From positions 1 to 50,522 of the forward strand of contig JAKEGK010000069.1 of NCBI GenBank assembly GCA_022627515.1: a DNA stretch of 50,522 nucleotides. The letters run 5' to 3'. Shown here one piece after another: positions 1-50,522 of this stretch. This stretch comes from Gammaproteobacteria bacterium. GTDB lineage: Bacteria; Pseudomonadota; Gammaproteobacteria; SZUA-152. Positions within the stretch are counted from its first letter, which is position 1; every line of letters starts with the position of its first letter. The position numbers were made by a program, and so were the translations under genes. Below the pieces are notes generated by a model. That model was not told the origin of the DNA, made no database searches, and saw only the letters and a list, made by a program, of their open reading frames with translations.

Positions 1-633
1 AGCAATGTCAGTTGTCATCTTGAAAAGGGCGAGTTGGCATTCCTAACGGGACGGTCAGGCGCCGGCAAGAGCACGCTGCTGAAATTAATTACGCTGGTGG
101 AGCGCACCACACGCGGCGAAGTGGTGCTGGATGGCCAGAACCTGTCGCGGGTGCGGCGCCGGCAAATTCCATTTTTGCGCCGCAAAATCGGCATGGTGTT
201 TCAGGACCATAACCTGCTATATGATAAAACCGTGTTCGATAACGTGGCATTGCCATTGATCATTGCCGGGGAACATCACGCCGAAACCGGGCGCAGAGTG
301 CGCGCCGCATTGGATAAAGTCGGGCTGCTGGGCCGGGAAAAAGACTATCCTGTGTCACTATCATCCGGCGAACAACAACGCGTGGGCATTGCGCGCGCGG
401 TTGTGAACCGGCCGCCCGTGTTATTGGCCGATGAGCCAACCGGCAATCTGGACCCTGATCTGTCCAGGGAAATCATGGAGCTTTTTGAATCCTTTAATGG
501 TATCGGTACTACGGTGCTCATTGCGACCCACGATCTCGAGCTTATTAAACATATGCCGCACCGGCTGTTGACCCTGCATCAAGGGCGTTTGGTGGCGGAC
601 AGCAACACTCAGGATTTGATTCAAACCGCGTAA
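1..633 (+). CDS. ftsE: Cell division ATP-binding protein FtsE (5' end cut by window)
   Basis: ATPase of the FtsEX complex, which sits at the cytoplasmic face of the inner membrane at the divisome and controls periplasmic peptidoglycan hydrolases. The reading frame is open from base 1; about the first 17 residues of a typical FtsE are missing, so the TTG at 34 is an internal codon and not the start. Visible ABC motifs are the Walker A GRSGAGKS, a Q-loop FQDHNLL, the signature LSSGEQQRVGIARA, the Walker B VLLADEP and the H-loop ATHD. The family normally has about 220 residues, and this frame reaches that length with the missing start. It is followed 45 bases later by ftsX, the usual partner. 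Identification is secure. Confidence 0.96.
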   Translation, partial: SNVSCHLEKGELAFLTGRSGAGKSTLLKLITLVERTTRGEVVLDGQNLSRVRRRQIPFLRRKIGMVFQDHNLLYDKTVFDNVALPLIIAGEHHAETGRRVRAALDKVGLLGREKDYPVSLSSGEQQRVGIARAVVNRPPVLLADEPTGNLDPDLSREIMELFESFNGIGTTVLIATHDLELIKHMPHRLLTLHQGRLVADSNTQDLIQTA

Positions 634-678
634 TTATTTCGCGTTCTTATAAATTGTTCCGGCATCACGTTTCAATTC

Positions 679-1710
679 ATGCGCATCTATAAAAACCGTC
701 AACGCAAAAATTCCCGGGTGCGCCGGCAGGTTCCCGCCACGTCCTATGTTGACTATGAGGTGGAAGGACGCACGCGCGCCAAGTCCCGTTCCCGGCTCGG
801 CCGGTTGATCGCTCACCATGGCTGGGTGGCCAAGACATCTTTGCAGCAAATGCTTCAAACACCGTTATCCACAGCATTAACGGCGGCGGTTATTGCTATT
901 GCTCTATCGTTGCCTTCCGGGTTGTTTTTGTTGCTGAATGATCTGCAAAACATTGTTGTGGGCTGGCAGGGTACGGCGCAGATTTCCGTATTCTTAAAAA
1001 AATCGGTGCCAGGCGCACAGGCAAAAAGTGTCAGCCTCGTGTTGCGCGGTTGGGATGAAATTGCCGAGGTGCGCTATGTCAGCGCGGAGCAGGCGCTGGA
1101 GGAATTTCAGCAACATTCGGGATTTGGTGATGCGTTGAGTATCCTGAACGAGAATCCACTTCCCGCCGTACTGGTGATCACGCCGCGCCGCGAATATTTG
1201 TCTGCCGGAAAATTGCAGCCGTTAGCCAATAAGCTGCGCCAATTACCGGAAGTGGATCTGGTGCAACTGGATCATCAATGGATCGAGCGCCTCAATACAC
1301 TTATCGATCTGGGAAAACGCGGTGCGCTGATTTTGTCGGCTACGCTGGCGCTAGCTGTCCTGATCGTCATCGGTAATACCATTCGTCTGACAATTTACAA
1401 CCGGCGGCAGGAGATCCTGGTCACCAAACTCATCGGCGCCACCAACTCGTTTATCCGCCGGCCCTTTCTGTATACGGGGCTCTGGTACGGGATTGGTGGC
1501 GCAGTGCTTTCGATCACATTAATTTCATTGCTTTTCTGGTTGATCAGCGGGCCGGTGAGATCGCTGGCTGGGCTTTATAACAGCCCGTTCCACTTAACCG
1601 GCCTGACAGTTACGGGCGCCGCATTGGTATTTACCACGGCAGTGGCGCTGGGATTGCTGGGATCCTGGATTGCGGTAACCCGGCATATCCAGCTTATAGA
1701 GCCGAAATAA
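679..1710 (+). CDS. ftsX: Cell division protein FtsX
   Basis: Inner-membrane partner of FtsE that transmits ATPase state to periplasmic activators of cell-wall amidases. The 343-residue protein has a basic cytoplasmic N-terminus (about residues 1-60) and a first membrane segment near 67-87. A periplasmic domain lies at about 90-212, followed by three further membrane segments near 214-236, 266-290 and 308-335, the four-helix FtsX layout. The ATG at 679 is the first good start. A 45-base gap separates it from ftsE, where many relatives overlap. The order ftsE-ftsX-rpoH is conserved in gammaproteobacteria and supports the call. Confidence 0.94.
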   Translation: MRIYKNRQRKNSRVRRQVPATSYVDYEVEGRTRAKSRSRLGRLIAHHGWVAKTSLQQMLQTPLSTALTAAVIAIALSLPSGLFLLLNDLQNIVVGWQGTAQISVFLKKSVPGAQAKSVSLVLRGWDEIAEVRYVSAEQALEEFQQHSGFGDALSILNENPLPAVLVITPRREYLSAGKLQPLANKLRQLPEVDLVQLDHQWIERLNTLIDLGKRGALILSATLALAVLIVIGNTIRLTIYNRRQEILVTKLIGATNSFIRRPFLYTGLWYGIGGAVLSITLISLLFWLISGPVRSLAGLYNSPFHLTGLTVTGAALVFTTAVALGLLGSWIAVTRHIQLIEPK

Positions 1711-1785
1711 GGCGCACTGTCTGACCGGCTCATGTCTATCCTGTTGTATTATTAGAAATTTTCTCCATCTGAACTTTTAACGGTC

Positions 1786-1812
1786 TTAGCACTCATATCC
1801 GCTGAGTGCTAA
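1786..1812 (+). promoter_or_regulatory. CIRCE operator 1 (HrcA site) before rpoH
   Basis: A perfect CIRCE inverted repeat: TTAGCACTC at 1786-1794, nine bases, then GAGTGCTAA at 1804-1812. This is the established binding site of the heat-shock repressor HrcA. It lies 70 bases before the rpoH start. Confidence 0.93.
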
Positions 1813-1818
1813 AATTTC

Positions 1819-1845
1819 TTGGCGCTCATAAAATTCGAGTGCTAA
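1819..1845 (+). promoter_or_regulatory. CIRCE operator 2 (one degenerate arm) before rpoH
   Basis: A second CIRCE begins 33 bases after the first: TTGGCGCTC at 1819-1827, nine bases, then a perfect GAGTGCTAA at 1837-1845. The left arm differs from consensus at two positions. TTGGCG (1819-1824) and TAAACT (1843-1848) with an 18-base spacer could be a weak promoter inside the operator, which would suit direct repression. That promoter reading is tentative. Confidence 0.82.
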
Positions 1846-1881
1846 ACTCCATTCGACACAACTATTTTTTTACGGGGTAAT

Positions 1882-2748
1882 TTGAATATCATGATGCCGA
1901 AAATCCATGCGTTAGATTTGGTGAATCCCAGCGGAAGTCTGGAGGCCTATATCCAGGCGGCCAATCAAATACCAATGCTGGAAGCCGACGAAGAACGGCA
2001 GCTTGCCGAGCGTTTGCAACAGTACGGCGACCTGCAAGCCGCTCAACAACTGGTTATGTCCCATCTGCGTTTTGTGATTCATATCGCCCGGGGATATAGC
2101 GGTTATGGATTGCCCCAGGCTGATTTGATCCAGGAAGGCAACGTCGGTCTTATGAAAGCGGTAAAGCGCTTTGATCCATCCATGAATGTCCGGCTGGTGT
2201 CTTTCGCGGTGCATTGGATCCGCGCCGAGATTCATGAATTCATTTTGCGTAACTGGCGCATCGTTAAACTCGCCACCACCAAGGCGCAGCGCAAGCTATT
2301 CTTTAATTTGCGTAAAAGCAAAAAACACCTGGGCTGGTTTAGCCAGGCGGAAGTCGAGGCCGTTGCCAAAGATTTGAACGTGGCGCCTGAAATCGTGCTC
2401 GAGATGGAAAAACGCATGAGCGGGCAGGATACGCCGTTTGACGGTTATGCCGATGCCAACGATGACGACGGCTACAATCCAGCGCCAGCCGGCTATTTGC
2501 AGGATAACAGCTATGAACCTTCTCTCCTGCTGGAACGGGAAAACAGCGAAGAGTACAACAATGAAAAACTGGCCCAGGCCCTGGAAGCGCTGGATGAAAG
2601 AAGCCGCGATATCCTGCAACTGCGCTGGTTATCAGATTCGAAATCAACCTTGCACGATCTGGCCGCCAAATACAATGTGTCCGCTGAGCGTATCCGCCAG
2701 CTGGAACAGAACGCCATGAAGAAAATGAGAGCCAGTCTGGTTGCATAA
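1882..2748 (+). CDS. rpoH: RNA polymerase heat-shock sigma factor sigma-32
   Basis: Alternative sigma factor that directs RNA polymerase to heat-shock promoters. The 288-residue protein carries the sigma-70 core-binding region ([16 protein letters not shown] and QADLIQEGN), the sigma-32-specific RpoH box QRKLFFNLR at about 136-144, and a region 4 helix-turn-helix ending [13 protein letters not shown]. The start is uncertain. GGGG at 1874-1877 lies 4 bases before the TTG at 1882 and 13 before the ATG at 1891, and both give proteins of normal length. Two CIRCE operators lie just upstream, so expression is probably under HrcA as well as any sigma-32 post-transcriptional control. A strong terminator follows. 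Confidence 0.96.
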
Positions 2749-2769
2749 CAGACTTGCTAACGGGTTCAC

Positions 2770-2798
2770 AAAAAAAGCCGCGAAACGCGGCTTTTTTT
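2770..2798 (+). terminator. Intrinsic terminator after rpoH
   Basis: An A-run leads into a GCCGCG/CGCGGC stem with an AAA loop, followed by seven T. It lies 21 bases after the rpoH stop codon. Confidence 0.93.
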
Positions 2799-3081
2799 AT
2801 GCTCCTGATTTGATGAGCGTGTGATCAGCGCCAGGTGCCATCGTCAGGCAAAACGCGATATGAATCTTATATTTCGCGCCGAAACAATCAGCTAAAACAA
2901 CCAGTTGTCGCCCCGTGCTCCTGAACGCGTGGATATACCAGCATATTTGGTAAAAATTCCTAAAATTTATAATGGAACAAACGATAATATCCCCTATAAT
3001 GGCTGCATTCTCTATCCTTCCATAATAAAGAACGCAAAACCCAGATTTTTAATTTCTATTTCCAGAGTATAGGGAGTTGTT
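2799..3081. other. Intergenic region between rpoH terminator and lipoprotein gene
   Basis: AT-rich and without an intact gene. On the minus strand at about 2825-2866 a 13-codon run ending DDGTWR and a stop looks like the tail of a lost gene, but a stop codon lies directly before it. The right part holds the promoter of the next gene. Confidence 0.5.
2973..3000 (+). promoter_or_regulatory. Putative sigma-70 promoter of the lipoprotein gene
   Basis: A perfect -10 box TATAAT lies at 2995-3000. The best -35, TGGAAC at 2973-2978 with a 16-base spacer, is weak. The implied start near 3007 would leave a 5' leader of about 75 bases. Confidence 0.5.
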
Positions 3082-4017
3082 ATGAAACGTATCTTTTTTC
3101 GCAATGTAAATTTTTTATCGTTAGGAATGCTGGTGCTGCTAACGGCTTGCAGTAGTGGTGGTGGTGGAGGTGGTGCCACCGCTCCAACCTACAGTGGTGT
3201 GACTACTCCAGCTGCAGTGAGCGCAAGTAACGCCGAAGAGATAAGCACCACTGCTACGGAAGCAACTGAACAAGCGATTGTTTCGAATAATGCAAGCAAT
3301 AGCAATCCGTTGGGTGTTTCGATTACCGGTTCGACAGATTCTGAAATTCCAAAAAAAGTAGCTGAAATCGTCAAAAAACTGGCCGCCCAAATCCAATTTC
3401 AAAATATTCCAGCGGCAATTACGATTTCGTATACAGAATTCGGCCCCGACTTTTGTGGCGGTTCTGTTACTGTTCCAGACAGTGCTCAAGAGTCAACTAC
3501 AATGAATTTTACAATGACAGTTAATAACCTTTGCTACGATGCGCCGAGTGATGGGTTAAGTCAGGCGGTGATGAATGGTCAGGTCCAATACACGGGAACC
3601 GAAACAACCTTTACAGTCCGGTATATCAACTTCACAGTAACAATGGATGGTCAGACTCATACATTGAATTTAACCATGACTTGCGACGATATAAGCTGCA
3701 CATACTTATCTGATTACGTGGGCGATGATGGCAGCATATATCGAGTCGAGAATTTTAATGTGTCTGGCGATGACGTTAGTGGTTACACTGTAAGTGCGAC
3801 CTTTTATCATCCCACATATGGTTCTGTAGACATTACGACGACCAGTCCAATACTCTTTAATTGTTCTCCCAATCCACAGCCTGGTTCAGGCTCACTTTCC
3901 TTTACAGGCTCTGGCGGAACGTCAGGCAGTATAACTTTTGACAGCTGCGCCGGTTATACGTATTGTTACGATGATGGTGTTGTTGAAGCGCCTGTCTGTG
4001 CCAGTGGTACGTGGTAA
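3082..4017 (+). CDS. Hypothetical secreted lipoprotein
   Basis: I do not recognise a family. The 311-residue protein opens with a signal peptide and lipobox LLTAC, so Cys23 should be lipidated, followed by a Ser/Gly linker (SSGGGGGG). The rest is rich in Thr, Ser and Asn with several cysteines (for example CYD, MTCDDISC, NCSPNP, DSCAGYTYC), which suggests disulfide-bonded beta structure outside the cytoplasm. AGGGAG at 3069-3074 sets the ATG start. Codon use is more AT-rich than in rpoH or the bio genes. It is a single-gene unit with its own -10 box before it and a terminator after it. Confidence 0.75.
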   Translation: MKRIFFRNVNFLSLGMLVLLTACSSGGGGGGATAPTYSGVTTPAAVSASNAEEISTTATEATEQAIVSNNASNSNPLGVSITGSTDSEIPKKVAEIVKKLAAQIQFQNIPAAITISYTEFGPDFCGGSVTVPDSAQESTTMNFTMTVNNLCYDAPSDGLSQAVMNGQVQYTGTETTFTVRYINFTVTMDGQTHTLNLTMTCDDISCTYLSDYVGDDGSIYRVENFNVSGDDVSGYTVSATFYHPTYGSVDITTTSPILFNCSPNPQPGSGSLSFTGSGGTSGSITFDSCAGYTYCYDDGVVEAPVCASGTW

Positions 4018-4037
4018 TCTGAGTTTAAATAGGTAAG

Positions 4038-4072
4038 AAAAAAGCGCGGACCTCAGGGTTCGCGCTTTTTTT
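4038..4072 (+). terminator. Intrinsic terminator after lipoprotein gene
   Basis: A 12-base-pair stem (left arm 4041-4052, right arm 4057-4068, one G-T pair) with loop TCAG, preceded by A and followed by a T-run to 4072. Confidence 0.9.
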
Positions 4073-4099
4073 CAAGTTGTATCTTACGTCATTGCAAAC

Positions 4100-4987
4100 A
4101 TGGAAATTAACTACAATAAACGGATCTTTTTTAAAGTTGAATGGTTAATGGTTGATGGAAGCACATGTGCATTGCGAAAGTTACCGTTCTGCCTGGTGTT
4201 ATTCAGCCTTTTATTTTGTTCCAATGTATATGCGGACTCAAATTCCTTCACGATTTCACCCGGCATAAGGTTCTTTGATTATGCGGAATACGATGACGAT
4301 GGATCGTTTTTGGATGGTGAAAAAGATCCGGTATTGGGTATCGGAGGAAATTTTGAACACCGCACTCCAAATGAAGTAGTGATTGCTGTTTTTGGAGAAA
4401 TTTTTGCGGGTACTGTTGACTATGATGGCCAACTGCAAACCGGTTTTCCGTTAACCACTAACACTGATGAAGTATTCTTGTCATTGGGGATCGGTATCGA
4501 GACGCCGTTTTTTTTATTAAATAACCGGACTGTGTTTTTTACCAATGTTATTTATCAGTTGTGGGAACGTGACATTTTACCTACGTTAATTTCCGCTCGT
4601 CTGTATGAAGTTTATCAATGGTGGGAGATATCTGCGGGCATTGAATATTTCTTTTTAAGAGAAAGCGCCAGAACCCTCGCGATATTTGGCCGTGTTTTTT
4701 ATATTAGCAACCCCACAATGCAGGTTGATCTAACGTCTGATGGCTATGGCAAACCAATACTGGATTTGGGAGAAAAAACCGGGGGAGAATTGGGGTTCGA
4801 ATGGCTGACATCCTATACACAGAATCACTGGATAGGCTTGCTGGGAGCGTACAAGTTTTGGAGTTTTGGCAGAAGCAATGACATGACGGTTGTGAGTGAT
4901 GATAACCTGACCGTTATTTCTATTCATGAACCAAGAAGTGAAACAAATAATTTTACCCTTCAAGTTGTGTTTAAAATGAATTTATAA
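4100..4987 (+). CDS. Hypothetical outer-membrane beta-barrel-like protein
   Basis: No family recognised. A hydrophobic segment (LPFCLVLFSLLFC) ending NVYA before DSNSF looks like a signal peptide. The remainder alternates aromatic and polar residues in strand-like stretches and ends in a run (FTLQVVFKMNL) typical of barrel proteins, which suggests an outer-membrane location. The start is uncertain: the ATG at 4100 gives 295 residues with a long n-region, while the ATG at 4148 gives a more normal signal peptide. Neither has a clear ribosome site. Like its neighbour it is AT-rich. It converges on bioD. Confidence 0.7.
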   Translation: MEINYNKRIFFKVEWLMVDGSTCALRKLPFCLVLFSLLFCSNVYADSNSFTISPGIRFFDYAEYDDDGSFLDGEKDPVLGIGGNFEHRTPNEVVIAVFGEIFAGTVDYDGQLQTGFPLTTNTDEVFLSLGIGIETPFFLLNNRTVFFTNVIYQLWERDILPTLISARLYEVYQWWEISAGIEYFFLRESARTLAIFGRVFYISNPTMQVDLTSDGYGKPILDLGEKTGGELGFEWLTSYTQNHWIGLLGAYKFWSFGRSNDMTVVSDDNLTVISIHEPRSETNNFTLQVVFKMNL

Positions 4988-5028
4988 TTTCCTTATCTAA
5001 TTGTTTCCTTTGTTCGGAAATACCGCAG

Positions 5029-5718
5029 CTATTCTGTTTTCATTAACAGAGAAATATCCAAATCCATTGCAGCCTGGCGGGAAGTGACACTTGAATTGTG
5101 AGGAATGATTCCCAGCAACGGCGATGGAATCAGCTGTTTCAGACACTCGATATTATTCTTACTCTTTTCCATTGTCGGCGAAATGTGATTCGCCACCCAC
5201 CCCGTTAAAACCATACCTTTAGATCTAATACTCTCCACGCTGAGTAATGCATGATTCAAACATCCCAGCCGCATGCCTACCACCAGTATTACGGGTAAAT
5301 TTAAACTTGCCGCGGCGTCAGCCATGGTTTGATGGTCATTTACAGGCACCAGCCATCCCCCCGCCCCTTCTACAATAACGATATCGGCATTCGAAGCGAT
5401 TTGCCGGTAGCAATGCTTGATATGCTGGATATCAATATTTATTCCGGCTAATTGCGCCGCTATGTGGGGAGCGACTGCCGGTTTAAACGCATAGGGATTG
5501 ATTAATTCATAGGGCAGTGCGACTGATGCAGCACGCATAAGAAGCTCCGCATCGTCGTTACGCAGGCCATCTTTAGTTTCACGGCCGCCCGCGGATACCG
5601 GCTTCATGCCAGTGACTTGTTTGCCCTGCGCTTTAAACGCGCTCATTAATGCCAGCGCAACGTGGGTTTTGCCGACGCTGGTGTCGGTGCCTGTAATGAA
5701 ATAGCCCTTCGCTGTCAA
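5029..5718 (-). CDS. bioD: Dethiobiotin synthetase BioD
   Basis: ATP-dependent carboxylation and ring closure of 7,8-diaminopelargonate to dethiobiotin, the next-to-last step of biotin synthesis. The P-loop GTDTSVGKT lies at residues 10-18, KPVSAG follows near 40, and the acidic motif VEGAGGWLVP near 115 is typical of BioD. Its 229 residues are normal for the family. It is the last gene of the leftward bio operon, starting 2 bases after the bioC stop, which suggests translational coupling. bioA, which makes the substrate, is not in this window. Confidence 0.96.
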   Translation of the reverse strand: MTAKGYFITGTDTSVGKTHVALALMSAFKAQGKQVTGMKPVSAGGRETKDGLRNDDAELLMRAASVALPYELINPYAFKPAVAPHIAAQLAGINIDIQHIKHCYRQIASNADIVIVEGAGGWLVPVNDHQTMADAAASLNLPVILVVGMRLGCLNHALLSVESIRSKGMVLTGWVANHISPTMEKSKNNIECLKQLIPSPLLGIIPHNSSVTSRQAAMDLDISLLMKTE

Positions 5719-5720
5719 AG

Positions 5721-6626
5721 TTATTTTCCTGTCCGGCCAGGCCTTCTTTGAAAATCGACCTGCACCGTGTCGATCGCTTTTGTTTCCAGTGGTTTAGTTT
5801 CCGGGCGCCAGGCATGTCCATAGACAATTTCATAAGTTGCCGGCAGCCTGCCATCGTTGCGGAAGCGCTCGTATGCCTGCAGCATTTGCCGCAAATGGGT
5901 CTTTCCTGTGAGGTTGTGCGGACGGTCCGTCTGCGCATTGTGGGCGCCGAGCATTTTCAGTTCGCGCATTAATTGCAAGCCGTCCTTAAAGGTCAATGTG
6001 AAGTATTCCATATCCATTACCGGATCGGCCAGCCGCGCGCGCAACAACGCATCGCCCACATCATGCATATCGATAAATGGATGCACATGATGTCCATTAT
6101 CAATAGTGCGCCAACTGTGCCGCAATTCCTTTAGCGTGTCCGGACCCAGGGAGCTGAACATGAGCAGGCCGCCGGGTTTTAAAACCCGGCGGAATTCGCT
6201 GAATGCCGCTGTTAAATCATTACACCATTGCAAGGTCAGGTTGGAAAAAATAAGATCCACGCTTTGATCGGCAATGGGCAGGCGTTCGGCGTCGCCACAG
6301 ATAAACACCGGACGCCGTCCGAATAACATCTGGCGCCAGGTCAATTTGGACCGGGCTTTGCCCAGCATTTGCTCCGCAAAGTCCATTCCAATGACGTGCG
6401 CCTGCTTGAAGAATTGTCTCAGTTGAATAGTTAAATAACCGGTGCCGCAGCCAACGTCGATGATGAATTTTGGGTTTAAGCGAATGATATGCATTCTTTC
6501 CAGCAAGCGCAGACCCACCTCGCGCTGTAACGCGGCGGCTCCATCGTAGGTGCTGGCGGCTTTGTTAAACGATTGCCGCGCGGCTTGTTTATCGATGGGT
6601 GCGTTGTGTGTGTTGCGATGATTCAT
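5721..6626 (-). CDS. bioC: Malonyl-ACP O-methyltransferase BioC
   Basis: SAM-dependent enzyme that methylates the free carboxyl of malonyl-ACP so that fatty-acid synthesis can build the pimeloyl chain. The class I methyltransferase motif IIDVGCGTGYL lies at about 55-65, GDAERLP near 112, and FSNLTLQW and LKPGGLLMFSSLG follow in the usual order. The N-terminal sequence RQSFNKAASTYD is typical of BioC. The start overlaps the end of bioH by 38 bases, and no alternative ATG or GTG start was seen that would avoid the overlap. At 301 residues it is somewhat longer than E. coli BioC, with a C-terminal extension. Confidence 0.95.
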   Translation of the reverse strand: MNHRNTHNAPIDKQAARQSFNKAASTYDGAAALQREVGLRLLERMHIIRLNPKFIIDVGCGTGYLTIQLRQFFKQAHVIGMDFAEQMLGKARSKLTWRQMLFGRRPVFICGDAERLPIADQSVDLIFSNLTLQWCNDLTAAFSEFRRVLKPGGLLMFSSLGPDTLKELRHSWRTIDNGHHVHPFIDMHDVGDALLRARLADPVMDMEYFTLTFKDGLQLMRELKMLGAHNAQTDRPHNLTGKTHLRQMLQAYERFRNDGRLPATYEIVYGHAWRPETKPLETKAIDTVQVDFQRRPGRTGK

Positions 6627-7386
6627 TGATAAATGCGGTGGTTATGTCCATAAACACACTCATATGTGACAGAAAAGGCGCGTGACCGGCGCCCTTTATA
6701 ACTGCCAGCCGCGCGTTGGGCAGCAATCTGGCGGTATCAGTTCCGGAACCTGCGGGGACAAGCGTGTCTTTTTCGCCCAGTAGTATTAATACCGGGCAGT
6801 GAATGTTTGACAGCTGTGGCCGCAAATTGCAATTGGTTAACAGGTTGAGTCCTTCCTGCAAGGCGGTCAGTTGCGGTTCACCATTGATAAATACTTTTTC
6901 ACGCAATCCTTTGATGGTAAGCCTGGCCTGTTCGCTGCCCAGCGCCTGGATGGCCAGGAAGCGTTGAATTGTCGCGCGGTAATCATCAGCCAGGCCTTGC
7001 GCGAATCCCTGAATCACCTGTTTTTCGACGGCGTGGGGCCAGTCACTGGAGCGCACAAACTGCGGCGATCCCGCTACCAAAACCAGTTTTGCGATTAACT
7101 CCGGGTAACGTTGCGCCAGGTTTAACGCGATCAAACCGCCCAGCGACCAGCCAATTACAATAGCGTTGCCGCTAATAATCTGTACCAGCTCTTCGGTAAC
7201 TGCATCAAGATCGTAACAGCCACCCGCCGGCAAATCACTTTTGCCGTGGCCGGGTAGATCGACAGCAATGACCTGACCGTATTGCGTAAGCGCGGGTATT
7301 ACAGAATCCCACACGCGGCCGCTCAACGCCCAGCCATGCAGCAGGTAAATCGGAGCACCGGCGCCAAAAGTCTGGTAATGCAGCAT
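6589..7386 (-). CDS. bioH: Pimeloyl-ACP methyl ester carboxylesterase BioH
   Basis: Alpha/beta hydrolase that removes the methyl group from pimeloyl-ACP methyl ester, ending chain elongation for biotin. The nucleophile Ser81 lies in GWSLGG, the acid is in GEKDTLVP, and the His is in GAGHAPFLSH; the oxyanion region LLHGWALSG is near residue 16. The ATG shares one base with the bioF stop (TAATG), and the 3' end overlaps bioC by 38 bases, so bioF-bioH-bioC translation is tightly linked. In E. coli bioH is unlinked; here it sits within the operon next to its functional partner bioC. Confidence 0.95.
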   Translation of the reverse strand: MLHYQTFGAGAPIYLLHGWALSGRVWDSVIPALTQYGQVIAVDLPGHGKSDLPAGGCYDLDAVTEELVQIISGNAIVIGWSLGGLIALNLAQRYPELIAKLVLVAGSPQFVRSSDWPHAVEKQVIQGFAQGLADDYRATIQRFLAIQALGSEQARLTIKGLREKVFINGEPQLTALQEGLNLLTNCNLRPQLSNIHCPVLILLGEKDTLVPAGSGTDTARLLPNARLAVIKGAGHAPFLSHMSVFMDITTAFINESSQHTQRTHR

Positions 7387-8549
7387 TAGAGCAACTTCTC
7401 GAGTTGAGAGAGTAACCGCTCGACATCCTGCACTTCATGCGATGCGCTGAAGGTGATACGCAACCGGGCGCTATTCACCGGCACGGTGGGTGGCCGGATC
7501 GCGGAAATAAGAAAACCGTGATCAAACAGCTGCTGGCTGACGTGTAAGGTTTTAGCGTTATCGCCAATGATCAGGGGCTGGATCGGTGTCGCCGAATCCG
7601 TGAGCGGCAGACCCAGCTCACCCGCGCCGCGGCGAAATAGACTGACCAGACTGCCGAGTTTCTCGCGGCGCCATTGCTCCTGTTGCGCCAGATGCAAACT
7701 GACACGGGTGGCTTCAGCGATCGCCGGTGGCAGCGCGGTGGTATAAATGTACGTGCGCGCTTCCTGGATCAGAAATTCAATCAGGTTTTCCTCACCGCTG
7801 ATAAACGCGCCAAAACTTCCGAATGCTTTGCCCAGCGTACCCATCAATACCGGGACGTCCTTCGCGGACAAGCCATGATAATCCACCGTTCCCCTGCCCT
7901 CTTCGCCGATTACCCCGAGGCCATGCGCATCATCGACCATCAGCCAGGCATTGTGATCCCTGGCGAAGCTGGCGAGCGCCGGGAGTGGCGCGATGCCGCC
8001 ATCCATGCTGAAAACGCCATCGGTGACAATCAGTTTCTTGGTAGCGTTGCACTTGTTAAGTAATTCGATCAGGGATTGCGTGTCGCCATGCCGGTAGCGG
8101 TAAAAACGGGCGCCGCTATACAGGCCGGCGTCAATTAACGAGGCGTGATTCAAGCGGTCTTCAAATACCGCATCACCCTCGCCCAATAACGCCGCGATGG
8201 CGCCGAGGTTTGCCATATAGCCGGTGGAGAATAACAACGCCCGCGGCCGTCCGGTGAATTCCGCGAGTTCCTCTTCCAGCGCGTGATGCGCCGCACTGTG
8301 GCCGCATATCAAATGCGCGGCGCCGCTGCCCACACCGTATTGTTGCGCGCCTTTTTGCAATGCCTTGATCACTTCCGGATGATTAGCCAATCCCAGGTAA
8401 TCATTGCTGCAAAATGACAGGTACTCCTTATTGCCAATCGTAAGGCGCGTGTTTTGCGGACCGGCAATAACACGCCGGGAGCGGTACAAGTGTTGCTCCC
8501 AGCGCAGCCGCAGGCTTTGCGCAATGGCGGTTTCAAATGGCGTTGGCAC
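7386..8549 (-). CDS. bioF: 8-amino-7-oxononanoate synthase BioF
   Basis: PLP-dependent decarboxylative condensation of pimeloyl-ACP with L-alanine, the first step of biotin ring assembly. The 387-residue protein shows the alpha-oxoamine synthase features SNDYLGLANHP, LICGHSAAHHALEEELA, DDAHGLGVIGEEGRG, and the PLP-lysine motif GTLGKAFGSFGAF near residue 240. The start is the ATG at 8549. A 61-base gap separates it from bioB, and it overlaps bioH by one base. Confidence 0.96.
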   Translation of the reverse strand: MPTPFETAIAQSLRLRWEQHLYRSRRVIAGPQNTRLTIGNKEYLSFCSNDYLGLANHPEVIKALQKGAQQYGVGSGAAHLICGHSAAHHALEEELAEFTGRPRALLFSTGYMANLGAIAALLGEGDAVFEDRLNHASLIDAGLYSGARFYRYRHGDTQSLIELLNKCNATKKLIVTDGVFSMDGGIAPLPALASFARDHNAWLMVDDAHGLGVIGEEGRGTVDYHGLSAKDVPVLMGTLGKAFGSFGAFISGEENLIEFLIQEARTYIYTTALPPAIAEATRVSLHLAQQEQWRREKLGSLVSLFRRGAGELGLPLTDSATPIQPLIIGDNAKTLHVSQQLFDHGFLISAIRPPTVPVNSARLRITFSASHEVQDVERLLSQLEKLL

Positions 8550-8610
8550 TATATCACACGTTACATCGTCACACGCTTCAGCAAGCGCGCCGGTCGATTG
8601 CGCTTATCAA

Positions 8611-9636
8611 CTAGGCTGAGGCGCGCTTGGCCCGGCGTTGTTGGGTGTCTTCGCGGGGTGACAGTTTCAGGTCCGACAGCATTTTCAAATCGTCTTCAAC
8701 GCTGCGTCCCTTGGTTGTCAGATAGTCGCCGATCATGACGCCGGAAGCGCCCGCCATGAAGATCATGGCCTGCATGTCGCCCAGGAACTGGCGGCCGCCG
8801 GCAATGCGGATTTCGGCGCGCGGCAACATGTAACGGAAGACCGCAATGCATTTTAGAATTTCCATGGGTGTCATCGGTGTGCGGCCGCCAAATGGCGTGC
8901 CTTGTTGCGGATTAAGAAAATTCAGCGGCACCGATTCCACGTTCAGTTGGCGCAAGGTTTCCGCGAGCTCAATGCGTTGGTCCAGGCTTTCGCCCATGCC
9001 CAGGATACCGCCACTGCATACGCGTAAACCGGCAGCCACAGCGGCTCTGATGGTGTCAATATTTTCCTGGTAGGTATGCGTTGTGCAGACCTGATCGAAA
9101 AAACTTTCCGCGCACTCGAGATTGTGATGATAGTTTTCCATACCCATGGCTTTCAGTTCCACTGCGGTGCCGGCGTCCAGCACGCCCAGGCTGGCGCAAC
9201 GGCCGATGTCGGACGTTTGTTCCAGGGTTTGGAAATAGTCTTTGAGTTGTTTGCGTTCCTTGTCCGAGCGCACGCCCCAGCCTTTGGACACCACGCCAAA
9301 ATCGCTGGCGCCCCATTCGCGCGCCCGCCGCGCCTGGCGGCTGAGTTCTTCGCTGGAAATGTAGTTATATACCGGCGCATTGGTCTGGTGATGCCCGCTT
9401 TGAGAGCAGAACGAGCAGTTTTCCGAACAGTTGCCCGAACGCACATTGGAAATCGCGCACACTTCGATTTCGTTGCCGCGGAAGGTTTTACGGATCCGGT
9501 CGGCGCCCGCCATAAGCCAGGGCAGGTAATCATCATCAAGGCGGATCATCCACTTCGCCTCGTCGGCCGACATTTCGCCGCCATCGAGAATACGTGCCGT
9601 GATAGAATCGATGCGTTGGTAACAGGCGTTATCCAT
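8611..9636 (-). CDS. bioB: Biotin synthase BioB (atypical type)
   Basis: Radical SAM enzyme that inserts sulfur into dethiobiotin. The 4Fe-4S motif C70-x3-C74-x2-C77 is intact. Cys147, Cys207 and Arg277 align with E. coli Cys128, Cys188 and Arg260. The fourth ligand of the auxiliary 2Fe-2S cluster (E. coli Cys97) is replaced by Gly114 in GASDFGVVSKGW, and extra cysteines occur at 175 (NLECAES) and 184 (DQVCTTH). The sequence style (FLNPQQGTP, MTPMEILKC, IGDYLTTKG) resembles BioB of Firmicutes and Deltaproteobacteria more than the enterobacterial form. First gene of the operon, with an AAGGGAG ribosome site at 9648-9654 and a good promoter at 9692-9719. Confidence 0.93.
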   Translation of the reverse strand: MDNACYQRIDSITARILDGGEMSADEAKWMIRLDDDYLPWLMAGADRIRKTFRGNEIEVCAISNVRSGNCSENCSFCSQSGHHQTNAPVYNYISSEELSRQARRAREWGASDFGVVSKGWGVRSDKERKQLKDYFQTLEQTSDIGRCASLGVLDAGTAVELKAMGMENYHHNLECAESFFDQVCTTHTYQENIDTIRAAVAAGLRVCSGGILGMGESLDQRIELAETLRQLNVESVPLNFLNPQQGTPFGGRTPMTPMEILKCIAVFRYMLPRAEIRIAGGRQFLGDMQAMIFMAGASGVMIGDYLTTKGRSVEDDLKMLSDLKLSPREDTQQRRAKRASA

Positions 9637-9691
9637 GGATGATCTCCCTTAAAAACAATGAGTTATAAATTCAGATGAACCGAGCTTGACC

Positions 9692-9719
9692 ATCTTATCC
9701 TGAATCTGATGTTTGTCAA
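9692..9719 (-). promoter_or_regulatory. Sigma-70 promoter of the bio operon
   Basis: On the minus strand a perfect -35 TTGACA (9714-9719) is followed after 16 bases by TAAGAT (9692-9697). Transcription would begin near 9685. I looked for a BirA operator here and found only one half-site-like sequence, not an inverted repeat. Confidence 0.8.
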
Positions 9720-9745
9720 CTTTGCAGCAAATAAAAAGTAAACCA

Positions 9746-10444
9746 ATGGACATTATTCGATCTCTCTTAAACCCCGCCAGTCGTTGTGTATTGTGCGGCT
9801 CAACTGGGTATAACGATGTGGATCTGTGCGCGCCGTGCAGTGCCGAGCTGCGCCCCGCCAATCCAATTTGTGTGTGTTGTGCTTTGCCTTTAACTACGCC
9901 CGGTGACAGCCAACATTTTTGCGGCAGTTGTTTGCAAAATCCGCCCCCCTACTCATTCGTTTACCGGCTTGCAGATTACGCGCCACCCCTGGACCGCATT
10001 ATCCTGCAATTGAAATTCAATCAGAAACTGCACCTGGCCCGGTTGCTGGGAACATTAATGGCGCGTGATATCCGGCAACAGGCGTTGACCTTGCCTGATC
10101 TGTTAATACCGGTTCCCTTGCATAAACAACGTCTCCAGCAACGGGGTTATAACCAGGCGCTCGAAATCGCGCGCATTCTTGCCCGCGCACTGAATGTTAA
10201 ACTTGATCGTCACAGCTGTGTTCGCCACAAGGCCACGCGTGAACAAACCGGACTTCCGGCGCAGCAACGTAAAACCAATATCAAGGGCGCGTTTCAGGTC
10301 CGGCATGATGTGCGGGGAAAACATATCGCCATCGTCGATGACGTAATGACAACCGGGTCTACGGTCGCGGAATTGAGTAAAGCCCTGCTGCAACAGGGCG
10401 CCAGGCGAATTGATGTGTGGGTGTGCGCGCGGGCGAATGTCTGA
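9746..10444 (+). CDS. comF: ComF family phosphoribosyltransferase-like protein
   Basis: ComF-type protein linked to DNA uptake in competent bacteria; the exact reaction is unsettled. An N-terminal four-cysteine zinc-finger-like region (CVLCG, CAPC, CVCC, FCGSC) is followed by a phosphoribosyltransferase fold with the PRPP loop IAIVDDVMTTGST near the C-terminus and IPVPLHKQRLQQRGYNQA in the middle. I chose the ATG at 9746 (232 residues) because the upstream TTG at 9713 overlaps the -35 box of the divergent bio promoter. Divergence of comF from the bio operon is common in gammaproteobacteria. Confidence 0.9.
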   Translation: MDIIRSLLNPASRCVLCGSTGYNDVDLCAPCSAELRPANPICVCCALPLTTPGDSQHFCGSCLQNPPPYSFVYRLADYAPPLDRIILQLKFNQKLHLARLLGTLMARDIRQQALTLPDLLIPVPLHKQRLQQRGYNQALEIARILARALNVKLDRHSCVRHKATREQTGLPAQQRKTNIKGAFQVRHDVRGKHIAIVDDVMTTGSTVAELSKALLQQGARRIDVWVCARANV

Positions 10445-10619
10445 TAGATAAAAATCAGCGGCATATTTATGGTTAAATACTTACGCGATATGACGCTTCA
10501 ATGAATTGAATCATGTTTCGCCGGCGCGGTATGATGCCGCGTTATGAAGCAAGAGGCTGGCCGCATAGCAGAAATCAGCAACGATTATTAACTATAGATG
10601 GAGAACAAAGGGCCTGTTT

Positions 10620-11612
10620 ATGGAAGCCATGATTATCCGCCAGTTTGGCGCACCGGACATTTTTGAAAAGGCCAGTGTTGCCCGCCCACAAATTTATCCG
10701 GGTCAGGTGTTAATAAAAGTCGCCGCCACCAGTGTCAATCCCGTGGACTGTAAAATTCGTCAAGGCAAACTGGCCGCGATTGCGCCGGACTTCCCCGCCA
10801 TACTGCATGGCGATGTGGCTGGCGCCATCGAAGAAGTCGGCGATAATGTCGCCGGTTTCAACATAGGCGACGAAGTGTATGCCTGCGCCGGAGGCGTGAA
10901 AGGCATGGGTGGCGCGCTGGCGGAATATATTCTGGCGGATGCGCGTTTGGTGGCGCACAAACCGGCCGGTCTCAGTTTCCGGGAAGCCGCTGCATTGCCA
11001 TTGGTGAGTATTACAGCGTGGACCGCGTTGATCGACAAAGCCAGGATACAAGCAGGGCAACAGGTCCTGATTCATGGCGCAACCGGTGGCGTGGGCCACG
11101 TCGGGATTCAGCTGGCCAAAGCGCGTGGCGCGACTGTTTACGCCACCTGTGCATCGGATACCAAGGCCGCCATCGCCAAGGATCTGGGCGCCGACTATGT
11201 TATCAATTACCGTCAAATGGATGTTACGACCTACGTTGAAAAATACACCGGGGGCAAGGGCTTTGATGTGGTGTTTGATACGGTCGGTGGTGACAATATC
11301 CAGAAGTCGTTTGCCACGGCCGCGTTAAACGGCGCCGTAGTGTCCGTGTCAACCCGGTCAATACAGGATCTGAGTTTGATGCATGCCAAGGGCCTGAGTT
11401 TGCATGTGGTATTTATGCTAATACCCTTGTTATACGACGTGGGACGTGAGCATCACGGCATGATTCTCAGGGAAATTACGCAACTCGCCGATCGCTCCCA
11501 ATTGCGGCCGCTTATTGACGATTCAGTATTTAAAATAACGGATGTGGGAGCAGCTCATCAAAAACTGGAATCCGGTAAAGCGCTCGGCAAGATTGTATTG
11601 GAAGCCTGGTAG
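10620..11612 (+). CDS. Zinc-independent quinone oxidoreductase-like MDR protein
   Basis: Member of the medium-chain dehydrogenase/reductase superfamily, quinone oxidoreductase branch, which usually reduces quinones or enals with NADPH in the cytoplasm. The 330-residue protein has the N-terminal GroES-like domain (SVNPVDCKIRQG) and the nucleotide-binding motif HGATGGVGHVG near residue 151. The cysteine cluster that binds structural zinc in alcohol dehydrogenases is absent. FDVVFDTVGG near 215 is typical of the branch. The real substrate cannot be told from sequence. It stands alone after a 175-base gap and converges on the YfaZ-like gene. Confidence 0.85.
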   Translation: MEAMIIRQFGAPDIFEKASVARPQIYPGQVLIKVAATSVNPVDCKIRQGKLAAIAPDFPAILHGDVAGAIEEVGDNVAGFNIGDEVYACAGGVKGMGGALAEYILADARLVAHKPAGLSFREAAALPLVSITAWTALIDKARIQAGQQVLIHGATGGVGHVGIQLAKARGATVYATCASDTKAAIAKDLGADYVINYRQMDVTTYVEKYTGGKGFDVVFDTVGGDNIQKSFATAALNGAVVSVSTRSIQDLSLMHAKGLSLHVVFMLIPLLYDVGREHHGMILREITQLADRSQLRPLIDDSVFKITDVGAAHQKLESGKALGKIVLEAW

Positions 11613-11663
11613 CAATCCGGCAGCACTGATGTTGCTGTAGTAAATGCTGCGAAACAGTTTGCT

Positions 11664-12242
11664 TTAGAACTTGAAGCGCAAACCAACGATAAAGTTATCG
11701 TCAATTTCCACGTCATCTCGGTTCTTGATTTCTGTTTCAATAAGCCGGTAACCAACATATGCATTAGCAGTAGGTATTAGTTCGTACTCTATCGTCGCGC
11801 CAAACTCATACATTTGGTCGGCGTCCTGGAACGACACAATTCCCGGCGCGTAAAACAACGTTGCGCTGTAGACGATGCGCGGCGCGGCCGCATGCCGGTA
11901 ACGCAATTGTCCACCCAGTCCAATTGCGGAGGCGCGAATATCGGGTTTGTCTGCCTGTGCATAATATAATTTAGTGCCGACACCCACTTCCAGGCCGGGC
12001 GATTTGCTGCCGGCCTCGTCGATCACCAGTAAACCGATTTCACCAAGGTAGTTTTTATCTTCGTGATACAGGAATCCAAAACCCACTTCGGTGCGTCCGT
12101 AGTTCGTGGCGCCCATCAGCGTCGTGTATTTAACCTGGGCGGATTCGCCGCTCAGATTAAAATCCAGGGCGCGGGCGTACAAATTACTGCCGGAAACAAT
12201 GCTTAAAACCGTAAATAAAAAAATAAGCGGACGTTGCAGCAT
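11664..12242 (-). CDS. YfaZ family outer-membrane protein
   Basis: Probable small outer-membrane barrel of the YfaZ family, whose function is unknown. A signal peptide (MLQRPLIFLFTVLSIVSG, cleavage near YARA-LDF) precedes repeated amphipathic strands, and the protein ends in FIVGLRFKF, a typical barrel terminus with a last Phe. I chose the ATG at 12242 (192 residues) because CTCCTC at 12253-12258 reads as GAGGAG ten bases upstream on the minus strand. A longer frame from 12269 would put nine residues before the signal peptide and bypass that site. Confidence 0.8.
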   Translation of the reverse strand: MLQRPLIFLFTVLSIVSGSNLYARALDFNLSGESAQVKYTTLMGATNYGRTEVGFGFLYHEDKNYLGEIGLLVIDEAGSKSPGLEVGVGTKLYYAQADKPDIRASAIGLGGQLRYRHAAAPRIVYSATLFYAPGIVSFQDADQMYEFGATIEYELIPTANAYVGYRLIETEIKNRDDVEIDDNFIVGLRFKF

Positions 12243-12351
12243 GAGTATTGGGCTCCTCGGCATTCCCAAAAATATTGGTAAACCCGGCGTGTTCCATTTT
12301 AAACTCCGGGTTAATTATCGGCACTGTGTTTGAAGTCTTCTTATACGACAT

Positions 12352-12378
12352 AAAAAAGCCCGGGTAAACCGGGCTTTT
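12352..12378 (-). terminator. Terminator of the rpmB-rpmG operon
   Basis: On the minus strand AAAAGCCCGG, loop TTTA, CCGGGCTTTT and further T. The symmetric A and T flanks mean it may work in both directions. It lies 22 bases beyond the rpmG stop. Confidence 0.9.
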
Positions 12379-12400
12379 GGAAATAGCCGCGAATTGGCGT

Positions 12401-12556
12401 TTATTTGATCTTGGCTTCCTTGTAGATAACATGTTTGCGGATCACCGGATCAAATTTCTTGATTTCCATTTTTTCCGGCATCGTGCGCTTGTTCTTGGTG
12501 GTTGTATAGTAATGACCCGTGTCAGCGGAAGACACCAGTTTGATTTTGTCTCTCAT
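12401..12556 (-). CDS. rpmG: 50S ribosomal protein L33
   Basis: Small protein of the large ribosomal subunit. The 51 residues read [18 protein letters not shown] and onward to KEAKIK, the standard L33 pattern with KNKR and [10 protein letters not shown]. It has no cysteines, so it is the zinc-independent form. An AGAGG ribosome site precedes the ATG. It follows rpmB by 46 bases in the usual rpmB-rpmG order and ends just before a strong terminator. Confidence 0.97.
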
Positions 12557-12602
12557 GAACCTAACCTCTTCACTTTAATTCGGCAGCTTTTTAAAACAGT
12601 TT

Positions 12603-12839
12603 TTATACTTTGTCGCCACGGGTGCGGATATCCGACAAAACCTGGTCGATGCCCAGCTTGTCGATAATGCGCATACCTTTGGTGGAAACGCGCAAGCTTA
12701 CCCAGCGATTTTCACTTTCCACCCAAAAACGATGTTTGTGCAGGTTCGGCAGAAAGCGACGACGGGTCTTGTTGTTCGCATGTGAAACATTGTTGCCGGT
12801 TATCGGTTTTTTACCCGTCACCTGACATACTCTAGCCAT
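12603..12839 (-). CDS. rpmB: 50S ribosomal protein L28
   Basis: Large-subunit ribosomal protein of 78 residues starting [12 protein letters not shown], with the family features [18 protein letters not shown] and the C-terminal [13 protein letters not shown]. The start is the ATG at 12839; the frame stays open further upstream, but family alignment fixes this start. First gene of rpmB-rpmG, with a recognisable promoter about 60 bases upstream. Confidence 0.97.
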
Positions 12840-12896
12840 GATTCGATCTCCAATTCTGAAAATTAGTCCGGCACCGCCCGGACGCGAGAACTGCGT

Positions 12897-12925
12897 TTTA
12901 TACCAAAGTTCGCGGCAAGAGTCCA
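12897..12925 (-). promoter_or_regulatory. Putative sigma-70 promoter of rpmB-rpmG
   Basis: Minus strand TGGACT (12920-12925), 17 bases, TATAAA (12897-12902). Correct spacing and a good -10 box support it. Confidence 0.7.
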
Positions 12926-13038
12926 CTTTATCAGCAAGCCTTATCTATCTGAATTTTAAAAATGCGTTAATAAACGGCGGCTTGGAAGTTTTCCCGTCTC
13001 CTGACCGAGGGAAACGTCACCCATCCGGGATTCCGCGT

Positions 13039-13044
13039 TATAAT
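13039..13044 (+). promoter_or_regulatory. Putative -10 box upstream of rph
   Basis: Perfect TATAAT 38 bases before the rph start. No convincing -35 is visible at the right distance. Confidence 0.4.
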
Positions 13045-13081
13045 CCGCCCTGCGGTTAAATATCCATCAGAAGGAGTGACT

Positions 13082-13801
13082 ATGCGACCAAGTGGCCGAG
13101 CCCCCGATCAACTCAGAGAGATTCGTCTGACACGCCGTTACACAAAACATGCCGAGGGTTCGGTATTGGTGGAATTTGGCGATACCAAGGTTATTTGCAC
13201 CGCCAGTGTCGAGGAACGTTTGCCTCATTGGTTAAAAGGAGCGGGTAAAGGCTGGGTCACCGCGGAGTATGGCATGTTGCCGCGTTCAACCGGGGAACGC
13301 ATGAGCCGGGAAGCCGCCAAAGGCCGGCAGGGTGGAAGAACCATGGAAATTCAACGCCTTATTGCCCGGTCTTTGAGGGCCGTAGTGGATCTCGAAGCCC
13401 TCGGTGAGCAAATGATCACAGTGGATTGCGACGTGATTCAAGCGGATGGGGGCACCCGGACGGCATCCATCACCGGATCTTATGTGGCCCTGGTCGATGC
13501 GGTTAATCACCTGATTGAGAAAAAAGTTCTCACTAAAAATCCAATTTACGGCCAGGTCGCTTCGGTTTCCGTGGGCATTTATGAGGGTATACCGATTCTG
13601 GATCTGGACTATGCCGAGGACTCCAGCGCCGAAACCGACATGAACGTGGTTATGAATGATGGTGGCGCATTTGTCGAATTGCAGGGTACTGCGGAGGGGC
13701 ATGCCTTCAGCCGTAATGAACTCAATACCATGCTTGATCTAGCCCGGCAAGGTATCGAAATCCTGATTGAAAAACAACGTGAAGCGCTGGAGCGGCAATA
13801 G
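13082..13801 (+). CDS. rph: Ribonuclease PH
   Basis: Phosphorolytic 3'-5' exoribonuclease that trims the 3' ends of tRNA precursors, releasing nucleoside diphosphates. The protein begins [14 protein letters not shown], the family start, so the ATG at 13082 is chosen over the GTG at 13076, which is part of the AAGGAG ribosome site (13071-13076). [27 protein letters not shown] and [19 protein letters not shown] are conserved phosphate- and RNA-binding stretches. Its 239 residues are normal and the C-terminus is intact, unlike the frameshifted rph of E. coli K-12. It is followed 11 bases later by rdgB. Confidence 0.96.
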
Positions 13802-13812
13802 GTGAGTTACTT

Positions 13813-14427
13813 ATGTTAAAACCGCATATCTCCCGTTTTGTGCTGGCCAGCGGCAATAAAGGCAAGTTGCGTGAAATCAATCAGCTTCTTTCCGGTTTGC
13901 ATATCGAAGCGATTCCCCAAACGGAATTTGCGGTACCGGATGTGGAAGAAACCGGATTAACATTTGTCGAAAACGCCATCATCAAGGCCCGCAACGCAGC
14001 CGGCCACTCCGGCCTGCCGGCACTGGCGGATGACTCCGGCATCGAAGTCGACGCGTTAAACGGCGAACCCGGCATCTACTCCGCGCGTTATGCCGGCAAG
14101 GGCGCCTCAGACCGGGATAATCTGGAAAAATTACTGGAGGCGTTGAAAGATGTGCCCGATGAACAGCGCACCGCGCGCTTTCAGTGTGTCATGGTGTACA
14201 TGGCGCATGCCAAAGATCCCACGCCGCTGATTTGCCAGGGCGCCTGGGAAGGCCGCATTCTGCATGAGCCGCGCGGCGAAAGTGGATTCGGCTATGACCC
14301 GGTTTTTTATGTACCCACGCACCATTGTTCCGCGGCCGAACTGAAACCCCATGTCAAAAATCAATTGAGCCACCGCGGTCAGGCGTTGAAAAAATTTCTG
14401 GCGCTGATGCAGCAAGTGATGCAGTAA
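13813..14427 (+). CDS. rdgB: XTP/dITP diphosphatase RdgB (HAM1 family)
   Basis: House-cleaning nucleotide pyrophosphatase that removes deaminated purine nucleotides (ITP, dITP, XTP). The family signature LASGNKGKLREI is near the N-terminus, the active-site run LADDSGIEVDALNGEPG follows near 72, and SGFGYDPVF and LSHRGQAL are near the C-terminus. The length of 204 residues is typical. It forms an operon with rph, as in many gammaproteobacteria. The usual third gene hemW is absent; the next genes are on the opposite strand. Confidence 0.96.
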   Translation: MLKPHISRFVLASGNKGKLREINQLLSGLHIEAIPQTEFAVPDVEETGLTFVENAIIKARNAAGHSGLPALADDSGIEVDALNGEPGIYSARYAGKGASDRDNLEKLLEALKDVPDEQRTARFQCVMVYMAHAKDPTPLICQGAWEGRILHEPRGESGFGYDPVFYVPTHHCSAAELKPHVKNQLSHRGQALKKFLALMQQVMQ

Positions 14428-14461
14428 ACAATTAACAGGCAAACCCGGGATAAGAAATCGC

Positions 14462-14566
14462 TTAACTGAACAATCCCATTTGAAACAAGAATAGACCGGC
14501 TGCGCTGATAATAGCCACGACAAATATCACTAACACTACAATGGCCAAAACGGGTTTATAATTCAT
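14462..14566 (-). CDS. 34-residue single-pass membrane miniprotein
   Basis: The frame encodes 34 residues beginning MNYKPVLAIVV and ending FQMGLFS. Nearly all of residues 5-30 is a hydrophobic helix, so it should be a one-pass inner-membrane peptide with a very short N-terminal basic patch. Its ATG overlaps the stop of the upstream zinc-ribbon gene as ATGA, which suggests translation by re-initiation. No family is recognised. It could help the partner protein assemble or be a small regulatory subunit; both are guesses. The stop is at 14462-14464. Confidence 0.65.
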   Translation of the reverse strand: MNYKPVLAIVVLVIFVVAIISAAGLFLFQMGLFS

Positions 14567-14955
14567 GTGTAATCAATTTGCAGGGGATGGTTACAGGAAG
14601 AACAATAGGTCCATTTGGGCAGTGTGTCTTTGGCTTCCAGTTTAATCGTGATGTGTTCGTTGCAGTGAGGACATTGTCCGCTGGCATGATCCATCGATTG
14701 GCTGGTCCGGTAGACCATCATCGCCGCAATGGGACCAGCGATGAAAAATCCCGGCACCAGAACCCAATGGGCGAAAATGATCGGGATTGATCCGACCGAC
14801 AGTAACCAGAACAAACCCAAACGTTTCAGCGCCCGTTTCACACGGTCTTTGTCGTCATATACGGTAATAACCAGATTTGCGTGAGTGGAAATCTCATTGC
14901 TATTCGTTTTGAATGTAACCGGCTGTGTTTTGGTGAGTGGCATGGCGCAGGTCAT
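14563..14955 (-). CDS. Membrane protein with C-terminal zinc ribbon
   Basis: I do not recognise a named family. The 130-residue protein has a charged N-terminal part, two hydrophobic segments (about residues 47-65, LFWLLSVGSIPIIFAHWVL, and 68-82, GFFIAGPIAAMMVY), and a C-terminal zinc-ribbon-like domain with CPHC and, about 20 residues on, CSSC. Two starts are possible: the ATG at 14955, directly after AAGG, or the ATG at 14943, which keeps 126 residues with that AAGG 12 bases away. The stop overlaps the start of a 34-residue membrane peptide. The pair forms its own leftward unit between rdgB and the AsmA-like gene. Confidence 0.7.
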   Translation of the reverse strand: MTCAMPLTKTQPVTFKTNSNEISTHANLVITVYDDKDRVKRALKRLGLFWLLSVGSIPIIFAHWVLVPGFFIAGPIAAMMVYRTSQSMDHASGQCPHCNEHITIKLEAKDTLPKWTYCSSCNHPLQIDYT

Positions 14956-15102
14956 CCTTCTTGCGAATTAAAAACTGAATTGAACAAATGACCTGTATTC
15001 CGGCCAAACAGGTTTAACTTTTTCAGGCGATTCTGGCATTATCGCGGGCGGAAAATCAAGTAACGGACTAATGTCAGCCATACCAGCAACGTCGAGGTGA
15101 CG

Positions 15103-17319
15103 ATGAAGCGCGGATTGAAAATACTGGGAATCGTTATCGCGATTCCCGTCGTGTTGTTTGTGATTGCAGCCATTGTGCTTGTCACACTGGATCTGAATGA
15201 ATACCGGGAGCCCATTGCCAAAGGAATCAGCGACGCTACGGGACGAGAACTAAAATTAACCGGTGATTTGCAGAAATCCTTTTTCCCCTGGCTGGGAATT
15301 AAAATTGGTGGCGTCGAGTTAAGCAACGCACCCGGCTTCAAGGAATTGGTCTTTGCGCGCCTGGAAAACGCCGAAGTCAGAATTGACACCTTGTCCCTGT
15401 TGCGCATGCAGCCGGCTGTTGACAAGATCATCGTGCATGGCCTGCAGGTTAACCTGGCGCGTAACAAAGAGGGAAAGACCAATTGGGATGATTTAGTCAA
15501 GCAGGAACAGGCGCCAGCCGATGCGAAACCCGAACAGGCGCCGGCGCCTGAATCCCAGCCACCGGCAAGCAAACCATCGGCAGCCTTGCAGGGCGTCAAA
15601 GTTGGCGGGCTGGAAATCCGCAATGCACAACTGGCCTGGGATGACGCGCAGGCTAACGCATCTTATCAAGTGCGCGACCTTGATGTGACGGTCAGCGAAA
15701 TCGAGCTGGGTAAACCGCTGAAGCTTGATGTTACAACACGCCTTATCAGTTCAGCACCGAAATTGCAGGCGGATGTCAAGCTGAACGCCGGCAGGATTCA
15801 TTGGGATCTGGATCAGCAGCATTATAAGCTGGAGCCTCTGCAACTTGCCGTACAGGCGCAAGGTGATATGTTACCCGGCAAGAAGGCCGATGTTTCGTTA
15901 ACCACTCCGGTTGATCTGGATTTGCAGCAGCAGACGCTGGCGGTTCCAGCCATCGTGCTGCAAGTTCTGGGGATCACGGTGCAGGGAAACCTGAACGCAA
16001 AACAACTTTTATCCGAGCCGGCATTCGATGGCAATATCAAAATCGCCTCACTGGCGCCTAAACAGTTATTTAAAACCCTGGGAATCGAAGCGCCGCAAAC
16101 CGCGGATCCCAAGGTATTGGAAAAAGCCAGCGTGGAATTAGGATTGAATGGCACAACCAGTCAACTCACCGTTAAACCCCTGCAACTGGTGTTGGACGAT
16201 ACCAATGTCAATGGAATGCTGGGTGTTAAAAACTTCGCTGACCCGGCGATCAACTTCCGGCTCGATATGGATACTATTGATATTGACCGCTATCTGCCGC
16301 CGTCTGGAGAAAAAACTTCGCCGCAACCTGCCCCCGCTGCAACACCGCAAACCACGGCGGATGCCGGCGATACTCCGCTGCCAGTGGAACCATTGCGCGC
16401 ACTGAACGCCAAAGGCCAGCTTAACGCCGGCGCATTGACCGCATCGAAGATCCTGATCAATGATCTGGTAGTGGCGATCGACGCCAAAAAAGGCTTGATT
16501 CATTTGAATCCAGTCAGTGGAAAGGTCTCCGGCGGCCGGTTTTCCACCGATGTCACGCTGGATGCGCGGGGCGAGAAACTGAAAGCAGCCGTTAATGAAA
16601 CCGTAACGGACGTGCAGGTGGCGCCGATCCTGAAGGCGTTGATCGACAATGATTTGCTGGTTGGCGCCGTGCGGTTGAATGCGGACATTAATACGGAAGG
16701 CCGGACGGTTAATCAGCTCATGGCGGCGTTGCAGGGCGCTGTGGATTTTCAATTCAGCAATGGCGCGATTAAAGGGTATAACGTAGCGGAATACGGACGC
16801 CAGGCAAAAGCCAAACTCAAAGGCGAAAGCTATACTGCATCCGATGTGCCGCAGCAGACTGATTTTACCGAGATGACAGGTCAGGCCAAAATCACCAACG
16901 GCGTGGTGGACAATACGGTATTGGCCGCGAAATCTCCGGCATTTCGCATCGATGGCAAGGGGCAGGTCGATCTGGTGAAACAAACCATCAATTATTTACT
17001 GACCTCGTATGTAGTGGGCACCAGTAAAGGTCAGGGCGGCGCGGAACTCGGTGAACTGAAAGGACTGCCCATCCCGGTGCGTATTAAGGGTACCTATACC
17101 GACCTGAAGTACGATTTCGATGAAGAGGCGTTCCGCAAAGCCGTATCCGCCCAGTTCAAGGATGAATTAAAAGCGAAAGAGCAGGAGCTGAAAAAAGAGC
17201 TGGAGGCAAAAAAGCAGGCGGAGATCGAAAAGCAAAAACAAAAAGCGAAAGAAGAACTGAAGCAACAGGAAGACAAACTGATGAAAAAACTCGAAGACAA
17301 ACTGAAGAAACTTTTTTGA
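15103..17319 (+). CDS. AsmA family protein
   Basis: AsmA-like proteins are anchored in the inner membrane with a large periplasmic body and are linked to outer-membrane biogenesis and lipid transport between membranes. The 738-residue protein has one N-terminal membrane helix (about 5-28), the AsmA N-terminal region (LTGDLQKSFFPWLGIKIGGVEL), a Pro/Ala-rich linker near 145-165, a second one near 405-425, and the conserved C-terminal AsmA domain. It ends in a Lys/Glu-rich coiled coil of about 50 residues. ATG 15103 is preferred to GTG 15097 because GAGGTGA forms the ribosome site. Its stop is two bases before the mutY start. Confidence 0.88.
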   Translation: MKRGLKILGIVIAIPVVLFVIAAIVLVTLDLNEYREPIAKGISDATGRELKLTGDLQKSFFPWLGIKIGGVELSNAPGFKELVFARLENAEVRIDTLSLLRMQPAVDKIIVHGLQVNLARNKEGKTNWDDLVKQEQAPADAKPEQAPAPESQPPASKPSAALQGVKVGGLEIRNAQLAWDDAQANASYQVRDLDVTVSEIELGKPLKLDVTTRLISSAPKLQADVKLNAGRIHWDLDQQHYKLEPLQLAVQAQGDMLPGKKADVSLTTPVDLDLQQQTLAVPAIVLQVLGITVQGNLNAKQLLSEPAFDGNIKIASLAPKQLFKTLGIEAPQTADPKVLEKASVELGLNGTTSQLTVKPLQLVLDDTNVNGMLGVKNFADPAINFRLDMDTIDIDRYLPPSGEKTSPQPAPAATPQTTADAGDTPLPVEPLRALNAKGQLNAGALTASKILINDLVVAIDAKKGLIHLNPVSGKVSGGRFSTDVTLDARGEKLKAAVNETVTDVQVAPILKALIDNDLLVGAVRLNADINTEGRTVNQLMAALQGAVDFQFSNGAIKGYNVAEYGRQAKAKLKGESYTASDVPQQTDFTEMTGQAKITNGVVDNTVLAAKSPAFRIDGKGQVDLVKQTINYLLTSYVVGTSKGQGGAELGELKGLPIPVRIKGTYTDLKYDFDEEAFRKAVSAQFKDELKAKEQELKKELEAKKQAEIEKQKQKAKEELKQQEDKLMKKLEDKLKKLF

Positions 17320-17321
17320 TC

Positions 17322-18383
17322 ATGAGCCATATGAATGATTTCAGTCAGCGCGTGGTTGCATGGTACGACGCGCATGGCCGCAAACACCTGCCGTGGCAGC
17401 AACAGCGTACGCCGTACCGGGTCTGGATATCCGAAATCATGTTGCAGCAGACGCAGGTAAATACGGTGATTCCGTATTACGAACGCTTCATGCAGCGGTT
17501 TCCGGACGTATTGAGCCTGGCTGACGCGCAGCTGGATGAGGTGATGCACTACTGGTCCGGGTTGGGTTATTACGCCCGCGCGCGAAATATGCATCAAGCC
17601 GCGCAACAAATCCGTGATCGCTACCAGGGACTGTTTCCCGATACCTTCGAACAGGTGTGTGAACTGCCGGGTATCGGCCGCTCCACCGCAGGCGCTATCC
17701 TCTCGCTGGCCTGCCAACAGCGCCACGCTATTCTGGATGGCAACGTAAAAAGGGTGTTAGCCCGTTATTTCATAATTGAAGGCTGGCCCGGCGTAACAAA
17801 AACCGCTGACCAATTATGGGAGAAGGCGGAGCAATTAACACCGCTGCAGGACGTGGCTAAATACAATCAGGCGATGATGGATATCGGCAGCGGAATATGT
17901 ACGCGCACCAAACCAGGCTGTTCATTGTGTCCGGTTAACGATACCTGTCAGGCGAATGTTCAGCATCGGCAGAAAGAGTTTCCCCATCGAAAACCCAAAG
18001 AGACGCTCCCGGTCCGTAAAACAACAATGGTGCTGTTGCGCAATGCGAATGATGACATTCTATTACAGCGCCGGCCGCCGGCAGGGATTTGGGGTGGCTT
18101 GCTGGCATTTCCCGAAATTCCGGCCAACCAGGCCATCGATCAGTGGTGTAACACGCGGTTGGGAATAACCATTCTACAGCAGGTGGTATGGCCTGAAATA
18201 CGCCATACATTCAGTCATTTTCATCTTGATATTACCCCCATAGTAATAGAAACCCGGTCTAATCCTGATAGAGTAATGGATCAGGGAGAATGGGTTTGGT
18301 ATAAAGGAGAGAATGAAACATTGGGCGGGCTGGCGGCGCCCGTGAAACGCCTCATTCGTGAATTGGAAAAACAGCGCGCGTAA
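17322..18383 (+). CDS. mutY: Adenine DNA glycosylase MutY
   Basis: Removes adenine mispaired with 8-oxoguanine in DNA. The catalytic Glu lies in [12 protein letters not shown], the helix-hairpin-helix is [13 protein letters not shown], and the catalytic Asp is in [13 protein letters not shown]. The 4Fe-4S motif C-x6-C-x2-C-x5-C is complete ([17 protein letters not shown]). A C-terminal NUDIX-like domain carries [10 protein letters not shown], the FSH loop that reads 8-oxoguanine. ATG 17322 gives 353 residues. It is followed by yggX, the usual neighbour, so the two oxidative-damage genes are probably co-transcribed. Confidence 0.96.
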
Positions 18384-18499
18384 ACAGACTTTTTTACCCA
18401 CATTGCCGGCGCAATAAAATGTCGGTAAATAAAGTATATAAAAATGTTCTGGCAACAGCAGCATTGGCAATAACAATATCTTATTTTACAGGGAATATC

Positions 18500-18775
18500 A
18501 TGATGCGAATGGTACAGTGCGCCAAATTGGGCAAAGAAGCGGAAGGACTGGACCGCCCTCCGCTTCCGGGTGAACTCGGACGGCGTATTTACCAATCCAT
18601 ATCCAGGGAAGCCTGGCAACAATGGCTGCGTCATCAAACCATATTGATTAACGAGAACCGGTTGTCGATGGTTGACCCCAAGCACCGGGCTTTTCTTGAA
18701 GAGCAAATGCGGAAATTTCTCTTTGAAGACAATGCGGATATGCCAGCGGCTTTTGTTCCACCAAAAGAGTCTTGA
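18500..18775 (+). CDS. yggX: Fe(2+)-trafficking protein YggX
   Basis: Small cytoplasmic protein that protects iron-sulfur enzymes against oxidative damage and may move iron. It begins [18 protein letters not shown], with the conserved N-terminal Cys, then [14 protein letters not shown] and the family core [17 protein letters not shown]. At 91 residues its length is normal. The ATG at 18500 (or 18503) follows AGGGAA at a good distance; the frame is open further upstream, but that part would be hydrophobic and has no match to the family. Gene order mutY-yggX is conserved. Confidence 0.95.
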
Positions 18776-18815
18776 GCCATCATGAATTATTGCGGGATAT
18801 TGCCGGAGTTGTATA

Positions 18816-19283
18816 TTGAAAGTTGTCTATGAATTTGTTGTCGCGGATCGTGCGGACACTCAGCTACTGGCACAATCACAAGTAGACCGGTTATCCCTGC
18901 CCTATTTCCGTTGTTTTGGCCTGGATCCGGTAAATCTCGCCACGCTTTATTTTTTAATCAACAATAAGCCATACTGCGACACTTATCTGCAGCAGTTTGC
19001 GGTATTGCATTATGACGACAAGACCTGCGGTTACCTGGTGGAAATGCCGCAAAGCCTTTGCGACTCTCTGGCATCGTTAGCCAGCCAGCAGTTGGCGCGC
19101 GTGCTGGAGAATTGGCGGGAAAAGGAAGGTTTTTCACTCAGTCATTGGCATGATTCATTCAAACGCAATGTATTGCTGAATCTGGTGGAATTAAGCAAGG
19201 AATGCCGGGACCGCCGTCAATCATTGATTCTCAAGGTGAGGATCGCTCAGCACGGCAATGCGGCGCAGATTACATTGCACTGA
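18816..19283 (+). CDS. Hypothetical protein downstream of yggX
   Basis: Not recognised. The 155-residue protein appears soluble, with no signal peptide or membrane helix, a Leu-rich helical middle part and about seven scattered cysteines. The start is a TTG at 18816, preceded by CCGGAG at 18803-18808. It runs in the same direction as mutY-yggX, 40 bases after yggX, and stops 5 bases before the converging amrS stop. It could be part of the mutY unit, but nothing in the sequence suggests a role. Confidence 0.7.
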   Translation: MKVVYEFVVADRADTQLLAQSQVDRLSLPYFRCFGLDPVNLATLYFLINNKPYCDTYLQQFAVLHYDDKTCGYLVEMPQSLCDSLASLASQQLARVLENWREKEGFSLSHWHDSFKRNVLLNLVELSKECRDRRQSLILKVRIAQHGNAAQITLH

Positions 19284-19288
19284 GCCAC

Positions 19289-20377
19289 TCAATCGGAACC
19301 GCGTAGTTCGTACTTCTTCAGCACCACGCCATCGCTGCCGCAGCAGCTGGCCGCGCACTTTTTCACGCGATGAATCTCCTGCGGATCGCCCTGTAGAAAG
19401 TGGTCGATAGGTAAATTATCCGTGGCGCAATCGCAACCCTTATCGCCATACACATAAACATTACTTAATCCGGCATTCCTGGCGCGATCCCGGGCCTTCC
19501 ACAACAACTCATTCGGTGTTGCCGGAAGGTGGGAGAGCTTGTATGCGGGAAAAAACTTCGTAATATGCCAGGGACAATCCGCGCCCAAATGGTCGCGAAT
19601 CCAGACCGCGATGTTTTCCAGCTCATCAGGATCATCATTTTTGGTGGGAATAACATTGGTGCGCACTTCCACATGAATGCCCAACTGTTTTGCCTGTTCG
19701 ATACAAGCCAACACCTGTTCCACATTGGCGACCGGGCATAGATCCTTATAAAAGTCGTTAGAAAGGCTTTTTATATCCGAACACAGGACATCGACATAGG
19801 GCGCCATTTCCGCCAGTGCTTCCTGCGTGACAAAACTGTTGGATACATATACGGTGTACAGCCCGGCCTCTTTGGCCAGCGCTGACACATCCAGCACGTA
19901 TTCCAGCCACACCGCCGGTTCCGAATAAGTAAAGGCAATACCCTCCACACCAAACCGCTTTGCGGTATCCACCAATTGCCGCGGTGTGACATACGCCGAC
20001 GTGCTCTGGCCGCGCGCCAGGTCATCCAGCGCGGTAACGCCCCAGGAAATGTCCAGGTTGTGGCAGCCCTTGCAGCGGAAATTGCAGCCGTAACTTCCCA
20101 CGGACATGACCTGTGATCCAGGGCGGTAGTGCCGCACCGGTTTATCGTCGATGGGGCCGATATCGATGGCGCTGATGATGCCGTAGGAGAGGTTATACAA
20201 AGTGCCGTGGCGATTAACATGCGCCTGACAGAAACCGCGCTGGCCATGAACCATCTTGCAACGCCACAGGCACAGATCGCATTGGGTGGAACCATTATCG
20301 AGCTGTTTCTGCAGCCGGGTTTTAACCAACTGGTACGCGGGATACTGCTCGTTGTTGCGGGTATCAGGGTATGACAT
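19289..20377 (-). CDS. amrS: AmmeMemoRadiSam system radical SAM enzyme AmrS
   Basis: Radical SAM protein of the AmmeMemoRadiSam group. The radical SAM cluster motif is SYGCNFRCKGCHN (C-x3-C-x2-C) near residue 100. An N-terminal Cys-containing region (CDLCLWRCKMVHGQRGFC) and the C-terminal CDCATDNLP and CAASCCGSDG are typical of this subfamily, distinguishing it from pyruvate-formate-lyase activases. The 362 residues are full length. Its chemistry is not known. The usual partners AmrA (AMMECR1) and AmrB (Memo) are not in this window. Confidence 0.88.
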   Translation of the reverse strand: MSYPDTRNNEQYPAYQLVKTRLQKQLDNGSTQCDLCLWRCKMVHGQRGFCQAHVNRHGTLYNLSYGIISAIDIGPIDDKPVRHYRPGSQVMSVGSYGCNFRCKGCHNLDISWGVTALDDLARGQSTSAYVTPRQLVDTAKRFGVEGIAFTYSEPAVWLEYVLDVSALAKEAGLYTVYVSNSFVTQEALAEMAPYVDVLCSDIKSLSNDFYKDLCPVANVEQVLACIEQAKQLGIHVEVRTNVIPTKNDDPDELENIAVWIRDHLGADCPWHITKFFPAYKLSHLPATPNELLWKARDRARNAGLSNVYVYGDKGCDCATDNLPIDHFLQGDPQEIHRVKKCAASCCGSDGVVLKKYELRGSD

Positions 20378-20528
20378 CTTATGGAATCAACCTCTTGATC
20401 GAAATTTGCCAATCAAAAACGTGACCAAGCATTCGAATTGGTAGGGAATGGTGAATTATAGCCTCAATTGTTTCAAAGATTAAACAAGCAGTTAGCAAGG
20501 TTATTTTTATTGTTTGAACAGCGGGCGC

Positions 20529-20558
20529 TTGACTCTTTACCGCTCAACCGCTTTAATA
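20529..20558 (+). promoter_or_regulatory. Putative promoter of tRNA-Phe
   Basis: TTGACT (20529-20534), 18 bases, TTAATA (20553-20558), about 46 bases before the mature tRNA 5' end. The spacing is slightly long. Confidence 0.5.
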
Positions 20559-20604
20559 CGCGTTCTTTTTGCAATGCCTTCCAGCCGTTACTGCTTAATT
20601 TGAC

Positions 20605-20680
20605 GCCCAGGTAGCTCAGTCGGTAGAGCAGGGGACTGAAAATCCCCGTGTCGGTGGTTCGATTCCGCCCCTGGGCACCA
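20605..20680 (+). tRNA. tRNA-Phe (anticodon GAA)
   Basis: A complete 76-base cloverleaf. The acceptor stem GCCCAGG pairs with CCTGGGC. The D arm is GCTC/GAGC, the anticodon arm GGGGA/TCCCC has loop CTGAAAA (GAA at 20638-20640), and the T arm is GGTGG-TTCGATT-CCGCC. The 3' CCA is encoded. No other RNA gene is adjacent. Confidence 0.98.
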
Positions 20681-21496
20681 TCTACGCTAATTTATAATGC
20701 CAAGAAAATCTTCAACGGTTTGAATGAGTTCGTTGCGGAACCGATCACTTTTTGTTTTTATCGGTGGTTGAAGAAAGCCAGCCTGGCTTTCGCCCTGCGG
20801 GCGGACTGCGGCCGTCCAAAATTTCGTCCTTAGTTTCTGCCTATTCCAACCATTACGGCCCATCTTGGATTACTGTCATTGTTATTATCAAAACAAATTC
20901 TACAACGAGTTGAATGAGCTCTACGTTGAATCGAAACCCCCTTGTCGTGAGTCCATATCCGGTTCCACTTAATCATCAAGCAGCCGAGCGGGAATGTGCA
21001 CAAACAAAAACCGGTTCCTGCTTAAGCTCCTGGGATTTATCTGGGTGATAAAACTGAATCGGAAAGATCTCCGCATATTTCAAATAGATAATATTAAATT
21101 AGCAAATTGTATATACTGCACGCGAGATACCGCCCGGTTAGTCTCAAATGAATACTCACGGCTACGATGATTTTGATAATCCTTACGACGGCTTTAATCC
21201 GGGTATAAAAAATTGCTAATTACACCTTGAGTAATTCGTTAAAAAGTTCTAACGTGGGAATTAACGAGATGCAAATCGGTTTGAGCAGGGTGGATGTGCC
21301 AACGCATTTCCTGGGTTGAATAAAATAGAAAAACCGTTACGTATTCAAGGGAATGCACCGTATGACTCCATGGATCAAATGGCTGGCATCGAAAGCGTCA
21401 CCGCAACAAAATCAGACCCGCAATTCCTCACCTGCCCGGCCTACCAAGCGAAAGATGCCTTGATGAAGGGCACTTTTAATGTATGGAGGATGTGTG
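20681..21496. other. Gene-poor region after tRNA-Phe with diverged repeat pair
   Basis: Eight hundred AT-rich bases with no convincing gene. Two related stretches, near 20705-20743 and 20894-20932, match at 28 of 39 positions by hand alignment. They would encode KIFNGLNEF and KFYNELNEL, so they look like decayed copies of one element or gene. A 23-codon frame (21148-21219, MNTHGYDDFDNPYDG) lacks a ribosome site. A 66-codon TTG frame (21316-21516) covers the start of the next gene and is probably noise. The right end holds GGAGGA at 21484-21489, the ribosome site of the rhodanese gene. Confidence 0.55.
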
Positions 21497-22342
21497 ATGG
21501 TAAGAGCAATGAATAGTCTGCAATTAGCGTTAATCATGATTACGCTATTTTGCGCACAACCACTGCTTGCTGCCGGCGAAAATGAAGAAGACAGTGACAG
21601 TAAGGAGTTTCCGGGCCGGACCCTTTACCCGGAAATTTCAGTGATTGAACTGGATGAGCTATACCGCCGGTTGGAAGAAGTGATTGTTGTCGATGTGCGC
21701 TCCGCGTATGAGTATGAAACTCTGCGGATCAAAGGCGCAATTAATGTTCCGTTGTCTTCCAAGACGTTTGTTTCACGCATGCGCCAGTTGCGCATGTCTG
21801 ATCCGCGTCCAATCGTTGCGTATTGTAACGGTAAAACCTGCATGAAGTCTTATAAAGCTGCGCGTACATGCGCGGTAAACAAGATTGATAACGTGCATTC
21901 TTACGATGCGGGTATTATGGACTGGGCACGGACCTATCCTGAACACGCTGAATTGCTGGGTAAAAGCCCTGTCGATCCGAAAAAGCTGATCAGTAAAAAA
22001 GAATTTAAAAAGCATTTGCTAAGCCCGGATGCTTACGGGGAGCATGTTGCCAACAGTTCGGCTATTGTGCTGGATGTGCGTGACCGGTTTCAGCGCGAAG
22101 CGCTTTCCATTTTTGTCGGGCGTGAGCGCAGAGCTTATCTGGATGATAAAAAGAAACTCGATAATTTTATAGAAAAAGCCATGCGAGAAGGCAAAACATT
22201 ACTGGTCCATGATGCGGCGGGAAAACAGGTGCAGTGGTTGCAGTATTACCTCGAAGATAAGGGATTGAAGTCTTATTATTTTATGGATGGTGGTGTCGCC
22301 GCTTATTATGATCAAATGAAGCTGGAATTCGGCAAAAACTAA
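21497..22342 (+). CDS. Exported tandem rhodanese-domain protein, copy 1
   Basis: Probable periplasmic sulfur-carrying or sulfur-transfer protein. A signal peptide (about residues 1-26, ending PLLAA) precedes two rhodanese-like domains. The first (about 45-150) has DVRSAYEYETLRIKGAINVP and an active-site loop YCNGKTCMKS with Cys110 and a second Cys115. The second (about 165-281) keeps VLDVRDRFQRE, but the catalytic position is Asp239 in HDAAGKQ, so it should be inactive. ATG 21497 is chosen for the GGAGGA ribosome site. A close paralogue follows 384 bases on. Confidence 0.85.
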   Translation: MVRAMNSLQLALIMITLFCAQPLLAAGENEEDSDSKEFPGRTLYPEISVIELDELYRRLEEVIVVDVRSAYEYETLRIKGAINVPLSSKTFVSRMRQLRMSDPRPIVAYCNGKTCMKSYKAARTCAVNKIDNVHSYDAGIMDWARTYPEHAELLGKSPVDPKKLISKKEFKKHLLSPDAYGEHVANSSAIVLDVRDRFQREALSIFVGRERRAYLDDKKKLDNFIEKAMREGKTLLVHDAAGKQVQWLQYYLEDKGLKSYYFMDGGVAAYYDQMKLEFGKN

Positions 22343-22726
22343 AGAGTGACCAATTCAATTTAATTCCCGGACTTGTCCGCTGCCCGGCGGGCAAGTCCGG
22401 TTAATTTCCAGCGCAATTCTGCGTACAGCTGTTCAATCGAATTTTTAAGAATTGATTTTCAGCTGCCTCTCTCCAATTAACACCTCTTTCCATGCTGCAA
22501 AGAACTTTTGCATTGTGGGGATATCTTATTGTTTTAAGTTCCGAATATTAATCCTCAGCGGATTAAAGTATTTGTTGACTGGGCCGATTTGATTGTTGGA
22601 ATAGCAAACCCATCGTTTAGACCGAAACAGATTTAAAACTTTCCCTGAATTCCCGGCTTGATAGAGATTCGATCTGCGGTGAAATCAATCTGAACGTGTT
22701 AATAATCTTCTGAAAGAGAGGACCGT
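22343..22726. other. Intergenic region between the two rhodanese genes
   Basis: No gene seen. The left end carries the hairpin at 22367-22400, the right end the GAGAGGA ribosome site of copy 2. TTGACT near 22574 could be a -35 box, but no good -10 follows. The region shows no obvious similarity to the leader of copy 1. Confidence 0.5.
22367..22400 (+). terminator. Strong hairpin after rhodanese copy 1, possible terminator
   Basis: Arms CCGGACTTG and CAAGTCCGG with a further five pairs inside (one G-T) and loop TGCCCG. Only a short T-poor tail follows, so termination would be inefficient or need a factor. Confidence 0.55.
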
Positions 22727-23572
22727 ATGAACCAGCGTCCAATAAAATTGATTAACTTTCTGTTGAGCATCTTGATAATTTTGTTTGCGCAACAGCTGTT
22801 GGCCGAAGACGATATAAAGTCCACCAAGGAATATCCGGGCCGGGACCTTTATCCTGAAATACCCTTTGTGGAGTTACAGCATTTTTATCAAAAGCTCAAA
22901 CGCAACGAAGTTAGTGTGGTGGATGTCCGCTCCGCCTATGAATACGATACTTTACGGATAGCTGGTGCGATCAACATACCGTTGGCTTCCAAAACGTTTG
23001 CATCAGAGATGCGTAAATTACGCATGTCGGACAACAAGCCCATTGTGGTCTATTGTAACGGCAAAACCTGCATGAAATCATACCAGGCAGCCCGCAAGGC
23101 CGCTGTTGATAAAATAGATAATGTTATTGCCTACGATGCAGGAATTCTGGATTTTGCCAAGACTTTCCCAAAAGTTACGCTTCTTTTGGGTAAAACGCTA
23201 AACGACCCCGGCAAATTGATCAGTAAGGAAGATTTTAAAAAGCACCTGCTGACTCCCGAAAAATTCGGCGAGCGGATTGCGGATAGCTCTGATATTGTGC
23301 TTGACGTGCGAGACCGGTTCCAAAGGGAAGGAATATCAATCTTCGTTGGACGTGAATACCGTGTGCCGATAGATAACACCAAGCGTCTTGACCAGTACAT
23401 CGACCAGGCAATAAAGGAAAATAAAGCGTTGCTGATCTACGATGCCGCGGGCAAGCAGGTGGAATGGCTGCAGTATTACCTCGAAGACAGAGGGCTCAAA
23501 TCCTACTATTTTATGCAAGGCGGGATTAGCGCTTATTACAAAGACATGAAGTTAGAATTAAATAAATTGTAA
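22727..23572 (+). CDS. Exported tandem rhodanese-domain protein, copy 2
   Basis: Paralogue of the preceding gene, also 281 residues; over residues 61-281 I count 153 of 221 identical by hand. The signal peptide (LINFLLSILIILFAQQLLA) is followed by a first rhodanese domain with Cys110 and Cys115 in YCNGKTCMKS and a second domain whose catalytic Cys is again Asp239 (YDAAGKQ). Both copies keep the cysteine pair while signal peptides and surface segments have diverged, which suggests that both are functional. Whether they act on thiosulfate, sulfide-derived persulfides or a protein partner cannot be told from sequence. A terminator follows. Confidence 0.85.
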   Translation: MNQRPIKLINFLLSILIILFAQQLLAEDDIKSTKEYPGRDLYPEIPFVELQHFYQKLKRNEVSVVDVRSAYEYDTLRIAGAINIPLASKTFASEMRKLRMSDNKPIVVYCNGKTCMKSYQAARKAAVDKIDNVIAYDAGILDFAKTFPKVTLLLGKTLNDPGKLISKEDFKKHLLTPEKFGERIADSSDIVLDVRDRFQREGISIFVGREYRVPIDNTKRLDQYIDQAIKENKALLIYDAAGKQVEWLQYYLEDRGLKSYYFMQGGISAYYKDMKLELNKL

Positions 23573-23623
23573 TCGGGCAACATCAATAATATTTGTAAAA
23601 TATTTTTATAAATTCTTTCATTG

Positions 23624-23658
23624 ACGAGCAACGCTCAACCCGGCCGTTGCTCGTTTTT
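23624..23658 (+). terminator. Intrinsic terminator after rhodanese copy 2
   Basis: Arms ACGAGCAACG (23624-23633) and CGTTGCTCGT (23645-23654) followed by a T-rich tract. Confidence 0.88.
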
Positions 23659-23668
23659 AATTTTTGGC

Positions 23669-24778
23669 CTAACCTTTCGTCAGCAGATTTCTCAAGTCAA
23701 TAATCGCGGAATTAGCCGGGCTGATGTAACTCACCATGCTTTTGGAGTAGTTGGCGACCCAGCCCAGGGGATCACCGTTCAACACCATCGGGCTGGATGG
23801 GCTCACCAGCGCCTGTTCCAGCAAACGGATCACCTGGCTTAAGCTGGCCATGGCGTTCTTTTTTTGCAGCACGTTTTCAAAATCAACTTCGACGGCGCGC
23901 AATATGTGAGACAACGCCCAGACATAACCGCGCGCCTCATAAAATACGTTGTCTATGTCAATCCACGGTGTTTTTGCAATCATCAGTCCTGGTTTCCGGC
24001 TCGATTGAGTCGCATCGGGGTCGCCGGCCAGATCGGTATTGACCCGTAACTCCTCTACACTGGCGTTCAGCCGCTGCGACAAATCCCCCAGGCGTTTTTC
24101 CACGACCGCTAACAATTCGTTCAGATTGTCGGCGCGTGTGAAAAATTGTGTGTTGGGATCGGATTGCAGGGAAAGATTGGTCAGGTAATTTTTTAAGTGT
24201 GTTACCGCGTTACGGTATTCCCGTTCGGTGGGTGGAAAAAACCATGAATCGTTCTGAAAGTTGAGGGATGGTTCGGCTTCGGCCAGATCCGGTTGTTCAA
24301 GGGACTGGGATTGGGAGCGGCTAAAATCATTGCGTAATACACGAGCCGTATCTCGTGCCATAACCAAAACACCGAATTCCCAGTTTGGAATATTGTCAAG
24401 GAACTGGAACATCCCAAAAAACGAAGTGGGTGGAAATACATCGTTACTCAGATAACCTCCCGGTTTTTCCAGCAACGTCGTTACAATGAAAATTTCTGTG
24501 GCCGTTGTTGTAAATCCAGGGACTATTTTTGTTTCATCCTGTCCCGCCATCTCCAGCGCGACCTGCCTTACCGGGCGGGTGTCAGGTTCCTGGCTCCAGA
24601 AAATACCAACGACAAACAATGCGACAACGGCAGTGCTAAATAGTAAAAGCGATGACCAGAATATTCCGCGGCTTTTGAGATTTTCGATGTGATATAGAGC
24701 GGCGATTTTCCGTGGCAGTCCTGTTAATTTCCGCCACGCATGATAAAAAAAGGCCTGGAATTTTGGCTGGTGGTCCAT
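23669..24778 (-). CDS. DUF2333 family inner-membrane protein
   Basis: Matches the DUF2333 pattern as I know it: a single membrane helix near residues 40-60 (SSLLLFSTAVVALFVVGIFW), then a periplasmic domain with TTLLEKPGGYLSND, FFGMFQFLDNIPNWEFGVL and ARDTARVLRNDFSRSQSQS. These motifs are strongly conserved in the family, whose function is unknown. The 369 residues are normal. It converges on the rhodanese pair and is divergent from the hybrid kinase gene; nothing shows a functional link to either. Confidence 0.82.
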   Translation of the reverse strand: MDHQPKFQAFFYHAWRKLTGLPRKIAALYHIENLKSRGIFWSSLLLFSTAVVALFVVGIFWSQEPDTRPVRQVALEMAGQDETKIVPGFTTTATEIFIVTTLLEKPGGYLSNDVFPPTSFFGMFQFLDNIPNWEFGVLVMARDTARVLRNDFSRSQSQSLEQPDLAEAEPSLNFQNDSWFFPPTEREYRNAVTHLKNYLTNLSLQSDPNTQFFTRADNLNELLAVVEKRLGDLSQRLNASVEELRVNTDLAGDPDATQSSRKPGLMIAKTPWIDIDNVFYEARGYVWALSHILRAVEVDFENVLQKKNAMASLSQVIRLLEQALVSPSSPMVLNGDPLGWVANYSKSMVSYISPANSAIIDLRNLLTKG

Positions 24779-25106
24779 GGTGTGTCCTTATTGTGATGCG
24801 TTGCCAAGTTGGGAGTTATTGTGAATCGCTAATATTGTCGCACAATTCAGGATAAGACACCGGTCCAATAGAATTTGTTTTATTGCGAGGTTTGGGTAGC
24901 GCAAAATCCTTGTGATCAATATGCGAACAGTCTGTTATGTTTTCTAAGTAGTTGCTGGTTCAAGTAATTTTCACTGAAAAACCCTGTCTTACCCCTAAAG
25001 CAAGGTTTCCAGCCTGTCGATACTAAATTTAGATCGGGTTCCGCCGCGCCAATATTTTCAGCGGGAACTCCCTTGAAGTCGGCGATAACAGGCACTGGAT
25101 ATTATT
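24779..25106. other. Divergent intergenic region before hybrid kinase gene
   Basis: About 330 bases between divergent genes, so it should hold promoters for both. No clear -35/-10 pair, inverted repeat or riboswitch-like structure was found. Confidence 0.5.
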
Positions 25107-27356
25107 TTGCTAACCAACAAATCGGCCAAACAAAGAACCAGCAAACCCGCAACTGAGCAAGCCAGAATTCGTAATATTATCCGCCTTGGCTTTGCATCAG
25201 TGCTAGGTCTTACTTTCTGCCTGGGTGTTCTAGGTCTCTATCAGCTGCACAATTCCAAATCCAGCCTGATCAATATTGTAGAACTGGGTAATGAAAAGAT
25301 ATCGCTCGCCATCAAGATGCGAGATGCGATCCGGTTACGCGCGCTGACCGTGCAACGTATGCTGGCAACGGATGATTATTTTCGCCGCGACGAGGAACTG
25401 CAACAATACTATGAGCACTCCGGCGTTTACCGGATTGCGCAGCAGGCGCTGCTGACGATGCAGATGACAGCGGAAGAAAAACAGATTCACGAAACCCTGC
25501 GCAGCCTGGCCAGTATCGCGCAGCCTATCAATGACGAAGCCGCCGAAATGCTGATGCAGGATCCATTGCCCGCGGAATTCAATTCGGCCCTGGAAAAAGC
25601 GGTTTTAACCCAACGGCAGCTGCTGCAGTTACTGGATCAATTTGTTGACTTGCAAAAAAGCTACGGTAAAGCCAGTGTCACCGCGGCGCAGGAGGAATTT
25701 CAATCCACCATATTCCTAATGCTGATGGTGGTGGTATTACTGTTGCTGGCTGGATCAGCTATTGCCAAGCGTGTAACTCATCTGGTAACCAGCAAAAACA
25801 GCGAGCTGGAAGCGAAGAACAAAGAACTCGAAGCGGCATGGTTTGAAGCCGCCAATGCCACCCACGCGAAATCCAAATTCCTCGCCAACATGAGCCACGA
25901 AATCAGGACACCTTTGACCTCAATTATAGGTTTCGCCGAAACCCTGGCGGAACCCAGTCAAAACCAGGACGATTTACGGCACGCGGCTGAAGCCATAAAG
26001 CAGAGTGGCAGACATCTTTCCCAAATCATCAATGACGTACTGGATATTTCCAAGATTGAAGTCGGTCAGGTGGAAATGGAGATGATCCCGGTGTCGCCAA
26101 CCGCCATTGTTTCCGAAGTCGCCAACATGGTGGAAGAAAAAATTAAAAAGAAAGGGCTGAAATTCCGCGCCAATTATTATTTTCCATTGCCAAAACTGAT
26201 CGAGATCGATCCCACCCGCCTGCGGCAGATACTTTTGAATTTGCTGGGCAACGCGGCCAAATTCACCAATGAGGGAATTATTTGCATCAACACGTATTAT
26301 CTTGCGGACGAGCGCATGATGAAATATGAAGTCAGCGACACCGGCATTGGTATGACACCGCAAGGCGCGGCGAAAGTGTTTGAACCGTTTTCCCAGGCGG
26401 AAAAATCCACCACACGCAGATTTGGCGGCACCGGCCTTGGGCTATCGATTTCCAAACAGCTGGCGGAAAAAATGGGTGGCGATATTGTTTGTGAAAGCAG
26501 GAAAGGTGAAGGCAGTACATTTACAGCCACGATATCGATAGGTGATATACATTACCCTGACTTGATTTACGAGGCAGATGAACTAAGCCGGATACCGGTG
26601 AACCAGGCTGTGTCCACCAGGCCGCAGAGAACACTTTTTTCCGGGCGGGTATTGCTGGCCGAGGACACCATAGAAAATCAGAAATTGATTTCGCTGCATT
26701 TGCACAAATCGGGCGTGGAAGTAACCTTGGCAGACGATGGTGAACAGGCGGTGAATGCCGCGCTGCAAAACAACTACGATCTGATTTTAATGGACATGCA
26801 AATGCCGGTGCTAAGCGGTGCGGAAGCAACCCGGACGCTTCGTGACGCCGGTTACACCGGCCCCATTGTTGTGCTGACCGCCAATACCGGCCAGGCGGAC
26901 CGGATGGAATGTATGGATGCCGGCGCCAATGATTTTTTAAGCAAACCCATCGACTTCGACAGGTTTTTTGCAATGTTGAAAACGTATCTGGTTGAAGCAT
27001 CCTTGCCGGCAACCAGCCGGTTGCGCCAAGCCGGGGAGCAGCCCGGTGCGGTGTTTTCCGAAGATAGCGAGTTGCAGGAGCTTTACAATTCATTTCTACG
27101 CCGGCTGCCGGAAATGATTGAGTCCATAAAAGATGCCGCGCAACAGCAAAACTGGCAGGAGCTCACGCATGTGTCGCACCAGTTAAAAGGCCTGGGCGGC
27201 TCTTTTGGTTATCACCATTTAACCGCGGTTTGCAAGAATATTCATGATTGCGCCCGTCAGCAGTCAAACGAAAAACTTGATGAGTTTATTGCCGAGCTGC
27301 AAGACGAGTACCGCTTAATTCAGCATGGTGACATGACCACGCGCAAGGCGGTATAG
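25107..27356 (+). CDS. Hybrid sensor histidine kinase with receiver and HPt domains
   Basis: Membrane-bound multi-step phosphorelay kinase of 749 residues. Membrane helices lie near 26-46 and 200-220, flanking an all-helical periplasmic sensor of about 150 residues that resembles four-helix-bundle sensors. Next come a HisKA domain (FLANMSHEIRTPL, phospho-His), a HATPase_c domain (NLLGNAAKF, DTGIGM, GGTGLGLSI), a receiver domain (phospho-Asp in LILMDMQMPV) and a C-terminal HPt domain (SHQLKGLGGSFGY). The start is a TTG at 25107; an in-frame stop lies 21 bases before it and no ATG is near. No response regulator is adjacent, so the final partner is elsewhere. Confidence 0.88.
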   Translation: MLTNKSAKQRTSKPATEQARIRNIIRLGFASVLGLTFCLGVLGLYQLHNSKSSLINIVELGNEKISLAIKMRDAIRLRALTVQRMLATDDYFRRDEELQQYYEHSGVYRIAQQALLTMQMTAEEKQIHETLRSLASIAQPINDEAAEMLMQDPLPAEFNSALEKAVLTQRQLLQLLDQFVDLQKSYGKASVTAAQEEFQSTIFLMLMVVVLLLLAGSAIAKRVTHLVTSKNSELEAKNKELEAAWFEAANATHAKSKFLANMSHEIRTPLTSIIGFAETLAEPSQNQDDLRHAAEAIKQSGRHLSQIINDVLDISKIEVGQVEMEMIPVSPTAIVSEVANMVEEKIKKKGLKFRANYYFPLPKLIEIDPTRLRQILLNLLGNAAKFTNEGIICINTYYLADERMMKYEVSDTGIGMTPQGAAKVFEPFSQAEKSTTRRFGGTGLGLSISKQLAEKMGGDIVCESRKGEGSTFTATISIGDIHYPDLIYEADELSRIPVNQAVSTRPQRTLFSGRVLLAEDTIENQKLISLHLHKSGVEVTLADDGEQAVNAALQNNYDLILMDMQMPVLSGAEATRTLRDAGYTGPIVVLTANTGQADRMECMDAGANDFLSKPIDFDRFFAMLKTYLVEASLPATSRLRQAGEQPGAVFSEDSELQELYNSFLRRLPEMIESIKDAAQQQNWQELTHVSHQLKGLGGSFGYHHLTAVCKNIHDCARQQSNEKLDEFIAELQDEYRLIQHGDMTTRKAV

Positions 27357-27377
27357 CGGCCTTAAGCCAGTCATTCT

Positions 27378-28274
27378 TCACCATTCGCAGCAATAACCGG
27401 TTTCCTGTTGTTTTAAAAACTTTTCCGCTTCCGGTCCATGCAGAAGGGCGAGCGTTGAAAGGATGCCCGCTTCGGTGCAGGTGTTAGCAGTGACGGTGAC
27501 GGAGCGTGGCGCGCCGGTCACGGCCCAGCCGGTTTTCGGGTTCAGTATATGGCTGTAGCGAATCCCGTCCTTCACTAAATATCGTTTGGTATCGCCACTG
27601 GTTGCAACAGCGCCTTTTTTTAACCGGATGGCATGTCCCCTGTTGGATGGCTGCCGACCGGGATCGGGATTTTCAACGCCTATTATCCAGGGCGCGCCTG
27701 AGCGCCGCGGCCCGGTAACAGCAATATCACCACCAAAGTTGACCAGGCAAGCGGCGGGATTGACATCCCGCAATAATTTTACGCTGCGGTCTACCGCGTA
27801 TTCTTTCCCGATACCTCCCAGGTCAATCTCCATGCCGGGCCGCAAGGTTATGACAGGCCGTTGCCAATGCACTTTTTCCCAGCCAACATGCGTTAGCAAT
27901 GCGTCGATCTGTTGCTGGGATGGTATGTTGCTGCTGCCGTCAAAATGCCAGGCGTGGCGTAAAATACCGGATGTGATATCAAACAAGCCGTCACTGATTT
28001 CGTAACATTGGCCGGCGTAATCCAGCAAATCCGCGGTTTCCGCGTCCACTTCCACGGGATCGCCATTGGCATGGTTAATGGTGTGAATAATATTTTCGTG
28101 ACGGTAACGGGAAAATTTGTTTTCCACGCGCAGAGCTTCCTGTTGGGCAACCAGTCCGAGCCGCCGCGCAAGACGGATATCAAGGCTATCGATCAATACC
28201 TCACACGGACCGGCCATTGCCCGGAAGCGCGCGATGCAATAATCGAGGTGAGGAGTAACGGAAAGATCGGACAT
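27378..28274 (-). CDS. apbE: FAD:protein FMN transferase ApbE
   Basis: ApbE attaches FMN covalently to Ser/Thr of exported or membrane proteins using FAD. The 298-residue protein has the family features ENKFSRYRHENII, FDITSGILRHAWHF, EIDLGGIGKEYAVDR, LVNFGGDIAVTG, the substrate and metal region AVATSGDTKRY, and YSHILNPKTG. No clear lipoprotein signal is visible at this start; the first 20 residues are weakly hydrophobic, so where it acts is uncertain. Last gene of a leftward cluster after DUF4266 and DUF3570, with 87 bases before it. This arrangement suggests that one of these is its target. Confidence 0.92.
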   Translation of the reverse strand: MSDLSVTPHLDYCIARFRAMAGPCEVLIDSLDIRLARRLGLVAQQEALRVENKFSRYRHENIIHTINHANGDPVEVDAETADLLDYAGQCYEISDGLFDITSGILRHAWHFDGSSNIPSQQQIDALLTHVGWEKVHWQRPVITLRPGMEIDLGGIGKEYAVDRSVKLLRDVNPAACLVNFGGDIAVTGPRRSGAPWIIGVENPDPGRQPSNRGHAIRLKKGAVATSGDTKRYLVKDGIRYSHILNPKTGWAVTGAPRSVTVTANTCTEAGILSTLALLHGPEAEKFLKQQETGYCCEW

Positions 28275-28361
28275 GACAATGTCATAGTCTATCGGCCGGC
28301 GTTTGGCAATACGCAGCGCTGGCTGAATCTGGCTATTAAAACGTAACTGCCATCCGGCTAG

Positions 28362-29639
28362 TTAAAATTGGAAGCTGTAGCCTGCCTGCACGATGATGGC
28401 GTCGACGTCCGGGAACAATATCTGATCGTTGAGCGCGCCGAACTTCGCCGGTTCGTCGCCGGATTGTTTCATCACTTCAGCGCGAATGGTAAATTCCGAC
28501 TTTTGGCTGAATTCAATACCGTAGGCCAATCCCAGCGTGGTGGTAGTCATGTCACCCAGCCGGTAATCCGCACTGGCGGCCTGGGTGGTTCCCGCTTCAC
28601 TATCCAGCAAGTAGGGTTTGTAAAATTCCGCCTTGGACTGCACATAATAGCGCGCATGCGGTTGCAGATAATGTCCGCCACCCAATTCAAAGCGGTAGCG
28701 AAGGTCCACCGTGTGCGAATTGATGCCCCAGTCGTCCCAGAAGAAACGGTATGTCAGGTAAATAACATCTTCATTGAACTGGTGATTATATTTCGCGTAC
28801 ACAGACTGGCTTAGACGGTTATCCGGCCGGGCTTCGAACCGGTAAGGATCAGTAGCAATAATCTCACCGCTGTTGCTGTCAATGACGCTAAGAATTTTAT
28901 AAGGATCGGTCAGGTAACCGTTATTCGAGCCAATGGTGTAATTGAGTTGCAGTAGTGACTTGCGGCTCAGGACCTGGGTAATGCCGAACAAAAAGTCCAC
29001 CACGGTTTTGGTTTCGTTAGTATCGCTCACCTGCTTGGCGCCGCTGTCCGGCATGGGCGATAACTCTACCGGCGCACCACCCACCGGTGACACCAGGTCA
29101 TAACTCGCCGCAATGCCGGCGGTATAGGTCCGGTTTTTATCTTCCGTGTCTTTGGAGAAAGTCGCAGATCCGCCCAGCGAAGTGTAATCGAATTCGCGCG
29201 AGAAATAAGCGCCGTACACTCCGCGCAGGGTACGGTTAATAGGTTTCTCCCAGTCAACGCTGAGCGCACCGCGCGTGTCCTTGAAACTGGGGTCCAGCGG
29301 CGTTTCATCGGCAGACGTCGTATACGTGGAATCACCTGATGGTGTCGTAAAAGTTTGCGCAAAGGGCATTGGAACGGCGCCATTGGCCGAAGCTCCGGTC
29401 AGCACATCCACCACCAGGCGCAGGTTCAGGAATTCATTGGTATCCAGTTCCTTGCGGGCTTTTAACACGGGTTCGACCGCCGATACGCGCTGGTCTTCTG
29501 AATAGTAGAGTATGGCGCTATCAAATTCCCAGGGAGCTTCAGTGCCAAATGCCGCGACGTCGTTCGCGTGAGTGCCTAATAGTGTGCAGGTAGCGGTGGC
29601 CAGTGCGCCGCGAATGGATTGTCCTTTTTTTAGTTGCAT
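28362..29639 (-). CDS. DUF3570 outer-membrane-like protein
   Basis: DUF3570 proteins are predicted outer-membrane barrels of unknown function. The 425-residue protein has a weak signal peptide (cleavage near residue 30), many amphipathic strands, and ends QAGYSFQF with a terminal Phe. DVLTGAS at residues 78-84 fits the D-x-x-[ST]-G-A-[ST] pattern that ApbE flavinylates in NqrC and RnfG. The start overlaps the DUF4266 stop by 10 bases, so the two are translationally linked, and ApbE follows. I assign the family from the overall pattern and the gene context. Confidence 0.82.
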   Translation of the reverse strand: MQLKKGQSIRGALATATCTLLGTHANDVAAFGTEAPWEFDSAILYYSEDQRVSAVEPVLKARKELDTNEFLNLRLVVDVLTGASANGAVPMPFAQTFTTPSGDSTYTTSADETPLDPSFKDTRGALSVDWEKPINRTLRGVYGAYFSREFDYTSLGGSATFSKDTEDKNRTYTAGIAASYDLVSPVGGAPVELSPMPDSGAKQVSDTNETKTVVDFLFGITQVLSRKSLLQLNYTIGSNNGYLTDPYKILSVIDSNSGEIIATDPYRFEARPDNRLSQSVYAKYNHQFNEDVIYLTYRFFWDDWGINSHTVDLRYRFELGGGHYLQPHARYYVQSKAEFYKPYLLDSEAGTTQAASADYRLGDMTTTTLGLAYGIEFSQKSEFTIRAEVMKQSGDEPAKFGALNDQILFPDVDAIIVQAGYSFQF

Positions 29640-29857
29640 CCGCAGCCGCCTCCACCAATACCCGCGCCGCCGCTGGACGCTTCTTTACTGAAATAAATAT
29701 GCTCATCAAGATAAGCTTCCAGCGGATTCGCTGTCAGTTGCATTTTCTTTTGCGCCAGTAAGTCTTTTTCCCAGGGTTTTACCGGCTCGATAGAACAGCC
29801 AGTGCCGGTAATAGCGAACAGGGAGAATAATGAGATGAAAACAAAACGCTGCAGCAT
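29630..29857 (-). CDS. DUF4266 small lipoprotein with Gly/Cys tail
   Basis: The 75-residue precursor has a signal peptide and lipobox ITGTGC, so Cys21 should be the lipidated first residue of a 55-residue mature protein. VKPWEKDLLAQKKM and HIYFSKE are typical of DUF4266. The protein ends in SSGGAGIGGGGCGCN with two closely spaced cysteines. Its function is unknown. First gene of the DUF4266-DUF3570-apbE unit. A perfect inverted repeat lies 17 bases before its ATG. Confidence 0.85.
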   Translation of the reverse strand: MLQRFVFISLFSLFAITGTGCSIEPVKPWEKDLLAQKKMQLTANPLEAYLDEHIYFSKEASSGGAGIGGGGCGCN

Positions 29858-29873
29858 ATGCTAACTCCAAACT

Positions 29874-29896
29874 GAATAGTATATGAAATACTATTC
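29874..29896. promoter_or_regulatory. Perfect inverted repeat upstream of DUF4266, likely operator
   Basis: GAATAGTAT at 29874-29882, a five-base spacer, and ATACTATTC at 29888-29896. On the minus strand TATACT, a good -10-like hexamer, falls inside the repeat. A bound protein would block that promoter. Confidence 0.7.
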
Positions 29897-30180
29897 TGAT
29901 AATGCCTATCCAATCCTTGGACTAGCATTACCGTGTAAAATTACCAATTATTATTCCGCAATGGATTAATTTTCAGGCAAGAATCAATGACAACAGCGGG
30001 AAGAATTTTGATGCCAGATCCACTTTGCAGGCATTCAGGGGTTTTAAAGCATCACCGGCATCAAAGTTCCGTTGCAAACCGAAGAACAAAACCGACAAAT
30101 CTTGTCTATATCGTGAATTACTGCTGGTTATCACTACGTAGAAACTTGCTAAATATTAGCGCACAATTTACCGGACAATT

Positions 30181-30197
30181 CTTAACTATGGCTTAAT
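30181..30197 (+). promoter_or_regulatory. PmrA/QseB-like direct repeat, possible autoregulatory site
   Basis: CTTAAC (30181-30186), five bases, CTTAAT (30192-30197): an 11-base-period direct repeat very close to the PmrA box YTTAAK-N5-YTTAAK. TTAATA at 30215-30220 lies 17 bases after the second half-site and could be the -10. Confidence 0.6.
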
Positions 30198-30330
30198 AAC
30201 GCCGATTATATATTTTAATAAAAACAAACATATTGCATTGTATTGATCAATTACCGGTATGCGGATCAGCGCCACTTGGTGATATTGGGCATTTTGTTCA
30301 TTTGAAAACAAAGAGATATAGGTTAATTAA

Positions 30331-30993
30331 ATGCGGGTATTGTTAGTAGAAGATGATGAGCTGCTGGGCGACGGGTTGCGTGCTGGATTAAAACAGGCGG
30401 GTTACACCGTGGACTGGGTAACCGATGGTCAAAGTGCCGAGAGCGCAATTACCGATAATGAATTTGATCTGGTGGTGCTCGACATAAATTTGCCAAATAT
30501 TTCCGGGCTGGAGGTGTTGCGAAACGTCAGAAAACAGGGCCGCAGCCTTCCGGTGCTGATTTTGACGGCGCGGGACAGTATTCCGGACCGCGTCGAAGGG
30601 CTGGATAGCGGCGCGGATGACTACCTGGTAAAACCGGTGGATCTCGATGAACTGTGCGCCAGGCTCAGGGTATTACAACGGCGCGCGGCGGGTCGTTCCG
30701 ATCCGGTCATTCAGTATGGTGATATCGTGCTGGACCCTGCGGCGCACCGTGTGACAGTAAATAACAAGCCGGTCAGTTTGTCGATGCGGGAATTCGTGCT
30801 GCTGCAGCATCTGCTGGAAAACGTGGGGCGCGTAATTCCCCGGGCAAGACTGGAGCAAAAACTTTACGGCTGGCAGGGCGAAGTCGAAAGCAATTCACTG
30901 GAAGTTTTCATACATCATTTACGCAAAAAACTGGGATCTGATTTAATCCGCACCGTGCGCGGCGTGGGTTATATGATAGAGCAATTATCTTGA
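30331..30993 (+). CDS. OmpR-family response regulator, PmrA/QseB type
   Basis: DNA-binding response regulator of 220 residues. The receiver domain (1-115) has the acidic pocket EDDE near residue 7, the phospho-Asp in LVVLDINLPN, the Thr in LILTARD and the Lys in YLVKPVD. The C-terminal winged helix (about 125-218) contains SNSLEVFIHHLRKKLGSDLIRTVRGVGYMI, split here as SNSLEVFIHHLRKK and IRTVRGVGYMI, matching the PmrA/QseB subfamily. The stop overlaps the start of the kinase gene by 4 bases. It is divergent from the DUF4266 operon. Confidence 0.92.
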   Translation: MRVLLVEDDELLGDGLRAGLKQAGYTVDWVTDGQSAESAITDNEFDLVVLDINLPNISGLEVLRNVRKQGRSLPVLILTARDSIPDRVEGLDSGADDYLVKPVDLDELCARLRVLQRRAAGRSDPVIQYGDIVLDPAAHRVTVNNKPVSLSMREFVLLQHLLENVGRVIPRARLEQKLYGWQGEVESNSLEVFIHHLRKKLGSDLIRTVRGVGYMIEQLS

Positions 30994-32432
30994 CCGTTTC
31001 CATCCGCCGGCGGCTGCTCGCCAATCTTTTAGTAACTATTTTCTTCGTCAGTTTAATAACGCTTATATTAAGCTACAACGATGCGCGCCATGAAGTGCAG
31101 GAATTATTCGATGCCCAGCTGGCGCAATCAGGCAGGGTGCTGCAGGCGTTGTTGTTGCCCGAGTTGCTGGTTGGCCCCAGCTCCGGCCTGCAGGACTTGC
31201 TGGATCGTTTTACGCAGTTGCCGGACGATATCAGCAATCAATACCAGATTGAGGCTCATGCCCTGGGCCATGAATACGAACGCAAGCTAGCCTTCCAGGT
31301 GTGGGACAGCAATAAGAAACTTTTGCTCCGTTCCGCCACCGCCCCGGCCACTGCGTTATCAGCCGGGGCGCTGGATCCGGCAAACCGCGGATTCAGTGAT
31401 GAAGTGGTGGGCGCCTATGACTGGCGCGTGTTTTCCTTGTGGGATGAATCACAGCAACACCTGATTCAGGTGGCGGAACGTTATGACGTGCGCGATGAAC
31501 TCATTACCAAAATCAGCCGTCAATTGATTACACCGTCACTGATATCATTACCGTTCCTGGGTTTGATGATCTGGATTGGTATTGGCCGCGGCCTGCGCCT
31601 CATACAAAGAGTTGCGGAAGAAGTTACCCGCCGCGATCCCGGTTATCTGGAATCCATGGAAGTGGGCCCGGTGCCCTCAGAAATAAAACCGTTGGTCGGC
31701 AGCCTGAATCATCTCTTTGAACGGCTAAAAAAGGCGTTGGAAACGGAGCGACAGTTTACCGATGACGCGGCGCACGAATTGCGCACGCCCCTGGCCGCGC
31801 TGAAGACTCAGGCGCAGGTGTCATTGCGGGCCACTGACGACACTGAGCGTCGGCAGGCATTGCGACAGGTTGTCACAAGTGTTGACCGGGCAACTCACCT
31901 GGTGGATCAAATGCTGACTCTGGCGCGGCTGGATCCCGCCATTACTTCCCTGGTGCGGGAAAAAATCAATCTTCACGATCTGGCCGCGGACGCTGTCGCG
32001 CAGTTGGTTCCGGTGGCAATGCAGAAAAAAATCGAGATCGCCATTACCGGCGCTGAAGATACCGTGGTATTTGTCGAGCCCGTGAGTGTTTCGATATTGA
32101 TACGCAACCTCGCCGACAACGCTATTGGATACACGCCGCCGCAGGGGGAGGTCGTGGTGAATATCGAACAGCAGCCCGGTGGGCAGGTCATTCTGTCGGT
32201 AACCGATTCCGGGCCGGGGATTGAGCCGGCGTTACAGGGCCGGGTATTTGACCGTTTTTACCGGGTATCAGGAAATTCAACCCCGGGTTGCGGACTGGGT
32301 TTGTCGATCGTAAAGCGGGTGGCGGATCTTAATGGCTTGCGCGTTGACCTGAAAAACAGGGAGAACGGCAACGGTTTGATCGCCAGCGTTTATTTCGATA
32401 ACGGCGCCGCGCTCAATCATGGCGCATCCTGA
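30990..32432 (+). CDS. Sensor histidine kinase, QseC/PmrB-like
   Basis: Inner-membrane kinase of 480 residues and cognate partner of the preceding regulator. One membrane helix lies near 10-30, a periplasmic sensor of about 150 residues follows, and a second helix lies near 180-200. A HAMP-like linker, HisKA with phospho-His in DDAAHELRTPLAAL, and HATPase_c (NLADNAIGYTPP, DSGPGI, GLGLSIVKRV) come next. The start is a TTG overlapping the regulator stop as TTGA, consistent with coupled translation. The signal is unknown. It converges on the Omp85-like gene 24 bases away. Confidence 0.9.
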   Translation: MTVSIRRRLLANLLVTIFFVSLITLILSYNDARHEVQELFDAQLAQSGRVLQALLLPELLVGPSSGLQDLLDRFTQLPDDISNQYQIEAHALGHEYERKLAFQVWDSNKKLLLRSATAPATALSAGALDPANRGFSDEVVGAYDWRVFSLWDESQQHLIQVAERYDVRDELITKISRQLITPSLISLPFLGLMIWIGIGRGLRLIQRVAEEVTRRDPGYLESMEVGPVPSEIKPLVGSLNHLFERLKKALETERQFTDDAAHELRTPLAALKTQAQVSLRATDDTERRQALRQVVTSVDRATHLVDQMLTLARLDPAITSLVREKINLHDLAADAVAQLVPVAMQKKIEIAITGAEDTVVFVEPVSVSILIRNLADNAIGYTPPQGEVVVNIEQQPGGQVILSVTDSGPGIEPALQGRVFDRFYRVSGNSTPGCGLGLSIVKRVADLNGLRVDLKNRENGNGLIASVYFDNGAALNHGAS

Positions 32433-32456
32433 AAGTTTTCTGGGCATCGGCATTAG

Positions 32457-34184
32457 CTAAAACGTTTCCTGGGTGGATATCAGGAGTTGCGTATTATCTA
32501 TACTGTCATCGCCGTCCAGTGGAAACGCCAGATCAACATGCAGTACTACCGCGCCTGAACTCCGGGTCGACGCCAGCCGCATGCCGATACCCCAGTCTTT
32601 CAGAACTTCGGTGTTGAGCGTTTTCTCGACACCTGGAAACCAGGCGCGGCCAATATCGAAAAATACCAGTCCGCCGACATTGGCCAGTTCAAACAGGTTC
32701 CAGCTGGTATAAAAACGCTGCTCCAGGGTAAACAGGAATTTCCGGTCGCCCTGCTGAAAGCGCAGCGGGTAGCCGCGCAGGCCGGAATCCCCGCCCAGCA
32801 GTACCTGCTCGTCGAGATAGGGATTCTTAACGTATTCTGCGCTGAGCGCCATGTAAAACACCTGGTTTGCAACGTGCGGTAAATAATATTTGCTGCTGAA
32901 TCCGAGTTTGGTGTTCTCGGCTCTGGATTCGGATACATAGCCGCTGAATTCAGGGCTAAACAACAATAACTGGTTGATTGAGGGTTTGAACGCCATGTTG
33001 GCGTTGCTTTCGAATACCAGGCCTTCATTGGCTGCGCCAAATACCTCATCTGACCAGCCGATTTTAATCGACGCTTCATTACCCAGATTCAAATCCTCAA
33101 GACGCCGTATCAGGCGAATGCGTTGTGTCTTGATAAGCTTGTCTTCATACAAGCTAAATTGCACGTAAGGAAAGCGGAAATCCCGGTCATCCGGCAGCGA
33201 GTCCGTGAGATAGTCTGGATGATAGGAGAACTCATCCAGCTCTTTTTCAAAACCAACGCGCCAGCGGTATACCAGCCTGTCTATATAACCCCGGGAAAAG
33301 CCCATGTAAGCACTCGCCGTTTCCGAATAGTGTTTGAATTGACTGTAGACATCACCAAACTCATAGAGGGAATCCGTTAGACTTTCACTCCCCGCCGCGA
33401 TACCCATCGCCCAGCGGGAATCCAGGGAAAAAAACGGCCGGCTAAGTGAAAGATACTTTTTTTGACCGTCGCTTCTGTCGCCATAAATCACTTTGAGTTG
33501 GTTGCGTGTACCCAACAACAAAGGATCGGTGTAATTTATTGTTGTTTCGTTCCGGTCCACCGTGGAACTGAATTGCAGCCCCAGGTTTTTGCCAAGGCCA
33601 AACAAGTTGGATTCCGCGATTTCCGCGCTGAAGGAATTGCTGCCGCCCTCACGTCCGAAATTGATACTACCGGTAAAAGTCCAGGCATCCGTTGTCGTAA
33701 CTTCGATGTCCACGCTATTGGCATCCTCATGGTAACGCACGGGTTTTATTTCCGCATCGACAAGATAACCGTTGTTCCGCAGCAAACGTTCGCTTTCCGT
33801 CAGCACACGATGGACATAAACATCGCCGGGATTGAACAGCAGCTGCCGTTTAATAATGGATTCGCGGGTCACGATGTGAAGCGCATTCGCCAGGCGGAAA
33901 ACAAAAATATTTTCCTCCGGCAGGTTAGGGTCAAACACATTACGGCGTATGACAACGATTTCTCCGATCCTGGCCCTGTTCTGTTCCAGGGTCTGGTGAT
34001 CAGGAACCGCCTGGCTCTCAATCAAAGCCATCGTTGGCAGTGAACTGGGTTGCACGGTCGTGCTGGATTGTTGCGGGAGGACCGGTTCAGCGGCATAACC
34101 CGGCAGCGGCAGCAGGACAAGGCAGGAAAGCAAAAGCCGGCCTGAGAAGAGTGCGCGTATGGTTAATGGATTGTTGGACGTCAC
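32457..34184 (-). CDS. Omp85/BamA-like outer-membrane protein
   Basis: Predicted member of the Omp85 superfamily: a signal peptide (ending GYAA), a POTRA-like domain near 70-170 (IVVIRRNVFDP, FNPGDVYVHRVLTESERLLRNNGYL), and a barrel of about 400 residues ending STQETF with terminal Phe. GLRGYP near 480 corresponds to the conserved (V/I)RG(Y/F) motif of loop 6, which supports the assignment. At 575 residues with apparently one to two POTRA domains it is much shorter than BamA (about 800) and resembles short TamA- or surface-antigen-like members. No tamB neighbour is seen. Its client is unknown. Confidence 0.85.
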   Translation of the reverse strand: MTSNNPLTIRALFSGRLLLSCLVLLPLPGYAAEPVLPQQSSTTVQPSSLPTMALIESQAVPDHQTLEQNRARIGEIVVIRRNVFDPNLPEENIFVFRLANALHIVTRESIIKRQLLFNPGDVYVHRVLTESERLLRNNGYLVDAEIKPVRYHEDANSVDIEVTTTDAWTFTGSINFGREGGSNSFSAEIAESNLFGLGKNLGLQFSSTVDRNETTINYTDPLLLGTRNQLKVIYGDRSDGQKKYLSLSRPFFSLDSRWAMGIAAGSESLTDSLYEFGDVYSQFKHYSETASAYMGFSRGYIDRLVYRWRVGFEKELDEFSYHPDYLTDSLPDDRDFRFPYVQFSLYEDKLIKTQRIRLIRRLEDLNLGNEASIKIGWSDEVFGAANEGLVFESNANMAFKPSINQLLLFSPEFSGYVSESRAENTKLGFSSKYYLPHVANQVFYMALSAEYVKNPYLDEQVLLGGDSGLRGYPLRFQQGDRKFLFTLEQRFYTSWNLFELANVGGLVFFDIGRAWFPGVEKTLNTEVLKDWGIGMRLASTRSSGAVVLHVDLAFPLDGDDSIDNTQLLISTQETF

Positions 34185-34369
34185 GGATTGAGTGGGAGGC
34201 TGAATTATTAGTGGTTCAACGATACAATTAAAGTTGTTTTTTCTTGGTATTCAATGCAATGATCGAACCGGTGTCAAAAAAATTATTTCATGCTACAACG
34301 TCTTTACGCAAAATGACCAGCAAATAAACAAAAATAATTAGTGTATTTAGTCATCAATGGAGTCATAAC

Positions 34370-35569
34370 ATGGACATAGGAACACCGGGAAGCGCGTCCA
34401 GCACCAAAGTGATGTTGCTTGGCAGCGGGGAATTGGGCAAGGAAGTGATTATCGCGTTACAGCGCCTGGGTGTCGAGGTGATCGCGGTTGACCGCTACGC
34501 CAACGCTCCCGGACACCAGGTAGCCCATAGCGCGCATGTGATTAATATGGCAGATGGCGGAGAGTTGCGGGCCTTGATTGAAAAAGTGCGGCCGCATATT
34601 GTGGTCCCCGAAATCGAGGCGATCGCAACAGATGCCCTGGCTGAAATCGAAGCGCAAGGCGCGATCGAAATCATCCCCACCGCAAAAGCCGCGCAGCTGA
34701 CCATGAACCGCGAAGGCATCCGGCGCCTGGCGGCGGAAAGCCTCGAGCTGCGCACCTCACGTTATGCATTTGCGGAAAGCCTGAATCAATTAAGCATGGT
34801 GATTGATTCCGTAATTGGTTACCCCTGCATCGTCAAACCGGTGATGTCTTCCTCAGGCAAAGGTCAGTCCCTGGTGGAAACACCCGGTGATGTGGAAAAC
34901 GCCTGGAATTACGCCATGAGCGGCGGAAGGGTGAACCGGGGCAAGGTGATCGTGGAAGAAAAAATTGAGTTTGATTATGAAATTACCCTGCTGACGGTGC
35001 GCGCCCTCAATGCGCAGGGCGAAATCGAAACCCGTTTTTGCGAGCCCATTGGCCACATTCAAAAACAGGGTGACTATGTTGAAAGCTGGCAGCCCCAACC
35101 GATGTCCGCGGCGGCGTTGAAAAGTTCCCAAAACATTGCCAGGGAGGTGACCGCTCATCTGGGCGGACGGGGGATTTTCGGAGTGGAATTGTTTGTCAAA
35201 GGTGATGAGGTCTGGTTCAGCGAAGTGAGCCCGCGTCCGCATGATACGGGTATGGTAACAATGATCAGCCAGCATCAAAGTGAATTTGCCTTGCATGCGA
35301 GGGCGATACTGGGACTGCCGGTGGATACCCGGTTGCGCACGCCCGGCGCCAGTGCGGTGATTTATGGTGGATTCGATGGCGCGCCCATCACCTATGAAGG
35401 CGTGGCCGAAGCATTGAGGATTCCGCAAACCGACTTGCGGCTGTTTGGCAAGCCGGAAGCTTTCGTCAAGCGGCGTATGGGCGTCGCGCTGGCCTATGGT
35501 GGCAATACCGATGAGGCCCGCGACCGCGCCAAACGGGCGGCGGCGTGCGTGAAACCGGTACACACGTAG
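34370..35569 (+). CDS. purT: Formate-dependent phosphoribosylglycinamide formyltransferase PurT
   Basis: ATP-grasp enzyme that uses formate and ATP to formylate glycinamide ribonucleotide, the folate-independent route for step three of purine synthesis. The 399-residue protein shows [14 protein letters not shown] and [14 protein letters not shown] near the N-terminus, the ATP-grasp run [16 protein letters not shown] near 150, [45 protein letters not shown] (here shown split: FGVELFV and [13 protein letters not shown]) and FGKPEA. No purine operator was recognised upstream. Confidence 0.96.
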
Positions 35570-35605
35570 TCAGTATTTTATTCAATATCATGCATTATCA
35601 AATCT

Positions 35606-36310
35606 ATGTCAGATGATTCCAGAAAACTTACTCAGTCCGCGCGCGGCGATATCAATTCGTTTCTGAACAAGGTTGCACAAACCCCGCGAATAAAATCCGC
35701 CGGCGAGCGGGGGCGATTGATTTTTGCCATGGACGCGACCGCAAGCCGGGAAGCGGCGTGGGACCACGCCTGCCGGTTACAGGCGGATATGTTTACTGAA
35801 ACGGCCGCGCTGGGCGGGCTCGATATTCAATTATGCTATTACCGGGGTTACAGTGAATTCGAGGCTTCGCCCTGGATAAGCAATTCGCAGGATTTTTTGC
35901 GGCGTATGACAAACGTTAGTTGTCTGGGCGGCTACACACAGATCGAAAAAGTCCTGCGGCATGCGGTTGCGGAAACCCGGCGGAAAAAAATTGACGCACT
36001 GGTGTTTGCCGGCGATTGCCTGGAAGAAAACATCGATGAACTGTGCCGTATTGCCGGTGAACTGGCGCTGCTGGGTGTGCCGTTGTTTATTTTTCACGAA
36101 GGTCACGATCCGGTTGCCGCCATGGGATTTAAACAACTGGCGGAATTGACACACGGCGCGTATTGCCCGTTTGACAGCAACAGCGCGCAACAATTGAAAG
36201 AATTACTGGGAGCAGTGGCGGTATACGCGGCCGGAGGGCGCAAGGCGTTGGAAAACTACAACAAACGCCAGGGCAAGGAGGTATTGCAGTTGCTCCAGCG
36301 TAAGCCGTGA
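35606..36310 (+). CDS. Soluble VWA-domain protein
   Basis: Cytoplasmic protein of 234 residues with a von Willebrand A fold. The metal site motif DATAS near residue 43 (DxSxS-like with Thr in place of the first Ser), GGYTQIEKVLRHA near 110 and FAGDCLEEN near 133 correspond to the three MIDAS loops. No signal peptide or membrane segment. It is followed 14 bases later by the DnaJ membrane protein, so the two should be co-transcribed. The function is not known; VWA domains usually mediate metal-dependent protein contacts. Confidence 0.82.
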   Translation: MSDDSRKLTQSARGDINSFLNKVAQTPRIKSAGERGRLIFAMDATASREAAWDHACRLQADMFTETAALGGLDIQLCYYRGYSEFEASPWISNSQDFLRRMTNVSCLGGYTQIEKVLRHAVAETRRKKIDALVFAGDCLEENIDELCRIAGELALLGVPLFIFHEGHDPVAAMGFKQLAELTHGAYCPFDSNSAQQLKELLGAVAVYAAGGRKALENYNKRQGKEVLQLLQRKP

Positions 36311-36324
36311 TGATGAGGTAAGTC

Positions 36325-37083
36325 GTGCGTATCCTGATCATTTTAATCGCGGTTGCTTTTTTGCTGCTTGGGCTGCGTTTCCTGGCCAGGAAATCCACCC
36401 TGGATTGGAAAAAACTTGGCCGCTGGTTAATGTTCGTGTTAGCTGGCGGATTGTTGCTGTTTCTGTTGGCGACTGGCCGCTTACACTGGTTATTTGCGCT
36501 GGTTGCCGCTGCGTTGCCTGTTCTCTACCGGTTACTCCCCTTGTTGCGTTATGTGCCAGTGTTGCGGAATTTATACCGCCGTTATCAGTCCAGCCGGCAG
36601 GGAACATCATCCGCTTCGGCCGCACAGACATCAACGGTTCAATCCGCATATCTGCGCATGATGCTCAACCATGATACGGGTGACATGGACGGGGAAGTGC
36701 TGCTTGGTCAATTCAAGGGGCAGCGTCTGCAAAAGCTCGATCTGGAGCAACTGTTAGCGTTGCTTGGCGAGTGCCGGCATGATCAGGATTCACAGGCATT
36801 GCTGATGGCTTACCTGGACCGGACGCATGCCGATTGGCGTGATAATGTGACGGCGCAAGAGCGTTATGAAGAGCAGCAAAAAACGCAATCGCCTTCCGGC
36901 AGGGTAAAAATGAGTAAACAGGAAGCCTATGAAATTCTGGGATTAAGCGCGGATGCAACGGAAGCAGACATTATCAAGGCGCATCGCCGTTTAATGCAAA
37001 AATTGCATCCGGACCAGGGTGGATCAACCTATCTCGCCACCAAGATAAATCTGGCGAAAGACGTGCTGTTAAAAAAATCATGA
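36325..37083 (+). CDS. Membrane-anchored J-domain protein
   Basis: A 252-residue protein with two to three membrane segments in the first 75 residues, a cytoplasmic linker, a helical region with DGEVLLGQFKGQRLQKLDL, and a C-terminal J domain (about 188-252) containing the Hsp70-activating motif HPD in QKLHPDQGG. It should recruit DnaK to a membrane site. The start is GTG at 36325 with TGAGGTAA before it. It differs from DjlA in topology, having several N-terminal helices and no TerB-like motif that I can identify. The adjacent VWA protein may be its client or partner, an inference from the operon only. Confidence 0.84.
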   Translation: MRILIILIAVAFLLLGLRFLARKSTLDWKKLGRWLMFVLAGGLLLFLLATGRLHWLFALVAAALPVLYRLLPLLRYVPVLRNLYRRYQSSRQGTSSASAAQTSTVQSAYLRMMLNHDTGDMDGEVLLGQFKGQRLQKLDLEQLLALLGECRHDQDSQALLMAYLDRTHADWRDNVTAQERYEEQQKTQSPSGRVKMSKQEAYEILGLSADATEADIIKAHRRLMQKLHPDQGGSTYLATKINLAKDVLLKKS

Positions 37084-37100
37084 GACGGCGCGAACCAGCG

Positions 37101-37406
37101 TCATTCTTCGGATTGATGGTTCTTGGGTTTTTTCGGAGTCAGTTCCACGACCACATTTTTTTGCGGTTCATCGATGAAGTGGGGTTTTGACGTGGATGGC
37201 CTGCCCTGTTCGATGAGGATTTCCGCTTCACGCGATGCAATCAATTGCAGGCAATCGCGTATACCCTGAATCGTGGTCTCCGACAAGGGATGTTTCATGC
37301 CCGGGGGCGTCACAGTATCTTTTGCGATGTCGGTTAAAACGCGCCGGCACATGCGCAATATCCGCTGCTCTTTGGTGAGGGTGGAGGTCGGGTCTTCCGA
37401 AGCCAT
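37101..37406 (-). CDS. Small conserved protein, possibly ScpA-like annotation group
   Basis: A 101-residue soluble protein with KEQRILRMCRRVLTDIAKDT and PPGMKHPLSETTIQGIRDCLQLI, ending in a charged tail. I recall similar short gammaproteobacterial proteins that carry the label segregation and condensation protein A, but I am not sure the label is meaningful: this is far shorter than true ScpA. No membrane segment is visible. It converges on the DnaJ gene with 17 bases between the stops and is divergent from the next gene. Confidence 0.68.
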   Translation of the reverse strand: MASEDPTSTLTKEQRILRMCRRVLTDIAKDTVTPPGMKHPLSETTIQGIRDCLQLIASREAEILIEQGRPSTSKPHFIDEPQKNVVVELTPKKPKNHQSEE

Positions 37407-37664
37407 GCGGGGCTCCCTGAATGGTTAAGGTTGTACAGGCGCAATATTGTGACATAATTCAATGGGCTGCTGCCAATAGCATTTAAAGTATATTTAAGCG
37501 ATTAAAAATGAATGCCATGACTAATTCAAGGCTAACCGGATTCACGATGTAACAATTTTCATTTCGATTCATCTTAAAGATCAATGGCTACCGGATATGA
37601 TTCGTTGATTGGCCTGTAGCAGCAAATTGGCTGAATTAAAAAATTTTCAGATAAGGATTTTTAC

Positions 37665-39851
37665 ATGTCCAGAACAATCGTGAGCCGTTTGCTGCTGTTT
37701 GGTGCTATCGCTGCGCTGGTTGCAGCTTATTTTGTTTTCGGCCTGGGACAGTACCTGACACTCGACTATTTAAAGTCACAACAAACCGAATTCATCAAGT
37801 TCTATTATAGTAACCAGCTGCTCACCATTGGCGTCTACTTTGCCATCTATGTAACCGTGACCGCGCTATCGTTGCCGGGCGCGGCGATCATGACGCTTGC
37901 GGCCGGCGCCATTTTTGGTATTGCCATGGGTACTCTGATCGTATCGTTCGCCAGCACCATTGGCGCGACTCTCGCGTTTCTGTTCTCGCGTTTTTTGTTG
38001 CGCAATTTTATTCAGAACAGGTTTCAGGACAAACTGATTTCCATCAACGATGGAATACGCAAAGACGGCGCATTTTATCTGTTTACCTTGCGCCTGATTC
38101 CGCTGTTCCCGTTTTTTATCATTAATCTTCTGATGGGTGTTACGCCCATTAAGACCCTGCAGTTTTTTCTGGTCAGCCAGATCGGCATGCTTCCCGGCAC
38201 GATTGTTTATGTGAACGCCGGTTCACAAATAGCCGCCATCGATTCGTTGCGGGGAATTTTATCGCCGGGACTTGTAACAGCTTTCGTCTTGCTGGGAATT
38301 TTTCCCTTGCTGGCAAAAAAGGGCGTCGAGTTATTAAAGATCCGCAAGTATGCGCGGCATTTCCTGAAACCGCGCCGCTTTGATTACAACATGGTTGTCA
38401 TAGGCGCCGGCTCCGCTGGCCTGGTGACGGCGTATATCGCGTCGGCCCTTAAGGCGAAAGTGGCTTTGATCGAAAAGCACAAGATGGGCGGTGACTGCCT
38501 GAATACCGGCTGCGTTCCCAGCAAGGCGTTAATCCGTTCTGCGAGGATTTTAAATTACGTAAGGCGCGCCAAAGAGTTTGGCTTTAAAAAGGGGGTGATC
38601 GAGTATGACTTTGCGCAAATCATGGAACGAGTGCAACGTGTTATTAAAAAGATAGAGCCCCATGATTCGGCGGAACGATACACCCGGCTGGGCGTGGAAT
38701 GTATTAAGGGGGAAGCGAGGATTATTACTCCCTACGAAGTGCGCGTGAACGGGCGCTCCCTGATAACCGAGAATATCGTGATCGCCACCGGCGCCAGCCC
38801 TTTTGTGCCGGAGATCGACGGCCTGGAGATGGTGGATTACCTGACTTCAGACACCGTCTGGAACCTGCGCACCCAGCCGCAAAAAATGATTGTGCTGGGT
38901 GGCGGCCCGGTCGGCTGCGAATTGGCGCAATGTTTTCAACGCCTCGGCACCGAGGTAACAATCGTGGAACGCAATGCCCGGCTGCTTAACCGCGAGGACA
39001 AGGAGGTGTCCCTGCATGTGATGGAAAGCTTCAAAAGAGACGGCATTCGTGTATTAACCAATTTCAGCGCCAAACGTGTGGTGGTTGACGGGCAGAAAAA
39101 ATACCTTGTTTGTGACTATCAGGGTAAATCATTCCCGATTCCATTTGACGAGATTCTGATTGCCCTGGGCCGCAAACCCAATGTGGAAGGATTTGGCATG
39201 GAAGCGCTTAACATCCATACTTCGGTGCAGGGCAACATTGAGACCGATGAGTTCCTGAGAACCAACTATCCCAATATCTACGCATGTGGCGACGTGGCAG
39301 GGCCTTATCAGTTTACCCACATGGCTTCACATCAGGCATGGTATGCGGCGGTGAATGCGTTGTTCAAGCCATTTAAAAAATTCCGCGTAAACTATTCGGT
39401 AGTCCCCTGGGCGATTTATACCGATCCCGAGGTCGCCCGTGTGGGTTTAAATGAAATCGAAGCCAGCGCAAAAGGAATACCGTATGAAGTGACCCGCTAT
39501 GGAATTGAAGATCTCGACCGCGCGATTGCCGATGAAGAGGGTCATGGCCTGGTCAAAGTACTGACTGTGCCGGGAAAAGACAAAATTCTCGGGGCAACCA
39601 TAATCGGTCACCATGCCGGGGAGTTAATCGGGGAGTTTGTCACCGCCATGACTCACGGTTTAGGTCTGGAAAAAATCCTGGGCACCATTCATATTTATCC
39701 CACTTTTACCGAAGCCAACAAATATGCGGCCGGTAACTGGAAAAAATCCCATAAACCGGAACGCGTGTTAGGGTGGCTCAACTGGTTTCACCGCTGGCGG
39801 CGCCTGCGCGGAACCCAGCAACACAAGGCGCATTCATCAATCATTGGTTAA
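37665..39851 (+). CDS. VTT membrane domain fused to FAD-dependent disulfide oxidoreductase
   Basis: A 728-residue fusion. Residues 1-230 form a TVP38/TMEM64 (VTT, DedA-like) membrane domain with about five to six helices and LPGAAIMTLAAGAIFG and LRLIPLFPFFIINLLMG. Residues 243-715 are a pyridine-nucleotide disulfide oxidoreductase: FAD motif VIGAGSAGL, redox-active Cys278 and Cys283 in GGDCLNTGCVPSKAL, NADH motif VLGGGPVGCELAQ, and YACGDVAG. The C-terminal catalytic His of lipoamide dehydrogenase is Tyr here (HIYPTFTEA), as in many members of this fused family. It should oxidise or reduce a membrane-near substrate; which one is unknown. Confidence 0.9.
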   Translation: MSRTIVSRLLLFGAIAALVAAYFVFGLGQYLTLDYLKSQQTEFIKFYYSNQLLTIGVYFAIYVTVTALSLPGAAIMTLAAGAIFGIAMGTLIVSFASTIGATLAFLFSRFLLRNFIQNRFQDKLISINDGIRKDGAFYLFTLRLIPLFPFFIINLLMGVTPIKTLQFFLVSQIGMLPGTIVYVNAGSQIAAIDSLRGILSPGLVTAFVLLGIFPLLAKKGVELLKIRKYARHFLKPRRFDYNMVVIGAGSAGLVTAYIASALKAKVALIEKHKMGGDCLNTGCVPSKALIRSARILNYVRRAKEFGFKKGVIEYDFAQIMERVQRVIKKIEPHDSAERYTRLGVECIKGEARIITPYEVRVNGRSLITENIVIATGASPFVPEIDGLEMVDYLTSDTVWNLRTQPQKMIVLGGGPVGCELAQCFQRLGTEVTIVERNARLLNREDKEVSLHVMESFKRDGIRVLTNFSAKRVVVDGQKKYLVCDYQGKSFPIPFDEILIALGRKPNVEGFGMEALNIHTSVQGNIETDEFLRTNYPNIYACGDVAGPYQFTHMASHQAWYAAVNALFKPFKKFRVNYSVVPWAIYTDPEVARVGLNEIEASAKGIPYEVTRYGIEDLDRAIADEEGHGLVKVLTVPGKDKILGATIIGHHAGELIGEFVTAMTHGLGLEKILGTIHIYPTFTEANKYAAGNWKKSHKPERVLGWLNWFHRWRRLRGTQQHKAHSSIIG

Positions 39852-39868
39852 TCAGGTTTTACTGTTCC

Positions 39869-40309
39869 ATGAAAAAATCCTTTTGGGAAACCAAATCTCT
39901 CAGTGAACTTAACCGGGAGGAATGGGAAGCGCTTTGTGACGGCTGCGGCCGTTGTTGCCTGGTCAAACTGGAGGATGAGGAAAACGGAGATATTCATTAC
40001 ACCAGCGTGGCGTGTAAACTGCTTGATCTTGAAACCTGCCGTTGCACGAACTACCAAAACCGCGCGCAACTGATGCCCGAATGTGTCATTGTGACTCCGC
40101 AAGTGCTGGACCGGCTGCATTGGATGCCCTCGACCTGCGCATACCGGCTGTTAGGGGAAGGTAAACCTTTACCGCCATGGCATCCGTTGATCAGCGGCAA
40201 TCCGCATTCGGTTGATCTGGCGGGGATCTCCGTCCGCGGCCGTGTTTATCAGCAAGCGCAAATCAATGAAGATGACGTGCAGGACTATATTGTTACCTGG
40301 CCGGAGTAA
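39869..40309 (+). CDS. YcgN family cysteine-cluster protein (UPF0260)
   Basis: A 146-residue cytoplasmic protein with the family pattern KSFWETKSLSELNREEWEALCDGCGRCCL at its N-terminus (motif CDGCGRCC), then CKLLDLETCRC, and MPSTCAYRLL. The cysteines could bind an iron-sulfur cluster or zinc. The function is unknown. The ATG at 39869 is chosen from family alignment; the frame continues upstream into the preceding gene. It lies 17 bases after the VTT-oxidoreductase and may be translated from the same message. Confidence 0.88.
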   Translation: MKKSFWETKSLSELNREEWEALCDGCGRCCLVKLEDEENGDIHYTSVACKLLDLETCRCTNYQNRAQLMPECVIVTPQVLDRLHWMPSTCAYRLLGEGKPLPPWHPLISGNPHSVDLAGISVRGRVYQQAQINEDDVQDYIVTWPE

Positions 40310-40441
40310 TTTTCAATTGCGCGGTGTTCAGAGGCAGGAATTTTCCTCTATAGAATGATTAAAACAATTTAATTGAAATTGCGCGGCGCCTTGTTAGTCT
40401 ACAGGGGCGGGCTGAAAAAAATTTATGAAGGAAGGTGTGGC

Positions 40442-41536
40442 ATGGCAACAGACGAACGTGAAGTCCGCGAAATACGGCTAGATCCCGTTGTTCCCACCGA
40501 ATCGGTACTCGTGTCCACGGTGCGCAATCTGCGGCCGCGCAAAAAGGAACAGCCCGCGCCGCGTGACACGCGGTCACAGGTCAAGGAATGCCCTTTCTGC
40601 GCCGGCAATGAAAGCATGACACCACAGGCGATCGCCGAATATCGGGAGCAGGATCACTGGACAATCCGCATCGTCGAGAATCTTTATCCGGTGTTAAGTT
40701 CCGCAGCGCAGGGCACAACATTCAACGAGGGGCTGCGTCAGGCCATCGATGGCTACGGCCGGCACGAAGTTATTATTGATCATCATAATCACGGTATCGC
40801 TATCCACGAAATGACGGAACAGCACCTGGGGCGCCTGTTTTCCGCTTATCAAACACGCATGACGGAGCTTTATCGAAGTGATCCGCGATTGCGTTACGTG
40901 CTGGTATTCAAAAACTTCGGTCCTGCCGCTGGCGCGAGTATTCCCCACACCCATAGTCAGATGATCGCATTGCCGGTAATTCCGGAAAATGTGCAGGCGG
41001 AGGTTCATTTCAGCGCCGCCTATCACCGGCAGCATCACCACTGCGTGTATTGCGCGCTGATTAATGACGCGTTGTCCTTTACGGCAACGGTCTATGACCG
41101 GGAGACGGGGGAATCACAGCGGCAATTGCATGTTGATACTTATGTTGTTGAAAAAAGCGAGCACTTTATTGCCATCAAACCTTTTGCCAGCCGGTTTGAG
41201 TGGGAAATACATATTCTGCCGCTCAATCATCAGGCGGACTTTATCGATGTGCCGCAAGAAATGCTCCTGGACTTCGCCGGGGTATTTCGAAACACCATGG
41301 CGCGTCTGGACGCCGTATTGGGCGGCGCTCAATATAATTATTTTTTGCATACCCTGCCGCACAATTTTTCCGAGCAGAATTACCGGCACAGTTATCACTG
41401 GCATCTGGAAATATGTCCGCGCACCAGCATACCCAGCGGTTTTGAACTGGGTTCGGGTTTACATGTCAACACGGTGAGTCCGGAGGCGGCGGCAAAACAG
41501 CTTCGTGAAATACAACTGCAAACGCTGACCGGCTAA
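40442..41536 (+). CDS. GalT-family nucleotidylyltransferase
   Basis: HIT-superfamily hexose-1-phosphate nucleotidylyltransferase, either galactose-1-phosphate uridylyltransferase or the related ADP-glucose phosphorylase type. The active-site region GASIPHTHSQMIALP contains H-T-H-S-Q, which matches the H-x-H-x-Q nucleophile pattern. CPFCAGNE near residue 55 gives zinc-ligand cysteines, and a second HWHLEICPR lies near 320. The ATG at 40442 follows AAGGAAGG; a TTG at 40373 would add 23 residues without a ribosome site. No galK or galE is nearby, so I leave the substrate open. Confidence 0.82.
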   Translation: MATDEREVREIRLDPVVPTESVLVSTVRNLRPRKKEQPAPRDTRSQVKECPFCAGNESMTPQAIAEYREQDHWTIRIVENLYPVLSSAAQGTTFNEGLRQAIDGYGRHEVIIDHHNHGIAIHEMTEQHLGRLFSAYQTRMTELYRSDPRLRYVLVFKNFGPAAGASIPHTHSQMIALPVIPENVQAEVHFSAAYHRQHHHCVYCALINDALSFTATVYDRETGESQRQLHVDTYVVEKSEHFIAIKPFASRFEWEIHILPLNHQADFIDVPQEMLLDFAGVFRNTMARLDAVLGGAQYNYFLHTLPHNFSEQNYRHSYHWHLEICPRTSIPSGFELGSGLHVNTVSPEAAAKQLREIQLQTLTG

Positions 41537-41706
41537 GTAAAGACCGCGACTTCAATCCAGCCGTTCGGGAAACTTCGTCACCCCCCTGTTAAGGAAAACA
41601 GTTATCCGCCATTAGCCTGCTCTATGATCAGTGCGGCGACATTAACGAATTTAATGGTTTGCAGTGTGTTTTTCAAAGGTCGCCGGGTGTTGGAATCATT
41701 CACAGA

Positions 41707-41715
41707 TTATCCACA
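41707..41715 (+). promoter_or_regulatory. DnaA box 1
   Basis: Perfect TTATCCACA, the high-affinity DnaA site. Confidence 0.75.
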
Positions 41716-41781
41716 CAGATTTTCATCAGTTGTCTATCAAGCGATCTGGTTTTGGCCATTTGATGTGTCTAAAAAAATTTT

Positions 41782-41790
41782 TTATCCACA
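41782..41790 (+). promoter_or_regulatory. DnaA box 2
   Basis: Perfect TTATCCACA in the same direction, 75 bases after box 1, with an AT-rich left flank. Confidence 0.75.
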
Positions 41791-42224
41791 CTTTCATTTT
41801 CCAAGATAGCGTCTATTCTTAATGTAATTTATTAGTTATACCGGGTAGACAGCGGATTTGAGTTCATGGCTCGCAGTTGTCCAGATTGTTAAGCCATCTG
41901 AATCAATAACGCTGATGAAGCATGTGCGATTCTTGATATGGGGTCATATTACTAAGACTCGTACGCATTCTCATCAGTACAAAATTTAATACCCAAAATA
42001 ACTAAACATAAAAAAAATAAAATTCCTGACTTTAGATATTGGATGTCAGGATTTCAACGACAGTAAGACTCTCAAAGCTATTAACAGCAAGTTATGTTGT
42101 GGCATGCGCATTGATTTGACAACGGTATGCGGCTATCGCACCGGGTGAAAATCAGGCGATGCATAGTAAATGATTTGTTGCATAACTTAACTAACGTCAA
42201 CCAATAAAAAAAGGCTTTACTGTC

Positions 42225-43583
42225 ATGGTGGCTATAGCAAAACGGCTGGTTCCGGCACACAAAATTTCGTTACTGCAACGCGAGCATTTCAAGGCTACAC
42301 ACGACCCGGTGACAGGGTTATTGAACCAGATTGCGCTGGATGAGCACATCGAGCAGCAACTCATGGTCAGTGCGCGTTACGACAAATCATTTGCCCTGTT
42401 AATGGTTGAGCTTGATCCGTATCAGGAATTTGTCGGCATTAACAGCAAGATAACAACCAACGCGGTATTGCTTGATTTTGCCAAGAGGATCAAATGCTGT
42501 GTCCGCCGTACTGATACCGTGGCGCGCGTGGAAAGCAATGTTTTCAGCATTCTGTTGCCTGATATCCAGAACTTCCGTAATGTCGTTAAGGTGGTAGAGA
42601 ACATCAACCATCAACTGCTTGATCCGTTCCTTGTGAAGGATGCCCAGTATGTTGTTAACGCCGTTATCGGGATTGAAGTTTTCCCCAATAAGGAAAAGAC
42701 GCATAAATCCTTCAGTGAAAACGCATTCATCGCGATGTGCCGCGCCAAAAATATCACGGGCAGGAATTATGTTTTTTACGATGATGATCTGGACCAGAGC
42801 GTTTGCCGGCGGATCAGCCTGGAAAATTCCATTCGTGAAGCCATTGAGCAACAGGAATACGATATTCACTATTTACCGGTGAACAGTATCCGGGGCAATG
42901 AGCTGTCATATGTGCAGGCCGATGTCGCCTGGCATTCCGGCCAATTGCGTGACATGGATCCCGATACGATTAATGAGTATATCGAAACAATGGAGTTATC
43001 GAAACTATTCGGTGATATCCAGCTTTCCATGATTTGTCAGAAACTGACTCACTGGGAACATGATATTGAATTTGGCAACAAGCCGGTGTTGCTTGCGCTC
43101 GGCGATTCCCGGCTCAACGATCAGCAAACTCCGAGTCGATATAAAAAAATAGTTACAGCCGCGGGAGTGGCGCCCGAAAGAATCGGATTGGTAATAAAGG
43201 AAAGCCAGATTCTTCAGGATATTGAATTCGCGCAGCACCAGATCCGCGCGTTCAAGCAGGAAGGTTTCAAAGTCATTATCGACAGATTCTGTTGCGGCCT
43301 GGCTTACCTGGGAAAGTTTTCACCGGGCATGGTGGACATGATCCGGCTGGATGGCGAGATCGTTTCGCGGCTTGATGAGCGCATTGAATGGCTGTGCGTG
43401 GTTGAAGGGCTGATTCGCATTGCCCGCCAGCTCAATATCCAAACCATAGTTGACGGCATAGACAATGATTTTCAGTATCAAACGCTATTGAACGTCAGCG
43501 CGGATTACTGGCAAGGTGATTATGTGTTTATTTTAAGTAATGGCATGGAGACGCCTGTTGCCGGCAACAAGAGTACACGATAG
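42225..43583 (+). CDS. Degenerate GGDEF-EAL protein, probably catalytically dead
   Basis: A 452-residue soluble protein with the fold of tandem diguanylate cyclase and phosphodiesterase domains but broken catalytic motifs. In the GGDEF domain (about 20-190) HDPVTGLLN is kept, but the A-site is ESNVF at 103-107 instead of GGDEF. In the EAL domain (about 195-440) EAL is QAD near 230, DDFG is DRFC near 352, and the later Glu motif is VDGIDN. It should neither make nor cleave cyclic di-GMP and may instead bind it or a protein, as other degenerate members do. No sensor domain or membrane helix is visible. Confidence 0.8.
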   Translation: MVAIAKRLVPAHKISLLQREHFKATHDPVTGLLNQIALDEHIEQQLMVSARYDKSFALLMVELDPYQEFVGINSKITTNAVLLDFAKRIKCCVRRTDTVARVESNVFSILLPDIQNFRNVVKVVENINHQLLDPFLVKDAQYVVNAVIGIEVFPNKEKTHKSFSENAFIAMCRAKNITGRNYVFYDDDLDQSVCRRISLENSIREAIEQQEYDIHYLPVNSIRGNELSYVQADVAWHSGQLRDMDPDTINEYIETMELSKLFGDIQLSMICQKLTHWEHDIEFGNKPVLLALGDSRLNDQQTPSRYKKIVTAAGVAPERIGLVIKESQILQDIEFAQHQIRAFKQEGFKVIIDRFCCGLAYLGKFSPGMVDMIRLDGEIVSRLDERIEWLCVVEGLIRIARQLNIQTIVDGIDNDFQYQTLLNVSADYWQGDYVFILSNGMETPVAGNKSTR

Positions 43584-43721
43584 ACCGGGTTGATCTTTGC
43601 CTGTACGCGGATATCGCCGGAGGATGAGTTCATAATCATTGGTTTTTAATGAACTTCATAGATCCTTAAGAGAAAAACGCCTTATCTAAATCCTTTGCAA
43701 TTAACCTAAGCGAAAACAAAA

Positions 43722-43754
43722 CGCCTGAAGGACTGGGCAATCAGGCGCTTTTTT
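43722..43754 (+). terminator. Intrinsic terminator after GGDEF-EAL gene
   Basis: CGCCTGA (43722-43728) pairs with TCAGGCG (43741-43747), followed by C and six T. It lies 138 bases after the stop. Confidence 0.8.
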
Positions 43755-43878
43755 CGTACGAACTTGAGTATTCAGAAACAGGATTGATTAGCTCTACTTT
43801 GTTACTTTAATTTATGTTAATGAACAATCCCGTGCTGTGCACCTGGCTAAATAATGTAACAAAGTGAATTTTGAAACC

Positions 43879-44571
43879 TTATTTCTTGATTTCCAGAAGC
43901 TCCACTTCAAAGATTAATGTTTCGTTCGGGCCGATGTCCGCGCCCGCGCCTCTGGCGCCATAGGCTTTCTCTGCGGGAATAAAGACTTTCCACTTCGAAC
44001 CCGTGGGCATCAAGGGAAGAATTTCCTGCCATCCGGGAATGACCTGATTTACCGCAAAAGTTGCCGGCTGGCCGCGTTTGTACGAGCTGTCGAATTCCTT
44101 GCCACTGATCAGGGTACCTTTGTAATGCGCAGTGATTGTGTCCGTTGGTTTGGGTTTGTCACCCTTTCCTTCCTGTACTACGATATATTGCACACCGCTG
44201 GGTAACTCCACCACTCCTTTAGCTTTTTTGTTCTTGGCCAGAAAATCATCGCCTTCCTTCTTAGCTTTTTCGCCGCGAGCTTCTCTTTCAGTTTGTTGCT
44301 GTTTTTGTATTTCCAGCACGGCTGCCTGCATGTCTTCCATGGATACGCTCAGTTTGGCGTCTGAGAGTACATCCTTGATGCCTTGCGCAATCGCGTCAAT
44401 GTCCACATCAGCGCCTTCTCTTTTTAAATTGTTGCCAATCTGATAGCCAATGGCGTAACTGTATTTTTCTTTATTGGTTTTTAATTCCGCTGCGGTTGCC
44501 GAGTGGATGCCAAGGGAGGTCAGGCAAATCATACAGCCCGCGAGTATTGTGATACGTAATGTGTTGTTCAC
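43879..44571 (-). CDS. FKBP-type peptidyl-prolyl isomerase, FkpA/Mip-like
   Basis: Periplasmic prolyl isomerase and chaperone. The 230-residue precursor has a signal peptide (ending HSATAA), a helical N-terminal dimerisation domain (about 28-115, with YSYAIGYQIGNNLK) and a C-terminal FKBP domain (about 120-228). The FKBP part has VELPSGVQYIVVQEG, DTITAHYKGTLISGKEFDSS, VIPGWQEILPLMPTGSKWKVFIP split here as VIPGWQEIL and MPTGSKWKVFIP, and AYG. This matches the FkpA/Mip layout rather than SlyD or FklB. Lipoprotein signal absent. The leader contains a 12-base tandem repeat. Confidence 0.92.
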   Translation of the reverse strand: MNNTLRITILAGCMICLTSLGIHSATAAELKTNKEKYSYAIGYQIGNNLKREGADVDIDAIAQGIKDVLSDAKLSVSMEDMQAAVLEIQKQQQTEREARGEKAKKEGDDFLAKNKKAKGVVELPSGVQYIVVQEGKGDKPKPTDTITAHYKGTLISGKEFDSSYKRGQPATFAVNQVIPGWQEILPLMPTGSKWKVFIPAEKAYGARGAGADIGPNETLIFEVELLEIKK

Positions 44572-44590
44572 TTTTTAGTCCTTTTGCGTT

Positions 44591-44638
44591 AATGATTAAA
44601 GTAATGGTTAAGGTAACGATTAAAGTAATTGTTTGATT
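44591..44638. repeat. Imperfect 12-base tandem repeat upstream of the FKBP gene
   Basis: Three close copies, AATGATTAAAGT (44591), AATGGTTAAGGT (44603) and AACGATTAAAGT (44615), with a fourth, partly matching unit at 44627. It begins 20 bases before the FKBP start codon, in its leader or promoter. Confidence 0.8.
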
Positions 44639-45251
44639 GATTGCGGCATCAGACGAAGTGGCTTAGGCAGAATTTCACTCTATGGCAATAACAAGTACCT
44701 GACAACGAATACATTAAAGATGAGTCGATAAAGAATGATGAATTACCCGGAAGCCGGATTTACAGTTATTGTAGCAATATCAATGCAGACTTATCACTAT
44801 TATTGTCTTTATTAATTTAAAATATCCTGTATTGCAATAACTATCAGTGACCATCGGAGTTTTTTAGAAATTGCTCTGAATTCAGGCAAATCTGACTTGG
44901 CAACAATCTTTTATGTGGATATGCTTGGCCTTTGGGCGGTTTGCTGTAGTAACCGGGGTCATCATAAATTCCCGCAAATTCATTTTTTTCCCGCCAGTTA
45001 GTATAAAAATTTATTCAAAAAAACATAATGTTAATGGGAGGAATGGTCTCGTATCAAACACAATGCACTCAAGAGATGTAACAGCTGCGTTGTGGATAGT
45101 AAACCGGCTACCGCCCATTATAACGGCAACATAATTAGAGCATAACAGGCGGTTTGCACAAGCAACCGGCAATTGGCGGAAAAGCGCCGGATAAAATAAA
45201 ACCTGTTAATACAGGCTGGCAATGGATTGTGGTATCGGGGGCATGGGCGAA
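44639..45251. other. Divergent intergenic region before the giant lipoprotein
   Basis: About 610 AT-rich bases between divergent genes. No gene, riboswitch or good promoter was recognised. GGGAGGA near 45036-45042 is not followed by a useful frame. A 73-codon frame at 44913-45134 lacks protein-like composition. Confidence 0.5.
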
Positions 45252-48200
45252 ATGAAAAAAACGGTTCCTCAGTTCTTTTATTTGCTATCGCGCCTTCTAT
45301 TGGCTGCCGGTATCGCTGTGGTACTGGTGTCTTGTGGCGCTGCATCCGAAGAAAATCCTCCCGGCAATCCCAATGGCGGTGGCAATAACCAGTTGCCCGA
45401 TGATGATCTGGCTCCCGCAATAACCGTCAATCTTGGCCCTGATCTGGTTCTGGAAAGACATGAAGAAGTAACAATCAGCGCTGGCCGGACCACGGCAACA
45501 AGTTTTCAATGGACCCAAATCGGCAGTGGCGCCAGAGTCAATTTGATTAATGCCGATACGTTCAAGGTTAAGTTTGTACCCCCTGATTTTTCTTCTTCTA
45601 CTCCCCTGGAATCAAGAAAGATCGCGTTGCGCCTGACAGTGGCGGACGGACAGGGTAATACCGCCTACGATGATATTATCATTACCATCCCTCCGAATAC
45701 TCAATCCACTCCCGGCGGCAATACGGCGCCGTCGCTGCAGGAAATTTCCGATATTGTTGTCCGGCCTGGCGAAACAGTTGAACTGACCGCGGCAGCTACT
45801 GATGCAGAGGATGGCGTGCCGCAAATCCAGTGGCTGCAAATAAATGGTCCAATACTGGACTTGACTGCGGCTGAACTAAGCAGCGCCACGATCAGCTTCA
45901 CCGCGCCGCCGCTTCCCGGCAAGATCTGGTTTATCGTCAAGGCAATCGATAGCGCAGGCGCAACCCGGCAAATCGACGTGTTGGTGGAGGTTATGGGTAA
46001 TATACCGCCCACTGCAAACGCCGGTGGCGACAGGACAGCGGTATCCGGTCAGCTTATAACACTAAACGGCACCGCCAGCGACCGTGACGGGAATATTACA
46101 GCATATCTTTGGGAACAGGCCGCCGGCGCGCCGGCGGTTACGCTGCAAAACGCGGCGGCATCCACTGTCAGTTTTGTCGCCCCCAATGTTGCGGTGTCCT
46201 CGAATATCACATTACGGTTTACCGTCACAGATGATCTGGGAGCCTCCGCGGCTGATGAAGTTGTTGTCACCATCGCACCCGGTCTTGGCAATATTCCTCC
46301 AACAGCGGATTGTGGCGCGGATCAAATTGCCAATCCGGGCGCAAGCGTTACCCTGGCTGGCAGTGGCAATGACGCGGACGGCAGCGTTACCGGCTATCAA
46401 TGGACGCAGCTTGCCGGCCCGCCGGTCATATTAACGGGAGCGGCTACCGAAGTTGTCACGTTTGCCATGCCTGCGGACATGCAGGGGGAAACGGCAGTGA
46501 CGATGCAATTGACCGTCACTGATAATCAAGGCGCCACCGGCAGCGATCAGGTCGTGATTACCGCCAACCTGCCACCCGTTGCCAATGCCGGCGCTGATCA
46601 GTTTGTCCGCGCCGGCGATACCGTCAACCTGCCCGGCAGCGGTTCCGATCCGGATGGCAATATCGTCAGTTACCTGTGGACCCAGATCGGTGAACAGACG
46701 GTGCAATTCAATCGCAACAGCGCCAATACCAGTTTTACGGCGCCGGATACCGCGGGCAGCCTGAGCTTTGAATTAACAGTCACCGATGACAACGGCGCGA
46801 CAGGCAAGGATACCGTGGTGATCAATGTTGACACCTCCAACGTGCCGCCTGCCGCCGATGCCGGCCCGGATCTAAGCGTGGAATCCGGCGCGCCGGATCC
46901 GGTAACAATCACAGGGTCCGGTTTTGATGATGATGGAAACATAATGGCTTATCTCTGGACCCAAATAGCCGGGCCTTCGGTCACCTTGAGCGGCGCGGAT
47001 ACAGCCACGGTCAGTTTCGCTGTTCCTGTTCTACAGCAACAGTCGATCATTACCCTGCGCTTGACGGTGGTAGATGACGCCGGGGCTACTGGCAGCGATG
47101 AAGTGAGTGTTTCGATCAACGCGCCGGTTGCTAACAATCCTCCTGTAGCCAACGCAGGCGCGGATCAGACAGTCAGCGCCGGCGCGCTGGTGACATTGAG
47201 CGGGTTGGGTACCGACGCCGACGGTGACCCGCTGACTTATTCCTGGAGCCAGACGAATGGGCCGGCTATCGCGCTTGCCAATGCCAATACGCCGGTTGCA
47301 ACGTTTAGCGCGCCGCAGGTAACGGCTGTTACGGATATTACCCTGCAATTGACGGTGACTGACGACAACGGTGCGGCGGATACCGATCCGGTTGTTATTA
47401 CTGTCGAGCCCGTGTCAAATAATCCACCCGTGGTGAACGCAGGCGCCGATTTTGCCGTGCTGTCTGGCAACCAGGTTACGATTACCGGCAATGCGAGCGA
47501 TCAGGACGGGCAAATTACCCATTACAGCTGGACCAGGATATCGGGACCTGCTGTTACGCTCAATAATTCCGATACCGCAAGCGTGGATTTCATCGCGCCC
47601 ACGGTGGCCCAGTCCACTCAGCTGCGCTTGCGCTTGACCGTGGTGGATGATCAGGGCGCCACTGCAGCGGATGATATATACGTCACTATTAATCCTGCAA
47701 CGGGCGGTAACGCCGCCCCTGCCGTCAATGCAGGGCCTGATATCAGTGCCGTTGCTGGCAGCAACGTTACCATCACGGGGACTGTTACCGATGACGGCGG
47801 GATCATCACCCAAATCTGGACGCAGATGTCGGGTTCGCCCTCACTGACACTTAACAATCCCTCCACGCTCTCCGTCAGTTTTACTGCCCCCAATGTGGGA
47901 TCCGCCACCACGTATATTTTGCGATTAACGGCTGTGGATAATGCGGCGGCCATTGGATTTGACGAGGTTGCCGTCACGGTAACGCCCGCTTCGGGGAATA
48001 CCAATCTTGCGCCCACTGTCAATACGGGACCCGACCGCGCCGTTACGGCCGGCGCCACGGTGTCCATAACCGGGAGCGCCAGCGACAGCGATGGCAGTAT
48101 CGCCGGTTATCAATGGACGCAGCGCAGTGGTGTTAATGTGGCGTTAAACAACGCGAATACTGCGACGGTAACATTCGCCGCGCCAGCCGTCGCCGCCACA

Positions 48201-50522
48201 AGCAATATCACGCTGCGGCTCACAGTGACAGACAATCTGGGCGCCACCGCATTTGATGACATTGTCGTGACCGTCAATCCGGCCGCCGCTAATGTGGCGC
48301 CAACGGCTAATGCCGGACCTAACGTTACAGTAAATGCCGGGCAACAAGTTACGCTGGCCGGCAGCGGGAATGATCCTGACGGCGCGATCGCAAGTTATAC
48401 CTGGAGTCAGGTAAGCGGTCAGGCCATTGCGCTGAACAATACCACGAACGCCACTTTGCAATTCACCGCGCCCGCGGTGCAACAACAAGCGACAGCAACG
48501 TTACGCTTGACGGTCACAGATAACCTCGGCGCAGCCGGCTCCGATGATGTTGTGATAACCATTAATCCGGTTGCGTCGAACCTTCCTCCCACCGCAAACG
48601 CGGGAGCTGATGTGACAGTCACCGCCGGAAATACCGTTTCAATCAATGGTAGCGGTGATGATCCGGATGGCAGCATTACCGGCTATCTATGGTCCCAGGT
48701 CAGTGGTGTGGCGTTGTCGCTCAACAGCGTCATTAATCCGGCCGTGCAGTTCACCGCGCCGCCGGTGCAATCCCAAAGCACCGCGACACTGCGCTTGACC
48801 GTCACCGATAATCTGGGCGCGACCGGATTTGACGATGTGGTGGTTACCATTAATCCCGCGGCTGGTAATCAGCCGCCGGCGGCGAATGCAGGTGAAGACC
48901 AGTCGGTGAATGTACAGGATTTTGTGCGGCTTACCGGAAGCGGCAGCGATACTGACGGCACAGTGACGGGTTTCCGCTGGGCGCAAACCGGCGGTCCTGC
49001 GGTTACATTGAGTAACGCCACAACCGCGAATGCCAGTTTTACGGCGCCGGTTGTGAATTCCGGCACTGCGTTAACCTTTGAATTAACCGTAACCGACAAT
49101 TCAGGAAACAGCGCTGCCGATACCCAGCAGGTAACGGTTTACCCATTTACTACTTTGAGCGGGACGATTACCGCCCAGAGCGGTACGCAAGTCGACAGTG
49201 ATGTTAACGATACCAGCGCGCCGTACACGGCCAACAATTCGGTGCAAACCGCGCAACCGCTGTTTAATCCCGTTGTGCTGGGTGGCTATGTGAATTTACC
49301 CGGCCAGGGCGCGGTTGGCCGCAGCCGCACATCAGGTGATACCGATGATTACTTCGCGATAAGTTTCACCGCCAACCAGGTAATCACCTTGTATATCGGC
49401 GATGTCGCCGGTTCGGCCAACGATCTGGATTTATTTCTGCTGAACCAATCCGGCCAACTTGTGGATGGATCAACAAGCCCCACCGCCACGGCGGAAACAT
49501 TGACGGTATCGGCGGCGGGCAACTATGTCATTAACGTTAAGGTAGTTTCCGGCGCGTCGAACTATGTGTTATCCGTGGGGATGAGTAGCCTTGCGGTTGC
49601 CAGTAACGGCTGGCGCGTGAGTGATGATTTTGCGGCAGGTGATGTGATTGTACAGTTCAAGGAAAACGCCGGTTCCAATTTGACGCCGCAGTCGCTCAGC
49701 AGCCGCGCGGCATCGGTCGGACTGCAGGCGAAAGCCGGGGCGCCCGGGCGTAATATGTTACTGGGTTTGGGCAACGCCTCCCAGCGGATTGCGGCTTTGG
49801 CAAGCCTGGGGCTGGAAAATATACGCGCCAATTTCATCGTGCCTGCCGGATTGCAGGCCAAACTCGATACATTGCTGGCGGCGAAAGCCATTGCCAAGCG
49901 GGCGGATGTAACCGACGCGGGATTAAACTATCGCTATTACCCGGCTCTGGTTCCCAATGACACAAACTACACTTCGCAGTGGCACTATCCGTCTATTAAT
50001 CTGCCACAAGCCTGGGACATGACCACCGGCAGCAGCAATGTCATTGTCGCCGTCATTGATACCGGTGTGCTGCTCAATCATCCCGATCTGCAAGGTCAGC
50101 TGGTTTCAGGCTACGATTTTATTGCGGACAATGCGAATTCCGGTGATGGCGAATCCGGTATTGATCCCAATCCCAATGATCCCGGCGATGGCGGCAATGG
50201 CGCCAGCAGTTTTCATGGTACGCATGTTTCCGGCACCATCGCCGCAGCCAGCAACAATGGCGCAGGCGTCGCGGGTATTGCGTGGGGTGTTAAAATCATG
50301 CCCTGCCGCGCCGTCGGTATTAACGGCGGTTTGCGTTACGATATCGAGCAATGCGTGCGGTTCGTTTCCGGACTGGCGAATGATTCCGGCACCGTGCCGG
50401 CGCAACGGGCCGATATTATCAATCTGAGCCTGGGTGGTCCCACCAATACCACTACCGCGCCCGCCGCATATCAGCAGGCCCGCAATGCCGGCGTTATCGT
50501 GATAGCGGCCGCCGGTAATGAC
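45252..50522 (+). CDS. Giant surface lipoprotein with PKD-like repeats and subtilisin-type protease (3' end cut by window)
   Basis: The frame runs 1757 codons from ATG 45252 to the last base with the phase unbroken at every point I tested. A signal peptide with lipobox LVSC (Cys28) is followed by a Pro/Gly/Asn linker and 13 PKD- or REJ-like repeats (about residues 57-1298). After a spacer comes a PPC-type domain near 1355-1440 (TSGDTDDYFAISF, DLDLFLLNQSG), then a propeptide-like region with VIVQFKENAG. The S8 peptidase domain starts near 1590: catalytic Asp1603 in VIDTGV and His1655 in HGTHVSGT. The catalytic Ser lies beyond the window. It should be a cell-surface serine protease. Confidence 0.9.
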   Translation, partial: MKKTVPQFFYLLSRLLLAAGIAVVLVSCGAASEENPPGNPNGGGNNQLPDDDLAPAITVNLGPDLVLERHEEVTISAGRTTATSFQWTQIGSGARVNLINADTFKVKFVPPDFSSSTPLESRKIALRLTVADGQGNTAYDDIIITIPPNTQSTPGGNTAPSLQEISDIVVRPGETVELTAAATDAEDGVPQIQWLQINGPILDLTAAELSSATISFTAPPLPGKIWFIVKAIDSAGATRQIDVLVEVMGNIPPTANAGGDRTAVSGQLITLNGTASDRDGNITAYLWEQAAGAPAVTLQNAAASTVSFVAPNVAVSSNITLRFTVTDDLGASAADEVVVTIAPGLGNIPPTADCGADQIANPGASVTLAGSGNDADGSVTGYQWTQLAGPPVILTGAATEVVTFAMPADMQGETAVTMQLTVTDNQGATGSDQVVITANLPPVANAGADQFVRAGDTVNLPGSGSDPDGNIVSYLWTQIGEQTVQFNRNSANTSFTAPDTAGSLSFELTVTDDNGATGKDTVVINVDTSNVPPAADAGPDLSVESGAPDPVTITGSGFDDDGNIMAYLWTQIAGPSVTLSGADTATVSFAVPVLQQQSIITLRLTVVDDAGATGSDEVSVSINAPVANNPPVANAGADQTVSAGALVTLSGLGTDADGDPLTYSWSQTNGPAIALANANTPVATFSAPQVTAVTDITLQLTVTDDNGAADTDPVVITVEPVSNNPPVVNAGADFAVLSGNQVTITGNASDQDGQITHYSWTRISGPAVTLNNSDTASVDFIAPTVAQSTQLRLRLTVVDDQGATAADDIYVTINPATGGNAAPAVNAGPDISAVAGSNVTITGTVTDDGGIITQIWTQMSGSPSLTLNNPSTLSVSFTAPNVGSATTYILRLTAVDNAAAIGFDEVAVTVTPASGNTNLAPTVNTGPDRAVTAGATVSITGSASDSDGSIAGYQWTQRSGVNVALNNANTATVTFAAPAVAATSNITLRLTVTDNLGATAFDDIVVTVNPAAANVAPTANAGPNVTVNAGQQVTLAGSGNDPDGAIASYTWSQVSGQAIALNNTTNATLQFTAPAVQQQATATLRLTVTDNLGAAGSDDVVITINPVASNLPPTANAGADVTVTAGNTVSINGSGDDPDGSITGYLWSQVSGVALSLNSVINPAVQFTAPPVQSQSTATLRLTVTDNLGATGFDDVVVTINPAAGNQPPAANAGEDQSVNVQDFVRLTGSGSDTDGTVTGFRWAQTGGPAVTLSNATTANASFTAPVVNSGTALTFELTVTDNSGNSAADTQQVTVYPFTTLSGTITAQSGTQVDSDVNDTSAPYTANNSVQTAQPLFNPVVLGGYVNLPGQGAVGRSRTSGDTDDYFAISFTANQVITLYIGDVAGSANDLDLFLLNQSGQLVDGSTSPTATAETLTVSAAGNYVINVKVVSGASNYVLSVGMSSLAVASNGWRVSDDFAAGDVIVQFKENAGSNLTPQSLSSRAASVGLQAKAGAPGRNMLLGLGNASQRIAALASLGLENIRANFIVPAGLQAKLDTLLAAKAIAKRADVTDAGLNYRYYPALVPNDTNYTSQWHYPSINLPQAWDMTTGSSNVIVAVIDTGVLLNHPDLQGQLVSGYDFIADNANSGDGESGIDPNPNDPGDGGNGASSFHGTHVSGTIAAASNNGAGVAGIAWGVKIMPCRAVGINGGLRYDIEQCVRFVSGLANDSGTVPAQRADIINLSLGGPTNTTTAPAAYQQARNAGVIVIAAAGND
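45420..49145 (+). repeat. Thirteen PKD-like repeats in the protease gene
   Basis: Units of about 280-290 bases (about 95 residues), each with a core W-[TS]-Q or close variant followed by V-x-L, an F-x-A-P segment, L-R-L-T-V-T-D-N-x-G-A and a V-x-I-N ending. Core motifs occur near 45507, 45831, 46107, 46398, 46674, 46956, 47241, 47526, 47814, 48114, 48402, 48690 and 48972. Units 10-12 resemble each other most, suggesting recent duplication. The first two and the last are the most divergent. Confidence 0.85.

Follow-up and report, generated by a model that had tools for sequence, protein, structure and literature searches.

The rpoH control region in the window (the whole stretch of 50,522 nucleotides from a gammaproteobacterial assembly that was analysed) is likely to be composite, with a putative HrcA operator (CIRCE) lying over a sigma-70-type and a sigma-E-type promoter and with HrcA placed upstream of sigma-32. 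This reading was reached by sequence comparison among relatives of the source genome. The HrcA and sigma-32 heat-shock controls are usually taught as parallel; in many related bacteria they are probably wired in series.

CIRCEs and genes in the window and the source genome

CIRCEs were searched with the pattern TTAGCACTC-N9-GAGTGCTAA. With up to three mismatches allowed, the 50,522-base window contained only two matches, CIRCE 1 and CIRCE 2, located 105 to 45 bp ahead of the rpoH ATG at 1891. Shuffled windows gave a mean of 0.02 matches, and two matches were obtained in 0 of 100 shuffles. The initial annotation, which had described two CIRCEs with 9-nt spacers before this gene, was therefore borne out: CIRCE 1 has 0 mismatches and CIRCE 2 has 2, both in the left arm, which reads TTGGCGCTC, with the right arm perfect. 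The two starts are 33 bp apart (~3.1 helical turns, by arithmetic only). An operator near a promoter, as expected of a regulon member, is provided at rpoH by both CIRCEs. Features of the region are as follows.

679..1710, + strand: ftsX, upstream neighbour (TIGR00439, 352.8 bits)
1771..1776, + strand: sigma-E-type -35 (GAACTT), starting 15 bp before CIRCE 1
1786..1812, + strand: CIRCE 1, putative HrcA operator; perfect, 0 mismatches; kept in relatives
1786..1791, + strand: putative sigma-70 -35 (TTAGCA), identical to bases 1-6 of CIRCE 1; matches the consensus, 18-nt spacer; also based on arm asymmetry
1793..1797, + strand: sigma-E-type -10 (TCATA), N16 after the -35; end of the CIRCE 1 left arm plus spacer
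1807..1815, + strand: putative extended -10 (TGC TAAAAT), end of CIRCE 1 plus 3 bases; based on the conserved T
1819..1845, + strand: CIRCE 2, second putative HrcA operator; 2 mismatches; degenerate counterpart in the nearest relative, G002
1819..1824, + strand: putative second sigma-70 -35 (TTGGCG), based on sequence; G002 has TTGGCA
1840..1848, + strand: putative second extended -10 (TGC TAAACT), based on sequence; TGCTAAACT retained in G002
1891..2748, + strand: target gene rpoH (sigma-32), TIGR02392 equivalog; TTG 1882 is a possible alternative start

The gene following the CIRCEs had been named as that for sigma-32, and the curated model TIGR02392 returned the same identity (411.5 bits, cut-off 323.1). 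Gene order is ftsE-ftsX-rpoH, with ftsE named from its own sequence. Downstream of rpoH, positions 3082-4017 encode a predicted lipoprotein (LLTACSSGGGGGG start), and the minus-strand genes at 5029-8549 resemble bioD, bioC, bioH and bioF, which we take to be genes of biotin synthesis. CIRCE 1 scored terminator-like and was rejected as a terminator, its stem being followed by no long T run.

The source assembly is 4.45 Mb in size and 97% complete. The initial annotation had tied its reading to the presence of hrcA in the genome; one copy was found (TIGR00331, 341 bits, cut-off 197.2), so that objection falls away, and its protein aligned to the solved HrcA structure 1stz across 326 residues (1e-23). 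The gene heads the operon hrcA-grpE-dnaK-dnaJ, the last three members of which were named from their sequences, and no CIRCE with three or fewer mismatches was found ahead of it within the 229 bases up to the contig end. A sigma-E-type promoter calls in turn for rpoE, and one copy is present (TIGR02939, 329 bits, curated cut-off 236.15).

Over the whole assembly, matches with three or fewer mismatches consisted of CIRCE 1, CIRCE 2, a perfect site at a groESL operon and a 3-mismatch site ahead of a second groES; with the pattern reversed as a control, one match was obtained at this stringency. The perfect site, the kind of additional CIRCE that the initial annotation had proposed to look for, ends ~58 bp before the groES ATG. 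The second groESL operon has just the 3-mismatch site, 437 bp upstream and near chance level; given this distance and the single reversed-control match, it is at most a candidate member of the regulon. The two groESL operons (source genome G000, contigs C109 and C228; L172 and L174) are probably differently regulated, as one alone has a good CIRCE.

Putative promoter elements superimposed on the rpoH CIRCE

The rpoH CIRCE is superimposed on two putative promoters, one of the sigma-E type (GAACTT-N16-TC) and one of the sigma-70 type with an extended -10 (TTRGCA-N18-TAAnnT). In the window this composite element spans 1771-1815. Compared with the sigma-E consensus GGAACTT-N15-17-TCnnA, the window reads GAACTT-N16-TCATA and conforms to it, with T instead of G preceding GAACTT. 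A GAACTT at the conserved distance is present for CIRCE 1 only and is absent for CIRCE 2.

CIRCEs were collected from 135 rpoH upstream regions, with some genomes reached twice, yielding 85 distinct CIRCEs that were thinned to 67 at 60% identity of spacer plus flanks. For comparison, 50 groES upstream regions yielded 36 distinct CIRCEs and, after identical thinning, 25. A T three bases past the CIRCE was present in 61/67 rpoH sites against 3/25 groES sites (Fisher 7e-13); this conserved T yields the TGC-TAAnnT extended -10, 18 nt past the opening hexamer of the operator. The left-arm change A3G, towards the -35 consensus TTGACA, was found at 25/67 rpoH and 4/25 groES sites, and its mirror change in the right arm, T25C, at 0/67 and 2/25, respectively. 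GAAC started 14-17 bp ahead of the CIRCE at 49 of the 67 rpoH sites (15-16 bp at 48 of them), compared to a shuffle mean of 1.1 and maximum of 5; among the 25 groES CIRCEs it was found at 14 bp in one and at 15-16 bp in none. This placement separates GAACTT from the left-arm TC by 16 or 17 bases, the gap from GAACNN to TC being 16 nt at 39 rpoH CIRCEs and 17 nt at 9, and a gap of 16-17 bases from GAACTT to TC is the spacing of sigma-E promoters. Unlike the rpoH operators, which putatively form sigma-E/sigma-70 promoter elements, groES CIRCEs from this class form none.

The composite pattern in a larger sample

Since the promoter features had first been spotted by eye in the data just described, they were retested on a larger sample of 369 gammaproteobacterial genomes (272 genera), at least 37 of which were also in the first set. 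The strict composite pattern, GAAC-N11/12-TTRGCACTC-N9-GAGTGCTAR-NNT, was found in 123/369 genomes (87/272 genera), one per genome. Its reversed control produced no match in the 369 genomes, and the composite with a last base other than T was found in 7/369, against 123 with T. At the composite loci checked (30 of the 123), rpoH followed in the same orientation in all 30, at a distance of 22-304 bases.

The strict composite was present in 116/268 genomes with hrcA versus 7/101 without (Fisher 1e-12); 152 of the 369 genomes have hrcA and no strict composite, and 94 have neither. Six of the seven composite genomes without hrcA are no more than 88% complete, and the seventh, G116, is 99% complete. 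A sample of 200 genomes from the phylum gave the composite in 3/51 gammaproteobacterial genomes and 0/149 of other classes; this sample leans to complete genomes, and the frequency of the composite in the class therefore depends on sampling.

CIRCE before rpoH in relatives with and without hrcA

Relatives of the source genome are mostly uncultured gammaproteobacterial genomes. Fifty-seven were taken, of which 54 had an rpoH match, giving 55 upstream regions (G055 has two copies); the rpoH of G007 is split across two contigs and the start-bearing piece was used. Within the source family, a CIRCE preceded rpoH in 24/24 genomes with an rpoH match, 23 of these sites having a 9-nt spacer and three or fewer mismatches and that of G003 an 8-nt spacer. 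When one genome per family was taken across the class, leaving out three genomes without an rpoH match, the site was present in 16/18 with hrcA versus 2/12 without (Fisher 1.2e-4); G028, one of the two exceptions, is 62% complete. The comparison of relatives suggested in the initial annotation thus found the site kept and co-occurring with hrcA. Conservation of an operator in relatives, following hrcA, is expected of a regulon member and holds here with exceptions. One CIRCE ahead of rpoH is common across the class, and the arrangement is therefore not peculiar to the source genome.

Eighty named loci were picked by similarity to the window RpoH, and the site preceded rpoH in 50 of them; the 30 counted as lacking it include L079 (85 bp upstream) and L037 (8-nt variant). 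A search for hrcA in the genomes of 50 of the 80 loci found it in 23/26 with the site and 13/24 without; one of those 13 genomes, that of L083, has a further rpoH (L104) that does carry a site. A missing hrcA alone therefore cannot explain a missing site, and the 13 rpoH loci with hrcA and no CIRCE indicate that the HrcA-rpoH link is dispensable. The Pseudomonas and Azotobacter rpoH loci have no site, and the four of their genomes that were searched, those of L082, L085, L100 and L113, have no hrcA. In genomes with hrcA and no site, a hunt for degenerate CIRCEs up to 7 mismatches returned no convincing site beyond 5-mismatch remnants at -92 of L083 and L094.

An 8-nt-spacer CIRCE (TTGGCACTC-N8-GAGTGCTAG) was found only at G003 (L016), whose contig also entered the set as L037, and was counted apart. 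The shorter spacer at G003/L037 gives the promoter a 17-nt spacer and may mean that selection favoured the promoter more than the operator. Two rpoH copies, one with a clear CIRCE, were observed in a Thiotrichaceae MAG (L083 without the site, L104 with it) and also in G055; the copy without a clear CIRCE looks, by its upstream sequence, as if it had escaped from HrcA. In G039 (L165), which is 97% complete, a 1-mismatch CIRCE precedes rpoH and no hrcA match was found; G188 of the same genus has hrcA.

Other observations also count against control of rpoH by HrcA: in E. coli sigma-32 is controlled chiefly after transcription, and most sites in the source family deviate from the CIRCE pattern at 2-3 positions, frequently on the right-arm side (GATTGCTAA or GACTGCTAA). 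Such mismatched sites would suit an explanation in which the conserved element is mainly a sigma-E/sigma-70 promoter pair, the CIRCE is a relic or a weak, rarely occupied operator, and the level of sigma-32 is determined post-transcriptionally, as it is in E. coli. Also in keeping with it, several hrcA genomes lacking an rpoH CIRCE retain a sigma-E-type promoter (L061, L065, L073, L081), and GAACYY-N15-17-TCnnA is present in 17/41 upstream regions without a CIRCE. A mere promoter would, however, have no use for a pair of palindromic arms of 9 bases each. Positions 2, 4, 5, 8, 9, 19 and 22-26 of the CIRCE are invariant across the 67 rpoH sites, several of them outside the promoter hexamers, and the presence of the site tracks hrcA. 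The promoter-only explanation is accordingly considered unlikely. In Xylella under nitrogen starvation, hrcA rises 4-fold and rpoH 2-fold according to the available portion of PMC3224663; if Xylella carries the site, this joint rise would not look like strong repression.

The second site

Conservation marks out the first CIRCE, the second being a rare and local gain. Two CIRCEs with three or fewer mismatches each precede rpoH in 2/135 regions, those of the window and of G033 from another family. The G033 tandem, a 1-mismatch site paired with a perfect one at a spacing of 32 bp, is on sequence grounds an independent case. The strict tandem pattern was found only in the window among the 369 genomes; it does not pick up G033, where the first site has GCAGTC. 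In the nearest relative, G002, the first site is perfect and is followed 34 bp further by TTGGCACTT-N8-CAATGCTAA, then ACT; this copy has 4 mismatches and an 8-nt spacer, and 3/5000 shuffles were as good. Given this degenerate counterpart, the second site probably arose in the ancestor of both genera, and among the two it was probably kept as a good operator only in the source genome.

The G002 copy retains the -35 and -10 letters (TTGGCA-N17-TAAACT with TGC) and has lost the operator arms, as would be the case if a sigma-70 promoter had been duplicated to give the tandem and the second copy were retained for its promoter function and not as an operator. That reading is possible but less likely, as the right arm of CIRCE 2 in the window is perfect and its spacer is 9 nt, and the G033 tandem of two good operators arose independently.

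Starts at the sigma-E or the first sigma-70 promoter would put CIRCE 2 in the rpoH leader. A role at the mRNA level has been proposed for CIRCE in Bacillus leaders, and HrcA control of rpoH could likewise act mainly on RNA, with the leader palindrome governing mRNA stability or causing attenuation; the terminator-like score of CIRCE 1 would agree with this. CIRCE 1, however, coincides with -35 and -10 elements and so would not be transcribed in full, its stem lacks the long T run, and the second site is confined to the 2 upstream regions above, making RNA-level control highly improbable.

Relation to known systems

The arrangement resembles HrcA/CIRCE repression of groESL and dnaK operons in its operator consensus, 9-nt spacer, hrcA and the perfect groESL CIRCE of the source genome, and differs in that the target is the gene for a heat-shock sigma factor. 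The sigma-E-dependent rpoH promoter of E. coli is named P3, and the E. coli K-12 rpoH sequence contains GAACTT-N16-TCTGA, the same geometry as in the window. E. coli K-12 has no CIRCE at rpoH and gave no match in the HrcA control search, whereas the window has a CIRCE superimposed. For P. aeruginosa rpoH, the portion of PMC9866376 available describes a sigma-E P3 plus two housekeeping promoters.

For Geobacter sulfurreducens, a perfect CIRCE has been predicted ahead of rpoH, at position -51 (Rodionov et al. 2004, PMC545781, Table 8). The idea is thus not new, in line with the belief recorded in the initial annotation that such sites had already been suggested for some proteobacteria. That case is a prediction of a single site in a delta-proteobacterium, and in the available part of the source promoter overlap is not described. 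Two CIRCEs are given upstream of Lactobacillus plantarum hrcA in the part of PMC3842655 available, likewise two operators for one transcription unit; there the target is a class I chaperone operon in a Gram-positive organism, not a sigma factor gene. In the open-licence literature neither a CIRCE/promoter overlap nor a gammaproteobacterial CIRCE before rpoH was found; Permina and Gelfand 2003, on the same subject, may well report some. The accessible portions of PMC3842655, PMC3224663, PMC11764788, PMC1978210, PMC10490939 and PMC10696704 report no CIRCE at rpoH. The new element would be the architecture, a CIRCE laid over two putative promoters at rpoH and not at groES.

Proposed regulation and its significance

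In Bacillus, the availability of GroE governs HrcA occupancy. By the composite reading, as long as proteins are folded and leave GroE unoccupied, HrcA on the CIRCE would bar both sigma-70 and sigma-E polymerase from rpoH. When unfolded protein occupies GroE, HrcA would leave the CIRCE, rpoH and groESL would go up jointly, and sigma-32 would then switch on the remaining genes, including the hrcA-grpE-dnaK-dnaJ operon. Under envelope stress sigma-E would drive rpoH, though only after HrcA had departed. In the source genome, which has a second operator-promoter copy 33 bp further on, another HrcA dimer would bind on the same DNA face, and HrcA at CIRCE 2 could form a second block for transcripts begun at the first promoter.

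The initial annotation had placed HrcA above sigma-32 as a master switch. The position above sigma-32 fits a conserved site that co-occurs with hrcA; its role as sole switch does not stand, for the CIRCE overlaps conserved sigma-E- and sigma-70-type elements, so that rpoH would retain an envelope-stress input and HrcA would be one of at least two inputs.

A broader proposal, to which we give even chances, is that a single fused rpoH element operates across much of Gammaproteobacteria, in which a 27-bp HrcA operator doubles as sigma-70 core and sigma-E -10. HrcA would thereby gate both the housekeeping and the envelope-stress supply of sigma-32, and E. coli and Pseudomonas would be lineages in which the HrcA gate was lost while the sigma-E promoter stayed. 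Series wiring, if true, would account for the choice of groESL and rpoH as CIRCE-bearing targets in the source genome. For a large share of Gammaproteobacteria, a GroE-sensing repressor would then limit sigma-32 synthesis, and sigma-E would act on the same DNA as another input; the loss of this control in E. coli along with hrcA would have a testable account, and the composite sequence could be used as a flag for genomes wired in this way.

Follow-up and report, generated by a model that had tools for sequence, protein, structure and literature searches.

A motif-bearing DUF3570 barrel protein and its signal-less ApbE partner: a candidate for flavinylation before export

How could an outer-membrane protein come to carry a covalent flavin, and in which compartment would the flavin be attached? 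The usual course is for an envelope protein to be exported first and to receive its flavin afterwards from ApbE, which acts on the outer face of the inner membrane. Both questions are raised by a three-gene operon in a gammaproteobacterial stretch of 50,522 nucleotides (the window), in which a DUF3570 protein lies beside apbE. A preliminary description had proposed that this protein carries an ApbE-type motif and might offer electrons a route across the outer membrane.

The DUF3570 operon, its motif and its predicted barrel

The DUF3570 gene (28362..29639, minus strand) encodes a 425-amino-acid protein that matches PF12094 over its full length (residues 12-423; E 3.4e-125; 418.6 bits against a curated cut-off of 25), is modelled by AlphaFold2 as an outer-membrane barrel and is a predicted ApbE substrate. 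It occupies the middle of the order DUF4266-DUF3570-apbE. Directly upstream lies the gene for a small DUF4266 lipoprotein of 75 amino acids (29630..29857, minus strand; PF14086, E 3.6e-22), whose flexible Gly-rich tail, ending GGGGCGCN, carries its CxC within the final CGCN; because this gene overlaps the start of DUF3570 by 10 bases, the two are likely to be translationally coupled. The next gene downstream is apbE (27378..28274, minus strand), which encodes a 298-amino-acid ApbE FMN transferase (PF02424, E 1.8e-70; 237.9 bits against a cut-off of 25.6), bearing out the earlier claim of a shared operon. Neither DUF3570 nor DUF4266 has a model in NCBIfam, and ApbE matched just a general model there, scoring far below its cut-off. 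Starts of open reading frames (ORFs) were picked by inspection. The window operon lacks the TlpA-like thioredoxin gene that is present in most relatives, and contains no DsbD gene. The gene upstream of DUF4266 is divergent and encodes a response regulator; it is part of a QseBC/PmrAB-like pair of response regulator and sensor kinase (2CSK_N; window 30331-32432, plus strand) that lies ~470 bases from the operon and is a possible regulator of it.

Residues 78-84 of the DUF3570 protein read DVLTGAS (29388..29408, minus strand), with Ser84 (codon TCG, 29388-29390, minus strand) in the position of the predicted acceptor; the motif is where the preliminary description had placed it, on a strand left unstated there. 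The pattern D-x-x-[ST]-G-A-[ST] and its tolerance have been reviewed (PMC12052999). Scanning the whole window for [DE]xx[ST]GA[ST] gave no match outside DUF3570 among ORFs of at least 80 amino acids, in keeping with the claim that no other protein of the operon carries such a motif. Since the motif arises in shuffled copies of the window protein with a probability of 0.006 (0.6%), one occurrence is weak evidence in a genome, and conservation is decisive. Across 37 one-site relatives (alignment A1), in which TGAS (81-84) of the window protein aligns with the motif of the others, D78 and G82 are invariant (37/37), residue 84 is always S/T (Ser in 23, Thr in 14), residue 81 is S/T in 36/37 and residue 83 is Ala in 31/37; the motif columns rank among the most conserved of the alignment. 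The preliminary description had called for a comparison of proteins with and without linked apbE, and an expected loss of the motif where apbE is not adjacent was ruled out: the strict form (D..[ST]GA[ST]) occurs in 18/23 proteins with a same-strand adjacent apbE and in 12/14 without one, the relaxed form (G plus S/T84) in 23/23 and 14/14, and the unlinked copies have an ApbE elsewhere in the genome. On this conservation, DVLTGAS is a genuine ApbE-type site, and we infer that Ser84 is flavinylated in the window species.

The adjoining residues P85, N86 and G87 are conserved too, and the invariant positions of the protein comprise E48, D78, G82, G87, S147, E149, D151, Y242, D245, P246, K248, E269, R271, P272, R298, R330, Q334 and A337. 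Residues 85-89 (ANGAV) were considered as a decayed second site and rejected, the true second site of the two-site clade lying ~20 residues on.

We placed the window protein among its relatives using 274 sampled gammaproteobacterial genomes, 71 of which contain DUF3570; loci with their neighbours came from these genomes (about 60) and later from a public genome collection (80). The window protein falls in the one-site type (the 37 sequences of A1), whose members mostly have, as it does, a single site. Proteins with two sites form a clade of their own (A2, most of L096-L175), in which ExMSGASPW precedes VMSGA[ST]I by ~20 residues, and the usual operon order in both types is TlpA-like thioredoxin, DUF4266, DUF3570, ApbE. 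A third type mostly reads DSISSASIDV, with Ser in place of the motif Gly, and usually has no matching ApbE; its loci (L082-L094, for example L085 at 4674-5936 on contig C66 of the window genome, G000) place it beside TlpA and DUF4266 and sometimes an exported ApbE, and it may represent a periplasmically modified or unmodified branch. Beyond the core genes, a tally of neighbours in the one-site clade gave no clear enrichment, so the substrate could not be inferred from it.

Further copies and features stood out in this survey. The window genome carries a second DUF4266-DUF3570 pair (L045 on contig C117, 1208-2837; TGASPNGAT) with neither apbE nor a TlpA gene adjacent, and its DUF3570 probably depends on the window ApbE in trans. 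Another type (L086 at 17-943 on contig C104 of the same genome, L081 and L088) has a perfect DxVSGAT ~14 residues on, in a loop, and no linked apbE. Two DUF3570 frames (L036, 4866-7625; L044, 3927-6614) span ~900 residues rather than ~425 and contain insertions as well as additional SGAT motifs. The signal region of the one-site type (A1; window residues 1-25, 29565-29639) is conserved as MQLK...ALAxATCxLL, and the Cys inside its hydrophobic stretch is unusual for a signal peptide.

The barrel proposed in the preliminary description finds support as a prediction. AlphaFold2, with the 37 sequences, returned 16 strands (pLDDT 89.3, pTM 0.83) in an even-numbered antiparallel barrel with a C-terminal aromatic residue, the chain ending QF with Phe last. 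Foldseek matched the model to the porin-like barrels OmpG, FadL and OccK (E about 1e-8, overall TM about 0.4), so DUF3570 is of the same general class, with no close relative of known function among the Foldseek results. The motif lies at the end of strand 3 (69-85), with D78, G82 and S84 on its lumen parity. Long loops follow odd-numbered strands (86-114, 184-208, 242-273, 335-363 and 395-411) and the turns after even-numbered strands are short; under the usual rules for outer-membrane barrels, this alternation and the terminal Phe place the motif on the extracellular side, and in the model Ser84 would stand at the extracellular mouth. Conserved positions are distributed accordingly unevenly: of the 45 most conserved, the half inferred to be extracellular holds 38 and the periplasmic half 3 (Fisher p 2e-5), and 17/17 checked conserved in-strand residues are on the less hydrophobic, lumen-facing parity, a result that is partly circular because conserved polar residues contribute to parity. 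Judged from this distribution, the invariant residues would mark out a site in the mouth, where FMN would sit.

Two earlier statements are modified by the model. Burial of residues 78-84 in the barrel wall had been named as grounds for rejecting the site; residues 78-83 do lie in upper strand 3, but Ser84 is at its lumen-facing end, so the objection applies to the first part of the motif and not to the acceptor. The suggested electron route across the outer membrane is unsupported as it was put, since one FMN at one end of the barrel cannot span the membrane and DUF3570 alone would therefore provide no such route.

An ApbE subfamily that tracks motif-bearing DUF3570

The linked ApbE has a well-defined model (pLDDT 94.5) whose best structural match is 1vrm from T. 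maritima (TM 0.85). The protein begins MSDLSVTPHLDYCIARFRAMAGPCE, 16 residues ahead of the conserved core; hydrophobicity and inspection, the basis of all our export-signal calls, revealed no signal peptide or lipobox, and its N-terminal residues are already strands of the modelled fold, which is folded from residue 5. By the same means, no export signal was seen in ApbE proteins linked to one-site or two-site DUF3570, and ApbE proteins adjoining SSAS-type DUF3570 carry signals. A hydrophobic N-terminal stretch is present in 1/93 ApbE proteins of the class with Gly270 (described below) versus 14/16 of the class with Asp at that position; the lone exception among the 93 may reflect upstream non-coding sequence. 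These features suggest that the linked ApbE stays in the cytosol.

In an alignment with FmnB and V. cholerae ApbE, the window enzyme retains the catalytic Ser and His (S226 and H242, matching Ser241 and His257 of V. cholerae) and the essential Lys (K157), all three invariant in its subfamily. Two other positions differ. Gly270 (codon 27465..27467, minus strand; TEAGILST) occupies the place of the Mg-binding Asp, which is Asp285 in V. cholerae (PMC12052999) and Asp301 in FmnB, where it ligates both Mg ions and its change to Ala greatly reduces or abolishes activity (PMC8906456). Glu158 (codon 27801..27803, minus strand; GGIGKEY) replaces a Gly of exported ApbE proteins. The subfamily thus has Lys-Glu-Tyr and Ala-Gly where Lys-Gly-Tyr and Ala-Asp are usual, with Gly270 throughout. 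The two exchanges are coupled: 110 aligned ApbE rows, a few genomes giving more than one, comprise 92 with Glu and Gly, 16 with Gly and Asp and 0 mixed, the remaining two being Lys with Gly (L062) and Leu with Asn (L188). As the Mg-ligand Asp is lost, activity would need a substitute ligand, for which we conjecture that Glu158 is the probable candidate. The case that the class is active rests on conservation and on the assumption that the characterized C. luteolum enzyme (ABB24423.1) belongs to it; our genome scan contained no Chlorobi ApbE/DUF3570 loci and returned only Gammaproteobacteria and Myxococcota/Deltaproteobacteria.

Some ApbE is present in 196/274 sampled genomes, and a Pfam survey did not separate the subfamilies. 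A dedicated subfamily profile did: across the 274 genomes it gave 41 matches of at least 266 bits plus one broken copy (G033), while other full-length ApbE proteins scored at most 217 bits. The signal-less class and motif-bearing DUF3570 occur together in 39 genomes, the ApbE without the DUF3570 in 3 and the DUF3570 without the ApbE in 1 (Fisher 1e-42, with genomes that are non-independent and DUF3570 types assigned from score and alignment). The sole DUF3570-only genome (G052) has a damaged motif, TGPS. Two of the ApbE-only genomes (G056 and G193) retain a different DUF3570 without the motif; the third (G034) has no DUF3570 at all, and its signal-less-class ApbE (L178, 4473-5564) has damaged active-site motifs, FGSDI and ASSGL, which looks like decay following loss of the substrate. 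Class members encoded away from DUF3570 share the same substitutions and, except for L177, have no hydrophobic N-terminus. Because nearly every genome with an unlinked DUF3570 has a matching ApbE elsewhere, we expect such proteins to be served in trans.

The window genome encodes two ApbE proteins, the linked one and an exported-type enzyme on contig C63 with the usual residues (Lys-Gly and Ala-Asp) and a hydrophobic N-terminal segment, FLCLLLISC. It also encodes three FMN_bind proteins, which the C63 enzyme can serve.

Proposed pathway and competing explanations

Taking these observations together, we favour, with somewhat better than even confidence, an account in which the DUF4266-DUF3570-apbE operon makes an outer-membrane barrel whose unfolded precursor is flavinylated at Ser84 by a cytosolic ApbE before Sec export. 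The linked ApbE would transfer FMN from FAD to Ser84 of newly made DUF3570, which would then leave late through Sec under a weak signal sequence and be folded by BAM into its 16-strand barrel. The median signal hydrophobicity of motif-bearing DUF3570 is 1.67, as against 2.37 for the SSAS type, 2.40 for TlpA and 2.54 for DUF4266, and a weakly hydrophobic signal would favour late, post-translational export, leaving time for ApbE to act. The FMN would end up in the extracellular mouth, turned towards the lumen and surrounded by family-invariant residues, and would probably pass electrons to or from a substrate or acceptor on the cell surface. It would probably be re-reduced or re-oxidized from the periplasm by thiol partners, namely DUF4266 with its CxC and, in most relatives, the TlpA-like thioredoxin. 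Small lipoproteins plug other barrels, and the Gly-rich tail of DUF4266 might, as a conjecture, reach into this one from below. Modification in the cytosol before export would account for the missing ApbE signal and the tight pairing, and would show how FMN can reach a site that, once the barrel is assembled, is on the distal face of the outer membrane. This account is the simplest and agrees with the C. luteolum experiment as reported in the main text of PMC8238504. A broader claim, which we consider evenly poised, is that a separate signal-less ApbE class, in which a Glu at another point of the active site takes the place of the Mg-binding Asp, exclusively serves a single outer-membrane protein and would flavinylate it as a cytosolic precursor, so that a Sec substrate would cross with FMN attached and fold with the flavin in its extracellular mouth.

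Ser84 might instead receive its FMN in the periplasm, while the barrel is being assembled or earlier, whether from the exported C63 enzyme or from the linked ApbE travelling an unrecognised route. For the extracytosolic substrates that have been well studied, modification takes place outside the cytosol (PMC12052999), and the window genome possesses both an exported-type ApbE and FMN_bind substrates. Yet motif-bearing DUF3570 follows the signal-less subfamily rather than the ApbE found in 196/274 genomes, and 92/93 subfamily members have no hydrophobic stretch upstream of the core, so we regard periplasmic attachment as unlikely.

The altered metal site invites another suspicion, that the linked protein has lost its transferase function and instead serves DUF3570 as a chaperone or an FAD-binding regulator, given that Gly stands where mutation of the Asp in FmnB is so damaging. 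The invariance of K157, S226 and H242 and the retention of the substrate motif speak against this, and because the Glu next to the essential Lys is gained exactly where the Asp is lost, the change looks like compensation and not decay; we find a non-catalytic role quite improbable. The motif could also be a structural strand end and turn that is free of flavin in the one-site clade: part of its conservation may be structural, as P85, N86 and G87 are conserved as well, and Ser is used less well than Thr as an acceptor by some ApbE enzymes (PMC12052999). Position 84 nevertheless admits only Ser or Thr, as expected of an acceptor, the pairing with the partner ApbE across genomes is almost perfect, and the related two-site protein is reported to be flavinylated at such sites (PMC8238504). 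We give this explanation very little weight and retain flavinylation of the precursor in the cytosol as our preferred one.

Relation to known systems

Flavinylation of DUF3570 by ApbE is already known at the family level and is not new: the main text of Meheust et al. (eLife 2021; PMC8238504) reports DUF3570 as an ApbE substrate with two conserved [ST]GA[ST] motifs, and describes its association with DUF4266, thioredoxin and DsbD while leaving the function open. In that account, the C. luteolum DUF3570 was UV-fluorescent after co-expression with its linked ApbE and lost fluorescence only when both serines were mutated (Ser-to-Ala). The constructs were truncated, and the flavinylated protein was purified, denatured, from the pellet of lysed cells; the wording used for the ApbE construct is that used for a construct with its signal peptide removed (PMC8238504). 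Since truncated, pelleted DUF3570 was flavinylated, ApbE can, on the published description, modify the chain in the cytosol without a correctly assembled barrel. In our literature search DUF3570 and DUF4266 were named in no other paper, and the search turned up neither a precedent for Sec moving a chain that carries FMN nor a test of electron transfer by DUF3570.

What looks new is the dedicated ApbE without an export signal and with an altered metal site, although the missing signal may already be visible in the per-gene signal predictions of the supplementary tables of PMC8238504. If the subfamily is cytosolic, an outer-membrane protein would be exported with a bulky cofactor attached, making it a direct test of what Sec and BAM tolerate. 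A flavin in the barrel mouth would be a simple, heme-free surface redox site in many Gammaproteobacteria and Myxococcota. The two ApbE substitutions also give a quick sequence test for the signal-less class.

The closest known protein, the C. luteolum DUF3570, belongs to the same Pfam family, adjoins apbE and has an [ST]GA[ST] site, but it has a pair of sites, and mutating one was not enough, where the window protein has a single site; we found in the main text of that study no treatment of barrel topology or of whether the partner ApbE is exported (PMC8238504). With the DsbD/TlpA-like/DUF4266/DUF3570/ApbE clusters described there, the window shares a CxC-ended DUF4266, DUF3570 and ApbE, in order, yet its operon has neither the TlpA-like nor the DsbD gene and faces a divergent QseBC-like pair instead (PMC8238504). 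The cytosolic ApbE of Klebsiella pneumoniae, which modifies a soluble fumarate reductase, likewise has no signal peptide, but its substrate stays in the cytosol whereas the window substrate is an exported outer-membrane protein (PMC12052999). Compared with the exported ApbE/FmnB enzymes (V. cholerae 6nxi, L. monocytogenes 7esa) and T. maritima 1vrm, the window ApbE has the same fold and keeps the catalytic Ser and His; it differs from them in having no export signal, in having Gly in place of the Mg-ligand Asp and in having Glu in place of the Gly that follows the Lys.
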